A stretch of DNA of 64,000 nt. It comes from Algoriella xinjiangensis. Its GTDB lineage: Bacteria; Bacteroidota; Bacteroidia; Flavobacteriales; Weeksellaceae. The notes beneath the pieces are model-generated. The model worked only from the letters and a program-made list of their open reading frames with translations. It was not told the origin of the DNA and did not search any database. The DNA lies in NCBI RefSeq assembly GCF_900115015.1, contig NZ_FOUZ01000002.1, positions 1 to 64,000 on the forward strand, read 5' to 3'. Below, in pieces: positions 1 through 64,000 of the stretch; positions within the stretch are counted from its first letter, which is position 1; each line of letters begins with the position of its first letter. Both the position numbers and the translations under genes were made by a program.

Positions 1-50
1 CTGCCTGCGCCGATGGTACTGCTATTGCGGGAGAGTAGGTCGTCGCCAGT
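1..50 (+). rRNA. rrf: 5S ribosomal RNA, 3' end only
   Basis: The first 50 bases read like the 3' half of a bacterial 5S rRNA: a 'gatggtactgc' segment followed by 'gggagagtaggtcgtcgcca'. The 5' part lies outside the window. A strong terminator follows directly, consistent with the end of an rRNA operon transcribed on the plus strand. Confidence 0.85.
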
Positions 51-60
51 TTTTATAAAG

Positions 61-92
61 AGTCTCAAGATTTATTTCTTGAGACTTTTTTT
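61..92 (+). terminator. Rho-independent terminator of the rRNA operon
   Basis: A perfect 10-bp stem (AGTCTCAAGA at 61-70 with TCTTGAGACT at 77-86) encloses a 6-nt loop and is followed by a T run. It sits 11 bases after the 5S end. Confidence 0.85.
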
Positions 93-93
93 A

Positions 94-300
94 TGGAGTA
101 AAGTCAAGGAAAAGAGAACTAAGACTTAAGATTTAGAACTTAATACTTACAACTCAAAACTACTTGTGTTCCTGAAACAAGTTCAGGATGACGTGAGGGA
201 GAAAAGATTAAGATTCTTCGCTGCGCTCTGAATGACAAGGTGGTGTTTTGCTTATAAACTTATATCTTAAGTCTTATAACTTATAACTGACAACTAAGAG
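94..300. repeat. Gene-free spacer with dispersed hairpin repeats
   Basis: No gene is visible here. Bases 171-192 hold CCTGAA-acaag-TTCAGG plus 'atgac', the inverted form of a hairpin repeat also seen near 18122, 34856 and 36521. Around 208-235 lies 'agattcttcgctgcgctctgaatgac', like the repeat near 53356. A 12-bp inverted repeat (AAGACTTAAGAT at 121-132, ATCTTAAGTCTT at 264-275) brackets them. Such repeats are common between flavobacterial genes; any function is unknown. Confidence 0.6.
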
Positions 301-424
301 TTGCGTTAGGGATAGTAGTGGAAATCCTTTGCTGTATAGCAAAGATTGAAACGGATAGCCCGACCGAGCGAGAGATACAATGTTATTATTTTTTTTATTG
401 GAATTTATGAGCGAGGGAACGCCA
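301..424 (+). ncRNA. Structured RNA element, flavo-1-like
   Basis: The segment combines 'gttagggatag', 'gtggaaatcc', a hairpin CTTTGCT-gtat-AGCAAAG (327-344), 'gaaacggatagcccgacc', and a closing helix GCGTT (303-307) with AACGC (418-422). I recognise this arrangement as an element scattered through flavobacterial genomes and believe it matches the flavo-1 RNA motif; the name is from memory and was not checked with a covariance model. It lies between the rRNA operon end and the convergent M50 protease gene. Confidence 0.5.
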
Positions 425-425
425 T

Positions 426-450
426 AAAAAAAGCCCAACTAATGTTGAGC
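426..450 (-). terminator. Terminator of the RiPP-like operon, overlapping the last codons
   Basis: Read on the minus strand, GCTCAAC-attA-GTTGGGC forms a 7-bp stem with one T-G wobble, followed by seven T. The hairpin contains the last codons and stop of the M50 protease gene, so coding end and terminator share bases. Confidence 0.75.
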
Positions 451-1602
451 TTCTTGTATATTTTTTTGAGAAGGAAGTATTCGTTTTATGAGATTAAAGA
501 CAATCAGATAGAATACGATTGAAATTAAAAGTAATTCGACATTCTCATTAAGAAAATTAAACGTTTTGGATGGATGTGTAAAGATTGTTTTTACTAAATC
601 TATTGGTCCTGTAAACAATTTGGTTTTGTATGTGAGAATTATTCGGACTACTATAAAAATCATGAAGATTTGGTTAAATAATCCATAAATTAATTCTAAA
701 ACTTCATTCTTGTTATTGATTTTAAATTTGAACGGGTTTTTTATAAAATCAATTACTCTTTTATTACTATTTGATAATAGATTTGGTGAATCGGTTAAAT
801 CCGATAATATCCAATAACCGTCTGTGCGTATAAATGGTATTAATTGGTATAAAATAACAAGTGTGCTTAATGCTATTATATCCTGTATTTCGTGAATTCC
901 TGTTATAAGATAAATTATAAAAAGTGCTACAATAATGTAAAGCTGTACATATACACCTGCCAAATTTGTGATGATACGTTCTTCTTTTTTGGCTGTCCAA
1001 ATTGGAGTAATATTTGAATAGAAAACTGGAAACAGAAAATAAATTCCGACACCAATTTCACCATTCTTTTTTGTAAAACGATTACACGCTGCAATGTGTC
1101 CAAACTCGTGAATAAATGCACTTACAATATAAATGATAAACAAGTACACCATATAATTTGTATCCAAATGAAAATGATGTAACGTTGAAATATTGTAAAT
1201 AGCCAACACGAAAAGTAGTGTAAAACTTATCCAAAAGAAAGTTGGTTGAAACAATGGTTGAATTAATTTAGACCATTTTCCTGCTTTTTCTGGCGAAAGA
1301 ATTTTAGTTTCGAAAAGGATAAATGATTTTTCTTTTTTCTGATCTTCTTCTCTTTCTTCGTCTAGCTCTAATGTTTTTAGATTTTGGCTAACAATTGAAT
1401 TAAAATCTGTTTCGGAAACATAATCAAATTCTTTGATAAAATCTTGGTACGCTAAAGTCGAATTGTTATTTCGCTTTAGGATTTCTAGTAATAATTTGAT
1501 TTCGTTACTTACAATAAAGTATTTTTCGGAATGTTCTAAAATCCAATTGTTTTCATTTTTCTTTGTAAAAGAAAATTCTTTATATGTAAGTGTATTAAGC
1601 AT
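439..1602 (-). CDS. Membrane zinc metalloprotease, M50-type peptide protease of RiPP clusters
   Basis: The protein has 387 residues and several membrane helices. HEFGH at 165-169 supplies two histidine ligands and the catalytic Glu. An N-L-A-G segment (213-216) and an R-T-D-G-Y-W motif around 259-264, with Asp261 as probable third ligand, follow. The 'DGYW...D..PNL' signature is typical of putative peptide zinc metalloproteases found in bacteriocin and RiPP loci. Residues 1-85 are soluble and could be a PqqD-like winged-helix peptide-binding domain; that is inference from pattern only. Its start overlaps the upstream stop by 8 bases. A role in leader cleavage or export of the small peptide at 5361-5507 is plausible but unproven. 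Confidence 0.8.
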   Translation of the reverse strand: MLNTLTYKEFSFTKKNENNWILEHSEKYFIVSNEIKLLLEILKRNNNSTLAYQDFIKEFDYVSETDFNSIVSQNLKTLELDEEREEDQKKEKSFILFETKILSPEKAGKWSKLIQPLFQPTFFWISFTLLFVLAIYNISTLHHFHLDTNYMVYLFIIYIVSAFIHEFGHIAACNRFTKKNGEIGVGIYFLFPVFYSNITPIWTAKKEERIITNLAGVYVQLYIIVALFIIYLITGIHEIQDIIALSTLVILYQLIPFIRTDGYWILSDLTDSPNLLSNSNKRVIDFIKNPFKFKINNKNEVLELIYGLFNQIFMIFIVVRIILTYKTKLFTGPIDLVKTIFTHPSKTFNFLNENVELLLISIVFYLIVFNLIKRILPSQKNIQEAQH

Positions 1603-2395
1603 TTCTAATTTCTTCTATTTGTAATTTCCAATCTCTAATTTGCTCATTAATAATATCTACCCAATTTACGATTTTATTTAATTGATATTTAGAAGCAATT
1701 TCTTTGGCTAAAGAAAACTGCTCTATCATATAATCAAACTGAGGATTACACAATTCTTCTAATGCAAAAAATGCTTTGTGTGTATAGGTTTGATTATCTG
1801 GATAATAATCGTCATCAGCTTTTAGTAACTGAATTGTGTTAGAAATGATGTGTGTAAACTGTTTGTTTTGCAAATCGTCGCCAATATCAGTAATGTCATC
1901 ATACATTTGTATTGCACGAAAAATATGCGTTAACATCATTTTAATTTCCTCTGTCGGATAATTTTCTTGTAACAATTGTATGCCATCTACAACAAAAAAT
2001 ACAGGAATGTGCTTGTCTACAGCTATTTCCTGAAATTCGTCTTTAGATAATACATAACTATCAAAATCCCACAATTTTTCTTTGATTAAAGCATCAAAAT
2101 AAATTTTACTGTATTTAGATTTACTTTCAAAGATAGATGAACCCTCACCAAATAAATTGATAAGGGTTTTTATACATTTTTCATGATGTTCTGTTAGATT
2201 AACTAACGGATTATCATCTAAAAGTTGTTTATCTATAGGAATCTCATTATCAATTAATTTATCAAGATAAATAATGTATGTATAATATGTTTTGGCAATA
2301 AGATCTAATTGTGATTTTTTCTCAGAATCAATATTTACATTTTCTGTTAAGAAATCTACAACATCTTGAAAAAATAGTTGGTTAATTTGGTTCAT
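1595..2395 (-). CDS. Class I isoprenoid-synthase-like protein of unknown substrate
   Basis: The protein has 266 residues, is acidic, and has no signal peptide or membrane segment. Two Asp-rich motifs stand out: D45-K-L-I-D49-N-E, and D166-D167-I-T-D170-I-G-D173-D174. Both lie in predicted helices about 120 residues apart, as the metal-diphosphate sites do in prenyl synthases and squalene/phytoene synthase relatives. Overall similarity to housekeeping polyprenyl synthases is weak and typical Arg and Lys motifs are missing, so this may be a divergent prenyl-transfer enzyme or a non-enzymatic relative. It lies one base after the third secreted protein gene and overlaps the protease gene, so it was probably co-selected with the peptide locus. 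Confidence 0.6.
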   Translation of the reverse strand: MNQINQLFFQDVVDFLTENVNIDSEKKSQLDLIAKTYYTYIIYLDKLIDNEIPIDKQLLDDNPLVNLTEHHEKCIKTLINLFGEGSSIFESKSKYSKIYFDALIKEKLWDFDSYVLSKDEFQEIAVDKHIPVFFVVDGIQLLQENYPTEEIKMMLTHIFRAIQMYDDITDIGDDLQNKQFTHIISNTIQLLKADDDYYPDNQTYTHKAFFALEELCNPQFDYMIEQFSLAKEIASKYQLNKIVNWVDIINEQIRDWKLQIEEIRNA

Positions 2396-2396
2396 A

Positions 2397-3389
2397 TTAT
2401 GGTGTATAGTTAACGGATAAGGTTATTGTATTTTGTGCAATAAATGTTGAAGAATTATTACATGAGAAAGTAGGAGGATTATTACCAGCACCAAAGTAGA
2501 ATATTAAAGGATAATTTCCAATAGCCATAGTTTTACCATTTGATGCTTGAGTAGTATTATTATCACCAGTTACATTGTCTGTATATAGATATTTGTAAGC
2601 TAGAAAATAAGTATAATTTCCAGAAGGAATATTTTCTTCATAAAAATCTGTTGAATACGTATCAAAATTACAGTTACCACTAATGATAGCATTAAATATT
2701 TTTGTACCTACTAATATTGGATTTGTATCTCCCGTTTTTTGTCTGAATAATGCGACAGCATATACAATATTATTAGTCGATGCATAATTATTGAAACGAA
2801 CTAATCCATTTCCATTTACGTAGACCTTATTTTTTAAGTTGTATTTGGTACTTATATCAAATGCAGGTGTCTGGAAATTAGTTACTCTAGTCCAACTTCC
2901 TAAACCAGAAAACCCTGCTGCAAATTGTCCATCAGTATTTGCATTTGCTTGAGCTTGTGTTGGAAAAAAACCTGCAAGTGGAGATTGAGAGTAATTCATT
3001 GATACATTTCTATCTGTATTTAAATCTCCAGTAAATGTGGAAGAACTATATGTTCTTGTGTAGGCAATTGCATCCGTTACAACATCTGAGTTTAATAGCA
3101 TTCCCCAAGTTCCATCTTTAAATATATAGATCCCTTTTGGATTCACATTTGTTCCCAGTTGTATATTATAAACAAGAGAACCTTCTGGTGGATATTGTGT
3201 TATATCTGTTGGAGATAATATAAGTAAATCTACTTTAGGCATCATTACTCCTGAATTAACTGCTTGAATATCTAAAATAGCTTTAGGTGTAACGTTTGCA
3301 CTTGTATTATAGTTTGAATCTTCTGATATAATGACTTGTGCTTGTATCAAAGAAGATGCTAATGTTAAAAAAAATAAGAAGTGTTTCAT
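2397..3389 (-). CDS. Secreted protein, third paralogue of the RiPP-like operon
   Basis: The protein has 330 residues. An N-terminal signal peptide ends near A-Q-V. The next ~90 residues carry the pattern of Bacteroidota surface proteins: A-I-L-D, then G-V-M-M-P-K, then a G-S-L-V-Y-N turn, then G-I-Y-I-F-K-D-G-T-W. The C-terminal half is rich in beta strand and Asn/Thr and contains the only two cysteines (contexts GNC-N and FSC-N). The two upstream paralogues have cysteines at matching places, suggesting one conserved disulfide. No T9SS sorting domain or beta-barrel signature is seen. The function is not known to me. Confidence 0.7.
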   Translation of the reverse strand: MKHFLFFLTLASSLIQAQVIISEDSNYNTSANVTPKAILDIQAVNSGVMMPKVDLLILSPTDITQYPPEGSLVYNIQLGTNVNPKGIYIFKDGTWGMLLNSDVVTDAIAYTRTYSSSTFTGDLNTDRNVSMNYSQSPLAGFFPTQAQANANTDGQFAAGFSGLGSWTRVTNFQTPAFDISTKYNLKNKVYVNGNGLVRFNNYASTNNIVYAVALFRQKTGDTNPILVGTKIFNAIISGNCNFDTYSTDFYEENIPSGNYTYFLAYKYLYTDNVTGDNNTTQASNGKTMAIGNYPLIFYFGAGNNPPTFSCNNSSTFIAQNTITLSVNYTP

Positions 3390-3392
3390 AAG

Positions 3393-4337
3393 TTAAAAGC
3401 TTGGATTTTCGTAAGTTTCAATAATCAATTTTGTTGTAGCAGCAGAACTAGGTAAGTATTGTTGTCTTTGAGTTGCAGCTGTAGAACTTGTACAAGTTGC
3501 ATCTTTTTGACCTATATTTACAGTAAATGCTTTTCCATTATCCGAAGAAATATCAGTATTCCATACCTCTCTTTTTTCTATAGCAATTCTTACTGTATTA
3601 TCACCAATTGGTAGATTTCTTAAAAAATTAACTAAATCAAATTGTATTTTCGCACACACATTATTTGTTATATAAGTAGATATAATTTTGTAATCTACTA
3701 ATAAAAAATCTGTTGAGTTTGGGTATTGAATAAATAATGCTAAACCATATAACCCACGTTGAGTTGTAGTAGGAGCAGATGGTAATTTCATTTGTAAAGC
3801 TCCAGTAAGAGTTAATTTATTTACATTATTTGTGTTTTTTATTGTAATTAATTTACTTGTAGTATTATCTTGGAATAATAAATCAGTCCAATTTGCAGAA
3901 TTCACAGTATAGTTTTCACCTATTGTGTGTTGTCCATGATTTGTAGCTGCTCCAACATCATTTCCCATTGTATAACTTATAGGGTTAACAATTTGGCTTG
4001 TCATTACTTTTACAGCAGATAAATTTGTTAATTTTGATAAATAAGCTTTATCAGCTAGTATGGTCCATTGTGTTTTATCCCAAAAGTATAATCCTTTATT
4101 TGTCCCAGAGTTAAAAATTAATAATGAATTGCGCATATTAGTAGCATCAGTATCACCAAGAAAATTTGTAGCTGTTGTAAGATTATAATTAGGAATAGAA
4201 AAACCTTTGATTTCTGCCCTATTATTACTAGAAAAATTAGCTATAATATTATTATTTGTATCAGCAGGTATTCCTGTAGAAATTTGAGCATTAACATTAA
4301 TTAATAATAATATAAATATAAAAGTTAGGTTTTTCAT
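3393..4337 (-). CDS. Secreted protein, second paralogue of the RiPP-like operon
   Basis: The protein has 314 residues with a signal peptide ending near N-A-Q. It shares the layout of its two neighbours: an N-terminal module ending in L-Y-F-W-D-K-T-Q-W, then a beta-rich C-terminal module beginning around 'LALFIQ' and containing 'LPIGDN', which matches 'LSPGTY' and 'IPSGNY' in the others. Exactly two cysteines occur (NVC-A and ATC-T), at positions equivalent to those of the paralogues. Gaps to both neighbours are only 3-4 bases, so translation is probably coupled. Function unknown. Confidence 0.7.
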   Translation of the reverse strand: MKNLTFIFILLLINVNAQISTGIPADTNNNIIANFSSNNRAEIKGFSIPNYNLTTATNFLGDTDATNMRNSLLIFNSGTNKGLYFWDKTQWTILADKAYLSKLTNLSAVKVMTSQIVNPISYTMGNDVGAATNHGQHTIGENYTVNSANWTDLLFQDNTTSKLITIKNTNNVNKLTLTGALQMKLPSAPTTTQRGLYGLALFIQYPNSTDFLLVDYKIISTYITNNVCAKIQFDLVNFLRNLPIGDNTVRIAIEKREVWNTDISSDNGKAFTVNIGQKDATCTSSTAATQRQQYLPSSAATTKLIIETYENPSF

Positions 4338-4341
4338 AGGT

Positions 4342-5280
4342 TTAGTTTTTTATATTAGTTACAACGATGTTTAGATTTGATCTCATATTTACTTTATCAG
4401 TATTATTACAAGCCCCATTGTTTGATGATACTCCAGCTGCGTTATGTCCTCCAAAAGTTAAATTTGAATTTGCTCCATACTCTGTATTTGTTGTACCTAC
4501 TGTATAATAATTTTTTCTACCATAAGCAAATAATGCTACTGAGTAAGTTCCTGGAGATAAATTGATTAATGTACTACTTGTTATGTATGGTATTATACTA
4601 CAGGTACTTACTTCTCCTGTACCAAATGTCCCTACAGAATATAAATGATAATTAGTTTCTGTTGATTTTTTAATAAATATTCCTATATTAAAAGTCAAGG
4701 TTCTTGATTTTTGAGATCCAGTAGTTATAGTATTATTACTAGCTGATTGTGCATTACCGCTACCAAACATTTGTACATAATTTGTATTTTCAGTAACAGT
4801 AAAATCCATAGTTGTCTCCGGAATTAGACTCCAAGTTTTACCATCTGTAGGTGTTTCTTGATAGCTAATAGCTGGAAGTTGAGCAGCTTCAGTTGTAAAA
4901 GATGATACGTTTAATGGAGAATTACCAGAAGATGTGACAGAAAATAATTGATTAACTGTTAAACGTGATGTTATATTTTTAAAATCAATAATATAATTCC
5001 ATTTTGCATTTTCCCAATAATAAAAACCAGAACCAATATCAGAATTTGTTCCTGTAGGTGTACCTTCGTTATAGATTGTTAAACCACTCGGTACTGTTGG
5101 TGTTTTTAAGAAAGATACATCCGTTAATGATTGAACAGTTTTTATTCTCGGAAATAAAATTCCTTGATTAGTTGCCCCTGTTTCAAAAACAGAATTTGCA
5201 TTAATGTTTGTTTTATTAATTCCTATTTGAGCAAATAAAAATGGTTGAATTAATAAAGCTAAAAGGTATTTTTTTTTCAT
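4342..5280 (-). CDS. Secreted protein, first paralogue of the RiPP-like operon
   Basis: The protein has 312 residues with a short signal peptide ending F-L-F-A-Q. It begins with the 'QIGINKT...' and 'GILFPRI' pattern seen at the head of many Bacteroidota surface proteins, followed by 'GLTIYNEG' and 'GFYYWENAKW'. The C-terminal module is beta-rich with 'IGIFIKK' and 'LSPGTYSVALFAYG'. It has two cysteines (STC-S, GAC-N). It is the first gene after the small peptide and its attenuator hairpin. It may be a surface or outer-membrane-associated partner of the peptide product; this is inference. Confidence 0.7.
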   Translation of the reverse strand: MKKKYLLALLIQPFLFAQIGINKTNINANSVFETGATNQGILFPRIKTVQSLTDVSFLKTPTVPSGLTIYNEGTPTGTNSDIGSGFYYWENAKWNYIIDFKNITSRLTVNQLFSVTSSGNSPLNVSSFTTEAAQLPAISYQETPTDGKTWSLIPETTMDFTVTENTNYVQMFGSGNAQSASNNTITTGSQKSRTLTFNIGIFIKKSTETNYHLYSVGTFGTGEVSTCSIIPYITSSTLINLSPGTYSVALFAYGRKNYYTVGTTNTEYGANSNLTFGGHNAAGVSSNNGACNNTDKVNMRSNLNIVVTNIKN

Positions 5281-5318
5281 AGAAGGTTTTTTTAATATAT
5301 TTAAATTTACTAGGTATT

Positions 5319-5355
5319 AAAAACACCTAACTATGCAATTAAGCATAGCTAGGTG
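5319..5355 (-). terminator. Attenuator-type hairpin between the peptide gene and the rest of the operon
   Basis: A 13-bp stem (5324-5336 with 5343-5355) encloses a 6-nt loop, followed on the minus strand by five T. The single irregular pair is G-U in the minus-strand RNA but A-C in the plus-strand RNA, which favours minus transcription. It lies only 5 bases after the stop codon of the small peptide. Partial termination here would give a high ratio of peptide to downstream proteins, as is usual for RiPP precursors. Confidence 0.75.
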
Positions 5356-5360
5356 TTGTA

Positions 5361-5507
5361 TTATGCTCCTCCTCCTGGATTTCCTGGATCTGTAGGTGTT
5401 CCTCCTCCATTATGACAATGAAGAATACAACATAAAAGGCAATAGAAAATAAATTCTTTTCTGTTCTCTAATTTCTCAACTTGAAAAGCATTGATTGACT
5501 TTTTCAT
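5361..5507 (-). CDS. Short Cys-rich peptide, candidate RiPP precursor
   Basis: An ATG-initiated frame of 48 codons encodes a leader-like start 'MKKSINAF' with a charged E/K/R stretch to about residue 19. A hydrophobic Cys-rich core follows with C23, C26, C27 and C31 (motif CLLCCILHCH), then a Gly/Pro/Thr-rich tail ending G-G-G-A. The M-K-K-S-x-x-x-F beginning followed by E-K-L resembles leaders of Bacteroidota natural-product precursors, but no double-Gly cleavage site precedes the core. The gene is first in an operon with an M50 peptide protease and an isoprenoid-synthase-like protein, and it is followed by an attenuator. Alternative reading: a small membrane-active or Cys-lipidated peptide. 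I do not recognise a named family. Confidence 0.65.
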   Translation of the reverse strand: MKKSINAFQVEKLENRKEFIFYCLLCCILHCHNGGGTPTDPGNPGGGA

Positions 5508-5885
5508 AACTAAATAGTTTTAAGGGTTAAATAAAAATATATTAAATTGTGAAGTATAAACAAAATGTTTAAACTTCTATAAAATTTCTAAAAAAAAAAT
5601 AGTAAATTGGATTTACAAATTGCTGACAATTATATAATTGAGCATTTATGCTTTATGTAGTGTGTGTAATTTCATAGGTAGTAGTTGTTTAGTTTTGGTT
5701 TTTCAAATATAGAATTTTTTTTAATCCGAAATGTTAAATTATTATTTTTTTAAACACCTGTATATCAATGTGTAATATGATACAAATGGTATTAAATACT
5801 TAATTTTTATTTGTTTTTTCTTAAAAATGAAAAAGCTACCTTTATGCAATCAAATTTTTATACATTCGTTTTATAATATTCTCCT
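5508..5885. other. Divergent intergenic region, peptide operon / sigma factor
   Basis: This 378-base AT-rich spacer lies between the divergent peptide operon (minus) and ECF sigma gene (plus). I see no further gene. A perfect minus-strand -7 element lies at 5704-5711. A 7-of-8 plus-strand match TACCTTTA lies at 5837-5844, about 48 bases before the sigma gene start. The peptide mRNA would thus have a leader of about 190 nt, with a small AGCAT-aa-ATGCT hairpin near 5643-5654 and no clear larger fold. Confidence 0.5.
5704..5711 (-). promoter_or_regulatory. Probable -7 promoter element of the peptide operon
   Basis: The minus strand reads TATATTTG, a perfect match to the Bacteroidota TAnnTTTG -7 consensus. 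Upstream, TTTCGG lies near the expected -33 place and is only a partial match to TTTG. It is the only perfect -7 match I found in the spacer on this strand. Confidence 0.4.
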
Positions 5886-6422
5886 TTGGATTTAGAGATT
5901 TTAAAATATATTAATTCACACAATAACGAAGAAGCTTTTAAATTAATCGTTTCGCATTATCACCAAAAAATTTATTGGCAAATACGTCGCATGGTTTTGA
6001 TACATGAAGACGCAGATGATGTAACGCAAAATGTATTTATCAAGATTTATAAAAATTTAGATACGTTTAAAAATGAAGCCAAACTTTCGACTTGGATTTT
6101 TAGAATTACATATAACGAAACCATTAATTTTATCAATAAAAATGCAAAAGAAAAAAATGTGTCTTTTGAAGATTACACAAATTCTGTTGCAAACGAATTA
6201 AGTTCGGACGAATATTATGATGGTAACGAAATTGATTTGAAATTACAAAAAGCAATTGCAAATTTACCCGAAAAACAGCGTATCGTTTTTATGATGAAAT
6301 ATTATGATAAATTAAAATACGAACAGATTTCGGAGATTTTAGGAACTTCGGTTGGTGGTTTAAAAGCATCTTATCATCATGCGGTTACAAAGATTAAAGA
6401 ATTTTTAGAAGTTGAAGATTAA
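5886..6422 (+). CDS. RNA polymerase sigma factor, ECF type
   Basis: The protein has 178 residues. Region 2 is visible at about 20-90 ('HEDADDVTQNVFIKIY' followed by a L-S-T-W-I-F-R-I segment) and region 4 at about 128-175 ('LPEKQRIVFMMKYYDKLKYEQISEILG'). The start is TTG; an in-frame TAA 10 bases upstream and no nearby ATG leave it as the only reasonable start. The next gene, 33 bases downstream, encodes a small membrane protein that may be its anti-sigma factor. It is divergent from the RiPP-like operon, so regulation of that operon is possible but not shown. Confidence 0.88.
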   Translation: MDLEILKYINSHNNEEAFKLIVSHYHQKIYWQIRRMVLIHEDADDVTQNVFIKIYKNLDTFKNEAKLSTWIFRITYNETINFINKNAKEKNVSFEDYTNSVANELSSDEYYDGNEIDLKLQKAIANLPEKQRIVFMMKYYDKLKYEQISEILGTSVGGLKASYHHAVTKIKEFLEVED

Positions 6423-6455
6423 ACCTTTTTCAATTTTAATTGTCTTATTAATGAT

Positions 6456-6866
6456 ATGAAAGAAAATGAATTTAAAAACGCTTTTAAAGTTCCAGAAGAT
6501 TATTTCTCGAATTTGAAAGACGAAATTTATCTCAAAAAAATAAAAGACCAAGAGAGTTTTAAAGTTCCTACAAATTATTTTGAAACCTTAGAACAATCTA
6601 TTTTAGAACAAACAATACAGTCTAAACAATCAAAAGTATTTCAATTGAATTATTGGTTGGTTGCGGCTTGTGTTATTTTATTGGCTATAATTTCTGTTCC
6701 GTTGATTTTGAATAATCAAGAAAAACAAACCAATCAAGTTGTAGATACAGAAGTGAAGAATGAAGTTTACGAAAAAATTTATGATACTTATATTGTAACC
6801 GATCAAAATAAAAAATCGTCCAATGTAACATTAGACGATTCAGATTTTGTATTGTATAATTATTAA
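6456..6866 (+). CDS. Small single-pass membrane protein, putative anti-sigma partner
   Basis: The protein has 136 residues. The N-terminal 65 residues hold two similar segments, 'FKVPEDYF' and 'FKVPTNYFE', each followed by a charged helix. One membrane helix (about 68-88) is followed by a charged C-terminal region on the other side of the membrane. The layout fits membrane anti-sigma-like proteins encoded after ECF sigma genes in flavobacteria. No canonical zinc anti-sigma motif is seen, so the role is inferred from position. The last bases overlap the end of the convergent clpS gene by 4. Confidence 0.6.
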   Translation: MKENEFKNAFKVPEDYFSNLKDEIYLKKIKDQESFKVPTNYFETLEQSILEQTIQSKQSKVFQLNYWLVAACVILLAIISVPLILNNQEKQTNQVVDTEVKNEVYEKIYDTYIVTDQNKKSSNVTLDDSDFVLYNY

Positions 6867-7159
6867 ATAATTTCGGCGCTTAAACCTCGGTTCAATAATT
6901 CTGTGCATCGAGGTTTTAAATCTTCTAATTCACCCGTCAAAACTTCACATTTTCCTTTGTAATGAATTAAAATTGAGCATTGTTCTGCTTGTTCAGGCGT
7001 ATGATCGCAAACATCCATCAACGACTCTATCACCCAATCAAAGGTATTTACATCATCATTATATACAATAATTTGATATTTGTGCGATTCTTGCTCTAAT
7101 ACATCAACAGCAGAATCTTTTTCTGTTTCTCACATTGGCTGTGTTGCGTATTTTATCAT
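6863..7159 (-). pseudogene. clpS: ATP-dependent Clp protease adaptor ClpS, with in-frame TGA
   Basis: The 99-codon frame encodes an unmistakable ClpS: 'YNDDVNTFDWVIESL', then 'CDHTPEQAEQCSILIHYKGKC' in two parts, then 'LLNRGLSAEII'. ClpS delivers N-degron substrates to ClpAP. Codon 10 is TGA (7130-7132), just after 'MIKYATQPM'. No plausible start codon lies between it and the conserved core. A single base change (TCA or TGT to TGA) would explain it. Options are a sequencing error, a real nonsense mutation, or readthrough. The gene follows prmA by 7 bases, its usual flavobacterial neighbour. Confidence 0.8.
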
Positions 7160-7166
7160 AGGTGTA

Positions 7167-7994
7167 TTATTTTTTGAAATGAAGTGCAATCCACTCATTT
7201 CGTTGTTTTTTAGATACAAATTTTAAGCCACGATCTGTACAAAAAGTATAGATATCATCATAATCTTGCTCCATTAATCCGCTTAAAAATAAATCACCAT
7301 TTTCATTCAAAACAGTAATGTAAGAAGGAATTTGGCTTATCAAAATATTTTTATTGATATTAGCTAAGATGACATCAAAATGCTTGCTTCCTAAAAGTGA
7401 ATTATCACCCATTTTTGCATCTAAACTAACACCGTTTCTTTTTCCATTTTCGATAGAATTTTCAACTGCCCATTCATCAATATCAATACATTCGGCATAA
7501 TTTGCACCTCTTTTCAATGCTAAAATTGCAAGAATAGAAGTTCCACAACCCATGTCCAAAATATCTTTTCCAGTAAATTCTGTATCCAAAATATACTCTA
7601 CCATTAAGTGTGTTGTCGAATGATGACCAGTTCCGAAAGACATTTTTGGTTGAATGATAATTTCGTACGGTATGTTTTCTACTGTTTCATGAAATTCAGC
7701 ACGAATTAAACATTGATCATTGACTAAAATTGGCGTAAAATTTTCTTCCCAAGTGGCATTCCAATTTTGTTGTTCAATTTCTTTTCGAGAATAGGTGAAA
7801 TCGATGTTTTCTATTTCATCAATTACTTCTTTTATTTCGTCAATATTTTCGTCCGTTTTCGGAATATAAGCATCAAAACCTTCTTCGTTTTCTACAAAAC
7901 TTTCAAATGGTAATTCAGAAATCATAGCAATAATAATTTCATTGAAAGGATCAGTTTCAGTAACTTTAAATTTATATTCGATGTAATTTGTCAT
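7167..7994 (-). CDS. prmA: Ribosomal protein L11 methyltransferase
   Basis: The protein has 275 residues and methylates ribosomal protein L11 using S-adenosylmethionine. The class I methyltransferase core shows GTGHHSTT at 121-128, the SAM-binding D-M-G-C-G-T-S at 147-153, an acidic strand end 'CIDIDEWAVENS', and the target-binding 'LANINKNIL'. The N-terminal ~90 residues fit the PrmA substrate-recognition domain. The gene is followed by clpS. In many flavobacteria tpiA precedes prmA; here tpiA is 7 kb away. Confidence 0.93.
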   Translation of the reverse strand: MTNYIEYKFKVTETDPFNEIIIAMISELPFESFVENEEGFDAYIPKTDENIDEIKEVIDEIENIDFTYSRKEIEQQNWNATWEENFTPILVNDQCLIRAEFHETVENIPYEIIIQPKMSFGTGHHSTTHLMVEYILDTEFTGKDILDMGCGTSILAILALKRGANYAECIDIDEWAVENSIENGKRNGVSLDAKMGDNSLLGSKHFDVILANINKNILISQIPSYITVLNENGDLFLSGLMEQDYDDIYTFCTDRGLKFVSKKQRNEWIALHFKK

Positions 7995-8099
7995 AAATAA
8001 TCTGAAAACTCTTTTTAAGTTTTCGATTGCAAATTTACGATTTTTAAAATTATCGTAAAAATATAGAGAAACAAGTCTTTAGTTGATTTTTTACAACTA

Positions 8100-8810
8100 T
8101 TATAAAGAGAAATTTTTTAAACCAACCATCATTTCTCTTTTACCTGGAGGTCCAGGTCGTTTTTCTACAATATAACCAAGTTCTTTTAAACCTCTTTTTA
8201 CAGCACCTTTAGAAGCGTAAGTTGTGAAAATACACGATGATTTTGTTGTACTATCTACGATTTCGAATAATTTTTTTTCCCACATTTCTGGTTGAACTTG
8301 CGAACCAAATGCATCAAAATAAACTAAATCAAATTCAGTTTCATTGCAATTTTTTAGGTTAAAAAAATCATCTTGCACTTTTTTTATTCTAAAATGAGGT
8401 GATAAAATTTGCCATTCTTCCCAATTAGATAAAAATAAATAACGGTAAACAATTCTCAATTCTTCTTCGCGATTTACTAATTCTGGATAGAATTTAAAAA
8501 CATCATCAAAAAAATTAATAGCATCAAATTCTTCTTCCGAAACAGGAAATTTTTCTATTCCAACATAACTTACATGTTGCTGATTTTTCTCTGCTTCTAA
8601 TAAAGTTATAAAAGCATTTAATCCAGTTCCGAATCCAATTTCAAGAATTTTAAGTGGTTTTTTAGCTGCAATAAAATGAGAAAAACCATTCTTAATAAAA
8701 ACGTGCATTGCTTCTTGTACAGCGCCATGTTTAGAATGGTAAGATTCATCCCAATCCTCGATATAGATGGTATTTGACCCATCTTCCGTTTGCTGAATAA
8801 TTCTTTTCAT
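8100..8810 (-). CDS. mnmD: tRNA 5-methylaminomethyl-2-thiouridine methyltransferase, stand-alone MnmD
   Basis: The protein has 236 residues. It matches the methyltransferase half of MnmC (DUF752 family): 'HSKHGAVQEAMHVFI' near the start, SAM motif 'ILEIGFGTGLNAF' at about 55-67, 'FDLVYFDAFGSQVQPEMW' at about 160-177, and 'RPGPPGKREMM' near the end. The oxidase half of MnmC is absent, so this is the MnmD form acting on the wobble U34 of certain tRNAs. It is divergent from ilvE. Confidence 0.9.
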   Translation of the reverse strand: MKRIIQQTEDGSNTIYIEDWDESYHSKHGAVQEAMHVFIKNGFSHFIAAKKPLKILEIGFGTGLNAFITLLEAEKNQQHVSYVGIEKFPVSEEEFDAINFFDDVFKFYPELVNREEELRIVYRYLFLSNWEEWQILSPHFRIKKVQDDFFNLKNCNETEFDLVYFDAFGSQVQPEMWEKKLFEIVDSTTKSSCIFTTYASKGAVKRGLKELGYIVEKRPGPPGKREMMVGLKNFSL

Positions 8811-8855
8811 ACCCGAAAGTTATGATTTTTATTATGAAAAAATACAAATAAAATG

Positions 8856-8863
8856 TATCTTTG
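8856..8863 (+). promoter_or_regulatory. Probable -7 promoter element of ilvE
   Basis: TATCTTTG matches TAnnTTTG exactly and ends 29 bases before the ilvE ATG. No exact TTTG -33 element is seen at the expected distance. Confidence 0.45.
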
Positions 8864-8892
8864 GTATCGCAACAAACAAAATATATCTTAAC

Positions 8893-9960
8893 ATGATTAT
8901 AGAAAAAATTGCTGAATCTAACTTTAACGATTCAGTTTTCGATTCAAAAGTTTTTGGTAAAAACTTTTCTGATCACATGTTGATCGCTCATTATAAAGAT
9001 GGTAAATGGGACGAGCCAAAAATTATGCCTTACGGACCTATTTCTGTTACTCCAGCAGCAATGTCTTTTCATTATGGTCAAACTATTTTTGAAGGAATGA
9101 AAGCCTACAAAAATGAAGATGAAGAAGTTTTTATTTTTCGCCCAGAAAAAAACTTTGAACGTTTTAATAAATCTGCTGTTCGTTTGAACATGCCAGAAGT
9201 TCCTGCTGAAATATTTTTAGACGGAGTTAAAGCAATCGTAGATTTAGATCGTCAATGGGTTCCTAAAGATTACGGAACATCTTTGTACTTACGTCCAGTA
9301 ATGTTTGCTACAGAAGAAGCAGTTTCTGCACGTTCATCTAACGAATACATTTTTTGTATTTTATTAGCATTTGCACCTTCATATTACGAAAAACCATTAT
9401 CAGTAAAAATTGCAGATTTTTATAGTCGTGCAGCGCAAGGTGGTGTTGGTTCGGCAAAATGTGGTGGTAATTATGCAGCATCTTTTTTCCCAACTTCGGA
9501 AGCACAAAAAGATGGTTACGATCAAGTGATTTGGACAGATTCTATCGAACACAAATTTATCGAAGAAGCCGGAACAATGAACGTAATGGTACGTATCGGA
9601 AACAAATTATTAACTGCGCCAACTTCTGAGCGCATTTTAAATGGAGTTACACGTGATTCTGTTTTAGCTTTAGCAAAAGATAGCGGTATTGATGTTGAAA
9701 TTCGTCCAATATCTGTAGAAGAAATGTACGAAGCATACAAATCTGGAGAACTAAAAGAAGTTTTTGGATGTGGAACTGCAGTTGTTGTTTCTACTTACAA
9801 TGCAATTGGTTTTGGAGATGAAAGAGCAGAATTAGCTCCTTTATCTGATGAAGAATCTTTTGCAACTCAATTAAAAAAGAAATTGAAAGACATTCAATAT
9901 GGTATCGCAGAAGATCCTTATGGATGGAGAGTAAAAATCGAAGAAACTGTAAATGCTTAA
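8893..9960 (+). CDS. ilvE: Branched-chain-amino-acid aminotransferase
   Basis: The protein has 355 residues, fold-type IV PLP enzyme of the long BCAT2-like group. Visible signatures are 'FHYGQTIFEGMKAYK' (59-73), the PLP lysine K189 in G-S-A-K-C-G-G-N-Y, and 'EEAGTMNV' further on. It interconverts Leu, Ile and Val with their 2-oxo acids. It is monocistronic with its own promoter and terminator. Confidence 0.95.
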   Translation: MIIEKIAESNFNDSVFDSKVFGKNFSDHMLIAHYKDGKWDEPKIMPYGPISVTPAAMSFHYGQTIFEGMKAYKNEDEEVFIFRPEKNFERFNKSAVRLNMPEVPAEIFLDGVKAIVDLDRQWVPKDYGTSLYLRPVMFATEEAVSARSSNEYIFCILLAFAPSYYEKPLSVKIADFYSRAAQGGVGSAKCGGNYAASFFPTSEAQKDGYDQVIWTDSIEHKFIEEAGTMNVMVRIGNKLLTAPTSERILNGVTRDSVLALAKDSGIDVEIRPISVEEMYEAYKSGELKEVFGCGTAVVVSTYNAIGFGDERAELAPLSDEESFATQLKKKLKDIQYGIAEDPYGWRVKIEETVNA

Positions 9961-9986
9961 TTTATAGCTTTTAAAAAGTATATAGA

Positions 9987-10018
9987 AAGCTGACATTATA
10001 ACTGTCAGCTTTTTTTTG
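9987..10018 (+). terminator. Terminator after ilvE
   Basis: A 9-bp stem AAGCTGACA (9987-9995) with TGTCAGCTT (10003-10011) is followed by T8. Confidence 0.88.
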
Positions 10019-10063
10019 GCACGATATTTACTAATGTGTATTACAAAGTACTAAAGTTATAAA

Positions 10064-11086
10064 ATGAATTTTTTACAAAAATTTCTTATCATTTGTTCAG
10101 GCAGTAGTTTTGAACTCTTGAAAAAAACTCCAACCGATATTAATAAGCATGTCGGTATTGGCGGAGTAATTTTGTTTACCGGTATCTTAGCCGCATTATC
10201 AGCAGGCTATGCGCTAAATACTGTTTTTGATAATATTTATGCAGCAACAGGTTTTGGAATTTTATGGGGATTAATGATTTTTAATTTAGACCGTTATATT
10301 GTAACATCTATGAAAAAATCAGGTGGATTTTTTAGACAATTCATGACAGCTTTGCCTCGTCTTATCGTGGCAGTTTTGTTAGGTATTGTCATATCGAAAC
10401 CATTGGAACTAAAAATTTTCGAAAAAGAGATTAATAAACAATTAAATGTTATTGTTAACCGTAATAAAGCCGAATTACAAAAAGGCATTGATGCGCGTTA
10501 TGCCGATTTAGGAACGCCTTTTTCTACTGAACGTAAACAGATTTATGCTCAGATAGATAAATTGAGAGCAGAATATAATAATGCGTCGGCAGAATTAGAA
10601 AAAGAAGTTGTTGGTACACAAACAGAAACAACAACTGGTAGAGAAGGTTATGGGCCAAATGCAAAACGTAAAGCAGATTTGAAAAAGCAAAAATTAGCAG
10701 AAATCGATTTGTACATTCAGCAATCTACACCAAGATTAGCGGAATTGAATAAAGATTTGGATAGATTGACTGCTCAAAAAGAGAAAGAAATTGAAACTGC
10801 TAAACCTACCGAAGAAAATTACAATGGTTTTGCTGCACGAATGCAAGCTTTGGACGAATTGTCAGCAAATAATCCAATTTTAGGAACTGCGGCAATTTTT
10901 ATAGCACTTGTTTTTATATCGTTAGAAACCGCGCCAGTTTTAGTAAAACTAATTGCGCCAAAAGGTCCGTACGATTTCTTGTTAGAGAAACATGAACATT
11001 CGTTTAAAATATTTAGCAAAGAATCAATCGAAATAATGGATATAAAATCTGAAAAAAGAATTCGTCACGAAATAGAAAAAGTATAA
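10064..11086 (+). CDS. DUF4407 membrane protein
   Basis: The protein has 340 residues. Two N-terminal membrane helices (about 33-80), a third at about 100-118 with 'LPRLIVAVLLGIVISKPLELKIF', a long charged coiled-coil-like region (about 120-260), and a final helix near 275-295 followed by a cytoplasmic tail. This order and the N-terminal 'FLIICSGSS..LL' pattern match DUF4407 proteins, whose function is unknown. It stands alone between terminators. Confidence 0.8.
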   Translation: MNFLQKFLIICSGSSFELLKKTPTDINKHVGIGGVILFTGILAALSAGYALNTVFDNIYAATGFGILWGLMIFNLDRYIVTSMKKSGGFFRQFMTALPRLIVAVLLGIVISKPLELKIFEKEINKQLNVIVNRNKAELQKGIDARYADLGTPFSTERKQIYAQIDKLRAEYNNASAELEKEVVGTQTETTTGREGYGPNAKRKADLKKQKLAEIDLYIQQSTPRLAELNKDLDRLTAQKEKEIETAKPTEENYNGFAARMQALDELSANNPILGTAAIFIALVFISLETAPVLVKLIAPKGPYDFLLEKHEHSFKIFSKESIEIMDIKSEKRIRHEIEKV

Positions 11087-11123
11087 ATCATAAAAAAGTA
11101 ACTCTAATTTGAAGTTACTTTTT

Positions 11124-11131
11124 TATTTTTG
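11124..11131 (+). promoter_or_regulatory. Possible -7 element before the 142-residue protein gene
   Basis: TATTTTTG fits TAnnTTTG but lies only 8 bases before the ATG, so transcription from it would be nearly leaderless. The bases just before it (11110-11124) also form an imperfect hairpin with T run. Confidence 0.25.
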
Positions 11132-11139
11132 CAAAGATT

Positions 11140-11568
11140 ATGGAAACTTATAAAATAGAAATTTACGGAGAAGACGAAAATCTAATTCAGAGAATGGAAG
11201 AAGTTATAACGCCAATAAAAGAATTGGTTGGTTATTCTTGGAAATTATTGTGGATTGATGGTGAAAGCGAAACAGACGAATATTCTGTTTTTGAGTTGCA
11301 AGAAGTGATTGATCAACAAGATGGAATTGTTGTGGATTTTGATCAATTAGAAAGTTTGTGTTTTAAAATGGAAAATATTTCTGAAGCTTTGATTATTGCT
11401 GATAGAAACGAGAAAAATTTACACACAAACATTGAAGATGAAAATTTATATGACAACGAAGTTGTTTTTGAGTTTGTAAAAGATTCGCATTGGCAAATTT
11501 TGACGACAGATTTAAACGTTGTTGATACATTTAAAGTTTTCTTTCCGAATAGTAAGATTATTGATTAA
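11140..11568 (+). CDS. Hypothetical acidic cytosolic protein
   Basis: The protein has 142 residues, no signal or membrane segment, strongly acidic. It opens 'METYKIEIYGEDENLIQRMEEVI' as two runs of strand and helix and ends in a hydrophobic strand. I do not recognise a family or any catalytic motif. It shares a bidirectional terminator with the convergent folP gene. Confidence 0.65.
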   Translation: METYKIEIYGEDENLIQRMEEVITPIKELVGYSWKLLWIDGESETDEYSVFELQEVIDQQDGIVVDFDQLESLCFKMENISEALIIADRNEKNLHTNIEDENLYDNEVVFEFVKDSHWQILTTDLNVVDTFKVFFPNSKIID

Positions 11569-11600
11569 TTTTTATTGAATTAATCAACAACTATAAAATA

Positions 11601-11626
11601 AAAGCCGCTATTTGCGGCTTTATTTA
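11601..11626. terminator. Bidirectional terminator between a hypothetical gene and folP
   Basis: An 8-bp stem AAAGCCGC with GCGGCTTT and a 5-nt loop is flanked by A-rich and T-rich sides, so it can serve both converging genes. Confidence 0.75.
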
Positions 11627-11629
11627 TTT

Positions 11630-12460
11630 TTAATATTTTCCTTGTAATGCGTTATAAATTTGTAAAGTTTCTTTTGCAGCTTTTATATCATGCACGCGCA
11701 AAATTTTAGCACCTTTTTGTAAGGCAACCATATTAAGAACAGAAGTTCCGTTTAAAGCTTCTTGCGGTGTAGAATCTACTAATTTATAAATCATCGATTT
11801 TCTAGAAATCCCAACTAATAACGGAAATTCGCCAAAACCTAAAGCTTCCATTTTACTAAATAACTCATAATTATGTTCAAGAGTTTTAGCAAATCCAAAA
11901 CCAGGATCCAAAATAATGTCTTTTACTTTCGCAGCTTTTAATTGTGCTATTTTTTTAGCAAAATATTCGTTCACTTCTAAAGTTACATCATTATATTCAG
12001 GCTCATTTTGCATGGTTTGCGGCGTTCCTTTCATGTGCATTAAAATATAAGGAACATTTAAATCCGTAATTGCAGGAAACATATTTTCATCTAATTCCCA
12101 ACCCGAAACATCGTTTATAATACTTGCACCAGCATTTACAGCCTCGCGCGCAACATTTCCTCTAAAAGTATCAACAGAAATAATTGTATCAGGATATTTT
12201 GTACTAATTGCTTCAATAACTGGAGCAGTTCTGTCAATTTCTTCTTGTTCCGAAACTTCTTCTGCGGCAGGTTTTGTAGAATATCCACCAATATCTAAAA
12301 TATCAGCGCCTTCGGACAAATATTTTTCTACTTTATCTAAAATCAAATCCATAGATTGACTACTGCCACCATCATAAAATGAATTTGGTGTAGTATTCAA
12401 AATTCCCATAATTTTTGGCTCGTTCAAATCAATCAAACGACCATTACAATTAATTGTCAT
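11630..12460 (-). CDS. folP: Dihydropteroate synthase
   Basis: The protein has 276 residues and joins p-aminobenzoate to dihydropterin diphosphate in folate synthesis. Motifs in order: GILNTTPNSFYDGG (19-32), DIGGYSTKP (56-64), a 'SIINDVSG' segment, 'LDPGFGFAK', and 'GISRKSM'. These cover the substrate sites of the TIM barrel. It is divergent from the DUF1599 gene, a common flavobacterial neighbour. Confidence 0.95.
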   Translation of the reverse strand: MTINCNGRLIDLNEPKIMGILNTTPNSFYDGGSSQSMDLILDKVEKYLSEGADILDIGGYSTKPAAEEVSEQEEIDRTAPVIEAISTKYPDTIISVDTFRGNVAREAVNAGASIINDVSGWELDENMFPAITDLNVPYILMHMKGTPQTMQNEPEYNDVTLEVNEYFAKKIAQLKAAKVKDIILDPGFGFAKTLEHNYELFSKMEALGFGEFPLLVGISRKSMIYKLVDSTPQEALNGTSVLNMVALQKGAKILRVHDIKAAKETLQIYNALQGKY

Positions 12461-12513
12461 ATCTTAGAAGTTCTTTAAGCAATTTCAATTATTTTTGAAA
12501 TCGAAACGAAATT

Positions 12514-13062
12514 ATGAAAAATACGTCAATTCAATTTAAAGAAATCATCTCAATTTGTCGAGATTTATATACAAAAAAATTACAGGATTACGGACCAGCT
12601 TGGCGCGTTTTGCGTTTGCCGTCTTTAACGGATCAAATTTTTATCAAAGTAAACCGTATTCGTACGTTGCAAGAAGCAACTGTGCGCTTGGTTGATGAGG
12701 ATGAAGAAGGTGAGTTTATTGCGATTATTAATTATTCGATAATGGCTTTGGTACAACTTGAATTGGGTTTTGCAGATCAACCAGATTTAACAGACGAACA
12801 AGCGATTGCTTATTATGATAAATATGCAACGATTGCGCATGATTTGATGATGAAAAAAAATCATGATTATGGCGAAGCTTGGCGAGATATGCGCGTAAGT
12901 TCTATCACAGATTTGATTTATCAGAAAGTTTTACGTACAAAAAGTATTGAAGACAATAAAGGAAAAACAATAGTGTCAGAAGGATTAGATGCCAATTATT
13001 TGGATATGATTAATTATTCGATTTTTGCCATGATTTTAATTAACGAAAAGAAAACAGCATGA
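12514..13062 (+). CDS. DUF1599 protein with two repeats
   Basis: The protein has 182 residues. Two copies of one pattern are visible: 'LYTKKLQDYGPAWRVLRLPSLTDQIF' (split across 18-43) and 'MMKKNHDYGEAWRDMRVSSITDLIY' in the second half, each followed by 'DMINYSI' or 'AIINYSI'. This matches DUF1599, whose role is not known. The stop overlaps the next start by 4 bases, suggesting coupled translation with the DoxX-like protein. Confidence 0.85.
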   Translation: MKNTSIQFKEIISICRDLYTKKLQDYGPAWRVLRLPSLTDQIFIKVNRIRTLQEATVRLVDEDEEGEFIAIINYSIMALVQLELGFADQPDLTDEQAIAYYDKYATIAHDLMMKKNHDYGEAWRDMRVSSITDLIYQKVLRTKSIEDNKGKTIVSEGLDANYLDMINYSIFAMILINEKKTA

Positions 13063-14183
13063 AATATTTAGTACAATTTGCACGAATTATAGTTGGTGTA
13101 ATTTTTATTATTTCGGGATTTGTAAAAAACGTAGATCCAATTGGATTGAGTTTTAAATTAGAAGAATATTTTTCTCCAACCGTTCTTAATATTCCATTTT
13201 TAGAAACATTAAGTTTACCATTGGCAACATTCTTTTCGATATTCGAAATTGTTTTGGGTGTACTTTTATTATTGGGTGTTTGGCGAAAATTTACGACGAT
13301 TGCACTTTTATTAACAATTGTATTTTTTACATTCCTAACTTTTTATTCAGCATATTTCAACAAAGTAACAGATTGTGGATGTTTTGGTGATGCATTAAAA
13401 CTAGAACCTTGGACATCATTTTATAAAGATATTGTCTTATTAATTTTGATTATCATTTCAGTAATTGGTCAAAAATACATTCAACCTTTGTTTGTGACAA
13501 AAGCTAATTATGCGATTAATGCGATTACAATTATTGCGTCGGCGATTATTGCGTATATCGGAATTAATCATTTGCCTTTAATTGATTTTCGTCCGTATGC
13601 AATCGGTAAAAATTTAGTTGAAGGAATGAAATCTCCTCAAGAATTAGGTTTGAAACCAACAACGTATAAAACAATTTATACGATGAAAAATAAGGTGGAC
13701 GGAAAAGTTGTAGAAATTGACGATGCACAATATATAAGCGACGACAAATGGTACAAACACGGGACGCCTTGGCAAATAGAAGAAGATAAAACAAAAACTG
13801 TAATTGAGAAAAAAGGATATGAGCCACCAATACATGATTTTAATTTTGATTGCAATGGTGTTGATAAAACTTCAGAAATTTTAGCCGCTCCAAAAGCATT
13901 AATTATCGTTATTCCTTTTGTTGAGAAATTGACAGAGAAACAAGTTGAACAAATTAATGTGTTAGGAAAAGATACGAAACAACAAGGTTTTCAAGTTATA
14001 GTTGTTTCAAATAATCCAATTCCGAAATTAACAGTTGAAAATTGTTTTATGGATCAAACAACCATGAAAACAATTATTAGATCTAATCCAGGATTTATGA
14101 TACTTGAAAAAGGAACTGTAAAAGCAAAATATCATTACAACGATATGCCTTCTGTTAACCAATTACAAAACTTATTTAATTAA
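13059..14183 (+). CDS. DoxX/MauE-like membrane protein (BT_3928 type)
   Basis: The protein has 374 residues. Four N-terminal membrane helices (about 5-150) carry the DoxX-like pattern 'ARIIVGVIFIISGFVKNVDPIG' and a 'VTDCGCFGDAL' Cys motif, as in MauE-type electron-transfer proteins. A further helix near 150-170 precedes a soluble C-terminal domain with two more Cys. Bacteroidota members are often annotated as BT_3928 family proteins. A redox or thiol-related membrane role is possible. It follows the DUF1599 gene with a 4-base overlap and precedes an ABC permease by 1 base. Confidence 0.8.
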   Translation: MKYLVQFARIIVGVIFIISGFVKNVDPIGLSFKLEEYFSPTVLNIPFLETLSLPLATFFSIFEIVLGVLLLLGVWRKFTTIALLLTIVFFTFLTFYSAYFNKVTDCGCFGDALKLEPWTSFYKDIVLLILIIISVIGQKYIQPLFVTKANYAINAITIIASAIIAYIGINHLPLIDFRPYAIGKNLVEGMKSPQELGLKPTTYKTIYTMKNKVDGKVVEIDDAQYISDDKWYKHGTPWQIEEDKTKTVIEKKGYEPPIHDFNFDCNGVDKTSEILAAPKALIIVIPFVEKLTEKQVEQINVLGKDTKQQGFQVIVVSNNPIPKLTVENCFMDQTTMKTIIRSNPGFMILEKGTVKAKYHYNDMPSVNQLQNLFN

Positions 14184-14184
14184 C

Positions 14185-15267
14185 GTGATTAATTACATTC
14201 TTAATAAAATTTTCTATGGTTTCTTGACGCTTTTTGGCGTTGTTACCGTAGTTTTTATTCTATTTTCTGTTCTTCCTGGCGATCCTGCGCGTATGATGCT
14301 CGATCAAAAAGAAGATCCAGAACAATTGGCTCAAATTCGAAAAAAGTTAGGTTTAGATCAACCAATTTGGAAACAATATGTTTACTATATTAATGATCTT
14401 TCGCCCGTTTCTTTTCATAATATTGATGAGCAAAATACAACCTACACTTCGCTAAGTTCGGATAAATACAATTACACAAAATTGATTGATTTTGGATCGA
14501 ATGAAATGGTTTTGAAAACGCCATATTTAAGAGAATCTTTTCAGAAACAAGGAAAAAGTGTGAGTACTATAATTGGCGAAACTTTACCAAATACAATTGT
14601 TTTGGCGGTTGCCGCAATTATTATAGCTTCCGTAATTGGTGTATTTCTAGGAATTGTTTCTGCATTGATGAAAGATACGTGGATTGATCGATTATTATTG
14701 GTTGTTACAAGTTTCGGAATGAGTATTCCATCGTTCTTTTCAGCGATTATTATTGCGTATATTTTTGCGTTTTTAATGCACAATATCACAGGTTTGAATA
14801 TGATTGGAAGTTTGTACGAAGTAGATGATTTAGGCGAAGGAAAACATTTGATGTTAAAAAATCTAATTCTTCCAGCAATTACATTAGGTTCTCGTCCATT
14901 AGCGGTTTTTACGCAATTAACAAGAAATTCTTTGTTAGAAGTTTTGAACCAAGATTATATCAGAACAGCTTTTGCAAAAGGTTTAAGTCGCAAAACAGTA
15001 ATTACAAAACATGCGTTGCGAAATGCACTTAACCCAGTAATTACAGCAATTTCGGGTTGGTTTGCATCAATGTTGGCAGGTTCTGTTTTTGTCGAATTTG
15101 TATTTGGGTGGAATGGTTTAGGAAAAGAAATCGTCAATGCACTTAATACTTTAGATTTACCAATTGTTATGGGCGCTGTCCTAGTTATAGCCGTGATGTT
15201 TATTGTTATTAATATTTTAATTGATATACTCTACGGAATTTTAGATCCTCGTGTTCGTATAAAATAA
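14185..15267 (+). CDS. ABC transporter permease, DppB/OppB type
   Basis: The protein has 360 residues with six or so membrane helices. 'LFGVVTVVFILFSVLPGDPARMM' at the start, a large periplasmic insert at about 60-115, the cytoplasmic EAA-like loop 'YIRTAFAKGLSRKTVITKHALRNAL' and a C-terminal 'ILDPRVRIK' are hallmarks of dipeptide/oligopeptide permeases. The start is GTG, one base after the DoxX-like stop. No second permease, ATPase or binding protein lies nearby, so its partners must be encoded elsewhere. Confidence 0.88.
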   Translation: MINYILNKIFYGFLTLFGVVTVVFILFSVLPGDPARMMLDQKEDPEQLAQIRKKLGLDQPIWKQYVYYINDLSPVSFHNIDEQNTTYTSLSSDKYNYTKLIDFGSNEMVLKTPYLRESFQKQGKSVSTIIGETLPNTIVLAVAAIIIASVIGVFLGIVSALMKDTWIDRLLLVVTSFGMSIPSFFSAIIIAYIFAFLMHNITGLNMIGSLYEVDDLGEGKHLMLKNLILPAITLGSRPLAVFTQLTRNSLLEVLNQDYIRTAFAKGLSRKTVITKHALRNALNPVITAISGWFASMLAGSVFVEFVFGWNGLGKEIVNALNTLDLPIVMGAVLVIAVMFIVINILIDILYGILDPRVRIK

Positions 15268-15341
15268 ATCAGCTTTTAAATTCGTAAGATTTAATTATCT
15301 TGCAGTATAGTTAAAACCAAATCAAAACAAAATACACTTTT

Positions 15342-16100
15342 ATGCGAGATAAAATCGTTGCAGGAAACTGGAAAATGAACTTAAACTTTGAAGATGCCAT
15401 TCAATTAGCAACTAATATTAATGCTTGGGTTGCGGATAATCATCCAATTGCTCAAGTTATTATTGCGCCGTCTTCTATTTATTTACAAACTTTATTAGAA
15501 GGAGTAGACGAACAATACGTTAAAATTGCATCTCAAGATATTGCTGCACACGAAAAAGGCGCATATACAGGAGATGTTTCCGCAGAACAATTAGATAGTA
15601 TCGGTTTAGATTTTGCAATCATCGGGCATTCTGAGCGTAGAGAATATCAATTTGAAACAGACGAAATTATTGCTGCTAAATTAAAGCAAGCTTTTAAATA
15701 TCAAATAAGTCCAATTTTTTGCGTGGGCGAAAAATTAGAAGAACGCGAAAGCGAAAAACATTTTGAAGTTGTAAAATCTCAAATTGTAAATGCTTTAAAA
15801 TCTCAAAAAGCAGAAGATTTATCTCGTTTAATAATCGCTTACGAACCAGTTTGGGCAATTGGAACAGGAAAAACTGCTTCGCCAGAACAAGCGCAAGAAA
15901 TACATGCATTTATTCGTAAAGTTTTAAATGATGAATTTGGAACAGATGTAGCAAATAATACAAGTATTTTGTACGGCGGAAGTGTAAATGCACAAAATGC
16001 CAATCAAATATTTGCACAACCAGATATTGATGGAGGTCTTGTAGGAGGCGCTTCACTCAAATATGAAGATTTTACGCAGATAATTTCTGCTTGTAAATAA
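15342..16100 (+). CDS. tpiA: Triosephosphate isomerase
   Basis: The protein has 252 residues and interconverts dihydroxyacetone phosphate and glyceraldehyde 3-phosphate. Catalytic residues are visible as K11 (AGNWKMN), H96 (IIGHSERR) and E168 (AYEPVWAIGTG), with the phosphate-binding 'YGGSV' and 'GGLVGGASL' loops near the end. Confidence 0.97.
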   Translation: MRDKIVAGNWKMNLNFEDAIQLATNINAWVADNHPIAQVIIAPSSIYLQTLLEGVDEQYVKIASQDIAAHEKGAYTGDVSAEQLDSIGLDFAIIGHSERREYQFETDEIIAAKLKQAFKYQISPIFCVGEKLEERESEKHFEVVKSQIVNALKSQKAEDLSRLIIAYEPVWAIGTGKTASPEQAQEIHAFIRKVLNDEFGTDVANNTSILYGGSVNAQNANQIFAQPDIDGGLVGGASLKYEDFTQIISACK

Positions 16101-16105
16101 TATCA

Positions 16106-16140
16106 AAAAGCTCAATCTACTGATTGAGCTTTTGTATTTT
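16106..16140 (+). terminator. Terminator after tpiA
   Basis: A perfect 12-bp stem AAAAGCTCAATC (16106-16117) with GATTGAGCTTTT (16122-16133) and a 4-nt loop. Confidence 0.85.
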
Positions 16141-16289
16141 TATACATTTTACTGTATATTTTCTCGATTTTAAGAAAATTATAACAATTGTTAGGATTTA
16201 TTAAGATTTTTCGGAACGGTGTCTGCAAAGTTTAAAATGTACTAACTATATATAAAGTACCATTTTTTAAAAAACAAAACACAGTGATT

Positions 16290-17042
16290 ATGAAAAAATT
16301 GACGCAGGTATTAGGAGTTGTAGCAATAGGGTTAGTATCTTTCTCTTTTACAACTAAAAATGAAGCTCCAGTAGCAACAACAATTTCTATTGTAGATGAA
16401 GCGCCAAAAGTGGTAATTCTAGATATTGTAGATAATGTAACGTCTAAGGATGCAACTAACATTACACAAGATTTTAAATCGAAGTTAGAAACACTTAATA
16501 AAGACAATGTAAAAGTGTTGCTTTGGAAAGAGATTACTGATGGAATGAAGGATGAGGAAAAACAAGCAATCATTGATAGTTTGAAACCAGAGCTTATTAT
16601 GACAGTTAGTTTTGAGAATTCGGATGACAATACAAATAAAATTGCGGCAGTAGTTTCTAAACAAAATGTAGCTTTCGAAGAAACATTTAAAATTGCACGA
16701 GAATTTGCAGATAATTTAAATTCAACTTCAGTTAAAAACGAAGGAGTTTATCAAACAGATTCTAAATACATTCAAGATAATGCTGCACCAGCAATTTTCT
16801 TAAGTGTAAAAGCGAAAAACGAACCAACATCTAATCAAGAAATCGTAAATAAAATTTCTAATTTTATTGAGTCTGTAAATTTTGAAACACCAACAACTGT
16901 AGAAACAATTGCAACAATAGATGCAGCTGTAGATACAGCAACAGCGGCGGCAGATTCTGCAACAGTAGCGGCACAAGAAGCGGTGAAAGATGCAAAACAA
17001 GCAACGAAAGACGCACAACAAAAAGTGAAAAAATCGAAATAG
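16290..17042 (+). CDS. Secreted protein with a degenerate amidase-like domain
   Basis: ATG at 16290 was preferred to GTG at 16284, giving 250 residues with a signal peptide ending near S-F-T. Residues ~38-205 follow the order of an N-acetylmuramoyl-alanine amidase (Amidase_3) fold: 'KVVILDIVDNV', 'ELIMTVSFEN', 'IAREFADNLN', 'GVYQTDSKYI', 'APAIFLSV'. The zinc ligands expected at the first, second and fourth places (His, Glu, Glu) are absent, so it is probably inactive. The tail is an Ala/Lys/Thr-rich repeat ending K-K-S-K. The amidase relation is my inference from pattern. Confidence 0.55.
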   Translation: MKKLTQVLGVVAIGLVSFSFTTKNEAPVATTISIVDEAPKVVILDIVDNVTSKDATNITQDFKSKLETLNKDNVKVLLWKEITDGMKDEEKQAIIDSLKPELIMTVSFENSDDNTNKIAAVVSKQNVAFEETFKIAREFADNLNSTSVKNEGVYQTDSKYIQDNAAPAIFLSVKAKNEPTSNQEIVNKISNFIESVNFETPTTVETIATIDAAVDTATAAADSATVAAQEAVKDAKQATKDAQQKVKKSK

Positions 17043-17083
17043 AAAAATCGTTTTTTCGAATATATGATTTTAATTAATGAAGA

Positions 17084-17119
17084 AAAGTAACATTTTGTAA
17101 GGAAATGTTACTTTTTTTT
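17084..17119 (+). terminator. Terminator after the amidase-like gene
   Basis: A stem AAAGTAACATTT with AAATGTTACTTT and a 7-nt loop is followed by a T run. Confidence 0.8.
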
Positions 17120-17166
17120 GTTTTTAAATCCAGAACGCCTAAGTTTGCTCAAACACTTACACTACA

Positions 17167-18081
17167 ATGTCAAAACAAGGATATATTGCGCGTTATTTTA
17201 ATATTGTTCGTAAACTTTCTCAAAAAAAATATTGTTCTTACGAAGAATTAGAAAATTTTTTGGAAAGAGAATTTGAAATGTTACAAATTCAAGATGATAC
17301 ATTAGAATTTAATTTTTCGAAAAGAACTTTACAACGTGATATTCGAGAAATTCGTAATATTTTAGGAATTGACATTATGTATAGCCGAAGTCAACGCGGT
17401 TATTATATTATTCAGGACGATTATAGTTCTGATTTATTTCTGAAGACTTTAGAAGAAATAAATAGTTTTTCTGCACTAAAATTAACCAATTCATTAGAGT
17501 CTATTGTTTATTTAGAAAAACGAAAGCCAAAACGTGCCGAGTTTTTACCAGATATTGTACAAGCAATTCAGCAAAAAAAGAAGATAGAATTTCATTATCA
17601 GAAATTTGGCGAAGTGGATGAAACAATCCGAAAAGTATCGCCAGTTGCAATTAGAGAATTTAATAATCGTTGGTATTTAATTGCGGATGATAGAGGAATT
17701 GTGAAGAATTTTGGTTTAGAACGAATGAATAAAGTTTCGATTTTAAAAGATAAAATTGATGAAAATATTGTGTTTAATTACGATGATAAATACAAATATT
17801 CGTTCGGAATTATTGTACCATCTACCGAAAAACCAGAAAAAATAGTTTTAAGCGTAACCAAAAAACAAGCAGCTTATTTAGAATCTTTGCCATTGCACGA
17901 ATCGCAAGAAGTTTTAGGAACAAACAATGATGAGGTTTTGATTGGATTAGAATTATTTTTGACCGAAGATTTTATCAGCGAAATTCTATCGATGAGCCGT
18001 TCGGTTACTGTTATAGAACCTAAAAAACTAAAAGATAGAATTTCTGAAATATTAAAAGAAATTTTACTTAAATATAATTAA
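17167..18081 (+). CDS. WYL-domain transcriptional regulator
   Basis: The protein has 304 residues. An N-terminal winged helix (about 1-90, 'FSKRTLQRDIREIRNILGI') is followed by a WYL ligand-sensing domain (about 135-215, with 'REFNNRWYLIADD') and a C-terminal WCX region. WYL regulators often respond to nucleic acid or nucleotide signals, mostly in DNA damage or defence. No defence genes are next to it; convergent topB is the only neighbour, so the target is open. Confidence 0.85.
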   Translation: MSKQGYIARYFNIVRKLSQKKYCSYEELENFLEREFEMLQIQDDTLEFNFSKRTLQRDIREIRNILGIDIMYSRSQRGYYIIQDDYSSDLFLKTLEEINSFSALKLTNSLESIVYLEKRKPKRAEFLPDIVQAIQQKKKIEFHYQKFGEVDETIRKVSPVAIREFNNRWYLIADDRGIVKNFGLERMNKVSILKDKIDENIVFNYDDKYKYSFGIIVPSTEKPEKIVLSVTKKQAAYLESLPLHESQEVLGTNNDEVLIGLELFLTEDFISEILSMSRSVTVIEPKKLKDRISEILKEILLKYN

Positions 18082-18083
18082 TG

Positions 18084-18142
18084 ATAAGCTGAAATCAATT
18101 CAGCTTGACAAAACGCAAGTCATGTTGAACTTGTTTCAACAT
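18084..18142. repeat. Pair of dispersed hairpin repeats
   Basis: Two hairpins lie between the convergent WYL and topB genes: AAGCTGAA-atcaa-TTCAGCTT (18086-18106) and ATGTTGAA-cttgt-TTCAACAT (18122-18142). The same two-part order, with changed stems but the same CTTGT loop in the second, occurs at 34808-34874 and 36484-36559. Confidence 0.7.
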
Positions 18143-18162
18143 CGCATTATAATTGATTAAAA

Positions 18163-20301
18163 TTAAGCTTCAAACTCTAAATTAAAATCCATTCCAAGAA
18201 TTACTTTTCCTGCAATTTTTTCTCCAGTTTCAGGACTAATTAAACCAGTCATTTTTCCAGTTTTTTGCTTTGTAACTAAATCCAAAACTTGTTTATCCGT
18301 TAATTTTTTTCCCATAAACTCAAACGGAACTTTAAAATTACATTCCTTATAATTAGAGCAACCATAAGCAGTTCGTCCTTTTATAAGTTGATGATTTTTA
18401 CATTTCGGACAAGTTGCGTCCTCTATATTTATTTCTTCTTTTGGTTTGCGTTCTTTTTTCGGTTTTTCTTGTGTTTGTACCGAAACTTGATGCGAAGCAA
18501 TTGGTCTGAAATAACTATTTTTAACCTCGTGTGTTAACTTCGTTACCATTTCAATTAACTCTTGTTTAAATTGCTCCAACTCATATTCGCCTTTTTCAAT
18601 CAAACGAAGTTTACGTTCCCAAACACCTGTTAATTCAGGTGATTTTAGCAATTCATCTTGAATTGTATCAATCAAATCCATACCAGTTTGAGTCGCAATA
18701 ATATTACGTTTTTTCTTTTCGATGTATTTTCTACGGAACAATGTTTCGATAATATTTGCGCGCGTAGACGGACGACCAATTCCGTTTTCTTTCATCAATT
18801 CGCGCATTTCATCATCATCAACTTGTCGACCAGCAGTTTCCATTCCGCGTAACAAAGTTGCTTCGGTATAATTTTTTGGAGGAGTTGTTTTTCCTTTGTG
18901 AATAAAAGGTTCGTGCGGTCCTTTTTCGCCAATCTCGAAAATCGGCATTATTTTTTCTTCGTCTTTGTCGTCCTCTTTTTTATCTTTTACATAAACTTCT
19001 CGCCAACCTAATTCTAAAATTTGTTTTCCCGTTGCTTTAAAATTAATGGCAGATAAATTTCCATCTTTTCCTAAATTTTCAACTTTACCTTCAACAGTTG
19101 TGTTGGCTACTTTACATTCTGGATAAAACACAGCGATAAAACGGCGCGCAACCAAATCATAAATACGTTTTTCTTCATTTGATAAACCCTGTGGAAAGAT
19201 TTCTGTCGGAATAATTGCATGGTGATCGGTTACTTTTGTGTTGTCAAAAACAGTTTTCGACATCGGAATAGGTTGTGCCATTAACGGAGCAACCAAATTT
19301 TGATACGCCGAAAGCTTTGTTAAAATACCCGTTACTTTTGGGTAAATATCTTCGGAAAGATAAGTTGTATCGACACGAGGATAGGTTACAAATTTTTTCT
19401 CGTATAAACTTTGAATATATTTTAGCGTATTTTCTGCCGAAAAAGCATACTTTTTATTGGCTTCTACTTGTAAAGAAGTTAAATCGAATAAGCGTGGATT
19501 TTTTTCGCGTCCTTCTTTTATTTCAAAATCGATAATCTCAAATTCACGATCTTTTATAAAATCTAAACCTTGTTTTGCTTTTTCTTCTGATTTAAGACGT
19601 GGAATTGTGGCGTTAAATTCTACTTCTTTAAAAATAGTTTTCAATTCCCAGTATTCATCAACCACAAAAGCATTAATTTCTTTTTGACGTTGTACAATCA
19701 TCGCCAAAGTAGGTGTTTGTACGCGTCCAATAGACAATACTGTTTTTGGTGGAGCAAATTTTTTGGTAAATAATCGTGTTGCATTCATACCCAAAAGCCA
19801 ATCGCCAATTGCGCGCGCTTGCCCTGCCGAAAATAAATTGAAGTATTTTTCGCCATCTTTTAAGTTATTAAAACCTTCTTTTATAGCTTCTTCTGTTAAA
19901 GATGAAATCCATAAACGTTTCATCGGTGCTTTGGCTTTTGCTTTAAGTAAAACCCAGCGTTGTATCAATTCTCCTTCTTGTCCCGCATCACCACAATTAA
20001 TAATTTCTTCCACTTGATTATCGGTTACAAGTTTTTGAATAATTTTAAATTGTTTCGCAACGCCTTTGTCGTGAATTACTTTTATTCCGAAGTTTTTTGG
20101 GATCATTGGAAGATAATTTAAATCCCAACTTTTCCATTCGGGTGTATAATCTTGTGGCTCTTTTAGTGTACATAAATGCCCAAAAGTCCAAGTTACTTGA
20201 TATCCATTTCCTTCATAATAACCATCATTGCGCTGATTAGCACCAATTACTTTGGCGATATCTTTGGCTACACTTGGCTTTTCGGCGATACAAACTTTCA
20301 T
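18163..20301 (-). CDS. topB: DNA topoisomerase III
   Basis: The protein has 712 residues, a type IA topoisomerase. The N-terminal Toprim domain begins 'KVCIAEKPSVAKDIAKVIG' and has 'DAGQEGELI'. 'VQTPTLAMIVQRQ' lies near 190-205, and the catalytic Tyr is in 'FVTYPRVDTTYLS'. A single C-terminal zinc ribbon (C-P-K-C ... C-S-N-Y-K-E-C) lies at about 630-660. It relaxes and decatenates DNA by cutting one strand. Confidence 0.93.
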   Translation of the reverse strand: MKVCIAEKPSVAKDIAKVIGANQRNDGYYEGNGYQVTWTFGHLCTLKEPQDYTPEWKSWDLNYLPMIPKNFGIKVIHDKGVAKQFKIIQKLVTDNQVEEIINCGDAGQEGELIQRWVLLKAKAKAPMKRLWISSLTEEAIKEGFNNLKDGEKYFNLFSAGQARAIGDWLLGMNATRLFTKKFAPPKTVLSIGRVQTPTLAMIVQRQKEINAFVVDEYWELKTIFKEVEFNATIPRLKSEEKAKQGLDFIKDREFEIIDFEIKEGREKNPRLFDLTSLQVEANKKYAFSAENTLKYIQSLYEKKFVTYPRVDTTYLSEDIYPKVTGILTKLSAYQNLVAPLMAQPIPMSKTVFDNTKVTDHHAIIPTEIFPQGLSNEEKRIYDLVARRFIAVFYPECKVANTTVEGKVENLGKDGNLSAINFKATGKQILELGWREVYVKDKKEDDKDEEKIMPIFEIGEKGPHEPFIHKGKTTPPKNYTEATLLRGMETAGRQVDDDEMRELMKENGIGRPSTRANIIETLFRRKYIEKKKRNIIATQTGMDLIDTIQDELLKSPELTGVWERKLRLIEKGEYELEQFKQELIEMVTKLTHEVKNSYFRPIASHQVSVQTQEKPKKERKPKEEINIEDATCPKCKNHQLIKGRTAYGCSNYKECNFKVPFEFMGKKLTDKQVLDLVTKQKTGKMTGLISPETGEKIAGKVILGMDFNLEFEA

Positions 20302-20626
20302 ATACGTTTAGATTAAATAGATGTGCAAAAGTCAAAATAATAATTTAAAATTTAATAAAAAATTATGATATGTATAAATATTGAATAAATTTGCAATAGG
20401 TTAACTTTTGTGAGAAGGCTAATTTGGATAAATCTAAAAGAAGTTTAATTTTAAGTTTATTGCTCGGATTAATTTTAAATTATCATATCGATAAAAATTA
20501 ATATTGATTTTAAGCAAATTATAAATTTAACGTCATAACAACGTAAAAAATTTAGAAGAATTAAAAAATTTTCACTTAATTTACACCCACATTAATAAAA
20601 ATCATAATATTTAAAAGAATTAGTAA
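20302..20626. other. Divergent intergenic region before the ExbB operon
   Basis: The spacer is 325 bases and very AT-rich. No gene was found. A perfect plus-strand -7 element TAAATTTG lies at 20386-20393; if it serves exbB the mRNA leader is about 220 nt, without an obvious stable fold. Confidence 0.4.
20386..20393 (+). promoter_or_regulatory. Possible -7 element of the exbB operon
   Basis: TAAATTTG fits TAnnTTTG exactly. It lies 233 bases upstream of exbB and lacks a clear -33 TTTG, so confidence is limited. Confidence 0.3.
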
Positions 20627-21439
20627 ATGGAAAAGAATGTAACAGTACCAGCTAAAACTAAAATGGGAGGACTTAACCCGGTGATTACTATGATCATTTT
20701 AATTTTAGTAGCAATAGCTATTTTTTATGGTGTATTTGGAATGGCATCCAATTTTGAAGGAGGTGATAAAGAGAGAGGAAATCCTTTAAACTTCTTAGGT
20801 ATTATTTATAAAGGAGGGGTAATTATCCCATTCTTAATGTCTTTCTTCTTTATGGTTTTAGTTTTCTCAATTGACCGTGTTATTGCTTTAAACAAAGCGA
20901 AAGGAACAGGATCTGCAGAAAAATTTGTAAACGACATTCGTGCTTTATTAAACAAAAACGAAATTAACAAAGCAATCGAATTATGTGACAAACAAAAAGG
21001 AGCTATCGGTAACGTAGTAAAAGAAGGTTTAACAACTTTTAAAGCGTTAGAAAACGATACAACTTTAAACAAAGAACAAAAATTAGCTCAATTAGGTAAA
21101 ACTTTAGAAGAAGCAACGACTTTAGAAATGCCTACATTAGAGAAAAATATGACAATCATCTCTACGATTGCCTCAGTAGGTACGTTAATTGCCTTAATGG
21201 GAACTGTAATCGGGATGATTAAAGCCTTTTTCGCATTAGGAGAAGGAGGAGGATCTCCAGATGCTGCACAATTATCAGTAGGTATCGCGGAAGCCTTAAT
21301 TAATACAGGTATGGGTATTGGTGCTTCTGCATTCGCTATCATTATGTATGCTTTTTTAACTTCTAAAATTGATGATTTAACTTTCAAAATTGACGAAGTA
21401 GGAATGAGTATTCAACAATCTTTCTCTGCTCATAATTAA
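20627..21439 (+). CDS. exbB: MotA/TolQ/ExbB proton channel protein
   Basis: The protein has 270 residues. Membrane helices lie at about 17-40 and 62-84, and two more at about 170-195 and 215-245. The ExbB signature 'IASVGTLIALMGTVIGMIKAF' is followed by 'GIAEALINTGMGIGASAFAIIMYAF'. With the two ExbD proteins and TonB encoded next, it forms the inner-membrane motor that uses the proton gradient to drive TonB-dependent uptake. Confidence 0.92.
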   Translation: MEKNVTVPAKTKMGGLNPVITMIILILVAIAIFYGVFGMASNFEGGDKERGNPLNFLGIIYKGGVIIPFLMSFFFMVLVFSIDRVIALNKAKGTGSAEKFVNDIRALLNKNEINKAIELCDKQKGAIGNVVKEGLTTFKALENDTTLNKEQKLAQLGKTLEEATTLEMPTLEKNMTIISTIASVGTLIALMGTVIGMIKAFFALGEGGGSPDAAQLSVGIAEALINTGMGIGASAFAIIMYAFLTSKIDDLTFKIDEVGMSIQQSFSAHN

Positions 21440-21528
21440 TATTCCTTTGTATAAAATCCTTAGAATAAAAGTATAAGGAAATTATCCAAACAATAATAAA
21501 TTTAGAATATTAATATAATACAGAGAAA

Positions 21529-22119
21529 ATGGCAAGAGTAAAACCAAAAAGAAGAGGTCCTTCGATGGACTTAACAGCTATGTCTGACATGGCTTGGCTT
21601 TTGTTAACTTTCTTTATTTTAACATCTAACTTCAGAGAACCTGAGGTAGTTCCAGTAGTAACACCAACATCTGTTTCTAACGAAAAAATGGCGTCAGAAA
21701 ACATGATGATCATTAAGATTGATGGAAAAGGAAAATTCTTATTCGGTTTAGAAGAGAAGGATCGTATTCCAACTTTAGAAAGAATGGGTGAGAAATACGG
21801 TGTAAATTTTACAGATGCTGAAAAGAATGCATTCAAAAGCATAGTTGAATTTGGCGTACCAATGAATGAAATGAGAAATTATTTGAATCAAAATTCTGAT
21901 AAACAACAATCATATCATCCAGGTATTCCATTAGATACAATACCTACTAAAAATCAAGAATTAATTGATTGGGTATTTGAAGCGAAAGAAGTGAACCCAG
22001 ATATTTTCTTAGCAATTAAAGGTGATCAAAAGTCTGAATACAAAGAATTCAAAACTTTGATCCAACAATTGCAAGAAAAGAACATGAATAAGTTCCAGTT
22101 AATTACATCTCAAGAATAA
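21529..22119 (+). CDS. exbD: Biopolymer transporter ExbD, first copy
   Basis: The protein has 196 residues: a basic N-terminus, then one helix with the proton-relevant Asp in 'MDLTAMSDMAWLLLTFFIL', then a periplasmic domain. It lies 89 bases after exbB. Bacteroidota often carry two different ExbD subunits in this operon. Confidence 0.9.
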   Translation: MARVKPKRRGPSMDLTAMSDMAWLLLTFFILTSNFREPEVVPVVTPTSVSNEKMASENMMIIKIDGKGKFLFGLEEKDRIPTLERMGEKYGVNFTDAEKNAFKSIVEFGVPMNEMRNYLNQNSDKQQSYHPGIPLDTIPTKNQELIDWVFEAKEVNPDIFLAIKGDQKSEYKEFKTLIQQLQEKNMNKFQLITSQE

Positions 22120-22138
22120 TTAAAAGAAATTTAACCAA

Positions 22139-22672
22139 ATGGCGCAAATACAAACTCAAGATGGTGGAGGCGGAAAAAAAGTCCGTTCCAAAAAGAATTC
22201 GACTGCGGTCGATATGGCTCCGTTAGTAGATTTAGGTTTCTTATTAATTACATTCTTTATGTTTGCGGCGACGTCGATCAAACCAAACGTAATGAACTTG
22301 AATATGCCCCCAAAAATTCCAACTGATGTTGCTCCTCCAACAGAAGTTAAGATACAAAATTCGATTACAGTTTTAATCGCAAAAGACAATAAGTTATTTT
22401 GGTATCAAGAAGAGGCGGGTAAATTAAATACTGAGAATTTAAATGAGACTGACTACTCTGCAGAAGGTATTCGTAAGATAATTACGAAAGCAGCTGCTGG
22501 AGCTATAGATAAAGAAAAATTTACTGTGATTATCAAACCAATGGATGACGCAAGTTATGATAATTTAGTAAATGTGTTAGATGAGATGGAAATTACGAAG
22601 TCTACTCGATATGGTATCGTTAAAGTCACACCCGAAGAACAAAAGGTGTATGACGAAAAAGTAGGTAAATAA
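22139..22672 (+). CDS. exbD: Biopolymer transporter ExbD, second copy
   Basis: The protein has 177 residues with the ExbD pattern 'VDMAPLVDLGFLLITFFMFA' carrying the conserved Asp and a periplasmic C-terminal domain. It differs clearly from the first ExbD and probably forms a mixed complex with it. It lies 19 bases after the first copy. Confidence 0.9.
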   Translation: MAQIQTQDGGGGKKVRSKKNSTAVDMAPLVDLGFLLITFFMFAATSIKPNVMNLNMPPKIPTDVAPPTEVKIQNSITVLIAKDNKLFWYQEEAGKLNTENLNETDYSAEGIRKIITKAAAGAIDKEKFTVIIKPMDDASYDNLVNVLDEMEITKSTRYGIVKVTPEEQKVYDEKVGK

Positions 22673-22706
22673 TTTAGTTTATTTGTTAAATTAAAAAGAA
22701 TTTAAA

Positions 22707-23654
22707 ATGTCAGATAATAACAAACAACTAAAATCCTTAGACGAGATAGTATTTGAAGGTAGAAATAAAGCATACGGTGCTTATGACATGAGAATGACTG
22801 AAAAGAGCACTCTTATGAAAGCATTTATCCGTGGTTTTATTGTAATTGCGATTTTAGCATTTGCTATATATGCATCTGGAACAGGATTATTTGAAAATAA
22901 AACAACAGAAAATGTTGTAGTTGATGTAAAACTAGAAGATTTAAGTTTACCAGAACCTCCAAAAGAGGAAGAGGTAGTAGAACCAGAACCAGAACCGGAA
23001 CAACAAGAAAATCATTACCAAGAGGAAACGGCACAAGAGAAATTCATTATGCCAGAACCTAAAGAACAACCTAAGAAAGAGGAAACTATTCCTCCGAAAG
23101 AGGAGTTGAAAGGGAAAGATTTATCTTTTGAAAAACGTGAAGGTACTGAATCTAAAGGTCAAGATGGTGGTGGACCAGTTAACTTGAATAAAGAAGCACC
23201 AAAAAACACAACACAAGCACCGAAAAATGATGACAAAGGTGATAAGCCTGCTGCACCAGAAACGGTAACTGCACGTACTGCCGCTATTATGGCTGTATAC
23301 CCAGGTTGTGAAAAAGATGCTGCTAAAGGTAAACAAGCTGCTACAGACTGTTTATCTAAAAAGTTAGGTGCTGATATTAGTGATGAGTTACAAGATTTTG
23401 CGAATGACGCTGCTGGACAAGGTTCTTCAGGAGTTATTGTATCAAAATTAAGTTTCCAAATTGATACAGAAGGTCGTATCATTAGTATTTCTCCACAAGG
23501 AGATGCGAAATTAGGTCCTGAAGCTAAAAAGGCTTTAGAGCGTATTACGCAAAGACAACAAAAAAGAGGAAAAACTATTATTCCAGCGAAGTCTGATGAC
23601 GGTCGTCCAGCTCGTTTGAATTTTAGTATCCCAGTTAAAATGCAAATTGAGTAA
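22707..23654 (+). CDS. tonB: TonB family energy transducer
   Basis: The protein has 315 residues. A cytoplasmic start with 'DEIVFEGRNKAYGAYDMR', typical of Bacteroidota TonB, is followed by one helix at about 33-53, a Pro/Glu/Lys-rich spacer at about 75-185, and a C-terminal domain with 'VSKLSFQIDTEGRI' and 'GRPARLNFSIPVKMQIE'. Two Cys (in 'YPGCEKDA' and 'ATDCLSK') sit before the C-terminal domain and could form a disulfide. It completes the exbB-exbD-exbD-tonB operon. Confidence 0.9.
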   Translation: MSDNNKQLKSLDEIVFEGRNKAYGAYDMRMTEKSTLMKAFIRGFIVIAILAFAIYASGTGLFENKTTENVVVDVKLEDLSLPEPPKEEEVVEPEPEPEQQENHYQEETAQEKFIMPEPKEQPKKEETIPPKEELKGKDLSFEKREGTESKGQDGGGPVNLNKEAPKNTTQAPKNDDKGDKPAAPETVTARTAAIMAVYPGCEKDAAKGKQAATDCLSKKLGADISDELQDFANDAAGQGSSGVIVSKLSFQIDTEGRIISISPQGDAKLGPEAKKALERITQRQQKRGKTIIPAKSDDGRPARLNFSIPVKMQIE

Positions 23655-23674
23655 TATTAATTATTCTTTATATA

Positions 23675-23708
23675 AAAAGAGGCTAAAATTATTTAGCCTC
23701 TTTTTTTG
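23675..23708 (+). terminator. Terminator of the TonB operon
   Basis: A stem AGAGGCTAAA with TTTAGCCTCT is followed by a T run. Confidence 0.88.
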
Positions 23709-23724
23709 TTTTATACAGTAATAA

Positions 23725-23747
23725 AAAAGGAGCATTTAGCTCCTTTT
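23725..23747. terminator. Bidirectional terminator, probably for argE
   Basis: A 9-bp stem AAAAGGAGC with GCTCCTTTT and loop ATTTA lies between the TonB terminator and the convergent argE end. Confidence 0.75.
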
Positions 23748-23757
23748 ATTATTTAGT

Positions 23758-24825
23758 TTAGAATGTAAAGCCTTTCAAAAGATTTACATAACGTTCTATT
23801 CCGTGTTCTATTTCTGATAAATAAATATATTCATCTGGCGTATGTGATCTAGCAGAATCTCCAGGACCCATTTTTACTGTTTCAAAATTCATCATTGCTT
23901 GGTCAGACATTGTTGGCGAACCATACGTCATACAACCCAATTCGATTCCTTTTTGTACAATCGGATGATTTTCTGAAATACGTGATGAATTTAAACGCAA
24001 TGATCGTGCTTTTACAATCGCTTTCGGTAAACAACTAGCAATTATATCAACCACTTCTTGGTTTGCATATAATTCGTTTACGCGACAATCTACCACTAAA
24101 TTACATTCGTCAGGTACAACATTGTGTTGGTTACCAGCTTCAATTTGTGTAACTGTCATTTTTACTGGACCTAACATATCCGAAACGCGTTCAAAATTGT
24201 ACGTTCTAAACCAATTCATCGCATCAATGGCTTCGTATATTGCATTTACACCTTCGTTACGCGCTGCATGTCCCGTTTTCCCTTTTATGGAAACGTCCAT
24301 TACAACCAAACCACGTTCTGCAATTGCCATATCCATTTGCGTTGGCTCACCTACAATTCCTAAATCTATTTTAGGTAAAACAGGTAAAATACTACCAACA
24401 TTTAATTCGCCCGAGCTTTCTTCTTCGGCAGTAATGGCTACAATAAGATTAAAAGGTAAATCTTCTTTCAGAAAATTGATATATGTTGCCAATAAACTTA
24501 CAGCAGAAGCACCAGCATCATTACTTCCTAATCCAATTAATTTATCACCTTCGATGGTTGCTTTTAGAGGATCATACGTCCAAGAAGAACCAAATTTCAC
24601 GGTATCGTGATGAGAGTTTAACAGAATTGTTTTTTTGTTTTCGTCAAAATTTGGATGAATACTCCATACATTATTGTTTTGACGATGCGCTGTTGCGCCA
24701 TGTTCTGTTAAGAAATTAAAAATGATATCGGCCGTTTTATCTTCTTCTCTCGAAAAAGATTGTGTTTCGATTAATTGACATAATAAATCGACCGCTTTCT
24801 TTTTAAGAACAGCTAATTCTAACAT
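23758..24825 (-). CDS. argE: M20 family N-acyl-ornithine/citrulline deacylase
   Basis: The protein has 355 residues, M20 metallopeptidase fold. 'NSHHDTVKFG' and 'GLGSNDAGAS' give the first metal ligands, 'ITAEEESSGE' the catalytic Glu region, and 'GSPTMSDQ' a C-terminal site. In Bacteroidota this ArgE-type enzyme often acts on the N-acylated citrulline made by a special transcarbamylase; which acyl group is used cannot be read here. It overlaps argB by 7 bases. Confidence 0.88.
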   Translation of the reverse strand: MLELAVLKKKAVDLLCQLIETQSFSREEDKTADIIFNFLTEHGATAHRQNNNVWSIHPNFDENKKTILLNSHHDTVKFGSSWTYDPLKATIEGDKLIGLGSNDAGASAVSLLATYINFLKEDLPFNLIVAITAEEESSGELNVGSILPVLPKIDLGIVGEPTQMDMAIAERGLVVMDVSIKGKTGHAARNEGVNAIYEAIDAMNWFRTYNFERVSDMLGPVKMTVTQIEAGNQHNVVPDECNLVVDCRVNELYANQEVVDIIASCLPKAIVKARSLRLNSSRISENHPIVQKGIELGCMTYGSPTMSDQAMMNFETVKMGPGDSARSHTPDEYIYLSEIEHGIERYVNLLKGFTF

Positions 24826-25586
24826 AAAATTGTTTTGATATCTGAGTTAATGTTACGTGCATGCACCAAACAAACATTTTTGACACCTGCATTGATTACT
24901 TTGAATGAATTATCTAACTTAGGAATCATTCCCTCGAAAATTACACCTTCTTCTTTCAATTGCAAATATAAAGTTTCGTTAATTTTTGGAATTAATGTTG
25001 CGTCATCATTTACATCGCGAAGTACACCAATTTTATCAAAACAGAAATTTAATTCGACTTCATTATTTTGCGACATCGCCACAGCAATTGTAGACGCTAT
25101 TGTATCGGCATTGGTGTTTAATAATTGTCCATTTCCGTCATGTGTTATCGCGCAAACAACAGGTGTAATGTTGTTATCGATTAACAATTGAAAAAAATCA
25201 CGGTTAACGCTTTCATCAGTTAAATCGCCTACAAAACCATAATCAATTGTTTTTATAGGACGTTTACTTCCTTTGATTGCATTTGCATCTGCACCCGATA
25301 ATCCCAAAGCGTTACACCCTAATTTTTGTAATTTGGCAGCGATTGTTTTATTGATATTTCCGGCATATAATCCCGTCACAACATCTAAAGTTGGTTGATC
25401 GGTTATGCGTCGTCCTTCTACCATTTTAGGTTCGATACCTAATTGATTTAACATTTTTGATGCGCCTTTTCCACCACCGTGAATTAAGACTTTTGGTCCA
25501 TCAATTGTTGAAAACGTTTGTAAGAATTGTTCTAATTCTTGTTCGTTATCAATAATTCCGCCTCCTATTTTAATAATTTTCAACAT
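24819..25586 (-). CDS. argB: N-acetylglutamate (acylglutamate) kinase
   Basis: The protein has 255 residues, amino-acid kinase fold. The N-terminal 'IIKIGGGIID' and 'LIHGGGKGASKML' form the nucleotide and substrate sites, with 'GLSGADANAI' and 'NTNADTIASTIA' further on. It phosphorylates the second intermediate of arginine synthesis. It is divergent from the rest of the arg genes. Confidence 0.93.
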   Translation of the reverse strand: MLKIIKIGGGIIDNEQELEQFLQTFSTIDGPKVLIHGGGKGASKMLNQLGIEPKMVEGRRITDQPTLDVVTGLYAGNINKTIAAKLQKLGCNALGLSGADANAIKGSKRPIKTIDYGFVGDLTDESVNRDFFQLLIDNNITPVVCAITHDGNGQLLNTNADTIASTIAVAMSQNNEVELNFCFDKIGVLRDVNDDATLIPKINETLYLQLKEEGVIFEGMIPKLDNSFKVINAGVKNVCLVHARNINSDIKTILC

Positions 25587-25622
25587 GTTAATAAATATGT
25601 AAATTTTGTTTGTTTTTTTTGG

Positions 25623-25650
25623 TTTGACAAAAATAAAGTATTTAACTTTG
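25623..25650 (+). promoter_or_regulatory. Promoter of the arginine-carbamoyl phosphate operon
   Basis: TTTG (25623-25626) and TAACTTTG (25643-25650) are separated by 16 bases, close to the flavobacterial promoter pattern. Predicted transcription would start near 25657, about 180 bases before the first gene. Confidence 0.55.
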
Positions 25651-25685
25651 CATCTCAGTATAATAACTGAATATCTTGTTGATTA

Positions 25686-25847
25686 ATGGAAGAAATTACT
25701 GAAATTGTTCTTCTCAATTATGAGAGTAACTTTCGAATCGAAAGCAGAATAATCCTTTCTCATAATCTTTTAAAGTGTGATGGAGATTCTCCATCTTTTA
25801 CTGGTTCCCCTTTATTAATCGACTTTCCCCTAAATTATGTATGTTAG
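25686..25847 (+). CDS. Possible 53-residue leader peptide of the arg operon
   Basis: An ATG 29 bases after the predicted transcription start opens a frame of 53 codons. It runs through the whole structured leader and ends at TAG 11 bases inside the acetyltransferase gene, in another frame. The product shows no family pattern. It holds only two Arg codons (CGA and AGA, close together), fewer than classic attenuator leaders. Chance openness in AT-rich DNA is a real alternative, although 162 open bases across stable hairpins is suggestive. Confidence 0.25.
   Translation: MEEITEIVLLNYESNFRIESRIILSHNLLKCDGDSPSFTGSPLLIDFPLNYVC
25717..25795 (+). promoter_or_regulatory. Structured mRNA leader of the arg operon
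   Basis: A 9-bp helix (ATTATGAGA at 25717-25725 with TCTCATAAT at 25758-25766) encloses a second hairpin CTTTCG-aat-CGAAAG (25730-25744). A third hairpin GATGGAG-att-CTCCATC (25779-25795) is followed by TTTTA, like a weak terminator. Nested helices right after a good promoter suggest an RNA regulator, perhaps attenuation, responding to arginine supply. I do not know a named motif with this form. Confidence 0.5.
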
Positions 25848-26415
25848 AATAGCAAATGCAGAAGATGCCAAGTACGCAGAAGTGTTGTGTGAATGGTACG
25901 AAGAATCAGCTCGTATGAGAAAAACGGGTATTGCTAAACGAAATCCTGTTTATTTGGAGCGCAAAATGCGTAACGGAAATGCGGTGATTGCTTTTGATGA
26001 TGATGATCAAATAGCAGGTTTTAGCTATATAGAAACTTACGAAGAAGAAAAATTCGTAGTAAATTCTGGTCTTATAGTTCGCTTAGATTTAAGGAGCTCT
26101 GGAATAGGAAAAGAAATTAAAAAAGCAGTTTTTCAACTGTCTCGAACTAAATTCCCAAAATCAAAAATTTTTAGTATTACAACAAGTTTGGCTGTAATGC
26201 GTATGAATACAAAATTGGGATATAAACCAGTTACTTTTTCTGAGTTAACACAATCAGATGAGTTTTGGAATGGATGTAAGAGTTGTAAAAATTATCATAT
26301 TTTGATGGATAACGATCGCGAAAGATGTATTTGCACAGGTTTGGTGTACGATAATCTTGATGATGAGTTTGCACAACAAGCCAAACAAAACGACGGAAAA
26401 AAAGAAAATGAATAA
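25837..26415 (+). CDS. GNAT N-acetyltransferase, probable N-acylglutamate synthase of arg operon
   Basis: The protein has 192 residues. GNAT features are 'MYVRIANAEDAKYAEVL', an acyl-CoA loop 'RLDLRSSGIGKEI' with a relaxed R/Q-x-x-G-x-G/A form, and 'AVMRMNTKLGYKP'. A Cys-rich segment follows ('NGCKSCKNYHIL', 'RERCICTG'), which may bind metal. As the first gene of the arginine operon it is a good candidate for the missing first step, acylation of glutamate. Its start overlaps the possible leader ORF. Confidence 0.75.
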   Translation: MYVRIANAEDAKYAEVLCEWYEESARMRKTGIAKRNPVYLERKMRNGNAVIAFDDDDQIAGFSYIETYEEEKFVVNSGLIVRLDLRSSGIGKEIKKAVFQLSRTKFPKSKIFSITTSLAVMRMNTKLGYKPVTFSELTQSDEFWNGCKSCKNYHILMDNDRERCICTGLVYDNLDDEFAQQAKQNDGKKENE

Positions 26416-26451
26416 ATATACGGACAGAGGTTTTTTTTTGCCTAAAATGAG

Positions 26452-26459
26452 TATATTTG
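26452..26459 (+). promoter_or_regulatory. Possible internal -7 element before argR
   Basis: TATATTTG matches TAnnTTTG exactly, 26 bases before the argR ATG, so argR and downstream genes may also have their own promoter. Confidence 0.4.
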
Positions 26460-26485
26460 CATAAATTTACGAATAAATATTCAAA

Positions 26486-26938
26486 ATGAGTAATAAAAAA
26501 TACAGATTCCAGGTCATTAAAGATTTAATAATAAATCAAGAGATTAGTAGTCAAGACGAATTATTAAAAAAGTTAATTGATTTAGATATAACAATTACTC
26601 AAGCTACTTTATCACGAGATTTACGCGAATTGAAAGTTTCAAAAGTACCTAATAGTTCGGGACAATACATTTATCGCCTTACAGAGAATACAGTACCAAC
26701 AGCCACTGTAACACATAACGAAAATATGAGTTTAGTTTTTTCTCAGAATATGGGAGTTATCAAAACAAAACCAGGTTATGCAAACAGAATAGCATTTGAA
26801 ATAGATAATACATATTTCACAACCATTTTAGGTACAATTGCTGGAGACGATACGGTATTAATTATTATGAAAGAAGAGAGTAGCCGCGAAGAGGTTATTA
26901 ATGAGTTAAGAAGAATTATTCCCAATATAAACAAATAA
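26486..26938 (+). CDS. argR: Arginine repressor
   Basis: The protein has 150 residues. The N-terminal winged helix contains 'ISSQDELLKKLI' and 'ITQATLSRDLRELKVSKV', the ArgR recognition pattern. The C-terminal arginine-binding hexamer domain has 'TTILGTIAGDDTVLIIM', with the Gly-Asp-Asp that contacts arginine. It probably controls its own operon and argB-argE. It lies 7 bases before argG. Confidence 0.93.
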   Translation: MSNKKYRFQVIKDLIINQEISSQDELLKKLIDLDITITQATLSRDLRELKVSKVPNSSGQYIYRLTENTVPTATVTHNENMSLVFSQNMGVIKTKPGYANRIAFEIDNTYFTTILGTIAGDDTVLIIMKEESSREEVINELRRIIPNINK

Positions 26939-26945
26939 ACAAACA

Positions 26946-28133
26946 ATGAGCAACAAAGCAGTTTTAGCTTACAGTGGAGGTTTAGATACATCGTACTGTT
27001 TAGTTAACTTAACAAAAGATCAAGCAATGGAAGTACACACTGTAATTGTAAATACAGGTGGATTTTCTGAAGAAGAATTAAAAGATATCGAAGCACGTGC
27101 ATACGAGTTAGGATCTTCTAAACACGTAACAATTGATATTACAGATAAATATTACAATGATTGTGTACGTTACTTAATCTACGGAAATGTACTTAAAAAT
27201 AACACTTATCCATTATCTGTAAGTGCAGAACGTATGTTTCAATCTATTGCTATTGCTCAGTACGCAAAAGATGTAGATGCAGAGTATATTGTACATGGAT
27301 CTACAGGAGCAGGAAACGACCAAATTCGTTTTGATGTTGCTTTTGCAGTTATCTCACCACAATCAAAAATTATTACACCAATTCGAGACGAAAAATTATC
27401 TCGTCAACAAGAAGTAGAATATTTACAAGCAAATGGTGTAAATTATAGTTGGGAAAAAGCAAAATACTCTATCAATAGAGGTATTTGGGGAACATCTGTT
27501 GGTGGTGTAGAAACATTAACATCTAACCAAGCTTTACCAGAAGATGCTTATCCAACTCAATTATCAAGAACTGAACCATCTGTAATTGAAATCGAATTTG
27601 AAAAAGGTATTCCTGTCGGATTAGACGGAGAAAAAATGGAGCCAGTTGCTTTAATTCAAAAATTAAATGAAATTGGTGGCGAATATGCAATCGGACGTGA
27701 TATACACGTAGGAGATACAATTTTAGGAATAAAAGGACGCGTAGGTTTCGAAGCACCTGCAGCTTACTTATTAATAAAAGCACACCATTTGTTAGAGAAA
27801 CATACTTTGACAAGATGGCAATTATTACACAAAGATTCTTTATCAAACTGGTACGGAACTTTATTACACGAAGCACAATATTTAGATCCTGTGATGCGTG
27901 ATATCGAAGCATTTTTAGAATCTTCTCAAAAAAGCGTAACAGGAAAAGTAAAAGTGCAATTAAACCCTTACCACTTTTCTATGATTGGGATCGAATCTCC
28001 TTATGATATGATGCAATCTAAAGTTGCCGTTTATGGTGAAGAAAACGATGCTTGGGATAGTAGAGATGCAAGAGGATTTATTAAAATCTTCGGAAATCAA
28101 TTAAAAATAGTAAACTCTTTTGAGCAGAAGTAA
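26946..28133 (+). CDS. argG: Argininosuccinate synthase
   Basis: The protein has 395 residues. The P-loop 'AYSGGLDTSY' (9-18) and 'HGSTGAGNDQIRFD' are signatures. It joins citrulline and aspartate using ATP. It is 7 bases after argR. Argininosuccinate lyase (argH), which would follow in the pathway, is not in the window. Confidence 0.95.
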   Translation: MSNKAVLAYSGGLDTSYCLVNLTKDQAMEVHTVIVNTGGFSEEELKDIEARAYELGSSKHVTIDITDKYYNDCVRYLIYGNVLKNNTYPLSVSAERMFQSIAIAQYAKDVDAEYIVHGSTGAGNDQIRFDVAFAVISPQSKIITPIRDEKLSRQQEVEYLQANGVNYSWEKAKYSINRGIWGTSVGGVETLTSNQALPEDAYPTQLSRTEPSVIEIEFEKGIPVGLDGEKMEPVALIQKLNEIGGEYAIGRDIHVGDTILGIKGRVGFEAPAAYLLIKAHHLLEKHTLTRWQLLHKDSLSNWYGTLLHEAQYLDPVMRDIEAFLESSQKSVTGKVKVQLNPYHFSMIGIESPYDMMQSKVAVYGEENDAWDSRDARGFIKIFGNQLKIVNSFEQK

Positions 28134-28142
28134 TAAGTATTG

Positions 28143-28173
28143 AGTTGTGAGTTTTTTACTCACAACTTTTTTA
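28143..28173 (+). terminator. Intra-operon terminator between argG and argC
   Basis: A 9-bp stem AGTTGTGAG with CTCACAACT and a 7-nt loop is followed by T6. It ends about 20 bases before argC and may lower expression of argC-carB. Confidence 0.75.
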
Positions 28174-28192
28174 AAAATTAAAAAATAAGAAA

Positions 28193-29203
28193 ATGACTCA
28201 AAACTTAGCGCTTAATACTCCACACAAAATAAATGTTAGCATTGTTGGTGGAGCTGGCTATACAGCAGGAGAACTGCTGCGAATATTGATTCATCATCCG
28301 ATGGTTAATATTTCGTCTGTCTATAGCACATCCAATGCGGGCAATCCCATTACCAAAGTACACGACGATTTGTTTGGTGAAACTGACATCGTATTTTCGG
28401 ACAAAATAGACGAAAATGCTGATGTCGTTTTTTTATGCCTTGGTCACGGAAAATCTGCCGAGTTTTTAAAAAACAGCAGCTATTCTGCAAACACAAAAAT
28501 TATTGATTTAAGCAATGATTTTAGATTAGATGCAGATCACATTTTCGAAGACAGAGATTTTGTGTACGGTTTACCAGAATTGAATAGAGAGCAAATAAAA
28601 TCAGCAAAAAATATTGCAAATCCAGGGTGTTTTGCAACCGCTATTCAGTTGGCTTTATTACCACTTGCAGCAAAAGATGAAATCAAAAATGATATTCACA
28701 TCAATGCAGTAACGGGTTCTACTGGCGCGGGACAAAGTTTATCTGCTTCAACACATTTTAGTTGGAGAAATAATAACGTGTCTTTTTACAAAGAATTTTC
28801 GCATCAACACGAAGGCGAAATCTACCAAACCATCAATCAATTAGAAAAAGATTTTAACAATAAAGTTTATTTCTTACCAATGCGAGGAGATTTTGCACGC
28901 GGAATTTTAGCAGGTCTTTATTTAAAATCTGATTTAACAGAAGAAGAAGCAAAAAATATTTTTAAAGAATATTATAAAAATGAGCCTTTTACTTTTGTAT
29001 CTGATGAGCCAATTGCGCTAAAACAAGTTGTAAATACCAACAAATGTTTTGTACATGTTCAGAAACAAGATGATGTTTTGTTAATCACATCAATCATAGA
29101 TAATCTAACAAAAGGTGCTTCTGGACAAGCAGTAGAGAACATGAACTTGATGTTCGGTTGGGACGAAAAACTAGGATTGAATTTGAAAACTGTTGCCTTC
29201 TAA
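28193..29203 (+). CDS. argC: N-acetyl-gamma-glutamyl-phosphate reductase
   Basis: The protein has 336 residues. The NADP site is 'VSIVGGAGYTAGELLR', and the catalytic Cys is in 'NPGCFATAIQLAL'. 'AVTGSTGAGQSLS' follows. It reduces the product of ArgB. The N-terminus has about 12 extra residues before the Rossmann fold. Confidence 0.93.
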   Translation: MTQNLALNTPHKINVSIVGGAGYTAGELLRILIHHPMVNISSVYSTSNAGNPITKVHDDLFGETDIVFSDKIDENADVVFLCLGHGKSAEFLKNSSYSANTKIIDLSNDFRLDADHIFEDRDFVYGLPELNREQIKSAKNIANPGCFATAIQLALLPLAAKDEIKNDIHINAVTGSTGAGQSLSASTHFSWRNNNVSFYKEFSHQHEGEIYQTINQLEKDFNNKVYFLPMRGDFARGILAGLYLKSDLTEEEAKNIFKEYYKNEPFTFVSDEPIALKQVVNTNKCFVHVQKQDDVLLITSIIDNLTKGASGQAVENMNLMFGWDEKLGLNLKTVAF

Positions 29204-29220
29204 ATCAAAAACAAACAAAA

Positions 29221-30357
29221 ATGAAACTATTCGACGTATATCCATTAATGAATGTAACTCCGGTAAAAGCCAAAGATTGTATCCTTTGGGACGAAAACGG
29301 AAAAGAATATTTAGACCTTTACGGAGGTCATGCGGTGATTTCTATTGGTCACTCGCATCCATATTATGTAGAAAAATTAACAGAACAAGTAAATAACATT
29401 GGTTTTTACTCAAACTCTGTAAACATACCAATTCAGCAAGAATTGGCAGAAAAATTAGGACGCTTATCAGGTTACGATGAATATACATTATTCTTGGTAA
29501 ATTCTGGTGCAGAAGCCAATGAAAATGCAGTAAAATTAGCTTCTTTTCATACAGGGAAAGATCGTGTAATCGCTTTCAAAGGTGCATTCCACGGACGTAC
29601 TTCTGGTACGGTTGCATTAACAGATAATCCAAAAATTGTAGCACCTTTCAATGCACATCATAAAGTTTCTTTTGTCGATTTTAATATAGATGAAGTAAAA
29701 GAAGTAATTGCGGGCGGAGATGTTGCAGCATTAATTTACGAACCAATTCAAGGTGTTGGTGGAATCATTTTACCATCAGATGAATTTGTGCAAGAATTAA
29801 GAAAAGTTTGTACAGAAAACGGTGTAGTTTTAATTGCAGACGAAATACAATGCGGATACGGACGCTCTGGGAAATTCTTTGCTCATCAACATTCTGACAT
29901 CAAAGCAGATTTGATTACAATGGCAAAAGGAATGGGAAATGGTTTTCCGATTGGTGGAGTTTTAATCTCTCCAGAATTTGAAGCTTCTTATGGTTTATTA
30001 GGAACAACTTTCGGAGGAAATCACTTAGCTTGTGCAGCAGCAGTCGCAGTTTTAGATGTTATCGAGAAAGAAAACTTGATTGATAATGCAAAAGAAATAG
30101 GCGAATATGTTGGGATCGAATTAAATAGATTTCCGATGATAAAAGAAGTTCGCGGACGCGGATCAATGATCGGAATTGAATTTGATTTTCCTATCAACGA
30201 ATTAAAAAATAACTTATTAACAAAACACAATATTTTTGTAGGATATGCTGGGACAAACGTTATTCGTTTATTACCACCATTAACCGTTACAAAAGCTTAC
30301 GTAGATAAATTTATCGACGCATTACAAACAGAAATAAACAACATCATCAATGGATAA
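29221..30357 (+). CDS. argD: N-acetylornithine aminotransferase
   Basis: ATG at 29221 was chosen because 'MKLFDVYPLMNV' is the expected beginning; the open frame reaches back into argC. The protein has 378 residues, a class III aminotransferase. 'NSGAEANENAVKLA', 'ADEIQCGYGRSGKFFA' and the PLP lysine in 'MAKGMGNGFPIGG' are visible. It makes N-acylornithine with glutamate as amino donor. Its end overlaps carA by 8 bases. Confidence 0.94.
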   Translation: MKLFDVYPLMNVTPVKAKDCILWDENGKEYLDLYGGHAVISIGHSHPYYVEKLTEQVNNIGFYSNSVNIPIQQELAEKLGRLSGYDEYTLFLVNSGAEANENAVKLASFHTGKDRVIAFKGAFHGRTSGTVALTDNPKIVAPFNAHHKVSFVDFNIDEVKEVIAGGDVAALIYEPIQGVGGIILPSDEFVQELRKVCTENGVVLIADEIQCGYGRSGKFFAHQHSDIKADLITMAKGMGNGFPIGGVLISPEFEASYGLLGTTFGGNHLACAAAVAVLDVIEKENLIDNAKEIGEYVGIELNRFPMIKEVRGRGSMIGIEFDFPINELKNNLLTKHNIFVGYAGTNVIRLLPPLTVTKAYVDKFIDALQTEINNIING

Positions 30358-31432
30358 GAACGTAAAAATCATCTTCCAAGACGGATTAGAAATTGAAGGA
30401 AAATCTTTTGGTGCCTACACATCTGCTGCTGGAGAAATAGTTTTCAATACAGCTATGGTTGGCTACAACGAGAGTTTGACGGACCCTTCTTACAAAGGGC
30501 AGATTATGGTTATGACATTTCCGATTGTAGGAAATTACGGTGTACCAGATGAAAAAGCAATGATTAATGAAATCGAAGCTTGGGTAGAATCTAACAAAAT
30601 TCAGGTAACTGGATTGGTTGTATCGTATTATTCTGATGATTACTCGCATTGGAATGCTATTCAGAAATTAGGAGATTGGTTAAAAGCAAACAATATTCCT
30701 GGAGTTTACGGGGTAGATACACGTGCAATTACAAAAAAATTACGCGAAGAAGGTTCTACATTAGCTAAAATTGTAGCGGATGAAGATATTGAATTCTATG
30801 ATCCAAATACTGATAATTTAGTCGATCAAGTTTCGATAAAAGAAGTAAAACGTTACAACGAAGGTGCAGATATTAAAATTGCATTAATAGATTGTGGTGT
30901 AAAAAACAATATCATTCGTTGTTTTGTAAATAGAGGAGTAGAAGTAATTAGAATTCCTTGGGATTACGATTATTCTACGTTAGAATTTGATGGATTGTTT
31001 ATTTCAAACGGACCTGGTGATCCAGAAATGTGTGTGGCAACAATCAATCATCTAAAACAATCTTTACAAGAAGATAAACCAATTTTCGGAATTTGTTTAG
31101 GAAATCAATTGGTTAGTTTAGCTGCAGGTGCATCAACTTTTAAATTAAAATATGGTCACCGTTCACACAATCAACCTGTGCAATTAGCTGGAACAAAAAA
31201 ATGTTTCATCACTTCTCAAAATCATGGTTTTGCTGTAGATGATTCTAAATTACCAGCAGGTTTCAAAACATTTTTCTCAAATTTAAATGATGGAACTTGT
31301 GAAGGAATTCGTCACGAATCGAAACCAATTTTTACGGTTCAATTTCACCCAGAAGCAACAGGAGGACCAGTTGATACAGAATATTTATTTGATGAATTCA
31401 TCAGCGAAGTAAAAAAATATAAAAACGCATAA
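30350..31432 (+). CDS. carA: Carbamoyl-phosphate synthase small subunit
   Basis: The protein has 360 residues. The N-terminal CPSase domain has 'NTAMVGYNESLTDPSYKGQ'. The C-terminal glutamine amidotransferase has the nucleophile Cys in 'IFGICLGNQL' and the His/Glu pair in 'VQFHPEATGGP'. It supplies ammonia to CarB. It overlaps argD, so carbamoyl phosphate supply is tied to arginine synthesis. Confidence 0.96.
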   Translation: MDKNVKIIFQDGLEIEGKSFGAYTSAAGEIVFNTAMVGYNESLTDPSYKGQIMVMTFPIVGNYGVPDEKAMINEIEAWVESNKIQVTGLVVSYYSDDYSHWNAIQKLGDWLKANNIPGVYGVDTRAITKKLREEGSTLAKIVADEDIEFYDPNTDNLVDQVSIKEVKRYNEGADIKIALIDCGVKNNIIRCFVNRGVEVIRIPWDYDYSTLEFDGLFISNGPGDPEMCVATINHLKQSLQEDKPIFGICLGNQLVSLAAGASTFKLKYGHRSHNQPVQLAGTKKCFITSQNHGFAVDDSKLPAGFKTFFSNLNDGTCEGIRHESKPIFTVQFHPEATGGPVDTEYLFDEFISEVKKYKNA

Positions 31433-31443
31433 TCAGAATAGTA

Positions 31444-34400
31444 ATGATAAAAGATATTAAAAAAGTATTAGTATTAGGATCAGGAGCTTTAAAAATCGGT
31501 GAAGCCGGAGAGTTCGATTATTCTGGTTCGCAAGCGTTAAAAGCATTAAAAGAAGAAGGAATCCAAACGATTCTTATCAATCCAAATATTGCAACAGTAC
31601 AAACTTCTGAAGGAATTGCAGATGAAATTTACTTTTTACCTGTAACACCTTATTTTGTAGAAAAAGTAATTGCAAAAGAAAAACCAGACGGAATTTTAGT
31701 TGCATTTGGTGGACAAACTGCTTTAAACTGTGCAGTAGAATTAAACAAGAATAAAATCTTCGATAAATATAATGTTCGTGTTTTAGGAACACCAATTTCT
31801 GTAATTGAATCGACTGAAGATCGTGATATTTTTATCGAAAAATTAGATCAAATCGGAGTTTTAACTGCTCGTTCAGAAGCAGTAGAAACGATTGAAGATG
31901 CAATGGCTGCAGGAAAAAGAATTGGTTTTCCATTAATCATTCGTGCCGCTTATGCATTAGGAGGTTTAGGTTCTGGTTTTGCTCATAATGACGAAGAATT
32001 ATACGAATTAGTAGAAAAAGCATTCACATATTCTAACCAAGTTTTAGTTGAGGAATCATTAAAAGGATGGAAAGAAATTGAGTACGAAGTTGTGCGCGAT
32101 GCAGAAGACAACTGTATTACGGTTTGTAATATGGAAAACTTCGATCCGATTGGTGTTCACACGGGCGAATCTATCGTTGTAGCACCTTCTCAAACATTAA
32201 CTAACTCAGAATACCACAAATTACGCGAGGTTGCAATTCGCACAATACGCCATTTAGGTGTAATTGGAGAATGTAACATACAATACGCTTTTGATACAGT
32301 TTCAGAAGAATATCGTGTTATTGAGGTTAACGCACGTTTATCTCGTTCATCAGCTTTAGCATCAAAAGCAACAGGTTATCCATTAGCCTTTGTTGCAGCT
32401 AAATTAGCGTTAGGTTATACATTAGACGAATTAAAAAATAGTGTTACAAAAACAACATCGGCTATGTTTGAGCCAGCGTTGGATTATTGTGTTGTTAAAT
32501 TACCACGTTGGGACTTAAACAAATTCTACGGAGTTCGTCGTAACATTGGTTCGGCAATGAAATCTGTAGGAGAAGTAATGGCTGTAGGACGTTCTTTTGA
32601 AGAAGCAATTCAGAAAGGAATTCGTATGTTAGACATTGGTCACAGAGGATTTGTAGCAAATGGATTTAAGATTCCAGAAGGAGAATCTTTAGACACATGG
32701 TTATCAGAACCAAATGACGAACGTTTATATGCGATTACAGAAGCATTTAAAGCAGGATATTCTATTGAAAAAATCCACGATTTAACAAAAATCGATTTAT
32801 GGTTTTTACAACGTTTAGAAAGAATATTTACTGTTTCTAAGGAATTTGAAGCATACGAAAGATTTGAACAAATTGATGCTGAATTATTAAAAGTTGCTAA
32901 AAAAGCAGGTTTTTCGGATCAACAAATTGCAGTTTTAGTAAAAGGAGAAAACGGAATTCATAGAAACGAATTAACAGTTCGTGAATTACGTAAAAACTTT
33001 GGTATAAAACCAGTTGTAAAACAAATTGATACGTTAGCAGCAGAATTTCCTGCACAAACTAATTATTTATACACAACATACCACGGAACAGAAAATGATT
33101 TAACACCAGAAACAGAAAAATCGGTTTGTATTTTAGGTTCGGGTGTTTACCGTATTGGTTCGTCAGTAGAATTTGATTGGTGTGGAGTAAATGCTGCACA
33201 AACAGCTTCTGCAAACGGATACAAAACAATTATCATCAACTATAATCCAGAAACAGTTTCGACAGATTATGATACTTCGGACAGATTATATTTTGAAGAA
33301 TTATCGTTTGAACGTGTGATGGATATTTTAGAATTTGAGAATCCTTACGGAACAATTATTTCGACTGGAGGACAAATTCCGAATAATTTAGCAATGAAAT
33401 TATACGATCAGCAAATCAATATTTTAGGAACTTCTCCTTTAAGAATTGATGATGCAGAAAATCGTCATAAATTCTCTGAAATTTTAGATGAATTAGGAAT
33501 CGATCAACCACGTTGGAAAGAATTATCTTCGTTAGAAGCAATTCATAGATTTGTGGATGAGGTAGGTTTCCCAGTTCTTATTCGTCCTTCTTATGTATTG
33601 TCAGGTGCTGCGATGAACGTGGTTTCGAATACGCATGAGTTAGATGCTTTCTTAAAATTAGCCAAAGAAGTTTCGCCAGATTATCCAGTTGTGGTTTCAG
33701 AATTTGTGCAAGGTGCAAAAGAAATTGAATTAGATGCGGTTTGTCAAAACGGAGAAATTGTAGATTATGCAGTTTCAGAACACGTAGAATTTGCAGGTGT
33801 ACATTCAGGTGATGCAACAATGTATTATCCACCACAAAAAGTATACATCGAGACAATTCGTCAAATGCGTAAAGTAGCTGCGAAAATTGCGAAAAAATTC
33901 GAGATTTCTGGACCAATGAACATTCAGTTCTTGTCTAAAAATAATACAGTTCGTGTTATCGAAACAAATATTCGTGCATCACGTTCGTTCCCATTTGTAT
34001 CAAAAGTTTCTGGAAATAATTTAATCGAAAAAGCAACGAAAATTTTATTAGGAATTGAAGTTGAAAAAGGTAATTCAGAAATCGTTTACGATTTAGATTA
34101 TGTAGGTGTAAAAGCATCACAATTCTCGTTTACACGTTTACAAGGCGCAGATCCAGTTTTATCTGTCGACATGTCGTCTACAGGAGAAGTTGGTTGTATT
34201 GGAGATACGGCAGAAGAAGCTTTATTAAAATCGATGTTATCTGTTGGATATAAAATTCCAGAAAAAACAGTTTTAATTTCTGGTGGACCAATTGCTTCTA
34301 AAGTTGCATTATTAGAGCCAGCAAAACAATTGATTGCAAAAGGATATAAAATTTATGCGACTGAAGGAACACACAAATTTTTCACAGAAAATGATGTATA

Positions 34401-34671
34401 TTCTACTTTAGTTTATTGGCCAAGTGATAATAAAGAGCCAAATGTAAAAACATATTTGCACGAACATAAATTTGATATGGTAATTAATATTCCGAAAAAC
34501 TTAACAAAAGCGGAATTAGATAACGATTATCAAATACGTCGTACAGCGGTAGATTTTAATATTCCGTTGATTACAAATGCACGTTTAGCTTCGGCTTTTA
34601 TCAATGCATTTACAAAATTATCAATTGATGATTTAGGTATCAAAACTTGGAACGAATACCGTAATAAGTAA
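31444..34671 (+). CDS. carB: Carbamoyl-phosphate synthase large subunit
   Basis: The protein has 1075 residues, the normal length. Two homologous ATP-grasp halves are visible: 'VLVLGSGALKIGEAGEFDYSG' with 'FPLIIRAAYALGG', and 'VCILGSGVYRIGSSVEFDW' with 'FPVLIRPSYVLSG'. An MGS-type regulatory domain ends the protein. It makes carbamoyl phosphate for arginine and pyrimidines. It is the last gene of the operon. Confidence 0.97.
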   Translation: MIKDIKKVLVLGSGALKIGEAGEFDYSGSQALKALKEEGIQTILINPNIATVQTSEGIADEIYFLPVTPYFVEKVIAKEKPDGILVAFGGQTALNCAVELNKNKIFDKYNVRVLGTPISVIESTEDRDIFIEKLDQIGVLTARSEAVETIEDAMAAGKRIGFPLIIRAAYALGGLGSGFAHNDEELYELVEKAFTYSNQVLVEESLKGWKEIEYEVVRDAEDNCITVCNMENFDPIGVHTGESIVVAPSQTLTNSEYHKLREVAIRTIRHLGVIGECNIQYAFDTVSEEYRVIEVNARLSRSSALASKATGYPLAFVAAKLALGYTLDELKNSVTKTTSAMFEPALDYCVVKLPRWDLNKFYGVRRNIGSAMKSVGEVMAVGRSFEEAIQKGIRMLDIGHRGFVANGFKIPEGESLDTWLSEPNDERLYAITEAFKAGYSIEKIHDLTKIDLWFLQRLERIFTVSKEFEAYERFEQIDAELLKVAKKAGFSDQQIAVLVKGENGIHRNELTVRELRKNFGIKPVVKQIDTLAAEFPAQTNYLYTTYHGTENDLTPETEKSVCILGSGVYRIGSSVEFDWCGVNAAQTASANGYKTIIINYNPETVSTDYDTSDRLYFEELSFERVMDILEFENPYGTIISTGGQIPNNLAMKLYDQQINILGTSPLRIDDAENRHKFSEILDELGIDQPRWKELSSLEAIHRFVDEVGFPVLIRPSYVLSGAAMNVVSNTHELDAFLKLAKEVSPDYPVVVSEFVQGAKEIELDAVCQNGEIVDYAVSEHVEFAGVHSGDATMYYPPQKVYIETIRQMRKVAAKIAKKFEISGPMNIQFLSKNNTVRVIETNIRASRSFPFVSKVSGNNLIEKATKILLGIEVEKGNSEIVYDLDYVGVKASQFSFTRLQGADPVLSVDMSSTGEVGCIGDTAEEALLKSMLSVGYKIPEKTVLISGGPIASKVALLEPAKQLIAKGYKIYATEGTHKFFTENDVYSTLVYWPSDNKEPNVKTYLHEHKFDMVINIPKNLTKAELDNDYQIRRTAVDFNIPLITNARLASAFINAFTKLSIDDLGIKTWNEYRNK

Positions 34672-34698
34672 TCAGTTCTTAGTATTAAATATAAGTTT

Positions 34699-34727
34699 AA
34701 AGCCTCGCAATTGCGAGGCTTTTTTTG
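34699..34727 (+). terminator. Terminator after carB
   Basis: A perfect palindrome AAAGCCTCGCAA-TTGCGAGGCTTT is followed by a T run. A similar but less perfect copy occurs at 36443-36465. Confidence 0.88.
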
Positions 34728-34749
34728 TGATGTATTATTCTTATTCAAA

Positions 34750-34890
34750 ATGACAAATAATGGATGTCATTCCGAGTACCGAGGAATCTAAAAAATTATA
34801 TGATGAGAAGCTGAACTAAATCCAGCTTGATTTTTTTAATAAATACTGCGAGTCGTTCTGAACTTGTTTCAGAATTGTATCAAGGTTTTT
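34750..34890. repeat. Dispersed repeat cluster
   Basis: It contains 'ggatgtcattccgag' with 'gaggaatct' (34756-34791), the hairpin AAGCTG-aactaaatc-CAGCTT (34808-34828), and TTCTGAA-cttgt-TTCAGAA (34856-34874). The same order is repeated at 36484-36559, and its parts match repeats at 171-192 and 18086-18142. Confidence 0.65.
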
Positions 34891-35403
34891 TTCTTCTAAT
34901 AAAATTGAAAATTAAACTTATCAACAATAAACTTCCTAAAATAATCATTGTAACGATGTAGTATTTTTGACTTTGTTCGGCTTTGTTTTTATAATTATTA
35001 AACTCATTATTAATAATATCAACTTCATTTAATTCAGAAGTTCTTGTACAAAAATTTGTTATAGTTCCTATTTCAGATTTATAACCATAAACTAAATATG
35101 TTTTGTTTAGCTCAAAATAACTTCCACATCCACCAAACATTTTTGACATAGGCGTGTAAATTGTTGTATAATATTTTCTACTATCTTTATTAGAAAGTTC
35201 TCTTTTATAATCTTTTTCAATTTCTAACGTAAACGCAAAACTGGATTTGAAGAGAAATCATATTTTGTAGAATCAACCGAAATTACTTTTCCGATAAAAA
35301 TAGCATCAGCTTGTTCAATAGCTTTTTTAACAGATGATGTGTCACAACTACAACCAAAAGTTAGTGTAGAAATTAATAATAAAAGATAACTTATATATTT
35401 CAT
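34880..35403 (-). pseudogene. TIMP-like lipoprotein gene broken by a frameshift
   Basis: A first frame (start 35403, stop 35224-35226) encodes a signal peptide and 'GCSCDTSSVKKAIEQADAIF', with a Cys-x-Cys right after the signal as in TIMP/NTR-fold and lipoprotein starts. The second frame continues 'FAFTLEIEKDYKREL', 'IYTPMSKMFGGCGSYF', 'FCTRTSEL' and a C-terminal membrane helix before 'FIRRKKP'. Adding one T to the T4 run at 35237-35240 would join them into about 173 residues. The cause could be a true mutation, phase variation or a sequencing error. A degraded second copy lies at 36560-36685. Confidence 0.7.
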
Positions 35404-35492
35404 TGGTTTTTTTAGGTAAATTAAAAATAATAAATTTTACGCTTAAGTATTGTATTTGTTTTGTAACTTCGTGTCATTCAAAATCTTAATAT

Positions 35493-36428
35493 ATGAAAAA
35501 ATTTGTACTTATTTTATTTTGTTCACCAGTTTTATTTGCACAAGATTATTTACCAATGGCAAAAGAAAATAATTCTTGGAAATTGAAAATGGATTTTGGT
35601 TTAGCTATAGGACAAGGTTGTGGTGGCCAATTACCACAGAAAGTAGTTAATTATACGATTGATTTAGGTGAAACCAAAACAATAGATAATATAACGTACA
35701 AAGAAGTATTTAGAAAGCATGAATTTAATTCGTTAGCGAGTTTTCAGAATGCAAAAAATTGTGATAATAATGCAGAAAATAGTAAATTTTTAGGTTATTT
35801 GAACGAATCTAATTACAATCAAAAAGTTTTAGTTGGTTATTTACGTGACGATGTGCAAACTAAAAAAGTATATTTAAGAGATTTACAAAATGTAGAAAAA
35901 GAAATTTATGATTTCTCGAAACAAGTTTATATTGATCCTAATTATTATGTAGCGAGTTTATATGCGATTAACAATGCGCAATATTTTAATGTAAATACAA
36001 AAGAATTTGTTTATAAAACGCCTGCTTTAAATTCTGTTCAAAATATATATGAAGGAATTGGAGATATTAGAAGTAATTTTATTTATCAAACTTCAAATAA
36101 TATTGATGGTGTTTTTTGTAATTTATTAGGTTTTTCAACTGATAATGGATCAAGTTTTTATCAAAAAGATAATGGTTTATTAAAAGTAAATGATTTAAAC
36201 TCTTCAAAAAAATATAAATTAAAACAAAATCCTGTTTCTAAATCGATAGAAATTAATAGTGTAAAAGATATTAAAGAAATAAAGTTGATTGATGTAAATG
36301 GACAAATTGTCTTGCAGCAATCAACTAATTTTAACCAGATAAATGTGGCTAATTTACCTATTGGTAAATATTATTTAGTTATCATATCTAATTCGAAACA
36401 AGAAGTAGTAAGTTTTCTTAAAAAATAA
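35493..36428 (+). CDS. Secreted protein with T9SS sorting domain
   Basis: The protein has 311 residues. Signal peptide 'MKKFVLILFCSPVLFAQ'. The central part, residues ~20-225, is a beta-rich domain of unknown function. The last ~75 residues are a type IX secretion sorting domain: 'KQNPVSKSIEIN', 'IKLIDVNGQIV', 'LPIGKYYLVI'. It should be exported by T9SS and attached or released at the cell surface. A 7-of-8 promoter match TAACTTCG lies at 35464-35471. Confidence 0.8.
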   Translation: MKKFVLILFCSPVLFAQDYLPMAKENNSWKLKMDFGLAIGQGCGGQLPQKVVNYTIDLGETKTIDNITYKEVFRKHEFNSLASFQNAKNCDNNAENSKFLGYLNESNYNQKVLVGYLRDDVQTKKVYLRDLQNVEKEIYDFSKQVYIDPNYYVASLYAINNAQYFNVNTKEFVYKTPALNSVQNIYEGIGDIRSNFIYQTSNNIDGVFCNLLGFSTDNGSSFYQKDNGLLKVNDLNSSKKYKLKQNPVSKSIEINSVKDIKEIKLIDVNGQIVLQQSTNFNQINVANLPIGKYYLVIISNSKQEVVSFLKK

Positions 36429-36442
36429 TAAAAACAAAAAAA

Positions 36443-36465
36443 AAGCCTCGTAATTGCGAGGTTTT
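36443..36465 (+). terminator. Terminator after the T9SS-sorted protein
   Basis: CCTCG-taatt-GCGAGG, an imperfect copy of the carB terminator, followed by a short T run. Confidence 0.65.
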
Positions 36466-36479
36466 ATTTGTTTTAAATA

Positions 36480-36685
36480 ATGAGAAGCTAAACTAAATTC
36501 AGCTTGACTATTTTATAAATCTTGATACGATTCTGAACTTGTTTCAGAATCGTATCAAGATTTTTTTTTCTTCTAATAAAATTGAAAATTAAACTTATCA
36601 ACAATAAACTTCCTAAAATAATAACTTCCGCATCCGTCAAACATTTTTGATATAGGTGTGTAGATTGTTGTATAATATTTTTTGT
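36480..36685 (-). pseudogene. Deletion relic of a second TIMP-like lipoprotein gene with its repeats
   Basis: Bases 36569-36622 match 34891-34945 almost base for base (3' end of the broken gene), and 36621-36685 match 35114-35178 (its middle). About 170 bases between are missing, joined at short AT-rich microhomology. The flanking repeats are also copied: 'gagaagct...ttcagcttgac' and the CTTGT-loop hairpin. No open frame remains. No other gene is seen between 36429 and 36763. Confidence 0.75.
36521..36569. terminator. Long perfect hairpin repeat acting as possible terminator
   Basis: A 17-bp perfect inverted repeat (36521-36537 with 36543-36559) encloses the CTTGT loop and is followed by A and nine T. 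It is the strongest member of the dispersed hairpin family in the window. Confidence 0.7.
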
Positions 36686-36763
36686 TAATAAAAAGAACTT
36701 AATAATTAATTAAAAGCCTTTATATTTAGCTATTCTAAATAAAAAACTATTAAAATTATTTAT

Positions 36764-38227
36764 ATGAAATTAAAAATTTATTTTTTATTCCTTTTATTAT
36801 ATCCATTTATTTCTTTTGGACAATTTGATTTAATAAAAGGTGATTTATACTCAGATATAAGCAGTTTTATTGTACATAAAGATAAATTATATTTTTCTGC
36901 AAGGTCATCTGATGAAGAATATTCTCAGATATGGGTATTTGATTCAACAGAACCAATAAGTTCAATAAACCCTAAAATTTTAGTAAACTTGAATCGTACT
37001 AATTCTTCTCCTAACGGATTTATAAATTATAATGATAAATTATTTTTTAATGCTAATGATAAATTATATTCTTATGACTCTAATTCACCTACTTCTAATG
37101 ATAACCCTAAAGTTTTAGGTAACAGCGGGAATGGATTTATAGTGTATAATGATAAACTTTATTATGAGGAGGCTTCTGAGTATCCAAATTCTTGGATGTG
37201 GGTATATGATGATAATCAAGAAGTAAGTTCATCAAATCCGAAAAAATTAATAAATGATCCAAAAATAAATACAACATCATTAGATTTTAGATTTAAAAAT
37301 ATTGTTTACAATGATAAACTATATTATTGTGGTAGTAATTTAAATGATCGAAATTATGAATTATATGTCTATGATTCGAAATATCCAATAACGAATACTA
37401 ACCCAAAAAAAATTAATGAAATAAATCCTAAAGAGAAACCATCTACGCCAACTGATTTTGTTATTTTTAAAGATAGATTGTTTTTTACTGCTGACGATGG
37501 TACAGGAGAAGAGCTATTTGAGTATAATGAGATGAATGATCCTAAAAAAGTTTATGATATTAATCCCTCAGCTTATGGTGGAAGACCTCAATATAAAACA
37601 GTATATAATGATGATTTATATTTTTCTGGAACTGATCAAACACATGGAATTGAATTGTGGAAATATTCTGGGACTTCAATACCAACTTTGGCTATTGATA
37701 TTAATCCAAATAAAGAATCTTCTTTACCAACTAATTTAAAAGTATATTCAAATAAATTATTCTTTATAGCTGATGATGGTGTTCATGGTTATGAATTATC
37801 TATGTATGATTATAATACTCCTTTTTCTAACACTAACCCTAAAGTTTATGATTTATATATAGGAAAAGAAAGTGGGCTAAATCCAAATAATGATTTTATA
37901 GAATATAATGGAGATATTTATTTTAGTGGTAAAAGTGAACCTTTTGTATATAGCTTAAATAGAATAAAATCTAAATTTTTAAATGTAAAGGATATTAAAG
38001 TATCAAATTTAACAGAAGTATATCCAAATCCAACGAATAAAAATATTAATATCAATTCAAATTATAAAATAGATAAAATTGAAATTTATAATTTTACAGG
38101 TCAATTAATAAATCAATATTTTCCTGAAAAAAATAATTATTCTATAGATTTTCAACAAAAAGGAACTTATTTAATTTCTATTGTTACAAATAATGAATTA
38201 GTAACAAAGAAAATAATTGTAAAGTAA
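36764..38227 (+). CDS. Secreted beta-propeller-like protein with T9SS sorting domain
   Basis: The protein has 487 residues. Signal peptide ends at F-G-Q. About seven repeats of roughly 55 residues follow, with recurring 'YNDKLYF', 'DDGVHGYEL', 'ELWKYSGT' and 'DINP' motifs, like the hyalin-type repeats found in Bacteroidota surface proteins; a propeller fold is likely. The C-terminal ~75 residues ('VYPNPTNKNINI', 'IEIYNFTGQLIN', 'KGTYLISIVT') form a T9SS sorting domain. Confidence 0.82.
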   Translation: MKLKIYFLFLLLYPFISFGQFDLIKGDLYSDISSFIVHKDKLYFSARSSDEEYSQIWVFDSTEPISSINPKILVNLNRTNSSPNGFINYNDKLFFNANDKLYSYDSNSPTSNDNPKVLGNSGNGFIVYNDKLYYEEASEYPNSWMWVYDDNQEVSSSNPKKLINDPKINTTSLDFRFKNIVYNDKLYYCGSNLNDRNYELYVYDSKYPITNTNPKKINEINPKEKPSTPTDFVIFKDRLFFTADDGTGEELFEYNEMNDPKKVYDINPSAYGGRPQYKTVYNDDLYFSGTDQTHGIELWKYSGTSIPTLAIDINPNKESSLPTNLKVYSNKLFFIADDGVHGYELSMYDYNTPFSNTNPKVYDLYIGKESGLNPNNDFIEYNGDIYFSGKSEPFVYSLNRIKSKFLNVKDIKVSNLTEVYPNPTNKNININSNYKIDKIEIYNFTGQLINQYFPEKNNYSIDFQQKGTYLISIVTNNELVTKKIIVK

Positions 38228-38256
38228 AAGTTATTTTTTTAAGTATAATTTTAATG

Positions 38257-38287
38257 AAAAATCCACTCAACTGAGTGGATTTTTTTA
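38257..38287. terminator. Bidirectional terminator between convergent genes
   Basis: AAAATCCACTC-aact-GAGTGGATTTT forms a perfect stem with a T run on the plus side and A run on the other. Confidence 0.8.
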
Positions 38288-38305
38288 TTTTATTAGAAGT
38301 AAATT

Positions 38306-39016
38306 TTATTTAAAATTTGCGAAAAATTCTTCTACTTTTTCTACACCATTTGCATCTAAAGCAGCTAATAATTCAGTTTTAATTTCAGTTAATTCTTTCT
38401 TTTTTGCTTTTTTAAGAATGGCATGACTTGTCTCTAAAAACACTTCAATTTGTTCTAAACCGCGAGAACTTAAGAATTTTTCGTCCGTTTTTTTCAATTT
38501 TGCATAAACCTGAGCCAACATTTTAAATTGCTCTAAAGCCAATGCATATTCTTTTACAGTTTCTAAAGTAATCATGTAATGCAACATCAATTGCACAGAT
38601 GGCATATTGCGTTGATGACCATATTGTGTATATTTATCCAGCGCAATTCCGAAAGCTTTTTTACTACGTTCGATATTTTTGTTTAAAGTTGAAGAAATAA
38701 CAACATTAAACCAATCATCCGAATTATTAGAGTTTTCGGCTAATTCGTAAAAAGATTTATCTGCATTTTCAAAATCTTTTAAACTATAATAAGCTAATGC
38801 GATTAATTTTTTTGCATCATATAATTGTTTCGGATCTTTTGCATCCAACAAACCTTCACAAATTTTAATACACATATCAAAACTCTCTTGACCAAATAAA
38901 TCCCTTGCAGTATTTAACAAAGAGTTAGTCGCATTTTGTTCTAAAGCTTGCTCGTACATAAATTGACGAGATCTCAAAACATCTTCGTACGTGATATAAT
39001 CGTAATTGATTTTCAT
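38306..39016 (-). CDS. TPR-like helical protein
   Basis: The protein has 236 residues, soluble and mostly helical. Segments such as 'LIALAYYSLKDFENADKSFYELA' and 'YALALEQFKMLAQVY' look like tetratricopeptide repeats. No catalytic motif was seen. It is upstream of nothing obvious on its strand; tcdA lies 55 bases upstream in the same direction and may share a transcript. Confidence 0.65.
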   Translation of the reverse strand: MKINYDYITYEDVLRSRQFMYEQALEQNATNSLLNTARDLFGQESFDMCIKICEGLLDAKDPKQLYDAKKLIALAYYSLKDFENADKSFYELAENSNNSDDWFNVVISSTLNKNIERSKKAFGIALDKYTQYGHQRNMPSVQLMLHYMITLETVKEYALALEQFKMLAQVYAKLKKTDEKFLSSRGLEQIEVFLETSHAILKKAKKKELTEIKTELLAALDANGVEKVEEFFANFK

Positions 39017-39071
39017 TTTTCTAAATGTGCGTTAATTTTCAACTAAATTAATTAAATCTTTAAGAAAGTGC

Positions 39072-39797
39072 TTAATTATTTTCCTTTTTTAATAAATAAT
39101 GAATAACCGTTTCTGCTGCATACAGCCCAAACAAAGCGGGCATATAGCTATTTGTTCCAAAAAAAGATTTCTTATAATTTTTACCATCAGTTAATTTTAA
39201 TGATGTTTCATCAGCTTCTTCCGTCGAAAAAACCGCTTTTATACCTTTCGAAATTTTTTCTTTTTTAAGACGTTTTCTAATTTGTTTTGCTAACGGACAA
39301 ACAATTGTTTTCGAAATGTCTTTTACCACAACTTTCGAAACTAACATTTTTCCACCTGCGCCCATACAACTCACAATCTTTACTTTTTTACGTTTCGCTG
39401 CAATAATCAAATTAATTTTTGGCGTTACAGAATCGATACAATCCATGATGTAATCATATTCTTTCGAAACAATTTCTAAGGTGCGTTCTGGACTCAAAAA
39501 CTCGTTAATACGAATTAATTCTAGTTCAGGATTAATGTCCATTAAACGATCACCAACAACATCTATTTTGTGTTGACCAACGGTAGAATGTAACGCTGGT
39601 AATTGACGATTTATATTTGTAATATCCACAGTATCGCCGTCTACAATGGTTATTTTACCAACGCCTGCGCGTGTAATAAATTCTGCTGCAAACGAACCAA
39701 CACCGCCTAAACCTACGATTAAGACATGCGAATTTTTAAGGGTTTCTAAACCTTCTTTTTTGAATATTAATTCAGCTCTTTCTTGCCAAACTGCCAT
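39072..39797 (-). CDS. tcdA: tRNA threonylcarbamoyladenosine dehydratase
   Basis: The protein has 241 residues, of the E1/ThiF/MoeB superfamily. The nucleotide site is 'VLIVGLGGVGSFAAEFITRAGVG', followed by 'IVDGDTVDITNINRQ' and 'GAGGKM', matching TcdA (CsdL). It cyclises t6A37 in tRNAs using ATP. It lies 11 bases after the TatD gene. Confidence 0.92.
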   Translation of the reverse strand: MAVWQERAELIFKKEGLETLKNSHVLIVGLGGVGSFAAEFITRAGVGKITIVDGDTVDITNINRQLPALHSTVGQHKIDVVGDRLMDINPELELIRINEFLSPERTLEIVSKEYDYIMDCIDSVTPKINLIIAAKRKKVKIVSCMGAGGKMLVSKVVVKDISKTIVCPLAKQIRKRLKKEKISKGIKAVFSTEEADETSLKLTDGKNYKKSFFGTNSYMPALFGLYAAETVIHYLLKKENN

Positions 39798-39808
39798 TTA
39801 ATTATATT

Positions 39809-40465
39809 TTATGAGATTTCAAATCCGAAAACATTTTTCCAGTTTTCAGCCATTTGTTGTTGTAATTCTTCTATTGATATTTTTCTTAATTCGGCTGCAA
39901 ATGCATAAATTTCTTGAATTGGAATTTCACTAGAATCATTTTCAAGAAAAAAGTATTTTGCCGAAAGATTTGCAAATATAATTTGTAAGTTTTTGTTATA
40001 AAGAAGATTTTTGCCAAAAGATGCAAAACAATTTTGCGCAATAATTTGTTGTAGCAATTGTTCGTTTTTATTAAATCCATGAAAAATAAACGGAACAGTG
40101 AGATTCATTTTTTTTCGGATGTGTAAAATTTCTTGATAAGCTCTTACCGAATGTATAATTATTGGAAGTTGATTTTCTTCTGCAATTTTTATTTGTTTCT
40201 CAAAAACTTCAATTTGTAAATTAAAATCTGTTTCACATAATTTATCCAATCCAATTTCGCCAATTGCCAAACAATTTTTGTCTAAAATATGATGATTGAT
40301 TAAATGGGTTTCTTCATCAATCGTCGTAGAATTGATATAAGCAGGATGAATTCCGATTGAATAAATTTTAGCATTTAAATTTAATTCATTCGGAAACTGA
40401 TTATACAACTCTAAAACATCAGATTGATGCGATAAATGATGTGTATGTGTGTTGAGAAACATCAT
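39809..40465 (-). CDS. TatD family metal-dependent hydrolase
   Basis: The protein has 218 residues, shorter than typical TatD (about 255). 'NTHTHH' at the start gives the H-x-H metal site (Asn replaces the more usual first Asp), and 'AIGEIGLDK', 'LPIIIHSVRA' and 'FHGFNKN' provide further ligands. Compact versions are common in Bacteroidota. The TatD family includes DNases and other hydrolases; the exact substrate is unknown. Confidence 0.85.
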   Translation of the reverse strand: MMFLNTHTHHLSHQSDVLELYNQFPNELNLNAKIYSIGIHPAYINSTTIDEETHLINHHILDKNCLAIGEIGLDKLCETDFNLQIEVFEKQIKIAEENQLPIIIHSVRAYQEILHIRKKMNLTVPFIFHGFNKNEQLLQQIIAQNCFASFGKNLLYNKNLQIIFANLSAKYFFLENDSSEIPIQEIYAFAAELRKISIEELQQQMAENWKNVFGFEIS

Positions 40466-40666
40466 AATGTACTTCTATAAATGACAAAATTAATGATATT
40501 CCACTTGTTAATTTGATTTTGTTTAAATAATATAATTTCTACGTTTTTTTTGATAAATACTTAGATTATTTATTCGACCATAAGTATTTATTATTAATAT
40601 ATCTATTTAGATTTATTGTTGTGTAAGTAATTGTATTATAATATATTAGAAATTAATTAACAAAAC

Positions 40667-42118
40667 ATGAAGAAAACATTATTTACAATTTTATTTGCGG
40701 CATTTATGTCGAATATTCCATTATTTGGACAAACAGGAAAAGCACCAAATTTTGATGAATCAATTGTTCAAACAGAATTAACAACAAAAGGAACAGAAAA
40801 TTTTCCGACAACAAGTTGGTTAGATAATGCTGATGTAAGTTGGTACAACGCTACGGCAACTTCTTTTACTTTAAAAACAGCAGAACAGCTTGCTGGTTTA
40901 GCAAAGTTAGTTTACGATGGAAATGATTTTTCGGGAAAAACGATTGAAATTACGAATGATTTAGATGTAGGTAAACATTTATGGACACCAATTGGCTATG
41001 GTTATCAAAAACCATTTTCTGGAAATGTTTTAGGAAATAATCATACTGTAAAAAATGTTTATATCAATAGGCCAACAGGAGACTTTGTAGGATTTTTTGG
41101 ACAAGCTTTTAAAGCAACGTTTAAAGATTTAAAATTAGATAATGTGATTATACGAGCAAAAGATACAGCTGGATGTTTTGTAGGAAATCTTTCTACAAAT
41201 AGCCGTGTAGAAAATTGCCATGTAACCAATGCAGAAATCATAACAACATCATACAATGTTGGTGGTTTCGCAGGAAGCGTATTAACAGATTCTTTTGTTA
41301 CGAATTCTTCTTTTTCTGGACATGTGGAAGGCGTTAATCAAATTGGTGGTTTCACAGGAAATTTATGGGATAAATCGACTATTACAAATTCATTTGCAAA
41401 AGGAACTGTTGTAGGAAATTATATTATTGGTGGTTTTGTTGGTTTTACAACAATGGCGTTTGGTGCAAATAGAACAAATATTATAAAAGATTCTTATTCA
41501 ATTTCTGATGTAGAAGCGTATTCAGAAAGAGCAGGAGGATTTGTTGGATATGCGCAATATGCATTAATTACAGAAAATGTATATACAGTGAGCAAGGTAA
41601 AATCACCTGCTACTCCTGGTACTTTTGCTGGAATGGTTGGAAATTCGCAATTCATAAATTCTCATTATGATAACACTGTTTCGGATATTGATGCAGTTGG
41701 ACTTTATGAATTTGAAGAAGGTACAGGAATTACGGGAAATACTACATCTACAATGAAAAGCGCAACATTTATAAATACCTTAAATGCATCAAATTCTGAT
41801 AAACCTTGGTCAATTGTAAATGGTTTAAATAATGATTATCCTGTTCTTAAATTTCAAACTTTAGGTACACAAGATTATGTTGTACAAAATATAAATTTAG
41901 AGATTTATCCGACAATAACAGATAGATTATTAAAGATAAAATCAAATAATGAAGTGCTAAATTATAAGATTCATGATTTAAATGGTCGAATAGTTCGCAA
42001 TGAAAAATTACAAAAAAATCAACAAGAAATTGATGTATCTACACTTTCTAAAGGAATATATTTGATTACGATTTCTACAAATAAAGGATTTAAAACTTTA
42101 AAATTTATCAAAAAATAA
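40667..42118 (+). CDS. GLUG-repeat surface protein with T9SS sorting domain
   Basis: The protein has 483 residues. Signal peptide ends near F-G-Q. Residues ~60-345 contain a run of GLUG-type repeats: 'GFFGQAFKATFKDLKLDNV', 'AGCFVGNLSTNSRVENCHV', 'GGFAGSVLTDSFVTNSSFSG', 'GGFTGNLWDKSTITNSFAKG', 'GGFVGF'. These form a beta-helix-like surface adhesin stalk in other proteins. The last ~75 residues ('LEIYPTITDRLLKI', 'YKIHDLNGRIV', 'LSKGIYLITI') are a T9SS sorting domain. Confidence 0.85.
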   Translation: MKKTLFTILFAAFMSNIPLFGQTGKAPNFDESIVQTELTTKGTENFPTTSWLDNADVSWYNATATSFTLKTAEQLAGLAKLVYDGNDFSGKTIEITNDLDVGKHLWTPIGYGYQKPFSGNVLGNNHTVKNVYINRPTGDFVGFFGQAFKATFKDLKLDNVIIRAKDTAGCFVGNLSTNSRVENCHVTNAEIITTSYNVGGFAGSVLTDSFVTNSSFSGHVEGVNQIGGFTGNLWDKSTITNSFAKGTVVGNYIIGGFVGFTTMAFGANRTNIIKDSYSISDVEAYSERAGGFVGYAQYALITENVYTVSKVKSPATPGTFAGMVGNSQFINSHYDNTVSDIDAVGLYEFEEGTGITGNTTSTMKSATFINTLNASNSDKPWSIVNGLNNDYPVLKFQTLGTQDYVVQNINLEIYPTITDRLLKIKSNNEVLNYKIHDLNGRIVRNEKLQKNQQEIDVSTLSKGIYLITISTNKGFKTLKFIKK

Positions 42119-42128
42119 TATTTATAAA

Positions 42129-42158
42129 ATGGCTCGACATTGTCGAGTCATTTTTTTA
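42129..42158 (+). terminator. Terminator after the GLUG protein
   Basis: ATGGCTCGACA-TTGTCGAGTCAT forms a stem followed by T7. Confidence 0.8.
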
Positions 42159-42256
42159 TAACCGATAATCAATCACAATTTTTTTCGAATTTATCAAATA
42201 ATAAAATCTACTTGATAAAATGTTAAAAGAGGAACAAAATTTGCTTAAAGAAGGCA

Positions 42257-43663
42257 ATGAATTCGACGAATAATATAGACGAAAGAATGTTGAAATATTT
42301 GCCATGGCTTGGTGCGATGGCAATTTTTATGCAAGCTTTAGACGGTACAATTTTAAATACATCTTTACCTACAATAGCCTTAGAATTAGGCAAATCACCA
42401 TTAGAAATGCAATCCATAATTGTGGCTTATACGTTAACGGTTGCATTGTTAATTCCGTTGAGTGGTTGGCTTTCGGACAAATACGGAACAAAAAAAATAT
42501 TTCAAGCCGCGATTTTAATTTTTACATTAGGATCAGTTTTTTGTGCATTTGCAACAACTTTGCCTGTTTTGGTAATTTCTAGAATTGTGCAAGCAGTTGG
42601 TGGATCTATGATGGTTCCGGTTGTTCGGTTAGCAATTTTATATGCTTATCCTAAAAAAGAACTTTTAAAAGTAATTAATTTTATCACCATTCCAGGATTA
42701 ATAGGACCTTTGCTTGGACCAAGTTTAGGCGGAGTTTTAGTTGAAACATTATCTTGGCATTGGATTTTCTTAGTAAATATTCCGTTCGGAATAATTGCAC
42801 TTTGGATGACAACTTTTGCAATACCAGATTATAAACATCCCGTTTTTAAATTTGATATAAAAGGATTAATTCTTTTTAGTGGAGGAATTACGGTATTAAC
42901 TTTGGTGATGGAATTAAGCTCTTCGCGTGTAATCAATTCCACTACAATTATACTATTATTAATTGTTTCTGTGTTTTTGATATTTTTGTATATCTATCAT
43001 GCAAAACGAAAACAACATCCTTTAATCGATTTAAATTTATTTAAAATCAGAACTTTAAAAATCGGGATTATAGGAAATTTAATTACTCGTTTAGGAATCG
43101 GAGGAATGCCTTTTCTTATTCCACTTTTATTGCAAGTTGGTTATGGTTATTCGGCTACAGTAGCAGGATTGATAATGATTCCGTCTGCTGCGAGTAATAT
43201 TTTCGCAAAATCATTTGCCGTTCCTATTGTTAACAAATTTGGTTATCGCGACACATTGATTGGTAATACACTTATTTTGGGTGTATTAATTTGTTTATTT
43301 TATTTTCTGAAATCAGAAGCGCCAATTTATTATATTTTGCCTTTATTGGTTGTGCATGGTTTTTTTAGTTCGATACAATTTACTGCGATGAACACGCTTT
43401 CGTTGGCAGATTTGGATGATAAAACATCAAGCGAAGGAAATAGTTTATTAGCGGTTACGCAACAATTATCGTTAACATTTGGAATTTCTATGGCAGCTTT
43501 AATTTTAGGAATTTTTAGAGAAGCAACAGCTTTAACTAGAGGTGTAGAAGTACAAGCATTTCGATATTCGTTTTTAGCTTTAGGATTTTTAACAATTTTA
43601 TCAACCTATATCTTTTTCCAATTAAGAGAATCGGATGGGCAAGCAATGGCAGGTAGAAAATAG
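42257..43663 (+). CDS. MFS drug exporter, DHA2 (14-helix) type
   Basis: The protein has 468 residues with about 14 membrane helices. The N-terminal 'FMQALDGTILNTSLPTIA' carries the Asp of motif D1, 'GWLSDKYGTKKIF' is MFS motif A, and 'GLIGPLLGPSLGGVL' is the drug:H+ antiporter motif C. It resembles MdtD/EmrB-type exporters. The substrate is not predictable. The start at 42257 is the first ATG. Confidence 0.88.
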   Translation: MNSTNNIDERMLKYLPWLGAMAIFMQALDGTILNTSLPTIALELGKSPLEMQSIIVAYTLTVALLIPLSGWLSDKYGTKKIFQAAILIFTLGSVFCAFATTLPVLVISRIVQAVGGSMMVPVVRLAILYAYPKKELLKVINFITIPGLIGPLLGPSLGGVLVETLSWHWIFLVNIPFGIIALWMTTFAIPDYKHPVFKFDIKGLILFSGGITVLTLVMELSSSRVINSTTIILLLIVSVFLIFLYIYHAKRKQHPLIDLNLFKIRTLKIGIIGNLITRLGIGGMPFLIPLLLQVGYGYSATVAGLIMIPSAASNIFAKSFAVPIVNKFGYRDTLIGNTLILGVLICLFYFLKSEAPIYYILPLLVVHGFFSSIQFTAMNTLSLADLDDKTSSEGNSLLAVTQQLSLTFGISMAALILGIFREATALTRGVEVQAFRYSFLALGFLTILSTYIFFQLRESDGQAMAGRK

Positions 43664-43724
43664 TTGTTAATTTTTCGGTTGTTTTAAAGATTCATGTCTG
43701 ATTAATTTTGATGAAAAATAAATT

Positions 43725-44501
43725 ATGACACAGTATCAAAAATTTTATGATTTACATCAACAGCTCGAACCATTTTACATAGGCAATGTATGGAATGTCC
43801 AAAGTGCAAAAATTTTAGAAAATCAGAATTATAAGGCTTTAGGAACTTCAAGTGCTGCCATAGCTCATTCTTTGGGATATCAAGATGGTGAAGAAATATC
43901 TTTTGATGAACTAAAGTATATTGTAGAGCGAATTATTAGTCAAATCAATATTCCACTTTCTATTGATATAGAAGCTGGATATGGAGAGAATTCTAATCAA
44001 ATTATCGATAATATTATTCAATTAGCTAAACTTGGAGTTGTAGGAATTAATATCGAAGATTCAATAGTAGAAAAAGGTTGTAGAAGCTTGAAGAATTCTA
44101 AAGATTTTAGTGAGTTGATTAAAGAAATTAAGAAGGAATTAAATAATCAACAAATAAAATTGTTTATCAATGTACGTTGTGATGCATTTTTGGTAGAAAA
44201 TAAAAACTCTTTAGATGAAGCAAAAAAAAGAATTAGTCAATATGAAATTGCAGGTTCAGATGGAATTTTTCTTCCTTGTATAACGAATGAATATGAAATA
44301 AAAGAAATTCTAAATCAAACTAAATTACCACTTAATGTAATGACTGTACCAAATCTGATTGATTATAATTCTTTACAAAAACTGGGTGTGAAACGAATTA
44401 GTTTTGGTAATTTTTTAAATGATTATGCGTATAAATCCTTTCAAAATATTTCCAAAGAATTACTAAAAAATCATTCATATAAACGTTTATTTGATTTATG
44501 A
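43725..44501 (+). CDS. Isocitrate lyase/PEP mutase family protein
   Basis: The protein has 258 residues, TIM barrel. 'NVWNVQSAKILE', 'IDIEAGYG' (metal site), 'VGINIEDS' and 'NVRCDAFL' match the small PEP-mutase-like members that cleave C-C or P-C bonds in 2-oxo acid substrates. The isocitrate lyase 'KKCGH' motif is missing, so isocitrate lyase activity is unlikely. Its stop overlaps the ada start by 4 bases (ATGA), so the two proteins are made together. Confidence 0.85.
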   Translation: MTQYQKFYDLHQQLEPFYIGNVWNVQSAKILENQNYKALGTSSAAIAHSLGYQDGEEISFDELKYIVERIISQINIPLSIDIEAGYGENSNQIIDNIIQLAKLGVVGINIEDSIVEKGCRSLKNSKDFSELIKEIKKELNNQQIKLFINVRCDAFLVENKNSLDEAKKRISQYEIAGSDGIFLPCITNEYEIKEILNQTKLPLNVMTVPNLIDYNSLQKLGVKRISFGNFLNDYAYKSFQNISKELLKNHSYKRLFDL

Positions 44502-45550
44502 AATTATCCAAAGAATTGATGTACGATGCAATTGTTAGAAAAGATACAACTTTTGAAGGTGTATTTTTTACAGCTGTTAAAACCACAGGTATTTTTTGTA
44601 GACCATCATGTACAGCAAGAAAACCAAAAATAGAAAATGTAGAGTTTTATACTTCTACAAAAGAATGTATTGCAAAAGGTTTTCGTCCATGTAAGGTATG
44701 TTATCCGTTAGAAACTTTAAATTATACTCCACCAGAAATTCAAAAAATTTTAGACGAAATTCAATCTAATCCTCAAAATAAAATAAAAGATTTGGATGTA
44801 GAGCATTTTGGATTAGAACCAAGTTTTTTGAGAAGATGGTTTATTAAAAATCATGGAATGACGTTTCATGCTTTTCAACGAATGTATCGAATTAATTCGG
44901 CCTTCAAAAAAATTCAACAAGGAGAAACAATTACAAACTCAGCTTTTGATTCGGGATATGAATCTTTAAGTGGATTTAATGATTCGTTCAAAAATATTTT
45001 TGGCGTTTCACCAAAAAATGGAATAAAGCAAACAATTATAGATTATAAAAAAATAGAAACTACTTTGGGAACCATGGTAACTTGTGTAACAAAAAATGGT
45101 TTGTGTTTATTAGAGTTTGCTGATAATAAAATGTTAGAAACTGAATTAGAATTAATAGCGAAACAATATAACGCAACTATAATTCAAGGACAAAATCCTT
45201 TGTTTGATGAAATAGAAAAACAATTGAATGAATATTTTGAAGGGCAAAGAACTCAATTTACAATAGAATTGGATATAATTGGAACAGATTTTCAACAAAA
45301 AGTATGGAAAACATTACAAACGATTCCTTATGGTGAAATGCGTTCCTGTAAAGAACAAGCCTTGTTGTTAAACCTATCCAAAAGTATGCGAGCTGTTGCA
45401 AATGCAAATAGAAAGAATAGAATTGCGATAATTATACCTTGTCATCGTATTAGTGATGTTGACGGAAAGTTGACAAGTTACGGTGGCGAAATTTGGAGAA
45501 AAGAGTATTTATTGAACTTAGAACATAAAAAAAATCTCTACCAGAAGTAG
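44498..45550 (+). CDS. ada: Ada: DNA alkylation response regulator and methyltransferase
   Basis: The protein has 350 residues with three parts. An N-terminal zinc domain has C34, C38, C65 and C68, where C34 is the expected methyl-phosphotriester acceptor. An AraC-type helix-turn-helix lies at about 90-185 ('FDSGYESLSGFNDSFKNIFGVSP'). The C-terminal O6-methylguanine methyltransferase has the active Cys315 in 'IIPCHRIS' and 'SYGGEIWRKEYLL'. It repairs alkylated DNA and activates its regulon. Confidence 0.93.
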   Translation: MKLSKELMYDAIVRKDTTFEGVFFTAVKTTGIFCRPSCTARKPKIENVEFYTSTKECIAKGFRPCKVCYPLETLNYTPPEIQKILDEIQSNPQNKIKDLDVEHFGLEPSFLRRWFIKNHGMTFHAFQRMYRINSAFKKIQQGETITNSAFDSGYESLSGFNDSFKNIFGVSPKNGIKQTIIDYKKIETTLGTMVTCVTKNGLCLLEFADNKMLETELELIAKQYNATIIQGQNPLFDEIEKQLNEYFEGQRTQFTIELDIIGTDFQQKVWKTLQTIPYGEMRSCKEQALLLNLSKSMRAVANANRKNRIAIIIPCHRISDVDGKLTSYGGEIWRKEYLLNLEHKKNLYQK

Positions 45551-45558
45551 AGATTTTT
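45531..45558. terminator. Bidirectional terminator overlapping the ada stop
   Basis: AAATCTCTAC-cagaa-GTAGAGATTT, with A and T runs, spans the last codons and stop of ada and serves the convergent asparaginase gene too. Confidence 0.78.
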
Positions 45559-45566
45559 ATAATTAT

Positions 45567-46607
45567 TTAATTATTGTAAAAATGATGACGCAATTCGCCT
45601 TTCAAATTTGATTCGTATTGTTGACGGAAATCTTCTTTCGAAAGATTTTGACCCAATAAATAAATTGCTTTTGTAATAGCCGCTTCCATCGTCAAATCAA
45701 AACTAGAAATTGCACCCATTTTTAACAAAGCATCACTTGTTGCATAACGTCCAATTTCGACCATTCCACCCGCACATTGAGTGTTGATAATTAAATGAAT
45801 TCCGTTATTTACTTTTTCTTCTAACAAATCAATAAACCATTGATCGGTAAAAATATTTCCTGTACCAAAAGCTTCAATAATAAATGCTTTCATGTTTGGC
45901 GCATTCAAAACACTTTCGATAAAAGAACGATTCATTCCCGGAAAAATCTTTAAAAGACCAACATCTGCATTTAGATTTTTGTTGATTGTTAAATTTCCAG
46001 TAATCTTTTTTTGCCACAAAAGATTTTCTTTAACTTCTAAATGAACGCCAGAAACACCCATAATTGGATAATTTGGTGACTCAAAAGCATCAAAGTTTTC
46101 TGCATTAATTTTTGTTGCGCGATTGGCTCTAAATAATTTATATTCAAAGTAAATACATACTTCTTGCACAATTGGTTTTCCTGCTTTTTGAAGTGATGCC
46201 AATTGAATTGATGTAATTAAATTTTCTTTAGCATCAGTTCGTAAATCACCAATTGGTAATTGTGAACCTGTAAAAATTACTGGTTTTTCTAAATTATCTA
46301 ACATAAAACTTAACGCAGAAGCCGTATAAGCCATTGTATCTGTACCATGTAAAACCACAAAACCGTCATAATTCTGATAATTACTTTCGATTGTTTCTGC
46401 AATATTTATCCAATATTCTGGCTTCATATCCGAAGAATCAATTGGAATATCGAAACTATAATAATCAAACGAACAATCTAATAAAGCTAATTCTGGGATT
46501 TGTTTTAAAAGGTTGTCAAAATTGAAAGGTTTTAGAGATTGATCGCCATAATCTTTGGCCATACCAATTGTTCCTCCTGTATAAATCAATAAAATTTTTG
46601 TTTGCAT
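45567..46607 (-). CDS. ansA: L-asparaginase, type I
   Basis: The protein has 346 residues. The first catalytic Thr is in 'IYTGGTIGM', the second motif is 'VVLHGTDTMAYTASAL', and 'GDLRTDAKENL' and 'NTQCAGGMVEIGRY' follow. No signal peptide, so it is the cytosolic form. It hydrolyses asparagine to aspartate and ammonia. Confidence 0.93.
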   Translation of the reverse strand: MQTKILLIYTGGTIGMAKDYGDQSLKPFNFDNLLKQIPELALLDCSFDYYSFDIPIDSSDMKPEYWINIAETIESNYQNYDGFVVLHGTDTMAYTASALSFMLDNLEKPVIFTGSQLPIGDLRTDAKENLITSIQLASLQKAGKPIVQEVCIYFEYKLFRANRATKINAENFDAFESPNYPIMGVSGVHLEVKENLLWQKKITGNLTINKNLNADVGLLKIFPGMNRSFIESVLNAPNMKAFIIEAFGTGNIFTDQWFIDLLEEKVNNGIHLIINTQCAGGMVEIGRYATSDALLKMGAISSFDLTMEAAITKAIYLLGQNLSKEDFRQQYESNLKGELRHHFYNN

Positions 46608-46676
46608 ACGTTTCGATTAAATTCTTGCTAAAATTAGAAATTAAAAAAAAGCTGTACAACTACTTTTTAAATCTAG

Positions 46677-46684
46677 TATTTTTG
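46677..46684 (+). promoter_or_regulatory. Probable -7 element of the coiled-coil protein gene
   Basis: TATTTTTG matches TAnnTTTG exactly, 48 bases before the ATG; no clear -33 element. Confidence 0.4.
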
Positions 46685-46732
46685 CTAAATTGATAAGAGA
46701 ATAGAAAGCGATAATTTTAAAACTAAAATGCA

Positions 46733-47566
46733 ATGAAAAATATACTTTTAGCCCTAACATTATTAACTGCCGGTTTTGCAAATGCACAAAATGATGATGG
46801 ATTATTTGAGGTAGAATATGAAATGAATGGTCAACAATTAAAATCATTTGCTTTTACAACTGCTAATTGTTCGTCGTCTATTATTTATAAATCATGGGAA
46901 AACTGGGTATCTAACAAAGAAGGTTCATCAGGATTTTTAAAGAAACATGAAGCGAGTAATGTAAAGTTTAAGAATTCGGCAGATGTTTATAAAGCAATCA
47001 TAAGTTTGGTTGAAGAAGAAGGTGGAAAAACAACGGTAATTAATAGTTTAACTGACCAAAACGGAATGCAATTTACAAGTTCTTCTGCGGAGTTTGATGA
47101 AATACACAATCGTTTACAAGATTTGGGTTATCAAACGAAACAAGCCTGTGTAAGAAATGATTTGAAGTTAGCAAATGAAAATATGATAAAGCTGACCAAA
47201 GAAAATGCAGATGCACAATTAAAAAAAGGAACATCAATCAAATCATATTTAAAAAATAATAATACACTTCTTAAACTCGAAAATAAAAAGCAATTGTTGG
47301 GCGATAAGTTAGATTTAGTCGTAAATCAACTGGAAAGAGCTTCGGATGATAAAGAAATTGATGGTTTGATGAAGAAGAAATTGAAAGCCGAAAATTCGTT
47401 ACGATCTATCGAAGATCAAGTTGTTTCGTTAAGTGCAAAGATACAAACAGCAGAAGATAACGATAAAGGTTTGGATGCAAAAATTAATCAGTTAACAGCT
47501 CAAATTCAGCAACAAAGATCAATTTCAGAAAATTTAAAAAAGAAATATTCATCAATTGCACGATAA
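46733..47566 (+). CDS. Periplasmic coiled-coil protein, unknown function
   Basis: The protein has 277 residues. Signal peptide 'MKNILLALTLLTAGFANAQ'. Residues ~30-135 form a mixed domain with two Cys; residues ~140-275 are a charged heptad-like coiled coil. It probably acts in the periplasm as a spacer or partner protein. It may be co-transcribed with kbp 63 bases downstream. Family not recognised. Confidence 0.65.
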   Translation: MKNILLALTLLTAGFANAQNDDGLFEVEYEMNGQQLKSFAFTTANCSSSIIYKSWENWVSNKEGSSGFLKKHEASNVKFKNSADVYKAIISLVEEEGGKTTVINSLTDQNGMQFTSSSAEFDEIHNRLQDLGYQTKQACVRNDLKLANENMIKLTKENADAQLKKGTSIKSYLKNNNTLLKLENKKQLLGDKLDLVVNQLERASDDKEIDGLMKKKLKAENSLRSIEDQVVSLSAKIQTAEDNDKGLDAKINQLTAQIQQQRSISENLKKKYSSIAR

Positions 47567-47629
47567 TTGATTCATAAATATTATATTTACTTATATAACA
47601 ACTTATAAAAATTATTAAATCAACTCACT

Positions 47630-48085
47630 ATGGGATTATTTTCATTTATTAAAAATGCCGGAGAAAAATTATTCGGAGGAGCAGACACACCAGAAGAAAA
47701 AGCAGCAAAAGTAAAAGATCACGTTGCTAAACAAGGTTTCGACTTATCAGGTGTAACATTTTCTGCAGACGGCGAAAAAATTGTAGTATCTGGACAAGCT
47801 TTAAACATTGACGAAAAACAAAAAATATTAGCTACGGCTGGTAATGTTGAAGGTGTTGAGGTTGTAGAAGATGAATTAACTTTAAAAACACCTTTAGTTA
47901 TTGAAATTCCAGACATTTCTAAAACAATGTATACTGTAAAAAGTGGAGATTCTTTATCTAAAATTGCCAAAGAAGTTTACGGAGATCCAATGCAATATCC
48001 AAAAATCTTTGAAGCAAACAAACCAATGTTGAAACACGAAGATAAAATTTATCCGGGACAAGTATTATATATCCCTCAGGCTTAA
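47630..48085 (+). CDS. kbp: BON-LysM protein, Kbp-like potassium-binding protein
   Basis: The protein has 151 residues, close to E. coli Kbp (YgaU, 149). It starts 'MGLFSFIKNAGEKLFGG', has a BON domain at about 30-90, and a LysM domain at about 100-150 ('YTVKSGDSLSKIAKEVYGDP', 'IFEANKPMLKHEDKIYPGQVL'). E. coli Kbp is a cytosolic K+ sensor; the same role here is inferred from close similarity along the full length. No signal peptide. Confidence 0.9.
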   Translation: MGLFSFIKNAGEKLFGGADTPEEKAAKVKDHVAKQGFDLSGVTFSADGEKIVVSGQALNIDEKQKILATAGNVEGVEVVEDELTLKTPLVIEIPDISKTMYTVKSGDSLSKIAKEVYGDPMQYPKIFEANKPMLKHEDKIYPGQVLYIPQA

Positions 48086-48111
48086 TACAATATAAGAAAT
48101 TTAAATACGTT

Positions 48112-48146
48112 AAAACTCCTACTTAGTTCACTAATTAGGAGTTTTT
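48112..48146 (+). terminator. Terminator after kbp
   Basis: AAAACTCCTA with TAGGAGTTTT encloses a smaller TTAG-ttca-CTAA hairpin and is followed by T. Confidence 0.8.
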
Positions 48147-48231
48147 TCTTTTTAAGCATGGTTTTTGAGGATAAATGAGTTCAATAAAAAAATAATAACA
48201 TATATTCGTATAACTGAAATATAAAATAATT

Positions 48232-49074
48232 ATGAAATTTACAATTTTGCCAGTAGCGGTTATCGCTGCTTCAACTTTATTTAGTTGTGTGAGTCAGAAG
48301 AAGTATGATGAATTACAAAACAAATTCAATTCAGCTTATTCAGAAAATCAAGGATGTCAAACAGAGTTGGCTGTTGCAAAAGCTAAATTAGCTAATTTCG
48401 AAAGCAACCAAGGTCAATTTGAGAACACAGTTCAGAGCGAAAGAAATCAAGTTAAAGATTTACAAGCAGCATTAAAAAAATGTATCGATGGTGGATCTAA
48501 AAATGTATCTGAATTAGTTAAAGAAATCAACGAATCAAACAAATACATCAAACATTTAGTAAATGCAAAAAGCAAATCTGATAGTTTGAATATGGTTTTA
48601 ACAAACAACTTAACACGTTCTTTATCAAGCGAAGAAACGAAAGATGTTGATGTTAAAGTTTTAAAAGGTGTAGTTTATATCTCGTTAGCAGATAATATGT
48701 TATACAAATCTGGTAGCTACGAAATTTCGCCTGCTGCAGGAGAAACATTAAGTAAAATTGCTAAAATCATCAACGATTATAGAGATTACGATGTTTTAAT
48801 TGAAGGTAACACAGATAATGTGCCAATTTCTAAGCCAAATATCCGTAACAACTGGGATTTATCTGCTTTAAGAGCATCTTCTGTTGTACAAGCATTACAA
48901 AACCAATATGGTGTAGATCCTAAGCGTATGACTGCTGGTGGACGTGGAGAATTTAATCCATTAACTACAAATGCTACGCCTGACGGAAAGTCTAAAAACA
49001 GACGTACTCAAATTATTATCTTACCTAAATTAGACCAATTTATGGATTTAATTGGGCAAGCTCCAAAAAACTAA
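48232..49074 (+). CDS. OmpA-family lipoprotein
   Basis: The protein has 280 residues. The signal ends in a lipobox 'TLFSC', so Cys19 is probably lipidated. A coiled-coil region (about 22-115) precedes an OmpA C-terminal peptidoglycan-binding domain (about 150-270) with 'YDVLIEGNTDNVPI' and 'NWDLSALRASSVVQAL' and 'KNRRTQIIILPK'. It should tie the outer membrane to the cell wall. Confidence 0.88.
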   Translation: MKFTILPVAVIAASTLFSCVSQKKYDELQNKFNSAYSENQGCQTELAVAKAKLANFESNQGQFENTVQSERNQVKDLQAALKKCIDGGSKNVSELVKEINESNKYIKHLVNAKSKSDSLNMVLTNNLTRSLSSEETKDVDVKVLKGVVYISLADNMLYKSGSYEISPAAGETLSKIAKIINDYRDYDVLIEGNTDNVPISKPNIRNNWDLSALRASSVVQALQNQYGVDPKRMTAGGRGEFNPLTTNATPDGKSKNRRTQIIILPKLDQFMDLIGQAPKN

Positions 49075-49104
49075 TTTGATAAAAAAATAGAATTAGATTA
49101 TAAT

Positions 49105-49131
49105 GAGCCACTGAAAAGTGGCTCTTTTTTT
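49105..49131 (+). terminator. Terminator after the OmpA lipoprotein gene
   Basis: GAGCCAC-tgaaaa-GTGGCTC stem followed by T7. Confidence 0.82.
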
Positions 49132-49161
49132 GTATCTTTTTCAAAATTTTAATCAATACCA

Positions 49162-50460
49162 ATGGAACTTTATTATTCTTTTTCAGTTCTAATTGTTCTT
49201 GCAGCGTTATTTTCTTACGCAAATATTCGTTTTCTAAAATTACCAGGAACAATTGGAATTATGCTTATCGCCATGTTAGTCTCTGTCGCAATCCGCCTAT
49301 TAGGCGATAATTATTTTCCGGATGCGACCAAAGAATTTTTTCAACTTTTTAATAGTCTAGATTTTAATGAAATCTTGATGGGAGCAATGCTTAATTTTCT
49401 GCTTTTTGCAGGAGCAATGCACGTTAATTTTTCGGATTTAAAAAATCTACGCTGGACAATTGCAACCTATGCAACCATATCTGTAGTCTTATCTGCTTTT
49501 ATAATTTCAGGAATTTTATATTATATAGCGCCGTATTTCGGTATTCAAATTCCATATATTTATTGTTTACTTTTCGGAACATTAATTTCGCCAACAGACC
49601 CAATTGTTGTGTTAGGAATTTTAAAACAAGCCAAAGTTCCTAAAACTATCGAGACTAAAATTACGGGAGAATCTTTGTTTAATGACGGTGTAGCCGTTGT
49701 TATGTTTGCTGTGGTTTTACAAATTGCAACCAATGTAAACTTTGACGCAACCTTCGAAAACGTTTCATTATTATTTTTAGAAGAAGCTGGTGGTGGAGTT
49801 GTGTTAGGATTATTACTAGGTTTTACAGCATCGTCTGCCATGAAAAAAATTGACGATTATAAAGTTTCTGCCTTAATTACACTTTCTATTGTAATGGGCG
49901 GATTTTTAGTTGCCAAAGAATTACATGTTTCTAGTCCATTAGCCATGGTAATTGCCGGATTAATAATTGGTAATTATGGTAAAAAAGTAGCCATGAGCAG
50001 TTCTACACGCGATTATCTTACAAAATTTTGGGAATTAATAGATGAAGTGATGAACGCCATTTTGTTCTTATTCATCGGATTTGAATTGTTATTAATTGAC
50101 GATTTAATGGATCAAATATTATTAGGCGTTGCCGCAATATTTATGGTTTTATTTTCTCGCGCATTGTCAATTGTAATACCAGCGCGTACACTTCTTCGTA
50201 AAAATACATTCTCAAAAGGATCGTTGATCGTCTTGGTTTGGGGCGGAATTAGAGGTGGTGTTTCGATTGCATTAGTACTTTCTATGCCAAATTCTGAATG
50301 GAAAGAATTATTGTTAGAGATAACTTACATTGTCGTTTTATTCTCAATTGTTGTACAAGGTTTAACAGTTGGTAGCGTTGCAAAACGTGTACTGAAAGAC
50401 GAAGTAGAAGAAGCTAAAGAGGAGGAAGCAGAAGATTATATCAATTCGAGTAAGTTATAA
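49162..50460 (+). CDS. Cation:proton antiporter, CPA1/NhaP type
   Basis: The protein has 432 residues with about 12 membrane helices. 'LISPTDPIVVLGILKQAKVP' contains the T-D-P unwound-helix motif and 'GESLFNDGVAVVMF' the N-D ion site of the CPA1 group. 'WGGIRGGVSIALVLSMP' lies near the end. It exchanges Na+ (or K+) for H+. The C-terminal tail is short and acidic. Confidence 0.92.
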   Translation: MELYYSFSVLIVLAALFSYANIRFLKLPGTIGIMLIAMLVSVAIRLLGDNYFPDATKEFFQLFNSLDFNEILMGAMLNFLLFAGAMHVNFSDLKNLRWTIATYATISVVLSAFIISGILYYIAPYFGIQIPYIYCLLFGTLISPTDPIVVLGILKQAKVPKTIETKITGESLFNDGVAVVMFAVVLQIATNVNFDATFENVSLLFLEEAGGGVVLGLLLGFTASSAMKKIDDYKVSALITLSIVMGGFLVAKELHVSSPLAMVIAGLIIGNYGKKVAMSSSTRDYLTKFWELIDEVMNAILFLFIGFELLLIDDLMDQILLGVAAIFMVLFSRALSIVIPARTLLRKNTFSKGSLIVLVWGGIRGGVSIALVLSMPNSEWKELLLEITYIVVLFSIVVQGLTVGSVAKRVLKDEVEEAKEEEAEDYINSSKL

Positions 50461-50482
50461 AATTTATCAATTACAATTATTT

Positions 50483-50508
50483 AAAAGCGACTTTATAGTC
50501 GCTTTTTT
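50483..50508 (+). terminator. Terminator after the antiporter gene
   Basis: AAAAGCGACT-ttat-AGTCGCTTTT followed by T. Confidence 0.85.
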
Positions 50509-50583
50509 AGTAAAATTTTAAATCAGCAAAGTTGTGGAATCTTTAATATTTTTATAAATTGAAGGTTGTTTAAAACCATAAAA

Positions 50584-51972
50584 ATGCAATTAAAAGACTT
50601 ATCTACTGAACTCGAAATATCACTCGGAAGTTTGCAAAGTTTTATCAATGATTTTAATATTGATTTAAGCTTTTGTATCGACGAAAATTTTAATGTAACC
50701 AATCAATTCAAAGAATTTTCTGAAGAAAATAAAGACTTTCTGAAAAAATATGCAGAAGATTATTCGAAAGAGAAAACGATCGAAGATATAGCGAAAACAA
50801 TTGATGCAAAAGAAGAAGATGTTCTACATTTTTTTACATCAAATGGTATTCCTGCTGACGTTGCAAAGCAAATCAAAACCAATATTTCTAGTTATTTAAT
50901 TCATACTTATATCAGCGGAAATTATCCGTTTATTGAAAAAGCTTTTCCACAATGCGAAGATTTTTCTACTAAAAGTTTAGTTGGTTATACTGATTTATAT
51001 TTTTATTTGACTGATATGTTAGATCCTTTTATCAGTAAAAATCAATTAGAAAGTTGGGGAATTTCGAAACCTGTTGGCGTTATTTTATATGGACCTCCGG
51101 GAAGTGGAAAAATATATTGGGCCAAGAAAATTGCCGATATGATTGGGTACGAATTTGTGCATGTTTACAATGATTATTTATTAGGAAATTTTAAAAACTC
51201 GAAGAATTCGTTTTCTAATTTTCTATCTAAAAAAATGAGTGAGCCCAAAACGTTGCTTTTTATTGATTCTTTTGACGAATTATTAAGCAGCTCCAATCAT
51301 GATAACAATTTTTTCCCCGAAACATTAGAGTTGATTTATTCGGTTCTTCGTCACATTCACAAAGATGATCAACAAGAATTACTAATCGTTGGTTCTGCTG
51401 AGGTTTTAGGTGGTTTAACAGACGATATTGTGACGCCAGGAAGATTTGATTTACACATTCCTATTTTTCCGCCAAGTTTTGATGAGCGCAAACAATTAAT
51501 TTTGCATCATCTGACAAATAATCTTGCTTCAAATTCGCCTTTATTGGCAATTCTAAAAAATCAGAATGCATTAAACAAAGAGTTTTGGACGCCGATTGCT
51601 GCTCAAATGAGGTTATTTTCGAATACAATGTTGATTGATTTTACACAGTCGCTTAAAAAACGTTTGTACGCGTTATATCGCAAAGATGAAAAACAGAATA
51701 TAGAACTGAGTCAGAAAATATTATTTGCCGCTTTTACCGAAGCAAAAGCTAAGTTAACCGTAGATTATTTTAAACATTGTGCGGTTTTTGTGAGCGAAGC
51801 AAAGCAAAATGTGGGACAAGATTTTCCGCATCGAATTTTGGAGATGGAAATGGATTTAGATTTTTATTATAAATCAAAAGAAGTTCCGATTACAAAAATT
51901 GGCTTTAAACAAACCGAAGAAAAAAGTGAAGATAAAGATGACGAAACTAAAATTACAACGGTAGAATCTTAA
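50584..51972 (+). CDS. AAA-family protein with altered Walker motifs
   Basis: ATG at 50584 was preferred over TTG at 50566, giving 462 residues. Residues 1-150 are helical and look like a partner-binding part. The AAA core has a Walker A-like G170-P-P-G-S-G-K-I177 and a Walker B-like L-L-F-I-D228-S229-F-D-E, followed by 'TPGRFDLHIPIF'. The usual Thr after Lys is Ile and the usual catalytic Glu after Asp is Ser, so ATP hydrolysis is doubtful. The C-terminal tail is acidic. It has its own terminators. Confidence 0.75.
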   Translation: MQLKDLSTELEISLGSLQSFINDFNIDLSFCIDENFNVTNQFKEFSEENKDFLKKYAEDYSKEKTIEDIAKTIDAKEEDVLHFFTSNGIPADVAKQIKTNISSYLIHTYISGNYPFIEKAFPQCEDFSTKSLVGYTDLYFYLTDMLDPFISKNQLESWGISKPVGVILYGPPGSGKIYWAKKIADMIGYEFVHVYNDYLLGNFKNSKNSFSNFLSKKMSEPKTLLFIDSFDELLSSSNHDNNFFPETLELIYSVLRHIHKDDQQELLIVGSAEVLGGLTDDIVTPGRFDLHIPIFPPSFDERKQLILHHLTNNLASNSPLLAILKNQNALNKEFWTPIAAQMRLFSNTMLIDFTQSLKKRLYALYRKDEKQNIELSQKILFAAFTEAKAKLTVDYFKHCAVFVSEAKQNVGQDFPHRILEMEMDLDFYYKSKEVPITKIGFKQTEEKSEDKDDETKITTVES

Positions 51973-51978
51973 GATATA

Positions 51979-52011
51979 AAAAAAGCGATCAATTAATTGA
52001 TCGCTTTTTTT
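51979..52011. terminator. Bidirectional terminator between AAA and peptidase genes
   Basis: A near-perfect palindrome AAAAAAGCGATCAATT-AATTGATCGCTTTTTT lies between the convergent genes. Confidence 0.88.
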
Positions 52012-52029
52012 GTAATATTTGATTAGAAA

Positions 52030-53223
52030 TTATTTTCCTAATTTTTTTAAAGTTTGTTTTTGAACACCGTTTTTGTGAATCAAAATATTAGTTGTTTTAT
52101 ACTGTACAAAAGCTTTTGTTACGTATAAATATCCTTCGTAATCGTTTGTTAATCCCCAAGAATTTTTAACGATATAATACTCTTTTCCGTTCTGATCTTT
52201 TGCCGTTCCAACAATATGCATTCCATGATCATCAGTTGTTTGATAATCATCAAAAGCAGCTTGACGTAAATCTTCGGTAATTACTTTTTCTGGTTTTGGA
52301 CCTTTAAACATATCAGCTTTTTGTTGTGCCGTCATGTCTGCAAAATCAACTTCTGGTACATAAGCAACACCATTTTTCCAGCTAAATCCTTTTTCCGAAA
52401 CATCTGTTGCCCAAGCTACAGTATAACCATTTTTCAATGCATAATCAATGTTATCAGTCATTTCTGTCATCGGAATATTGTAGAACGATTCGTAAGCCCA
52501 GTTATCTGGAATTGCCAAAACATAAGACGTGTAATATGGTTGTTCTTTGAAAGATGTAATTGCTAAATAATTGTTTGGATTGATGCCTACAACTTGATCT
52601 GCAAATGTACGAGGCGTATATTTTTTACCATTATACGTAAAATCTGTTGGATATTGCCCTAAATAACTATCGATAACAGCCGTATAAGCTTTTTCCCAGT
52701 TTGGCGTTAACTTTCCGTTCGGATTAGAAACTACAGCTTTTAAAACACCTTCTTGTATTGCAGCCATTTCTCCAAATTGATTGGTTTTTGTACCATAATT
52801 CAATCCCGAATATGTTTCTGCAGGAACTGCTCCGTATTTTTTGATTGTGTTTAAAACATCATAAAAAGAACCTCCGTCTCCTAATGTTGTTGCACCATGC
52901 ATGCGCACATACTGTTTTCCTTTTTCTACGTATGTATTTCTAGCATTAAAAATAGCAGATAATTGAATTGGTTGTTTTCCCATTCTCAACATTTCAGATT
53001 CGAAGAAAGAATTTCCTGAATATGACCAACAAGTTCCCGATGAACCTTGGTTTTCTACTGGTGTTTTTGCTAAATTGATAACTTCTGTAAACTTGAAAGC
53101 ATCTTTACTATTTTCGCTTACATTTTTACTTAATGAGTTTACTAAGTTGTCTTGTGCAGTCGCCAATTGTGCGCTACCAAACAATAAAGTGGCAGCAAAA
53201 ATTGGATAAAAAATTTTACGCAT
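52030..53223 (-). CDS. Secreted C1 family cysteine peptidase (bleomycin hydrolase-like)
   Basis: The protein has 397 residues with a signal peptide ending 'ATAQ'. The catalytic set is Q59 and C65 in 'VENQGSSGTCWSYSG', His in 'DDHGMHIVGTA' and Asn in 'IVKNSWG', typical of papain-like aminopeptidase C/bleomycin hydrolases. The latter are usually cytosolic; the export signal points to periplasmic or surface peptide breakdown. Confidence 0.9.
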   Translation of the reverse strand: MRKIFYPIFAATLLFGSAQLATAQDNLVNSLSKNVSENSKDAFKFTEVINLAKTPVENQGSSGTCWSYSGNSFFESEMLRMGKQPIQLSAIFNARNTYVEKGKQYVRMHGATTLGDGGSFYDVLNTIKKYGAVPAETYSGLNYGTKTNQFGEMAAIQEGVLKAVVSNPNGKLTPNWEKAYTAVIDSYLGQYPTDFTYNGKKYTPRTFADQVVGINPNNYLAITSFKEQPYYTSYVLAIPDNWAYESFYNIPMTEMTDNIDYALKNGYTVAWATDVSEKGFSWKNGVAYVPEVDFADMTAQQKADMFKGPKPEKVITEDLRQAAFDDYQTTDDHGMHIVGTAKDQNGKEYYIVKNSWGLTNDYEGYLYVTKAFVQYKTTNILIHKNGVQKQTLKKLGK

Positions 53224-53349
53224 AATATTTTCTTTGTGTGAGTATTTTATATAAGTAGCTAATTTCTCAAAAAAGTTAACAATAAACCTATAAAAATTTG
53301 ATTATTTTTTAATGTTTTTGATTTTTAACGTCTATTTATTATAGTTAAT

Positions 53350-53460
53350 TTCTGTCATTCAGAATGTAGCGAGGTGGAATGAAGAATCTCTTTAATACTA
53401 ATTTTTTTGAGTGTTTTATTTTTAGATTTCTCCTTCGTCGAAATGACAAACATTAAACAT
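53350..53460. repeat. Paired dispersed repeat between peptidase and Omp85 genes
   Basis: Two complementary-type elements face each other: 'gtcattcagaatgtagcgagg...gaagaatctc' (53356-53392) and 'agatttctccttcgtcgaaatgac' (53426-53449). The first resembles the repeat at 208-235. The arrangement is like a REP pair. No gene is present between 53224 and 53464. Confidence 0.6.
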
Positions 53461-53464
53461 TAAG

Positions 53465-55093
53465 TTAAAACTGACTTAATATTCCGAAATGGATTTTAGA
53501 TTCCTTAAAATCAAACGAAGTTTCTTCAGTTTTACCAACTGCATAACTTAAATTGAAGATTCCCATTTTAGTTAAAAAAGAAATTCCAGTTCCAAAACTT
53601 AACAATGATGTGTTGATATTCGCGCGTTTGTTATCAATAAAAGCATAATCGGCAAATAAACCAATGTAAAATGCTTCGTTTGGCACAAAACGATAATCCA
53701 TACTCGCAATTCCGTACATATTTGCGGTAATACTTTCTTCATTAAAACCTCTTATGCTTCCAAAACCACCAATTCGGTACAATTCATTTTCAGAAAAATC
53801 ATCGTCTTTGGTCAATAAACCAGCAAATTCTACTGTTCCTTTTATAAAATGTTTAGGATGAAGTTCAAATAATCGATATGTTTTTAAACCAATTTCATAT
53901 TGATTAACCGTTTTATTTTCGATGTCTTCTGTCCAAGAAAAATTCTTTTCTTTTTTACGAATCGAGTTCACTAAAACATTCAAATATGATTTTCCTTCCA
54001 TCAAACGAAAAGGATGTTTTACAAAATAATTATAACTTAATCCGACTCCAATTTTCGAATAATCATCGTAACTCGTTTTCAGAAAAGAATCATCATCCAA
54101 TAAAAAATTAGAAGATTTCACAATTCCACTTACACCAATATTTGAGCTGAGATTGAGTTGATAAAATAAACGTTCGCTAAAATTAATATTGACAAAAACA
54201 GAATCTTGTTTAAAAAGTTTGAATGTTGTTTCGCTACCAATTGCAGATTTAAATAGATACGGAATTTTAACGCCAATATCTAACGAAGTATTTTTATTAG
54301 CGGTTCCAATCCAATTTAATCGAATTTCTTCCATTCCATTAAACACATTATTTAATGAAAGTTTTACATTTCCATTTAACCTAAAATCGCCGTTATCATC
54401 CGTTCCAAAACCTAAAACGCCATCAAAATAATTGGAACGAACTTTTTCTGGATATAAATATAAAATTGTCGAATCTTTTCTGAATAAAGTTTGCGGTTTT
54501 TGTACTTCCGAAATAAAATTTGTTTGATTCATTAAATTCGAAATATTCGCCAATTTTTCTTCGTTGTAAATTTCACCACGTTTTATATTCAACCCATGTT
54601 TGATGTAACCTTTGTCTAATTTTTCGTAACCAACCAGCTTTACGCCGTCTATTGTACGTAAATTTCCTTTGTCTAAAACCAATTCAATTTTTTGTTCATT
54701 GTTTTCAAAACCTTTCGGAATAATTTTTATTTGAGCAAAAGGATAACCTTGATTTGTATTTTCGGTAGAGATTTTAGTTAAAATAGAATCTAAATTATTG
54801 GTCGGAAAATAATCGTTTTTGGTTTGAAATGTTTCGTTATTTTTTACCCAAATTGTTTGATATAATTTTCCTTTGTTTAGGTAAATATTTTCGTTTTTTA
54901 TAGAATCGATAGTTAAAGTGTAATACCCAATTTTTTGTAAAGAATCTAAGGTTGATTGCAGATTTTTGTGCTCAAAATCTTTTGTATATGATTTTGTTTC
55001 ATTATTATACCGAAAAAAATGAAACGATTTTTCTTGTCCGAAAAGACAAATCGACTGAAGAAAAAAGACAATTATGTAGAATAAAAATCGCAT
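53465..55093 (-). CDS. Omp85/BamA-TamA family outer membrane protein
   Basis: The protein has 542 residues with a signal peptide ending near F-G-Q. POTRA-like segments (about 65-210, with 'GYPFAQIKI' and 'LDKGNLRTIDGVKLVGYEKLDKGYIKHGL') precede a 16-strand-type barrel. 'GGFGSIRGFNEESI' is the conserved R-G-F loop of Omp85 proteins. It is smaller than BamA, so a role in export or assembly of particular substrates is more likely. It ends in aromatic 'LSQF'. Confidence 0.85.
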   Translation of the reverse strand: MRFLFYIIVFFLQSICLFGQEKSFHFFRYNNETKSYTKDFEHKNLQSTLDSLQKIGYYTLTIDSIKNENIYLNKGKLYQTIWVKNNETFQTKNDYFPTNNLDSILTKISTENTNQGYPFAQIKIIPKGFENNEQKIELVLDKGNLRTIDGVKLVGYEKLDKGYIKHGLNIKRGEIYNEEKLANISNLMNQTNFISEVQKPQTLFRKDSTILYLYPEKVRSNYFDGVLGFGTDDNGDFRLNGNVKLSLNNVFNGMEEIRLNWIGTANKNTSLDIGVKIPYLFKSAIGSETTFKLFKQDSVFVNINFSERLFYQLNLSSNIGVSGIVKSSNFLLDDDSFLKTSYDDYSKIGVGLSYNYFVKHPFRLMEGKSYLNVLVNSIRKKEKNFSWTEDIENKTVNQYEIGLKTYRLFELHPKHFIKGTVEFAGLLTKDDDFSENELYRIGGFGSIRGFNEESITANMYGIASMDYRFVPNEAFYIGLFADYAFIDNKRANINTSLLSFGTGISFLTKMGIFNLSYAVGKTEETSFDFKESKIHFGILSQF

Positions 55094-55201
55094 GTATGCT
55101 TGTAATAACGTTTAAAATTGATGTTAAGTATTTGTTTTACTGATAAGTATTAGTATTAATGTTAATTTTTAAAATTATTTTTGACCTCAAATTTAAAAGG
55201 A

Positions 55202-55513
55202 ATGTTGAAATTATTTAAAATTACGGGTTACTTAGAAGCAATTTCTGCAATTGTTTTATTTTTTATCGCCATGCCAATGAAATATATTTGGGAAGACCCA
55301 ACTTGGGTTACGCACGTTGGCCGTATACATGGAGGTTTATTTGTCGCTTACATCGTTTTGGTGTATATTTTAAAAGATAAATACAATTGGTCTTGGAAAA
55401 TTTTTGCTATCTTTTTTGTTGCAGCCATTATTCCTGGTGGAACAATTTGGGCAGAAAAAAGATTAATTGAAGGTAAAAAATATAAACAAATGTTAGCCGA
55501 AAAAGAAGCATAA
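55202..55513 (+). CDS. DUF3817 small membrane protein
   Basis: ATG at 55202 (not TTG at 55181) gives the usual DUF3817 beginning 'MLKLFKITGYLEAISAIVLF'. The protein has 103 residues and three membrane helices with 'VHGG'-like 'HVGRIHGGLFVAYI' and 'IPGGTIWAEKRL'. Function not known. Confidence 0.8.
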   Translation: MLKLFKITGYLEAISAIVLFFIAMPMKYIWEDPTWVTHVGRIHGGLFVAYIVLVYILKDKYNWSWKIFAIFFVAAIIPGGTIWAEKRLIEGKKYKQMLAEKEA

Positions 55514-55544
55514 AACTTTATCGAAACATAAAATATTTTAAATA

Positions 55545-55576
55545 AAAAAGCCGAAGATTAATCTTCGGCTTTTTGT
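55545..55576 (+). terminator. Terminator after the DUF3817 gene
   Basis: AAAAGCCGAAGAT-ta-ATCTTCGGCTTTT stem with T run. Confidence 0.88.
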
Positions 55577-55581
55577 TTTTG

Positions 55582-55654
55582 AGCGGGAAACGAGACTCGA
55601 ACTCGCAACATTCAGCTTGGAAGGCTGACGCTCTACCAATTGAGCTATTCCCGC
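55582..55654 (-). tRNA. tRNA-Gly(TCC)
   Basis: A 73-nt cloverleaf on the minus strand: acceptor GCGGGAA/TTCCCGC, D arm 'AGCTCAATTGGTAGAGC', anticodon loop CTTCCAA with anticodon TCC, T arm 'GCGAGTTCGAGTCTCGT'. No encoded CCA. It is identical to the copy at 59195-59267. Confidence 0.93.
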
Positions 55655-55821
55655 ATTACTGGTACAAATATAAGTTGATGAAATGCAATTTTGCAAACTT
55701 TATTAAAAGAAATTTATCAACTTTTTTGTAATAAATTAATTCTGAATTATTTGTATTGTAGATTTTTTTCGAGAGATTTGAGATATGAAAATTATCGAAA
55801 AAATACTTTTGCTTTTATTAT

Positions 55822-56382
55822 TTATTTTTTCTGTAAAATAAAGTCTTCATTTTCTGTTTTACCAAGATTAAATTTTAAAACTTCGTGGTAATCAACAGGA
55901 ATTTTAAACGTGTTTTTTAGAGGAATTTGCAACAAATAACACCAAATTAATCGAATAATTCCGCCATGTGTTACAATTAATATATTTTCAAAATCTTGTT
56001 GACGCAAATCATTCATAAAAGAATTTAATCGAAAAAACATTTCATTCATCGATTCTCCATTTGGAGTTTTCGTATTCACAAAATCATTGTACCACGGATT
56101 AATTTCTTCGGGATTAATATCAATCCAATTTTGCATTTCCCAATCACCGAAATTAAATTCTTTTAAACGTTCATCAATCAATATTTCAGTCGAAAAAGTT
56201 TGCGCCAATTGCAAACAACGATTTAATGGACTTGAAAAAACTGCATCAAAATTATCATCAATTTTATCTTGAATAATTTTTACTTCGTCCTCAAAACTAC
56301 CCGCCAAATCAACATCTGTTTGCCCGTAACAAACAGATGACGGCAGGTTAACTTTTGTATGTCGAATTACAGAAACTTGCAT
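55822..56382 (-). CDS. cobC: Alpha-ribazole phosphatase, histidine phosphatase family
   Basis: ATG at 56382 was chosen over an upstream in-frame start inside cobS because 'MQVSVIRHTKVNLPS' is the expected beginning. The protein has 186 residues. The catalytic His is in 'VIRHT', Arg in 'SSPLNRCLQLAQ', and the second His in 'VTHGGIIRLI'. It removes phosphate in nucleotide-loop assembly of cobalamin. It overlaps cobS by 16 bases. Confidence 0.88.
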   Translation of the reverse strand: MQVSVIRHTKVNLPSSVCYGQTDVDLAGSFEDEVKIIQDKIDDNFDAVFSSPLNRCLQLAQTFSTEILIDERLKEFNFGDWEMQNWIDINPEEINPWYNDFVNTKTPNGESMNEMFFRLNSFMNDLRQQDFENILIVTHGGIIRLIWCYLLQIPLKNTFKIPVDYHEVLKFNLGKTENEDFILQKK

Positions 56383-57143
56383 ATAATTAAAACGCCAAGA
56401 TAAAACAAAACTTCGGTTACTTGTTGCACTGTACCAAGACAATCGCCCGTATAACCACCGATATATTTCTTAAAATACCAACCCAAATATACTTTTCCTA
56501 AATAACAAAGTGGTAAAATAAGTAAGAATTTCCATTCTCCAAAAACGATAAAAGGAAGTAAACTGAAGATAAAACTAATCACTAAATTCTGAATTGGTAA
56601 GGCTTTATTTGCCATCGGTTTTGATTTACTTTTGTCAATATCCGTAACATATTTGTGTGTGTAAATCATCATTCCAGAAAAAAAACGACTTACAGAATGA
56701 GCTGCAATCAGAGTAAAAATCATCAACCAATAATTATCTTCCGCAATGTGTTTTAAAGAAGTATATTTTAGCAAAAGTAATAAAATAGCGCCTATAACGC
56801 CGTATGCACCAATGCGACTATCTTTCATAATCGTCATTATTTTTTCTTTGCCATAACCACCGCCAAAACTATCGCAAACATCGGTAAAACCGTCTTCGTG
56901 AAAAGCACCAGTTAGCAAAACACTTGCAATCATGGTTATAATAATACTAATGTCTACGGGTAAAATAAATTGACAAATGGTATAAATTACGGCATTAAAT
57001 AAACCAACCAATAAACCAATTGCGGCATAATATTTTTGCGATTGATTCATGATTTCGTTACTATACGGAATTTTTAACGGAATTGGAATTCGCGTGAAAA
57101 ACATCAAAGCTGTTAAAAAATAAGTGATTTCTTTTCTTAACAT
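56367..57143 (-). CDS. cobS: Adenosylcobinamide-GDP ribazoletransferase
   Basis: The protein has 258 residues with about six membrane helices. 'TRIPIPLKIPYS' near the start, 'LLTGAFHEDGFTDVCDSFGGGYGKEKIMTIMKDSRIGAYG' in two parts (metal-binding Asp residues), and 'GYTGDCLGTVQQVTEVLFYL' near the end are CobS signatures. It joins the lower nucleotide to cobinamide. It overlaps cobT by 7 bases. Confidence 0.93.
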   Translation of the reverse strand: MLRKEITYFLTALMFFTRIPIPLKIPYSNEIMNQSQKYYAAIGLLVGLFNAVIYTICQFILPVDISIIITMIASVLLTGAFHEDGFTDVCDSFGGGYGKEKIMTIMKDSRIGAYGVIGAILLLLLKYTSLKHIAEDNYWLMIFTLIAAHSVSRFFSGMMIYTHKYVTDIDKSKSKPMANKALPIQNLVISFIFSLLPFIVFGEWKFLLILPLCYLGKVYLGWYFKKYIGGYTGDCLGTVQQVTEVLFYLGVLIICKFL

Positions 57144-58153
57144 ATTTCCTCGTCTTTATTGCTAACACCAGCCGATTCAAAACTCGCCATATCATTAAAA
57201 AAATTGACAGCACTTACTATAATCGGATAAGCCAATGCGCAACCAGTGCCTTCGCCAACACGCAAATTGATTTTAAGAATTGGTTCTTCGTTAAAATAAT
57301 TTAATAAATATTGGTGTCCAAATTCATCACTTTGATGACAGAAAATTGCGTTGTTTAAAATTTCTGGTTTTAATTTTGAAGCAACTAATAATGCAGCCGA
57401 AGCAATGTAACCATCAATCATTAAAAGCATATTGTGTTCAAAAGCAGCTAACATAGCGCCCGTCATTTGCGCAACTTCAAAACCGCCAAAAGTGGCTAAT
57501 ATTTGTTTCGGATCTTTTATTTCTCCGTGTGTATTTTTAGCTTGTGAAAGAATTTCAAGCTTTGTTTTTAATTGCTCATCATTCAAGCCCGTTCCGCGCC
57601 CTACACATTGCTCCAAAGGCAAATCTGTCAAATAATGAACAAGCATCGAAGCAGAAGATGTATTTCCGATTCCCATTTCTCCAAAACCAATGATATTTGT
57701 GCCTTTTTTAGCTATTTCAGCCACTATCTTCTGTGAGTGAGTGAAACATTCGTCTAATTGAGTAGATGTCATCGCAGACTCACATAAAAAGTTTTTGGTT
57801 GACTTTGCTATTTTACAATTTTTAAGGATTGTATAATCACCAAAATCATAATTAACACCCGAATCTATAATAGAAAGCTCAATTTTATTTTGATTGCAAA
57901 AAACATTGATTGCTGCACCATTGTTTAAAAAATTAAGCACCATTTGTGGTGTAACCTCAGTAGGATAAGCGCTAACACCAGATTGAGAGATTCCGTGATC
58001 GCTTGCAAAAACAATAAGATGTGGATTTTTTAATTCTAATTTAGGTTGTTGTTGAACTAAACCAATTTTTAAAGCGATTTTTTCTAATAAACCTAAAGCG
58101 CCAAGTGGTTTTGTTTTAAGATCGATAATTTGCTGAATTTCTTGTTTTTGCAT
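57137..58153 (-). CDS. cobT: Nicotinate-nucleotide-dimethylbenzimidazole phosphoribosyltransferase
   Basis: The protein has 338 residues. 'KTKPLGALGLLEKIALKIG' at the start, 'IVFASDHGISQSGVSAYP', 'GFGEMGIGNTSSASML' and 'VGRGTGLNDEQL' are CobT signatures, and Glu in 'RVGEGTGCALA' is the expected catalytic residue. It activates the lower ligand base of cobalamin. It is the first gene after the riboswitch. Confidence 0.94.
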   Translation of the reverse strand: MQKQEIQQIIDLKTKPLGALGLLEKIALKIGLVQQQPKLELKNPHLIVFASDHGISQSGVSAYPTEVTPQMVLNFLNNGAAINVFCNQNKIELSIIDSGVNYDFGDYTILKNCKIAKSTKNFLCESAMTSTQLDECFTHSQKIVAEIAKKGTNIIGFGEMGIGNTSSASMLVHYLTDLPLEQCVGRGTGLNDEQLKTKLEILSQAKNTHGEIKDPKQILATFGGFEVAQMTGAMLAAFEHNMLLMIDGYIASAALLVASKLKPEILNNAIFCHQSDEFGHQYLLNYFNEEPILKINLRVGEGTGCALAYPIIVSAVNFFNDMASFESAGVSNKDEEIC

Positions 58154-58174
58154 TTTTCTATAAAATAGTTGTTA

Positions 58175-58262
58175 TAAAAAATGCTTTCGAAATTAAGTAC
58201 AATCAATTCAACATCTATAAAAAATAAATGTAGTTTTGATCGAGCTTCAATCGCGAAAGCAT
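58175..58262 (-). terminator. Expression platform (terminator) of the cobalamin riboswitch
   Basis: On the minus strand ATGCTTTCG (58254-58262) can pair with CGAAAGCAT (58181-58189), which is directly followed by six T. The segment AGCTCGA between the aptamer and this stem can pair instead with TCGAGCT within the aptamer, a possible antiterminator. The loop is long (about 64 nt), so the switch may also act on translation. Confidence 0.45.
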
Positions 58263-58365
58263 CATCTAAAAAAGTAGCCTGGCTTATAGTTTTCACTATT
58301 TACAGTTGCGCGACAGCTCGAGATTTGCACTCGATTCCCTTTTGTAGCAACTAATGTAAGAAAGT
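58263..58365 (-). promoter_or_regulatory. Cobalamin riboswitch
   Basis: The minus strand carries the conserved core in order: GGGAA, the TCGAG-TGCAAAT-CTCGA hairpin, GCTG, then 'GCGCAACTGTAA', the ATAGT-gaaa-ACTAT hairpin, and the B12 box AAGCCAGG. It lies 110 bases upstream of cobT, which uses the lower ligand of the same vitamin. A -7-like TAACTTTC (58370-58377) just upstream could start the RNA. High B12 should lower expression of cobT-cobS-cobC. Confidence 0.88.
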
Positions 58366-58377
58366 TATTTATAAAAA

Positions 58378-58992
58378 TTATCTTTTGACCGCTATTTTAC
58401 CCATAATTATTGGCTTTAATTTAAAATCTGAAAGTTGTAATTTTATTTCTTTCGGTAAATTATTTGACGTATAATTTCTGCTTAATTGATATTGGTTTTG
58501 ATTAGAAGCCAATCTAACATTTAAATGACTATTTTTTGGATGCTCAAATTTGATTGTATATTCTTTTCCAACTTCAATATTTTCTTCAATAATTTCATTG
58601 TTTACGAGTAATCGATAAGAAATAATTGAGGAATACGAATCTTTCGCATCACTTTTATTTACGATGATTTTAAATTCTATGGTTTCGTTTTGGATAGTTT
58701 CATTTTTTGGTTGAGGTGTTTCTGTGCACGTTATTTTTTCTTGTGCATTTGCAGTAGTTCCAATTAACCCAATTGCAGAAAAAACGGCAATATTAGAAAT
58801 AGTTTTAGAAACGATGTTTCTTCCTAATTGATTTGGAGAGAAAATTCCACAATAAACTTTATTCTTTTCAAATTCTTTAGAAACTGTTTGATCTTCTAAT
58901 TGAGAAAAATCTATGATTTGATGTTGACATTTTGAACAGAAGTTTACATCGTTCAATTTTTCTGAGCATGGAGTAGGTATGGTAATTTTCAT
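58378..58992 (-). CDS. Hypothetical protein with Cys motif and internal membrane segment
   Basis: The protein has 204 residues. Residues 1-60 show the Bacteroidota pattern 'PCSEKL', 'FCSKCQHQIIDFSQL', 'CGIFSPNQLGR', with Cys residues that may bind metal. One membrane helix or signal-like segment (about 66-84) ends in 'TANAQ'. The rest is a beta-rich extracytoplasmic part. Many flavobacterial membrane proteins carry this N-terminal module; its role is not known to me. It ends about 10 bases before the riboswitch. Confidence 0.65.
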   Translation of the reverse strand: MKITIPTPCSEKLNDVNFCSKCQHQIIDFSQLEDQTVSKEFEKNKVYCGIFSPNQLGRNIVSKTISNIAVFSAIGLIGTTANAQEKITCTETPQPKNETIQNETIEFKIIVNKSDAKDSYSSIISYRLLVNNEIIEENIEVGKEYTIKFEHPKNSHLNVRLASNQNQYQLSRNYTSNNLPKEIKLQLSDFKLKPIIMGKIAVKR

Positions 58993-59090
58993 CTTTCTAA
59001 ATTTTGGTATATAGAGTAGATGTAAATTTAGAAGAAATGGTTGGTTGGAAAATAAAAAAAGCCCAAGAAAATAAATTCTTGAGCTTTTAG

Positions 59091-59174
59091 TACCTCAGGC
59101 GGGACTTGAACCCGCACGTCCTAATGGACACAGGATTTTAAGTCCTGCGTGTCTACCAATTCCACCACCAAGGC
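59091..59174 (-). tRNA. tRNA-Leu(TAA), first copy
   Basis: An 84-nt type II tRNA on the minus strand: 5' GCCTTGG, anticodon loop CTTAAAA with anticodon TAA, long variable arm GTCC-atta-GGAC, T arm 'GCGGGTTCAAGTCCCGC'. Confidence 0.92.
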
Positions 59175-59194
59175 ATCCATTACCTTAGTAATAG

Positions 59195-59267
59195 AGCGGG
59201 AAACGAGACTCGAACTCGCAACATTCAGCTTGGAAGGCTGACGCTCTACCAATTGAGCTATTCCCGC
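59195..59267 (-). tRNA. tRNA-Gly(TCC), second identical copy
   Basis: A 73-nt minus-strand tRNA identical to 55582-55654, anticodon TCC. It lies between the two tRNA-Leu(TAA) genes. Confidence 0.93.
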
Positions 59268-59294
59268 GTAAAATTGCAAAAATCAAATAAAAAG

Positions 59295-59378
59295 TACCTC
59301 AGGCGGGACTTGAACCCGCACGCCCTAATGGGCACAGGATTTTAAGTCCTGCGTGTCTACCAATTCCACCACCAAGGC
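59295..59378 (-). tRNA. tRNA-Leu(TAA), second copy
   Basis: An 84-nt tRNA differing from 59091-59174 by a compensating pair in the variable arm (GCCC-atta-GGGC instead of GTCC-atta-GGAC). The anticodon is TAA. Confidence 0.92.
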
Positions 59379-59410
59379 AAAATTTGATTTTTGAATCTAA
59401 TATTTCAAAG

Positions 59411-59483
59411 AGCGGGAAACGGGGCTCGAACCCGCGACCTCAACCTTGGCAAGGTTGCGCTCTACCAGCTGAGCTATTCTCGC
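59411..59483 (-). tRNA. tRNA-Gly(GCC)
   Basis: A 73-nt minus-strand tRNA, anticodon loop TTGCCAA with anticodon GCC, T arm 'GCGGGTTCGAGCCCCGT'. The acceptor stem has an A4-C69 mismatch (5' GCGAGAA against TTCCCGC 3'). Confidence 0.9.
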
Positions 59484-59570
59484 GATTGGAGTGCAAATAT
59501 ATAAAATCAATCTCTAATAATCCAAATGAAATTCAGATAAATTTTAAAAATATATTTGCACTTTTTATAA

Positions 59571-60419
59571 TTAGTTGATAGGCATTAACATATCAGCTAC
59601 TTCTTTTATTTTATCTTTCATTTTTTTACGGTGAACGATCATGTCAACAAAACCTTTTTCTAGTAAAAACTCAGAAGTTTGGAATCCTTCTGGTAAATCT
59701 CTACCAATAGTTTCTTTGATAACACGTGGTCCAGCGAAACCAATTAATGCGCCTGGCTCTGCCATAATAACGTCTCCAATTGATCCAAATGATGCTGTAA
59801 TTCCTCCAAAAGATGGATTTGTAAGAATTGTAATGTATGGTATTTGGTGATCTGCTAATTGTATTAATTTAGCTTCTACTTTTGCTAATTGCATTAATGA
59901 TATTGCAGCTTCCATCATACGTGCTCCACCAGATTGTGTGATGATTACGTATGGTGTTTTATTTTTGATGGCATAATCTATTGCACGTGCAATTTTTTCT
60001 CCCATTACTGATCCTAATGAACCTCCAATAAATTTGAAATCCATACAAGAAATTGTAATATCGCGACCATGCATTTTACCAACTGCATTACGAATAGAAT
60101 CGTTTAATCCAGTTTTCTTTTTAATTTCTTTTAGACGGTCTTTGTATGGTTTTGTATCAGTCCAATTTAATGGATCTTTACTTTCTACATTTGCGTCTAA
60201 TTCTGTAAATTTTCCTTCGTCAAATAAAATTTCAAAATATTCTTGAGAACCAATTTGTACGTGATGATCGTCTTCTGGACTTACATACGCATTTGCTTTT
60301 AGTTCTTCAGTTTCAATAATTTTTCCTGATGGAGTTTTATACCACAATCCTTTTTTTACATCTTTTTTAGATTCTGTAGGCGTTGTGATATTTTTCTTGC
60401 TTCTAATAAACCAAGGCAT
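59571..60419 (-). CDS. accD: Acetyl-CoA carboxylase carboxyltransferase beta subunit
   Basis: The protein has 282 residues of the crotonase-like carboxyltransferase family. '[24 protein letters not shown]' and '[19 protein letters not shown]' and '[11 protein letters not shown]' are signatures. The four Cys of the N-terminal zinc ribbon known from E. coli are replaced here ('[11 protein letters not shown]', '[12 protein letters not shown]'); I recall the same in other flavobacteria. It transfers the carboxyl group to acetyl-CoA with AccA, encoded elsewhere. Confidence 0.94.
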
Positions 60420-60467
60420 ATATTCTGTTTTTATATGTATAGAATTGTCTTAAAACGGGTTTAAGAA

Positions 60468-61535
60468 TTATCCTAAAGTATTAATATTATTTAAATCTTG
60501 ACAAGCTTGAATTAATCTTTCTTTGAAAGCAACTTCACCAGCTCTTAACCACACACGTGGATCGTAGTATTTTTTGTTTGGAGATTCAGTACCTTCTGGG
60601 TTACCAATTTGTCCTTGTAAATAAGCTGCATTTGCATCAAAATATTTACGAACACCTTCCATAAATGCATATTGTAAATCTGTATCAATATTCATTTTGA
60701 TTACACCATAGCTAATTGCTTCGCGAATTTCTTCTAATGTTGATCCAGATCCTCCGTGAAATACAAAGTCTACTGCATTATTAACACCATATTTTTCGTT
60801 GATGTATTTTTGAGAATTATCTAAAATTTTAGGCGTCAAAACTACATTTCCTGGTTTGTAAACACCGTGTACATTACCAAATGCAGCAGCAATCCAAAAA
60901 TTATCAGAAACAGATTTTAAGTTTTCGTAAACGTAAGCTACTTCTTCTGGTTGTGTGTATAATAAAGAATTGTCTACGTTAGAGTTGTCTACACCATCTT
61001 CTTCACCACCTGTAATACCTAACTCCATCTCCAAAGTCATTCCAACTTTAGACATTCTTTCTAAGTAACGTTTACACGTTTCTACGTTTTCTTCTAATGG
61101 TTCTTCAGATAAATCTAACATATGCGAACTAAATAAAGTTTTTCCAAACTTGTTATAGTGTTCTTCATTCGCATCCATTATTCCATCAATCCAAGGTAAT
61201 AATTTTTTTGCACAATGGTCTGTATGTAAAATAACTGTAGCACCGTAAGATTCGGCTAAAGTATGAATATGTTTTGCACCAGCAATAGCACCTTTGATTG
61301 CAGAAATTTGACCTTCTGCTTTTAATCCTTTTCCTGCATTAAAAATAGCACCTCCGTTAGAAAATTGTATGATAATAGGCGAATTTACTTCTACAGCAGC
61401 TTCCATTGCTGCATTGATCGTGTCCGAACCTGTAACATTACATGCAGGTAAAGCATATTGATTTGCTTTTGCATCGTTTATAATGTCTTGAACTAATGAA
61501 CCGGTTGCAACACCGGCAGGAAATTTTCTGCTCAT
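60468..61535 (-). CDS. fbaA: Fructose-bisphosphate aldolase, class II
   Basis: The protein has 355 residues, TIM barrel. The metal and substrate sites are in 'VILHTDHCAKKLLPW', 'EMELGITGGEEDGVDN', 'AAFGNVHGVYKPGNV', 'FHGGSGSTLEEI' and 'KMNIDTDLQYAF'. It cleaves fructose 1,6-bisphosphate in glycolysis. It lies 48 bases upstream of accD in the same direction. Confidence 0.96.
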   Translation of the reverse strand: MSRKFPAGVATGSLVQDIINDAKANQYALPACNVTGSDTINAAMEAAVEVNSPIIIQFSNGGAIFNAGKGLKAEGQISAIKGAIAGAKHIHTLAESYGATVILHTDHCAKKLLPWIDGIMDANEEHYNKFGKTLFSSHMLDLSEEPLEENVETCKRYLERMSKVGMTLEMELGITGGEEDGVDNSNVDNSLLYTQPEEVAYVYENLKSVSDNFWIAAAFGNVHGVYKPGNVVLTPKILDNSQKYINEKYGVNNAVDFVFHGGSGSTLEEIREAISYGVIKMNIDTDLQYAFMEGVRKYFDANAAYLQGQIGNPEGTESPNKKYYDPRVWLRAGEVAFKERLIQACQDLNNINTLG

Positions 61536-61572
61536 TATGTTAGTTTTTTGTGAAACAAATATAGATGTTTTT

Positions 61573-64000
61573 TTAGAAAGGATAATTAATTCCGAAGTGT
61601 ATTCTTGGTTTTAGGAGATTAAAATTATCAAATTGCCAACGATCTCCTAATTCGTAAGAAGGATCATAAATTTTGTAACCTAAATCAAATCTTACAATTG
61701 CGAATGTCCCAATATGATAACGGAAACCCAGACCAGATCCAATTCCGAATTCTTTATAAAAATCTTTAAATTTAAATAAAGTCTCGGGACGATCTTTGTT
61801 TACACCCCAAATATTACCTGCATCAATAAAATATGCACCTTCTAAACTACCGAATAAGTTGAAACGAAATTCGGTATTGAATAATAATTTTAAACTTTCA
61901 AATTCTAAACTTTGATTTTTAGAATTGATACGCGGTTTGCTTCCAGGTCCTAATGTTAACGGTGCCCAACCACGTACGTCGTTTGCTCCACCAGCCGAAT
62001 AACTGCGGACAAATGGTGCAGCGGTAGAATTACCATAAGGTTGCACAATTCCGAATAAAAATCGTCCAGCAACACTCGAGTTTGAATTTAATTTCCATTT
62101 TCGACGAACGTCTAAATCAAATTTAACAAATTGAGAATATGGTATTCCAAATATTAAACCTGTTTCTTGATTATTTGCATCTTCTGCATGATTAAAACCA
62201 AAAGCTTTATCTAATGTTCTCAATAAATTTCCGGCTAATTCTATTCGCGCTTGTATAAACCACGGATTATTTTTAGGACGAAAAGAATTTTCTTCGTTAA
62301 ATGTAAATTGATAAATAAACGAGTTAATAACCACGTTTTGCGAAATATTTGCTTTACGATAAAGCATGTTTTCAAATTCTACATATAACCTTGCATCATC
62401 TCCAGTTAACGAACCTTGAAAGCCTTTGTCAGCTTCTATTGCACTTGTTAATTCATCATCTGTTACATAAACAGGCGCATTTGGATTGTAGTTATAATAA
62501 AGATCTTTAATTAAATCTTTCGTGTCATTATCTTTTGTAAAAACTTCGTAATAACGATCTTGTTTACGATTATTTACAAATTCTGTATTAAAAATAGATA
62601 CTTTATGTTGAAATTCTGAACTAGAAATATCCATGTCAAAACCAAAACCATAGGTTGTTTTGTCTAAACCTACATTTTTTTGTGTACTTGCATTTGTTCT
62701 AATTGCCGACTCTGCAACAAAACGTTTTGGTAAAATGTTATCTAAATTAATAGGTGTTAATAAATACGGAAATTTAAGTTTTGTTTCGATTGCAATTTCA
62801 TAGGCATTCAAGAAATTTTTGTTCTGAGAAAAATCTTTATCAACAGAACCTAAAGTTCCTTTTAGCGTTGTTTCTAAATTTTCTCCACCTCCAAATAAAT
62901 TTCGAGAAGTTAAACTTAAACCAGGCGATATCGCAAAATTCATATAACGCGAAGCATAACTTTCGACAAAAAGACTTAAATCATACTTCTTTTTAGGTGT
63001 AAAAAAAACATTTACATCTAAAATAGAATCTCTTTTAGAAACATCAAATCGGTGCACATTTACATTATCTTTTTTGTAAATATTACGTTTGGTTTGTATT
63101 TCTTGGCGACGTCTATACAACTGTTCTGGTCTTATAACAAAGGCATCTGTGTAATATCTTGGGCGATATTGCGGGTCATTTTTATAGAAAACAGTATAAT
63201 CTTTATATTCTTTTTTGATTAATAAATTTTCGTCTTTTACTTCGTCTGATGAACGCGCATCTGCATAAATATTAATTTTTCCGAAACGATATTGCGTAAA
63301 AGGTGTAATACTATCCGTTTTTAGAGAATCTTGTATGTATTTATCAATATACATCGAAATGTCCAAGCGTTTATCACTTTTTGTGGTATCCGCTTCAAAA
63401 TATAAATCTTCGCCTGTATCATTAAAATCGTAATAACCGCGATTTTTTAATAAATCAACCACACGATCACGTTCTTCCTCAAATTTATCAAAATCGTATT
63501 GATCGGCTTCATGTAAAACAGTTTGTTTACCAATTGGCGAGTTTAAATATTCTTCGATTTTAGCATCAGAAATTTTTTGAGTAAACGTTTCGATGTACGA
63601 TGGATCGCCTAATTTTATATCATAAATAGTTTCGGCTTTCTTCGCAAGAGAATCTTTTTTGTACGAAACTTTTACTTTCGAATCAAAATAACCTTTGTCA
63701 TGAAACAATCGATTTAAGTTTTTTGCAGAAAATTCTGATTGCTTTTCATCCAATAAAACTGGCGCTTCACCTTGATTATAAAAAGTACGATCTAACCAAA
63801 GATTATTTCCAACATATTCAGTCAAATTATTTTTAGTCAATAAACTATCCAATAATTTCTGATTACGTTGCGAAGCTTCAACACGATAATATTCTTGAAA
63901 GGTTTCATCAAACTTTGCAGGTGACCAATTGTAAACCCATTGCCAAACCGGAAAAAAGCCTAAAAACTTTGCCGCAGGTTTTTGTTTTACATAATTTGTA
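61573..64000 (-). CDS. tamL: TamL-type Omp85 outer membrane protein, 5' end outside window
   Basis: The frame stays open to the window edge, so the apparent start at 63852 (TTG) is not real; the visible 809 or so residues begin near 'KPAAKFLGFFPVWQWVYN', matching the beginning of Bacteroidota TamL lipoproteins. POTRA-like segments follow ('KGYFDSKVKVSYKKD', 'NRGYYDFN'), then a beta-barrel with 'AGGANDVRGW' (R-G-W loop) and a C-terminal Phe. TamL works with TamB in outer membrane assembly. The signal peptide and lipobox cannot be seen. Confidence 0.85.
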   Translation of the reverse strand, partial: TNYVKQKPAAKFLGFFPVWQWVYNWSPAKFDETFQEYYRVEASQRNQKLLDSLLTKNNLTEYVGNNLWLDRTFYNQGEAPVLLDEKQSEFSAKNLNRLFHDKGYFDSKVKVSYKKDSLAKKAETIYDIKLGDPSYIETFTQKISDAKIEEYLNSPIGKQTVLHEADQYDFDKFEEERDRVVDLLKNRGYYDFNDTGEDLYFEADTTKSDKRLDISMYIDKYIQDSLKTDSITPFTQYRFGKINIYADARSSDEVKDENLLIKKEYKDYTVFYKNDPQYRPRYYTDAFVIRPEQLYRRRQEIQTKRNIYKKDNVNVHRFDVSKRDSILDVNVFFTPKKKYDLSLFVESYASRYMNFAISPGLSLTSRNLFGGGENLETTLKGTLGSVDKDFSQNKNFLNAYEIAIETKLKFPYLLTPINLDNILPKRFVAESAIRTNASTQKNVGLDKTTYGFGFDMDISSSEFQHKVSIFNTEFVNNRKQDRYYEVFTKDNDTKDLIKDLYYNYNPNAPVYVTDDELTSAIEADKGFQGSLTGDDARLYVEFENMLYRKANISQNVVINSFIYQFTFNEENSFRPKNNPWFIQARIELAGNLLRTLDKAFGFNHAEDANNQETGLIFGIPYSQFVKFDLDVRRKWKLNSNSSVAGRFLFGIVQPYGNSTAAPFVRSYSAGGANDVRGWAPLTLGPGSKPRINSKNQSLEFESLKLLFNTEFRFNLFGSLEGAYFIDAGNIWGVNKDRPETLFKFKDFYKEFGIGSGLGFRYHIGTFAIVRFDLGYKIYDPSYELGDRWQFDNFNLLKPRIHFGINYPF

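Follow-up and report, generated by a model that had tools for sequence, protein, structure and literature searches.

What product would be made by a compact operon that encodes, next to a 48-aa Cys-rich peptide, three secreted paralogues, an isoprenoid-synthase-like protein and an M50 protease? The initial annotation of this locus placed the peptide at the centre of the operon, and we asked which parts of that picture hold when the locus is compared with its relatives.

Gene content and precursor peptide

All six annotated frames were recovered on the minus strand of the window (the whole 64,000-nt stretch analyzed here), with coordinates and order unchanged. The last five genes, described as separated by gaps or overlaps of 1–8 bases, overlap once by 8 nt and otherwise stand 1, 3 and 4 nt apart. 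The features are:

5361..5507, minus strand: 48-aa precursor of RiPP type; its leader, FQVEKLENRKE, is followed by FIFY22-C23 and a Cys/Gly-rich core lacking Trp
5322..5357, minus strand: 15-pair stem-loop with one G-U pair; comparable hairpin in 17/19 stand-alone-type loci
4342..5280, minus strand: secreted protein 1; signal peptide, N-terminal module and possible C-terminal TNF/C1q-like jelly roll (weak model)
3393..4337, minus strand: secreted protein 2, a paralogue
2397..3389, minus strand: secreted protein 3, a paralogue
1595..2395, minus strand: predicted stand-alone trans-IDS-like peptide prenyltransferase (P); D45xxxD49, Q163xxD166D167xxD170 and clade-specific His129
439..1602, minus strand: predicted leader protease of M50 (site-2-type) kind; carries HEFGH and DGYW and is kin to daptide and epipeptide proteases

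The 48-aa peptide is the only match to the leader pattern among the 467 small ORFs of the window, residue-shuffled ORFs gave a mean of 0.06 matches per 64 kb, and 100 shuffles yielded no match to a strict pattern with RKEFxxY. Across the 15-codon stretch that runs from the leader up to the Tyr, four same-genus precursors give a pN/pS of 0.056 and those of genus g21 (15 of 16 precursors, L086 left out) one of 0.094. These substitutions fit a coding frame, so the pattern of a non-coding peptide was not seen. The purifying selection on the leader stretch, the variable core and the related precursors beside the enzyme pair at other loci lead us to judge that the 48-aa frame is a true precursor. 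The C-x2-C-C-x3-C-H core is present as first described, but this Cys pattern is not kept even inside the genus; it is the FxxY segment that is conserved instead. The leader has the form xVExLExRKE; the window precursor ends in Ala and lacks Trp. A short coding precursor, a conserved leader, a variable core and an adjoining predicted modifying enzyme, the marks of a RiPP, are all found here, and the observation of a RiPP-type operon is confirmed as real.

The hairpin reported after the peptide gene begins 3 nt downstream of the precursor stop codon; at the other loci it follows the last precursor and is absent in L086 and L039. It may serve as a read-through terminator or a stabiliser. No consistent promoter site was found upstream of the precursors, and the window prenyltransferase had no match among 72,556 plasmid records.

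Distribution of the enzyme pair and the secreted triplet

The peptide frame is kept beside the enzyme pair in relatives: precursor and M50 gene adjoin P at 17/17 loci where P stands alone (P-only loci) in 320 genomes of the family. Further P-only loci with both genes occur in G954, a genome from another family, and in G320, a distant genome, and a precursor lies beside P in all 19 P-only loci read. Of the 14 genomes of the window's genus, five have the precursor; four of these five also have P, the P site of the fifth being unreadable. L102 (G265), a 364-aa frame with a weak match and neither precursor nor M50 gene nearby, and L097 (G046), a polyprenyl synthetase of ordinary length, were dropped, and L040 (G150), a 372-aa DxDD protein without a P domain, was not counted.

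The three secreted proteins had been proposed to act with the peptide, a claim that fails as stated. The triplet is present at only 11/19 stand-alone-type loci and absent at 8/19, and in G011 it occupies the site without precursor or prenyltransferase; on these grounds the secreted proteins are an accessory module. In L009 (G008) the triplet lies in the opposite orientation; the idea of an invertible cassette was rejected when no flanking inverted repeat stood out. For the triplets of the two genera, our comparison showed homology at the N-terminus only. The model of secreted protein 1 has low confidence (pLDDT 52.6) and predicts a jelly roll like that of the TNF/C1q-like bacterial lectins and collar proteins PLTL, BC2L-C N-domain, BxpB and BclA, at 9–13% identity; unlike these, the window protein has an N-terminal module in front, and its plain Foldseek list is mixed. 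By this weak model the secreted proteins may be TNF/C1q-like.

Identity of the prenyltransferase and the protease

The window P comprises 266 aa, the P domain alone. It carries no C-terminal cyclase (toroid) domain of the kind detected in the fused relative L012, and no cyclase was found among the operon genes. A P-only profile matches the P domains of fused prenyltransferase-cyclases (hhalign 99.8%, E 4e-28 over 255 columns), the fused P domains match trans-IDS with both Asp motifs aligned (hhalign E 3.9e-5), and a PDB profile search with 12 P domains led to trans-prenyltransferases (best E 2.8e-4). Homology of the P-only enzymes to the isoprenoid synthase superfamily therefore runs through the fused P domains: the P-only profile alone found no match in the PDB, its direct hhalign comparison with trans-IDS was not significant (E 0.13), a Pfam scan of 16 P-only members returned no fitting family and an NCBIfam scan of the window member no model. 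Whole-fold evidence was set aside, the AlphaFold2 model from three short rows being poor (pLDDT 47), with meaningless matches and no useful structural one. The relationship first suggested for the isoprenoid-synthase-like protein stands, and its role can be refined: it is most likely the peptide-modifying prenyltransferase itself.

Both Asp motifs, invariant in the stand-alone enzymes, and the Gln upstream of the second are present in 17/17 P-only rows. These 17 enzymes form one clade (support 100/100), all with His129, Phe159, Met164 and Ser185. The private His129 adjoins a conserved Lys in 17/17 P-only versus 0/15 fused enzymes; at position 129 the 15 fused enzymes have Ser, Cys, Ala or Asn, and 3/3 trans-IDS have Thr. 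The distant P of L039 has none of the clade-private residues at three of these positions (Ala129, His159, Leu164).

The proposal of an M50 leader protease beside a modifying enzyme and a RiPP-type precursor gains support from the daptide protease model NF041824, which is matched by 24/24 M50 members, with HExGH and RxDGYW invariant in all. The window member scores 100.5 against a cut-off of 300 and aligns from residue 14 on; in sequence it resembles the daptide leader protease. Its M50 domain also matches the epipeptide protease model NF058609 (EpeP/YydH/LiaK) with E 1.8e-17. No PqqD match was listed for the 24 members.

The acceptor residue

According to section 9 of a 2026 review, in the part of it available (PMC13290415), all characterised trans-IDS-like peptide prenyltransferases take Trp, a residue that the window precursor does not offer. 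Among the 22 fused loci read, a precursor was located by leader motif in 13; none was found by this motif in eight look-alike copies of one fused locus (L074, L076-L081, L096) or in L082, and these nine are excluded from the Trp count. Trp is present in 25/25 precursors from the 13 loci (24/24 without the second precursor of L012, which has no usual-start ORF listing) and missing from 17/22 P-only precursors, the Fisher value of 9.6e-9 ignoring kinship and not being read as a probability. Five of the 22 P-only precursors hold Trp, in four of them as the last residue, as in PalQ substrates. Conversely, Tyr at E+4 occurs in 22/22 P-only versus 2/25 fused-type precursors. Tyr thus occupies the place where Trp often sits in fused-type precursors, Trp being located farther on in 7/25 of the latter.

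Since the 17 P-only enzymes form one clade, the Tyr pattern amounts to roughly one event, or perhaps two if L039 is included. In L039 the precursor has the Tyr beside an enzyme with other residues at positions 129, 159 and 164, so the private residues are not needed for the pattern. Tyr22 could also belong to a leader recognition site rather than be the acceptor. Against a change of acceptor, Gln163 is kept in 17/17 clade enzymes; the accessible text of the same review (PMC13290415) links the Gln upstream of the second Asp motif to Trp recognition.

The missing Trp and the absent cyclase half suggest a new attachment site. The reading that we consider best, and reasonably probable, is a prenylated RiPP whose acceptor has moved to Tyr22, or else to Cys23.

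Four alternatives were weighed against it. In the closest, the system is the same and Cys23, beside Tyr22, is the acceptor, giving an S-prenylated peptide that would be the bacterial counterpart of CaaX-type thioethers. The residue right after the Tyr is Cys in 15/22 P-only precursors and His129 could act as a base for the thiol, but the other 7/22 lack this Cys, L086 lacks Cys anywhere behind its leader, and the Tyr is present in all 22; we hold this variant to be unlikely. A PalQ-like P would prenylate the C-terminal residue, FxxY being leader only, and lineages without C-terminal Trp would use another residue or have lost the reaction. PalQ stands alone and is selective for C-terminal Trp (in the part of PMC10853753 available), and four P-only precursors end in GGGW (L091, L093-L095); however, these four are close relatives, and the other 18 end in residues as unlike as A, N, K, I, Y, F, S, P, R, L, M and G, so there is no common C-terminal acceptor, and we give this explanation little credence.

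Just as improbable in our view is that P leaves the peptide alone, making a prenyl diphosphate or being inactive, and that the M50 protease cuts a disulfide-bonded or unmodified bacteriocin. In favour of this, both Asp motifs are intact, like those of diphosphate synthases, and many precursors have Cys-rich cores; against it, P is most closely related to the P domains of fused enzymes whose precursors bear Trp, the window genome already encodes two polyprenyl synthetases above the Pfam cut-off, and each of the P-only loci has its precursor. A unit centred on the triplet, a heterotrimeric TNF/C1q-like surface protein with the peptide as small lipidated anchor or partner, deserves no greater weight, given the P-only loci without triplet, the triplets of the two genera, with homology shown at the N-terminus only, and the weak model with its mixed matches.

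A model for the operon and its known relatives

We think it fairly probable that the operon makes a prenylated RiPP in the following way. The leader (xVExLExRKE) would be held by the maturation proteins, and P would take an isoprenyl group from a diphosphate bound via the two Asp motifs and attach it directly behind the leader, most likely to Tyr22 and otherwise to the adjoining Cys23. As the operon encodes no cyclase, the chain would remain linear. Together with the hydrophobic segment FIFYCLLCCIL it would lodge the precursor in the membrane; there the M50 protease may cut near the leader end and release the peptide. The hairpin would keep the precursor transcript above the enzyme transcript, and the three secreted, perhaps TNF/C1q-like proteins would be an accessory surface module from the same operon.

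The initial annotation knew of no described system with this gene set, which needs qualifying: the enzyme pair is probably a variant of that of ChrPC-type prenylated RiPPs. The ChrPC-type maturase fuses a trans-IDS-like prenyltransferase to a terpene cyclase (Hubrich et al. 2024, Chem 10:3224, via the available part of PMC13290415). The likeness, drawn from the fused loci of our survey and not from ChrPC itself, lies in the homologous P domain, the Asp motifs with upstream Gln, the short precursor with related leader and the M50 neighbour; the differences lie in the lack of a cyclase domain and of Trp, the four residues of the window clade and the added triplet. PalQ/PalX (Paenibacillus) and ComQ/ComX (Bacillus) also have stand-alone isoprenoid-synthase-fold peptide prenyltransferases. 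The Trp of ComX is internal. As the accessible text of PMC10853753 describes them, PalX has a nitrile-hydratase-type leader, a C-terminal Trp and a histidine kinase in its cluster, unlike the window, and ComQ lacks the second Asp motif, which is intact in the window P. Daptides, in the available part of PMC10036551, have an RRE fused to the intramembrane protease and the leader motif ELExMEAP; their MpaP (NF041824) is likewise an M50 intramembrane protease and the motif resembles the window-type LExRxE, but the window precursor ends in Ala rather than in a C-terminal Thr, and daptide decarboxylating, aminating and methylating enzymes had no match among the operon's other five proteins. Epipeptide systems share the M50 protease domain; none of the eight proteins scanned matched a radical SAM epimerase.

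The study of isoprenoid-synthase-fold enzymes that lipidate peptides is still young, and per the accessible text of PMC13290415 only Trp acceptors are known. The operon draws attention to an entire clade in which another residue is conserved at the acceptor position and the enzyme has clade-specific residues. A tentative proposal, to which we give somewhat less than even chances, is that this clade comprises the first isoprenoid-synthase-fold peptide prenyltransferases not using Trp: kin of the ChrPC kind that lack the cyclase, have a private His in the active site and shifted to Tyr (or Cys) at the corresponding position behind the leader. They would yield linear, membrane-anchored prenyl-peptides that an intramembrane protease cuts and that two genera express together with a TNF/C1q-like secreted triplet as possible surface partner. 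These small stand-alone enzymes (about 270 aa) are possible tools, and fused and unfused enzymes offer a natural comparison of what decides the acceptor residue.

Operon layout and chromosomal site

All six frames of the operon were found at the coordinates reported by the initial annotation, on the minus strand. The region is organized as follows.

About 1-50: apparent 3' end of a 5S rRNA gene, upstream of the operon
295-369, plus strand: Flavo-1 RNA (Rfam RF01705, 57.8 bits)
439-5507, minus strand: operon of a 48-aa precursor, three secreted paralogues (the triplet), a 266-aa protein (P) and an M50 protease

The 48-aa frame is followed by an 80-nt gap containing a 15-pair hairpin, and the last five genes are joined by an 8-nt overlap and then gaps of 1, 3 and 4 nt. 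The operon contains no transporter gene. An Rfam scan of the window called no 5S; the 5S-like stretch is 94% identical over 53 bases to a stretch of locus L121 that overlaps an Rfam 5S call. Flavo-1 RNA, which occupies part of the interval from the 5S end to the operon, recurs at L122 8250-8344. The neighbour on the other side, a divergently oriented gene for an ECF sigma factor, has its best match present in all 14 genomes of the genus. Because the 5S-like stretch directly adjoins this sigma gene in three genomes of the genus that lack the operon (G004, G006 and G009), the operon occupies a fixed chromosomal site at which it is either present or absent. At the same site, genome G011 carries a secreted triplet (L123 1912-4940); the stretch running to the contig end contains neither an intact precursor nor an intact prenyltransferase or M50 gene. 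In Empedobacter brevis NBRC 14943 (G002) the P gene lies in two different frames (L011 5060-5476 and 5518-5859), reflecting either real decay or a sequencing error; the frames of its precursor, triplet and M50 protease seem to be intact.

Identity of the 266-aa protein

P alone had no Pfam match and no fitting NCBIfam model, and a Pfam scan of 16 relatives gave no fitting match. Entry to the family came from a distant match in genome G053, where the P-homologous region forms the first half of a protein of 622 aa; the second half of that protein is a toroid of the squalene-hopene-cyclase type and carries a DxDD motif. Across 12 aligned P regions, invariance is confined to the six Asp residues that make up two motifs, D45xxxD49 and D166D167xxD170xxxD174. 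In the PDB, a profile of these regions matched trans-prenyltransferases as well as polyprenyl synthetases (best E 2.8e-4); in genomes it gave weak matches to frames of polyprenyl-synthetase length, one of which, in G046, was read. Compared directly, P-only proteins did not match trans-IDS significantly (E 0.13). However, P-only and fused P regions match each other (hhalign E 4e-28), and fused P matches three trans-IDS (E 3.9e-5) with both Asp motifs in register, so that this two-step chain of alignments identifies P as a trans-IDS-like protein. According to a 2026 review (PMC13290415), the known enzymes of this kind are ComQ, PalQ and the P domain of ChrPC. ChrPC is described there as using C10-C20 donors to prenylate an internal Trp, after which its cyclase domain cyclises the chain; the same review gives Trp as the acceptor of all characterised members.

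Stand-alone and fused loci

Within the family (Weeksellaceae), the A3 profile matched 32 of 320 genomes: 17 with stand-alone P and 15 with fused or broken fused P, G605 having both and G046 only an ordinary polyprenyl synthetase. An order-wide search matched 8 of 395 genomes in all and added one stand-alone P (G954), and a phylum search added one more (G320, locus L039). In a tree, 17 stand-alone enzymes form one clade (100/100), and L039, which falls outside it on a long branch, may be a second stand-alone case of independent origin. A precursor and an M50 gene adjoin P in 19/19 stand-alone loci, counting L073, with its M50 gene in two frames, and E. brevis with its split P. A strong short hairpin of varied sequence directly follows the last precursor in 17 of the 19, whichever gene comes next, and no comparable one was found there in L086 or L039; the simplest reading is a read-through terminator or transcript stabiliser favouring the precursor. 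Four stand-alone loci (L091, L093, L094 and L095) have no triplet, downstream frames of 218-241 and 1257-1311 aa that are apparently secreted, and precursors ending in GGGW.

Among 22 fused loci read, the leader motif found precursors in 13, and none in L082 or in eight look-alike copies of one locus (L074, L076-L081 and L096) spread over genera g9, g21 and g23. These copies, two of them broken into several frames, probably reflect recent transfer or a mobile element, their likeness being judged by start sequence and neighbours. The DxDD pattern is present in only 7 of the 13 fused enzymes with a precursor, and cyclisation therefore need not be general among them. In L032-L035, a protein with a radical-SAM-like CxxxCxxC, read by eye, lies directly upstream of the precursor, making a second modification likely. 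L031 (6319-7364) carries six tandem precursors with differing cores ahead of a single fused maturase, amounting to a natural library of cores, and L083 (5578-5892 and 10355-11178) has four with long Gly-Gly-Asn-rich repeats after ELGSW.

The precursor peptide

Among 467 small ORFs of the 64-kb window, only the 48-aa frame fits the leader pattern of its relatives; residue-shuffled ORFs gave 0.06 matches per 64 kb. Related precursors occur in 5/14 genomes of the genus (E 6.7e-9 or better, all other matches 0.1 or worse). Four of these five have P; in the fifth, G003, the precursor (L119 8527-8673) lies beside a triplet, and a neighbouring stretch that reads N would hide any P or M50 gene. Over the 15 codons from leader to Tyr, pN/pS is 0.056 in four same-genus precursors, which differ mostly silently, and 0.094 in 15 of the 16 precursors of genus g21. 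Beyond Tyr22-Cys23, relatives are dissimilar in both sequence and length, and the Cys pattern highlighted by the initial annotation is not common even to precursors within the genus. A constrained leader with a variable remainder corresponds to the usual leader/core picture of RiPPs.

All 25 fused-type precursors found contain Trp. The first one lies three or four residues past the final leader Glu in 18 of them and seven residues past it in one; in the other six it is close to the C-terminus. In contrast, stand-alone-type precursors have Tyr exactly at the fourth residue (22/22), directly followed by Cys in 15, and only five contain any Trp, as the last residue in four close relatives. In the distant L039 (627-6439), the precursor beside stand-alone P is very rich in Cys and contains no Trp (RLELSCYC...), and this locus may be an independent example of a system lacking the cyclase domain.

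Which residue is the acceptor?

His129, next to Lys128, is found in 17/17 enzymes of the stand-alone clade, against Ser, Cys, Ala or Asn in 15/15 fused enzymes and Thr in three trans-IDS. In trans-IDS, the corresponding Lys-Thr pair is in contact with the allylic site. Phe159, Met164 and Ser185 are likewise present in 17/17 of the clade and 0/15 fused rows. A changed acceptor would be expected to leave a substitution at position 129 and a loss of Trp from the acceptor position, but common descent of a single clade would leave the same pattern. L039 argues against a switch, since its precursor has Tyr and its enzyme has Ala129, His159 and Leu164, sharing only Ser185 of the four clade residues. 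An upstream Gln tied to Trp recognition in the review (PMC13290415) is kept in the stand-alone clade, which also counts against a switch, although the three trans-IDS have it as well. Because the window precursor has no Trp, an acceptor other than Trp is nonetheless likely in this system. Tyr22 is the best candidate, a tentative assignment a little short of an even chance, and Cys23 comes next.

The M50 protease

HExGH and RxDGYW are invariant in 24/24 aligned M50 members. The daptide protease model is matched by all of them, with the window protein scoring far under its cut-off, and 22 match the YydH/LiaK model. In daptides this protease carries a fused RRE, the precursors have the motif ELExMEAP, and the leader is removed by MpaP (PMC10036551). 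The M50 protease of epipeptides, EpeP, is presumed to cleave and export its peptide (PMC10885120). No Pfam PqqD match is listed for the 24 members; an RRE is a likely but putative part of the protease.

Relation to known systems

Our literature search, which did not reach the main ChrPC paper, revealed no earlier account of a stand-alone, Trp-free clade. Comparison of loci supports well the reading of this region as a RiPP operon with a prenyltransferase, which we consider highly probable. The system would work like the PalQ and ChrPC types, but without their Trp acceptor and without the cyclase domain of ChrPC.
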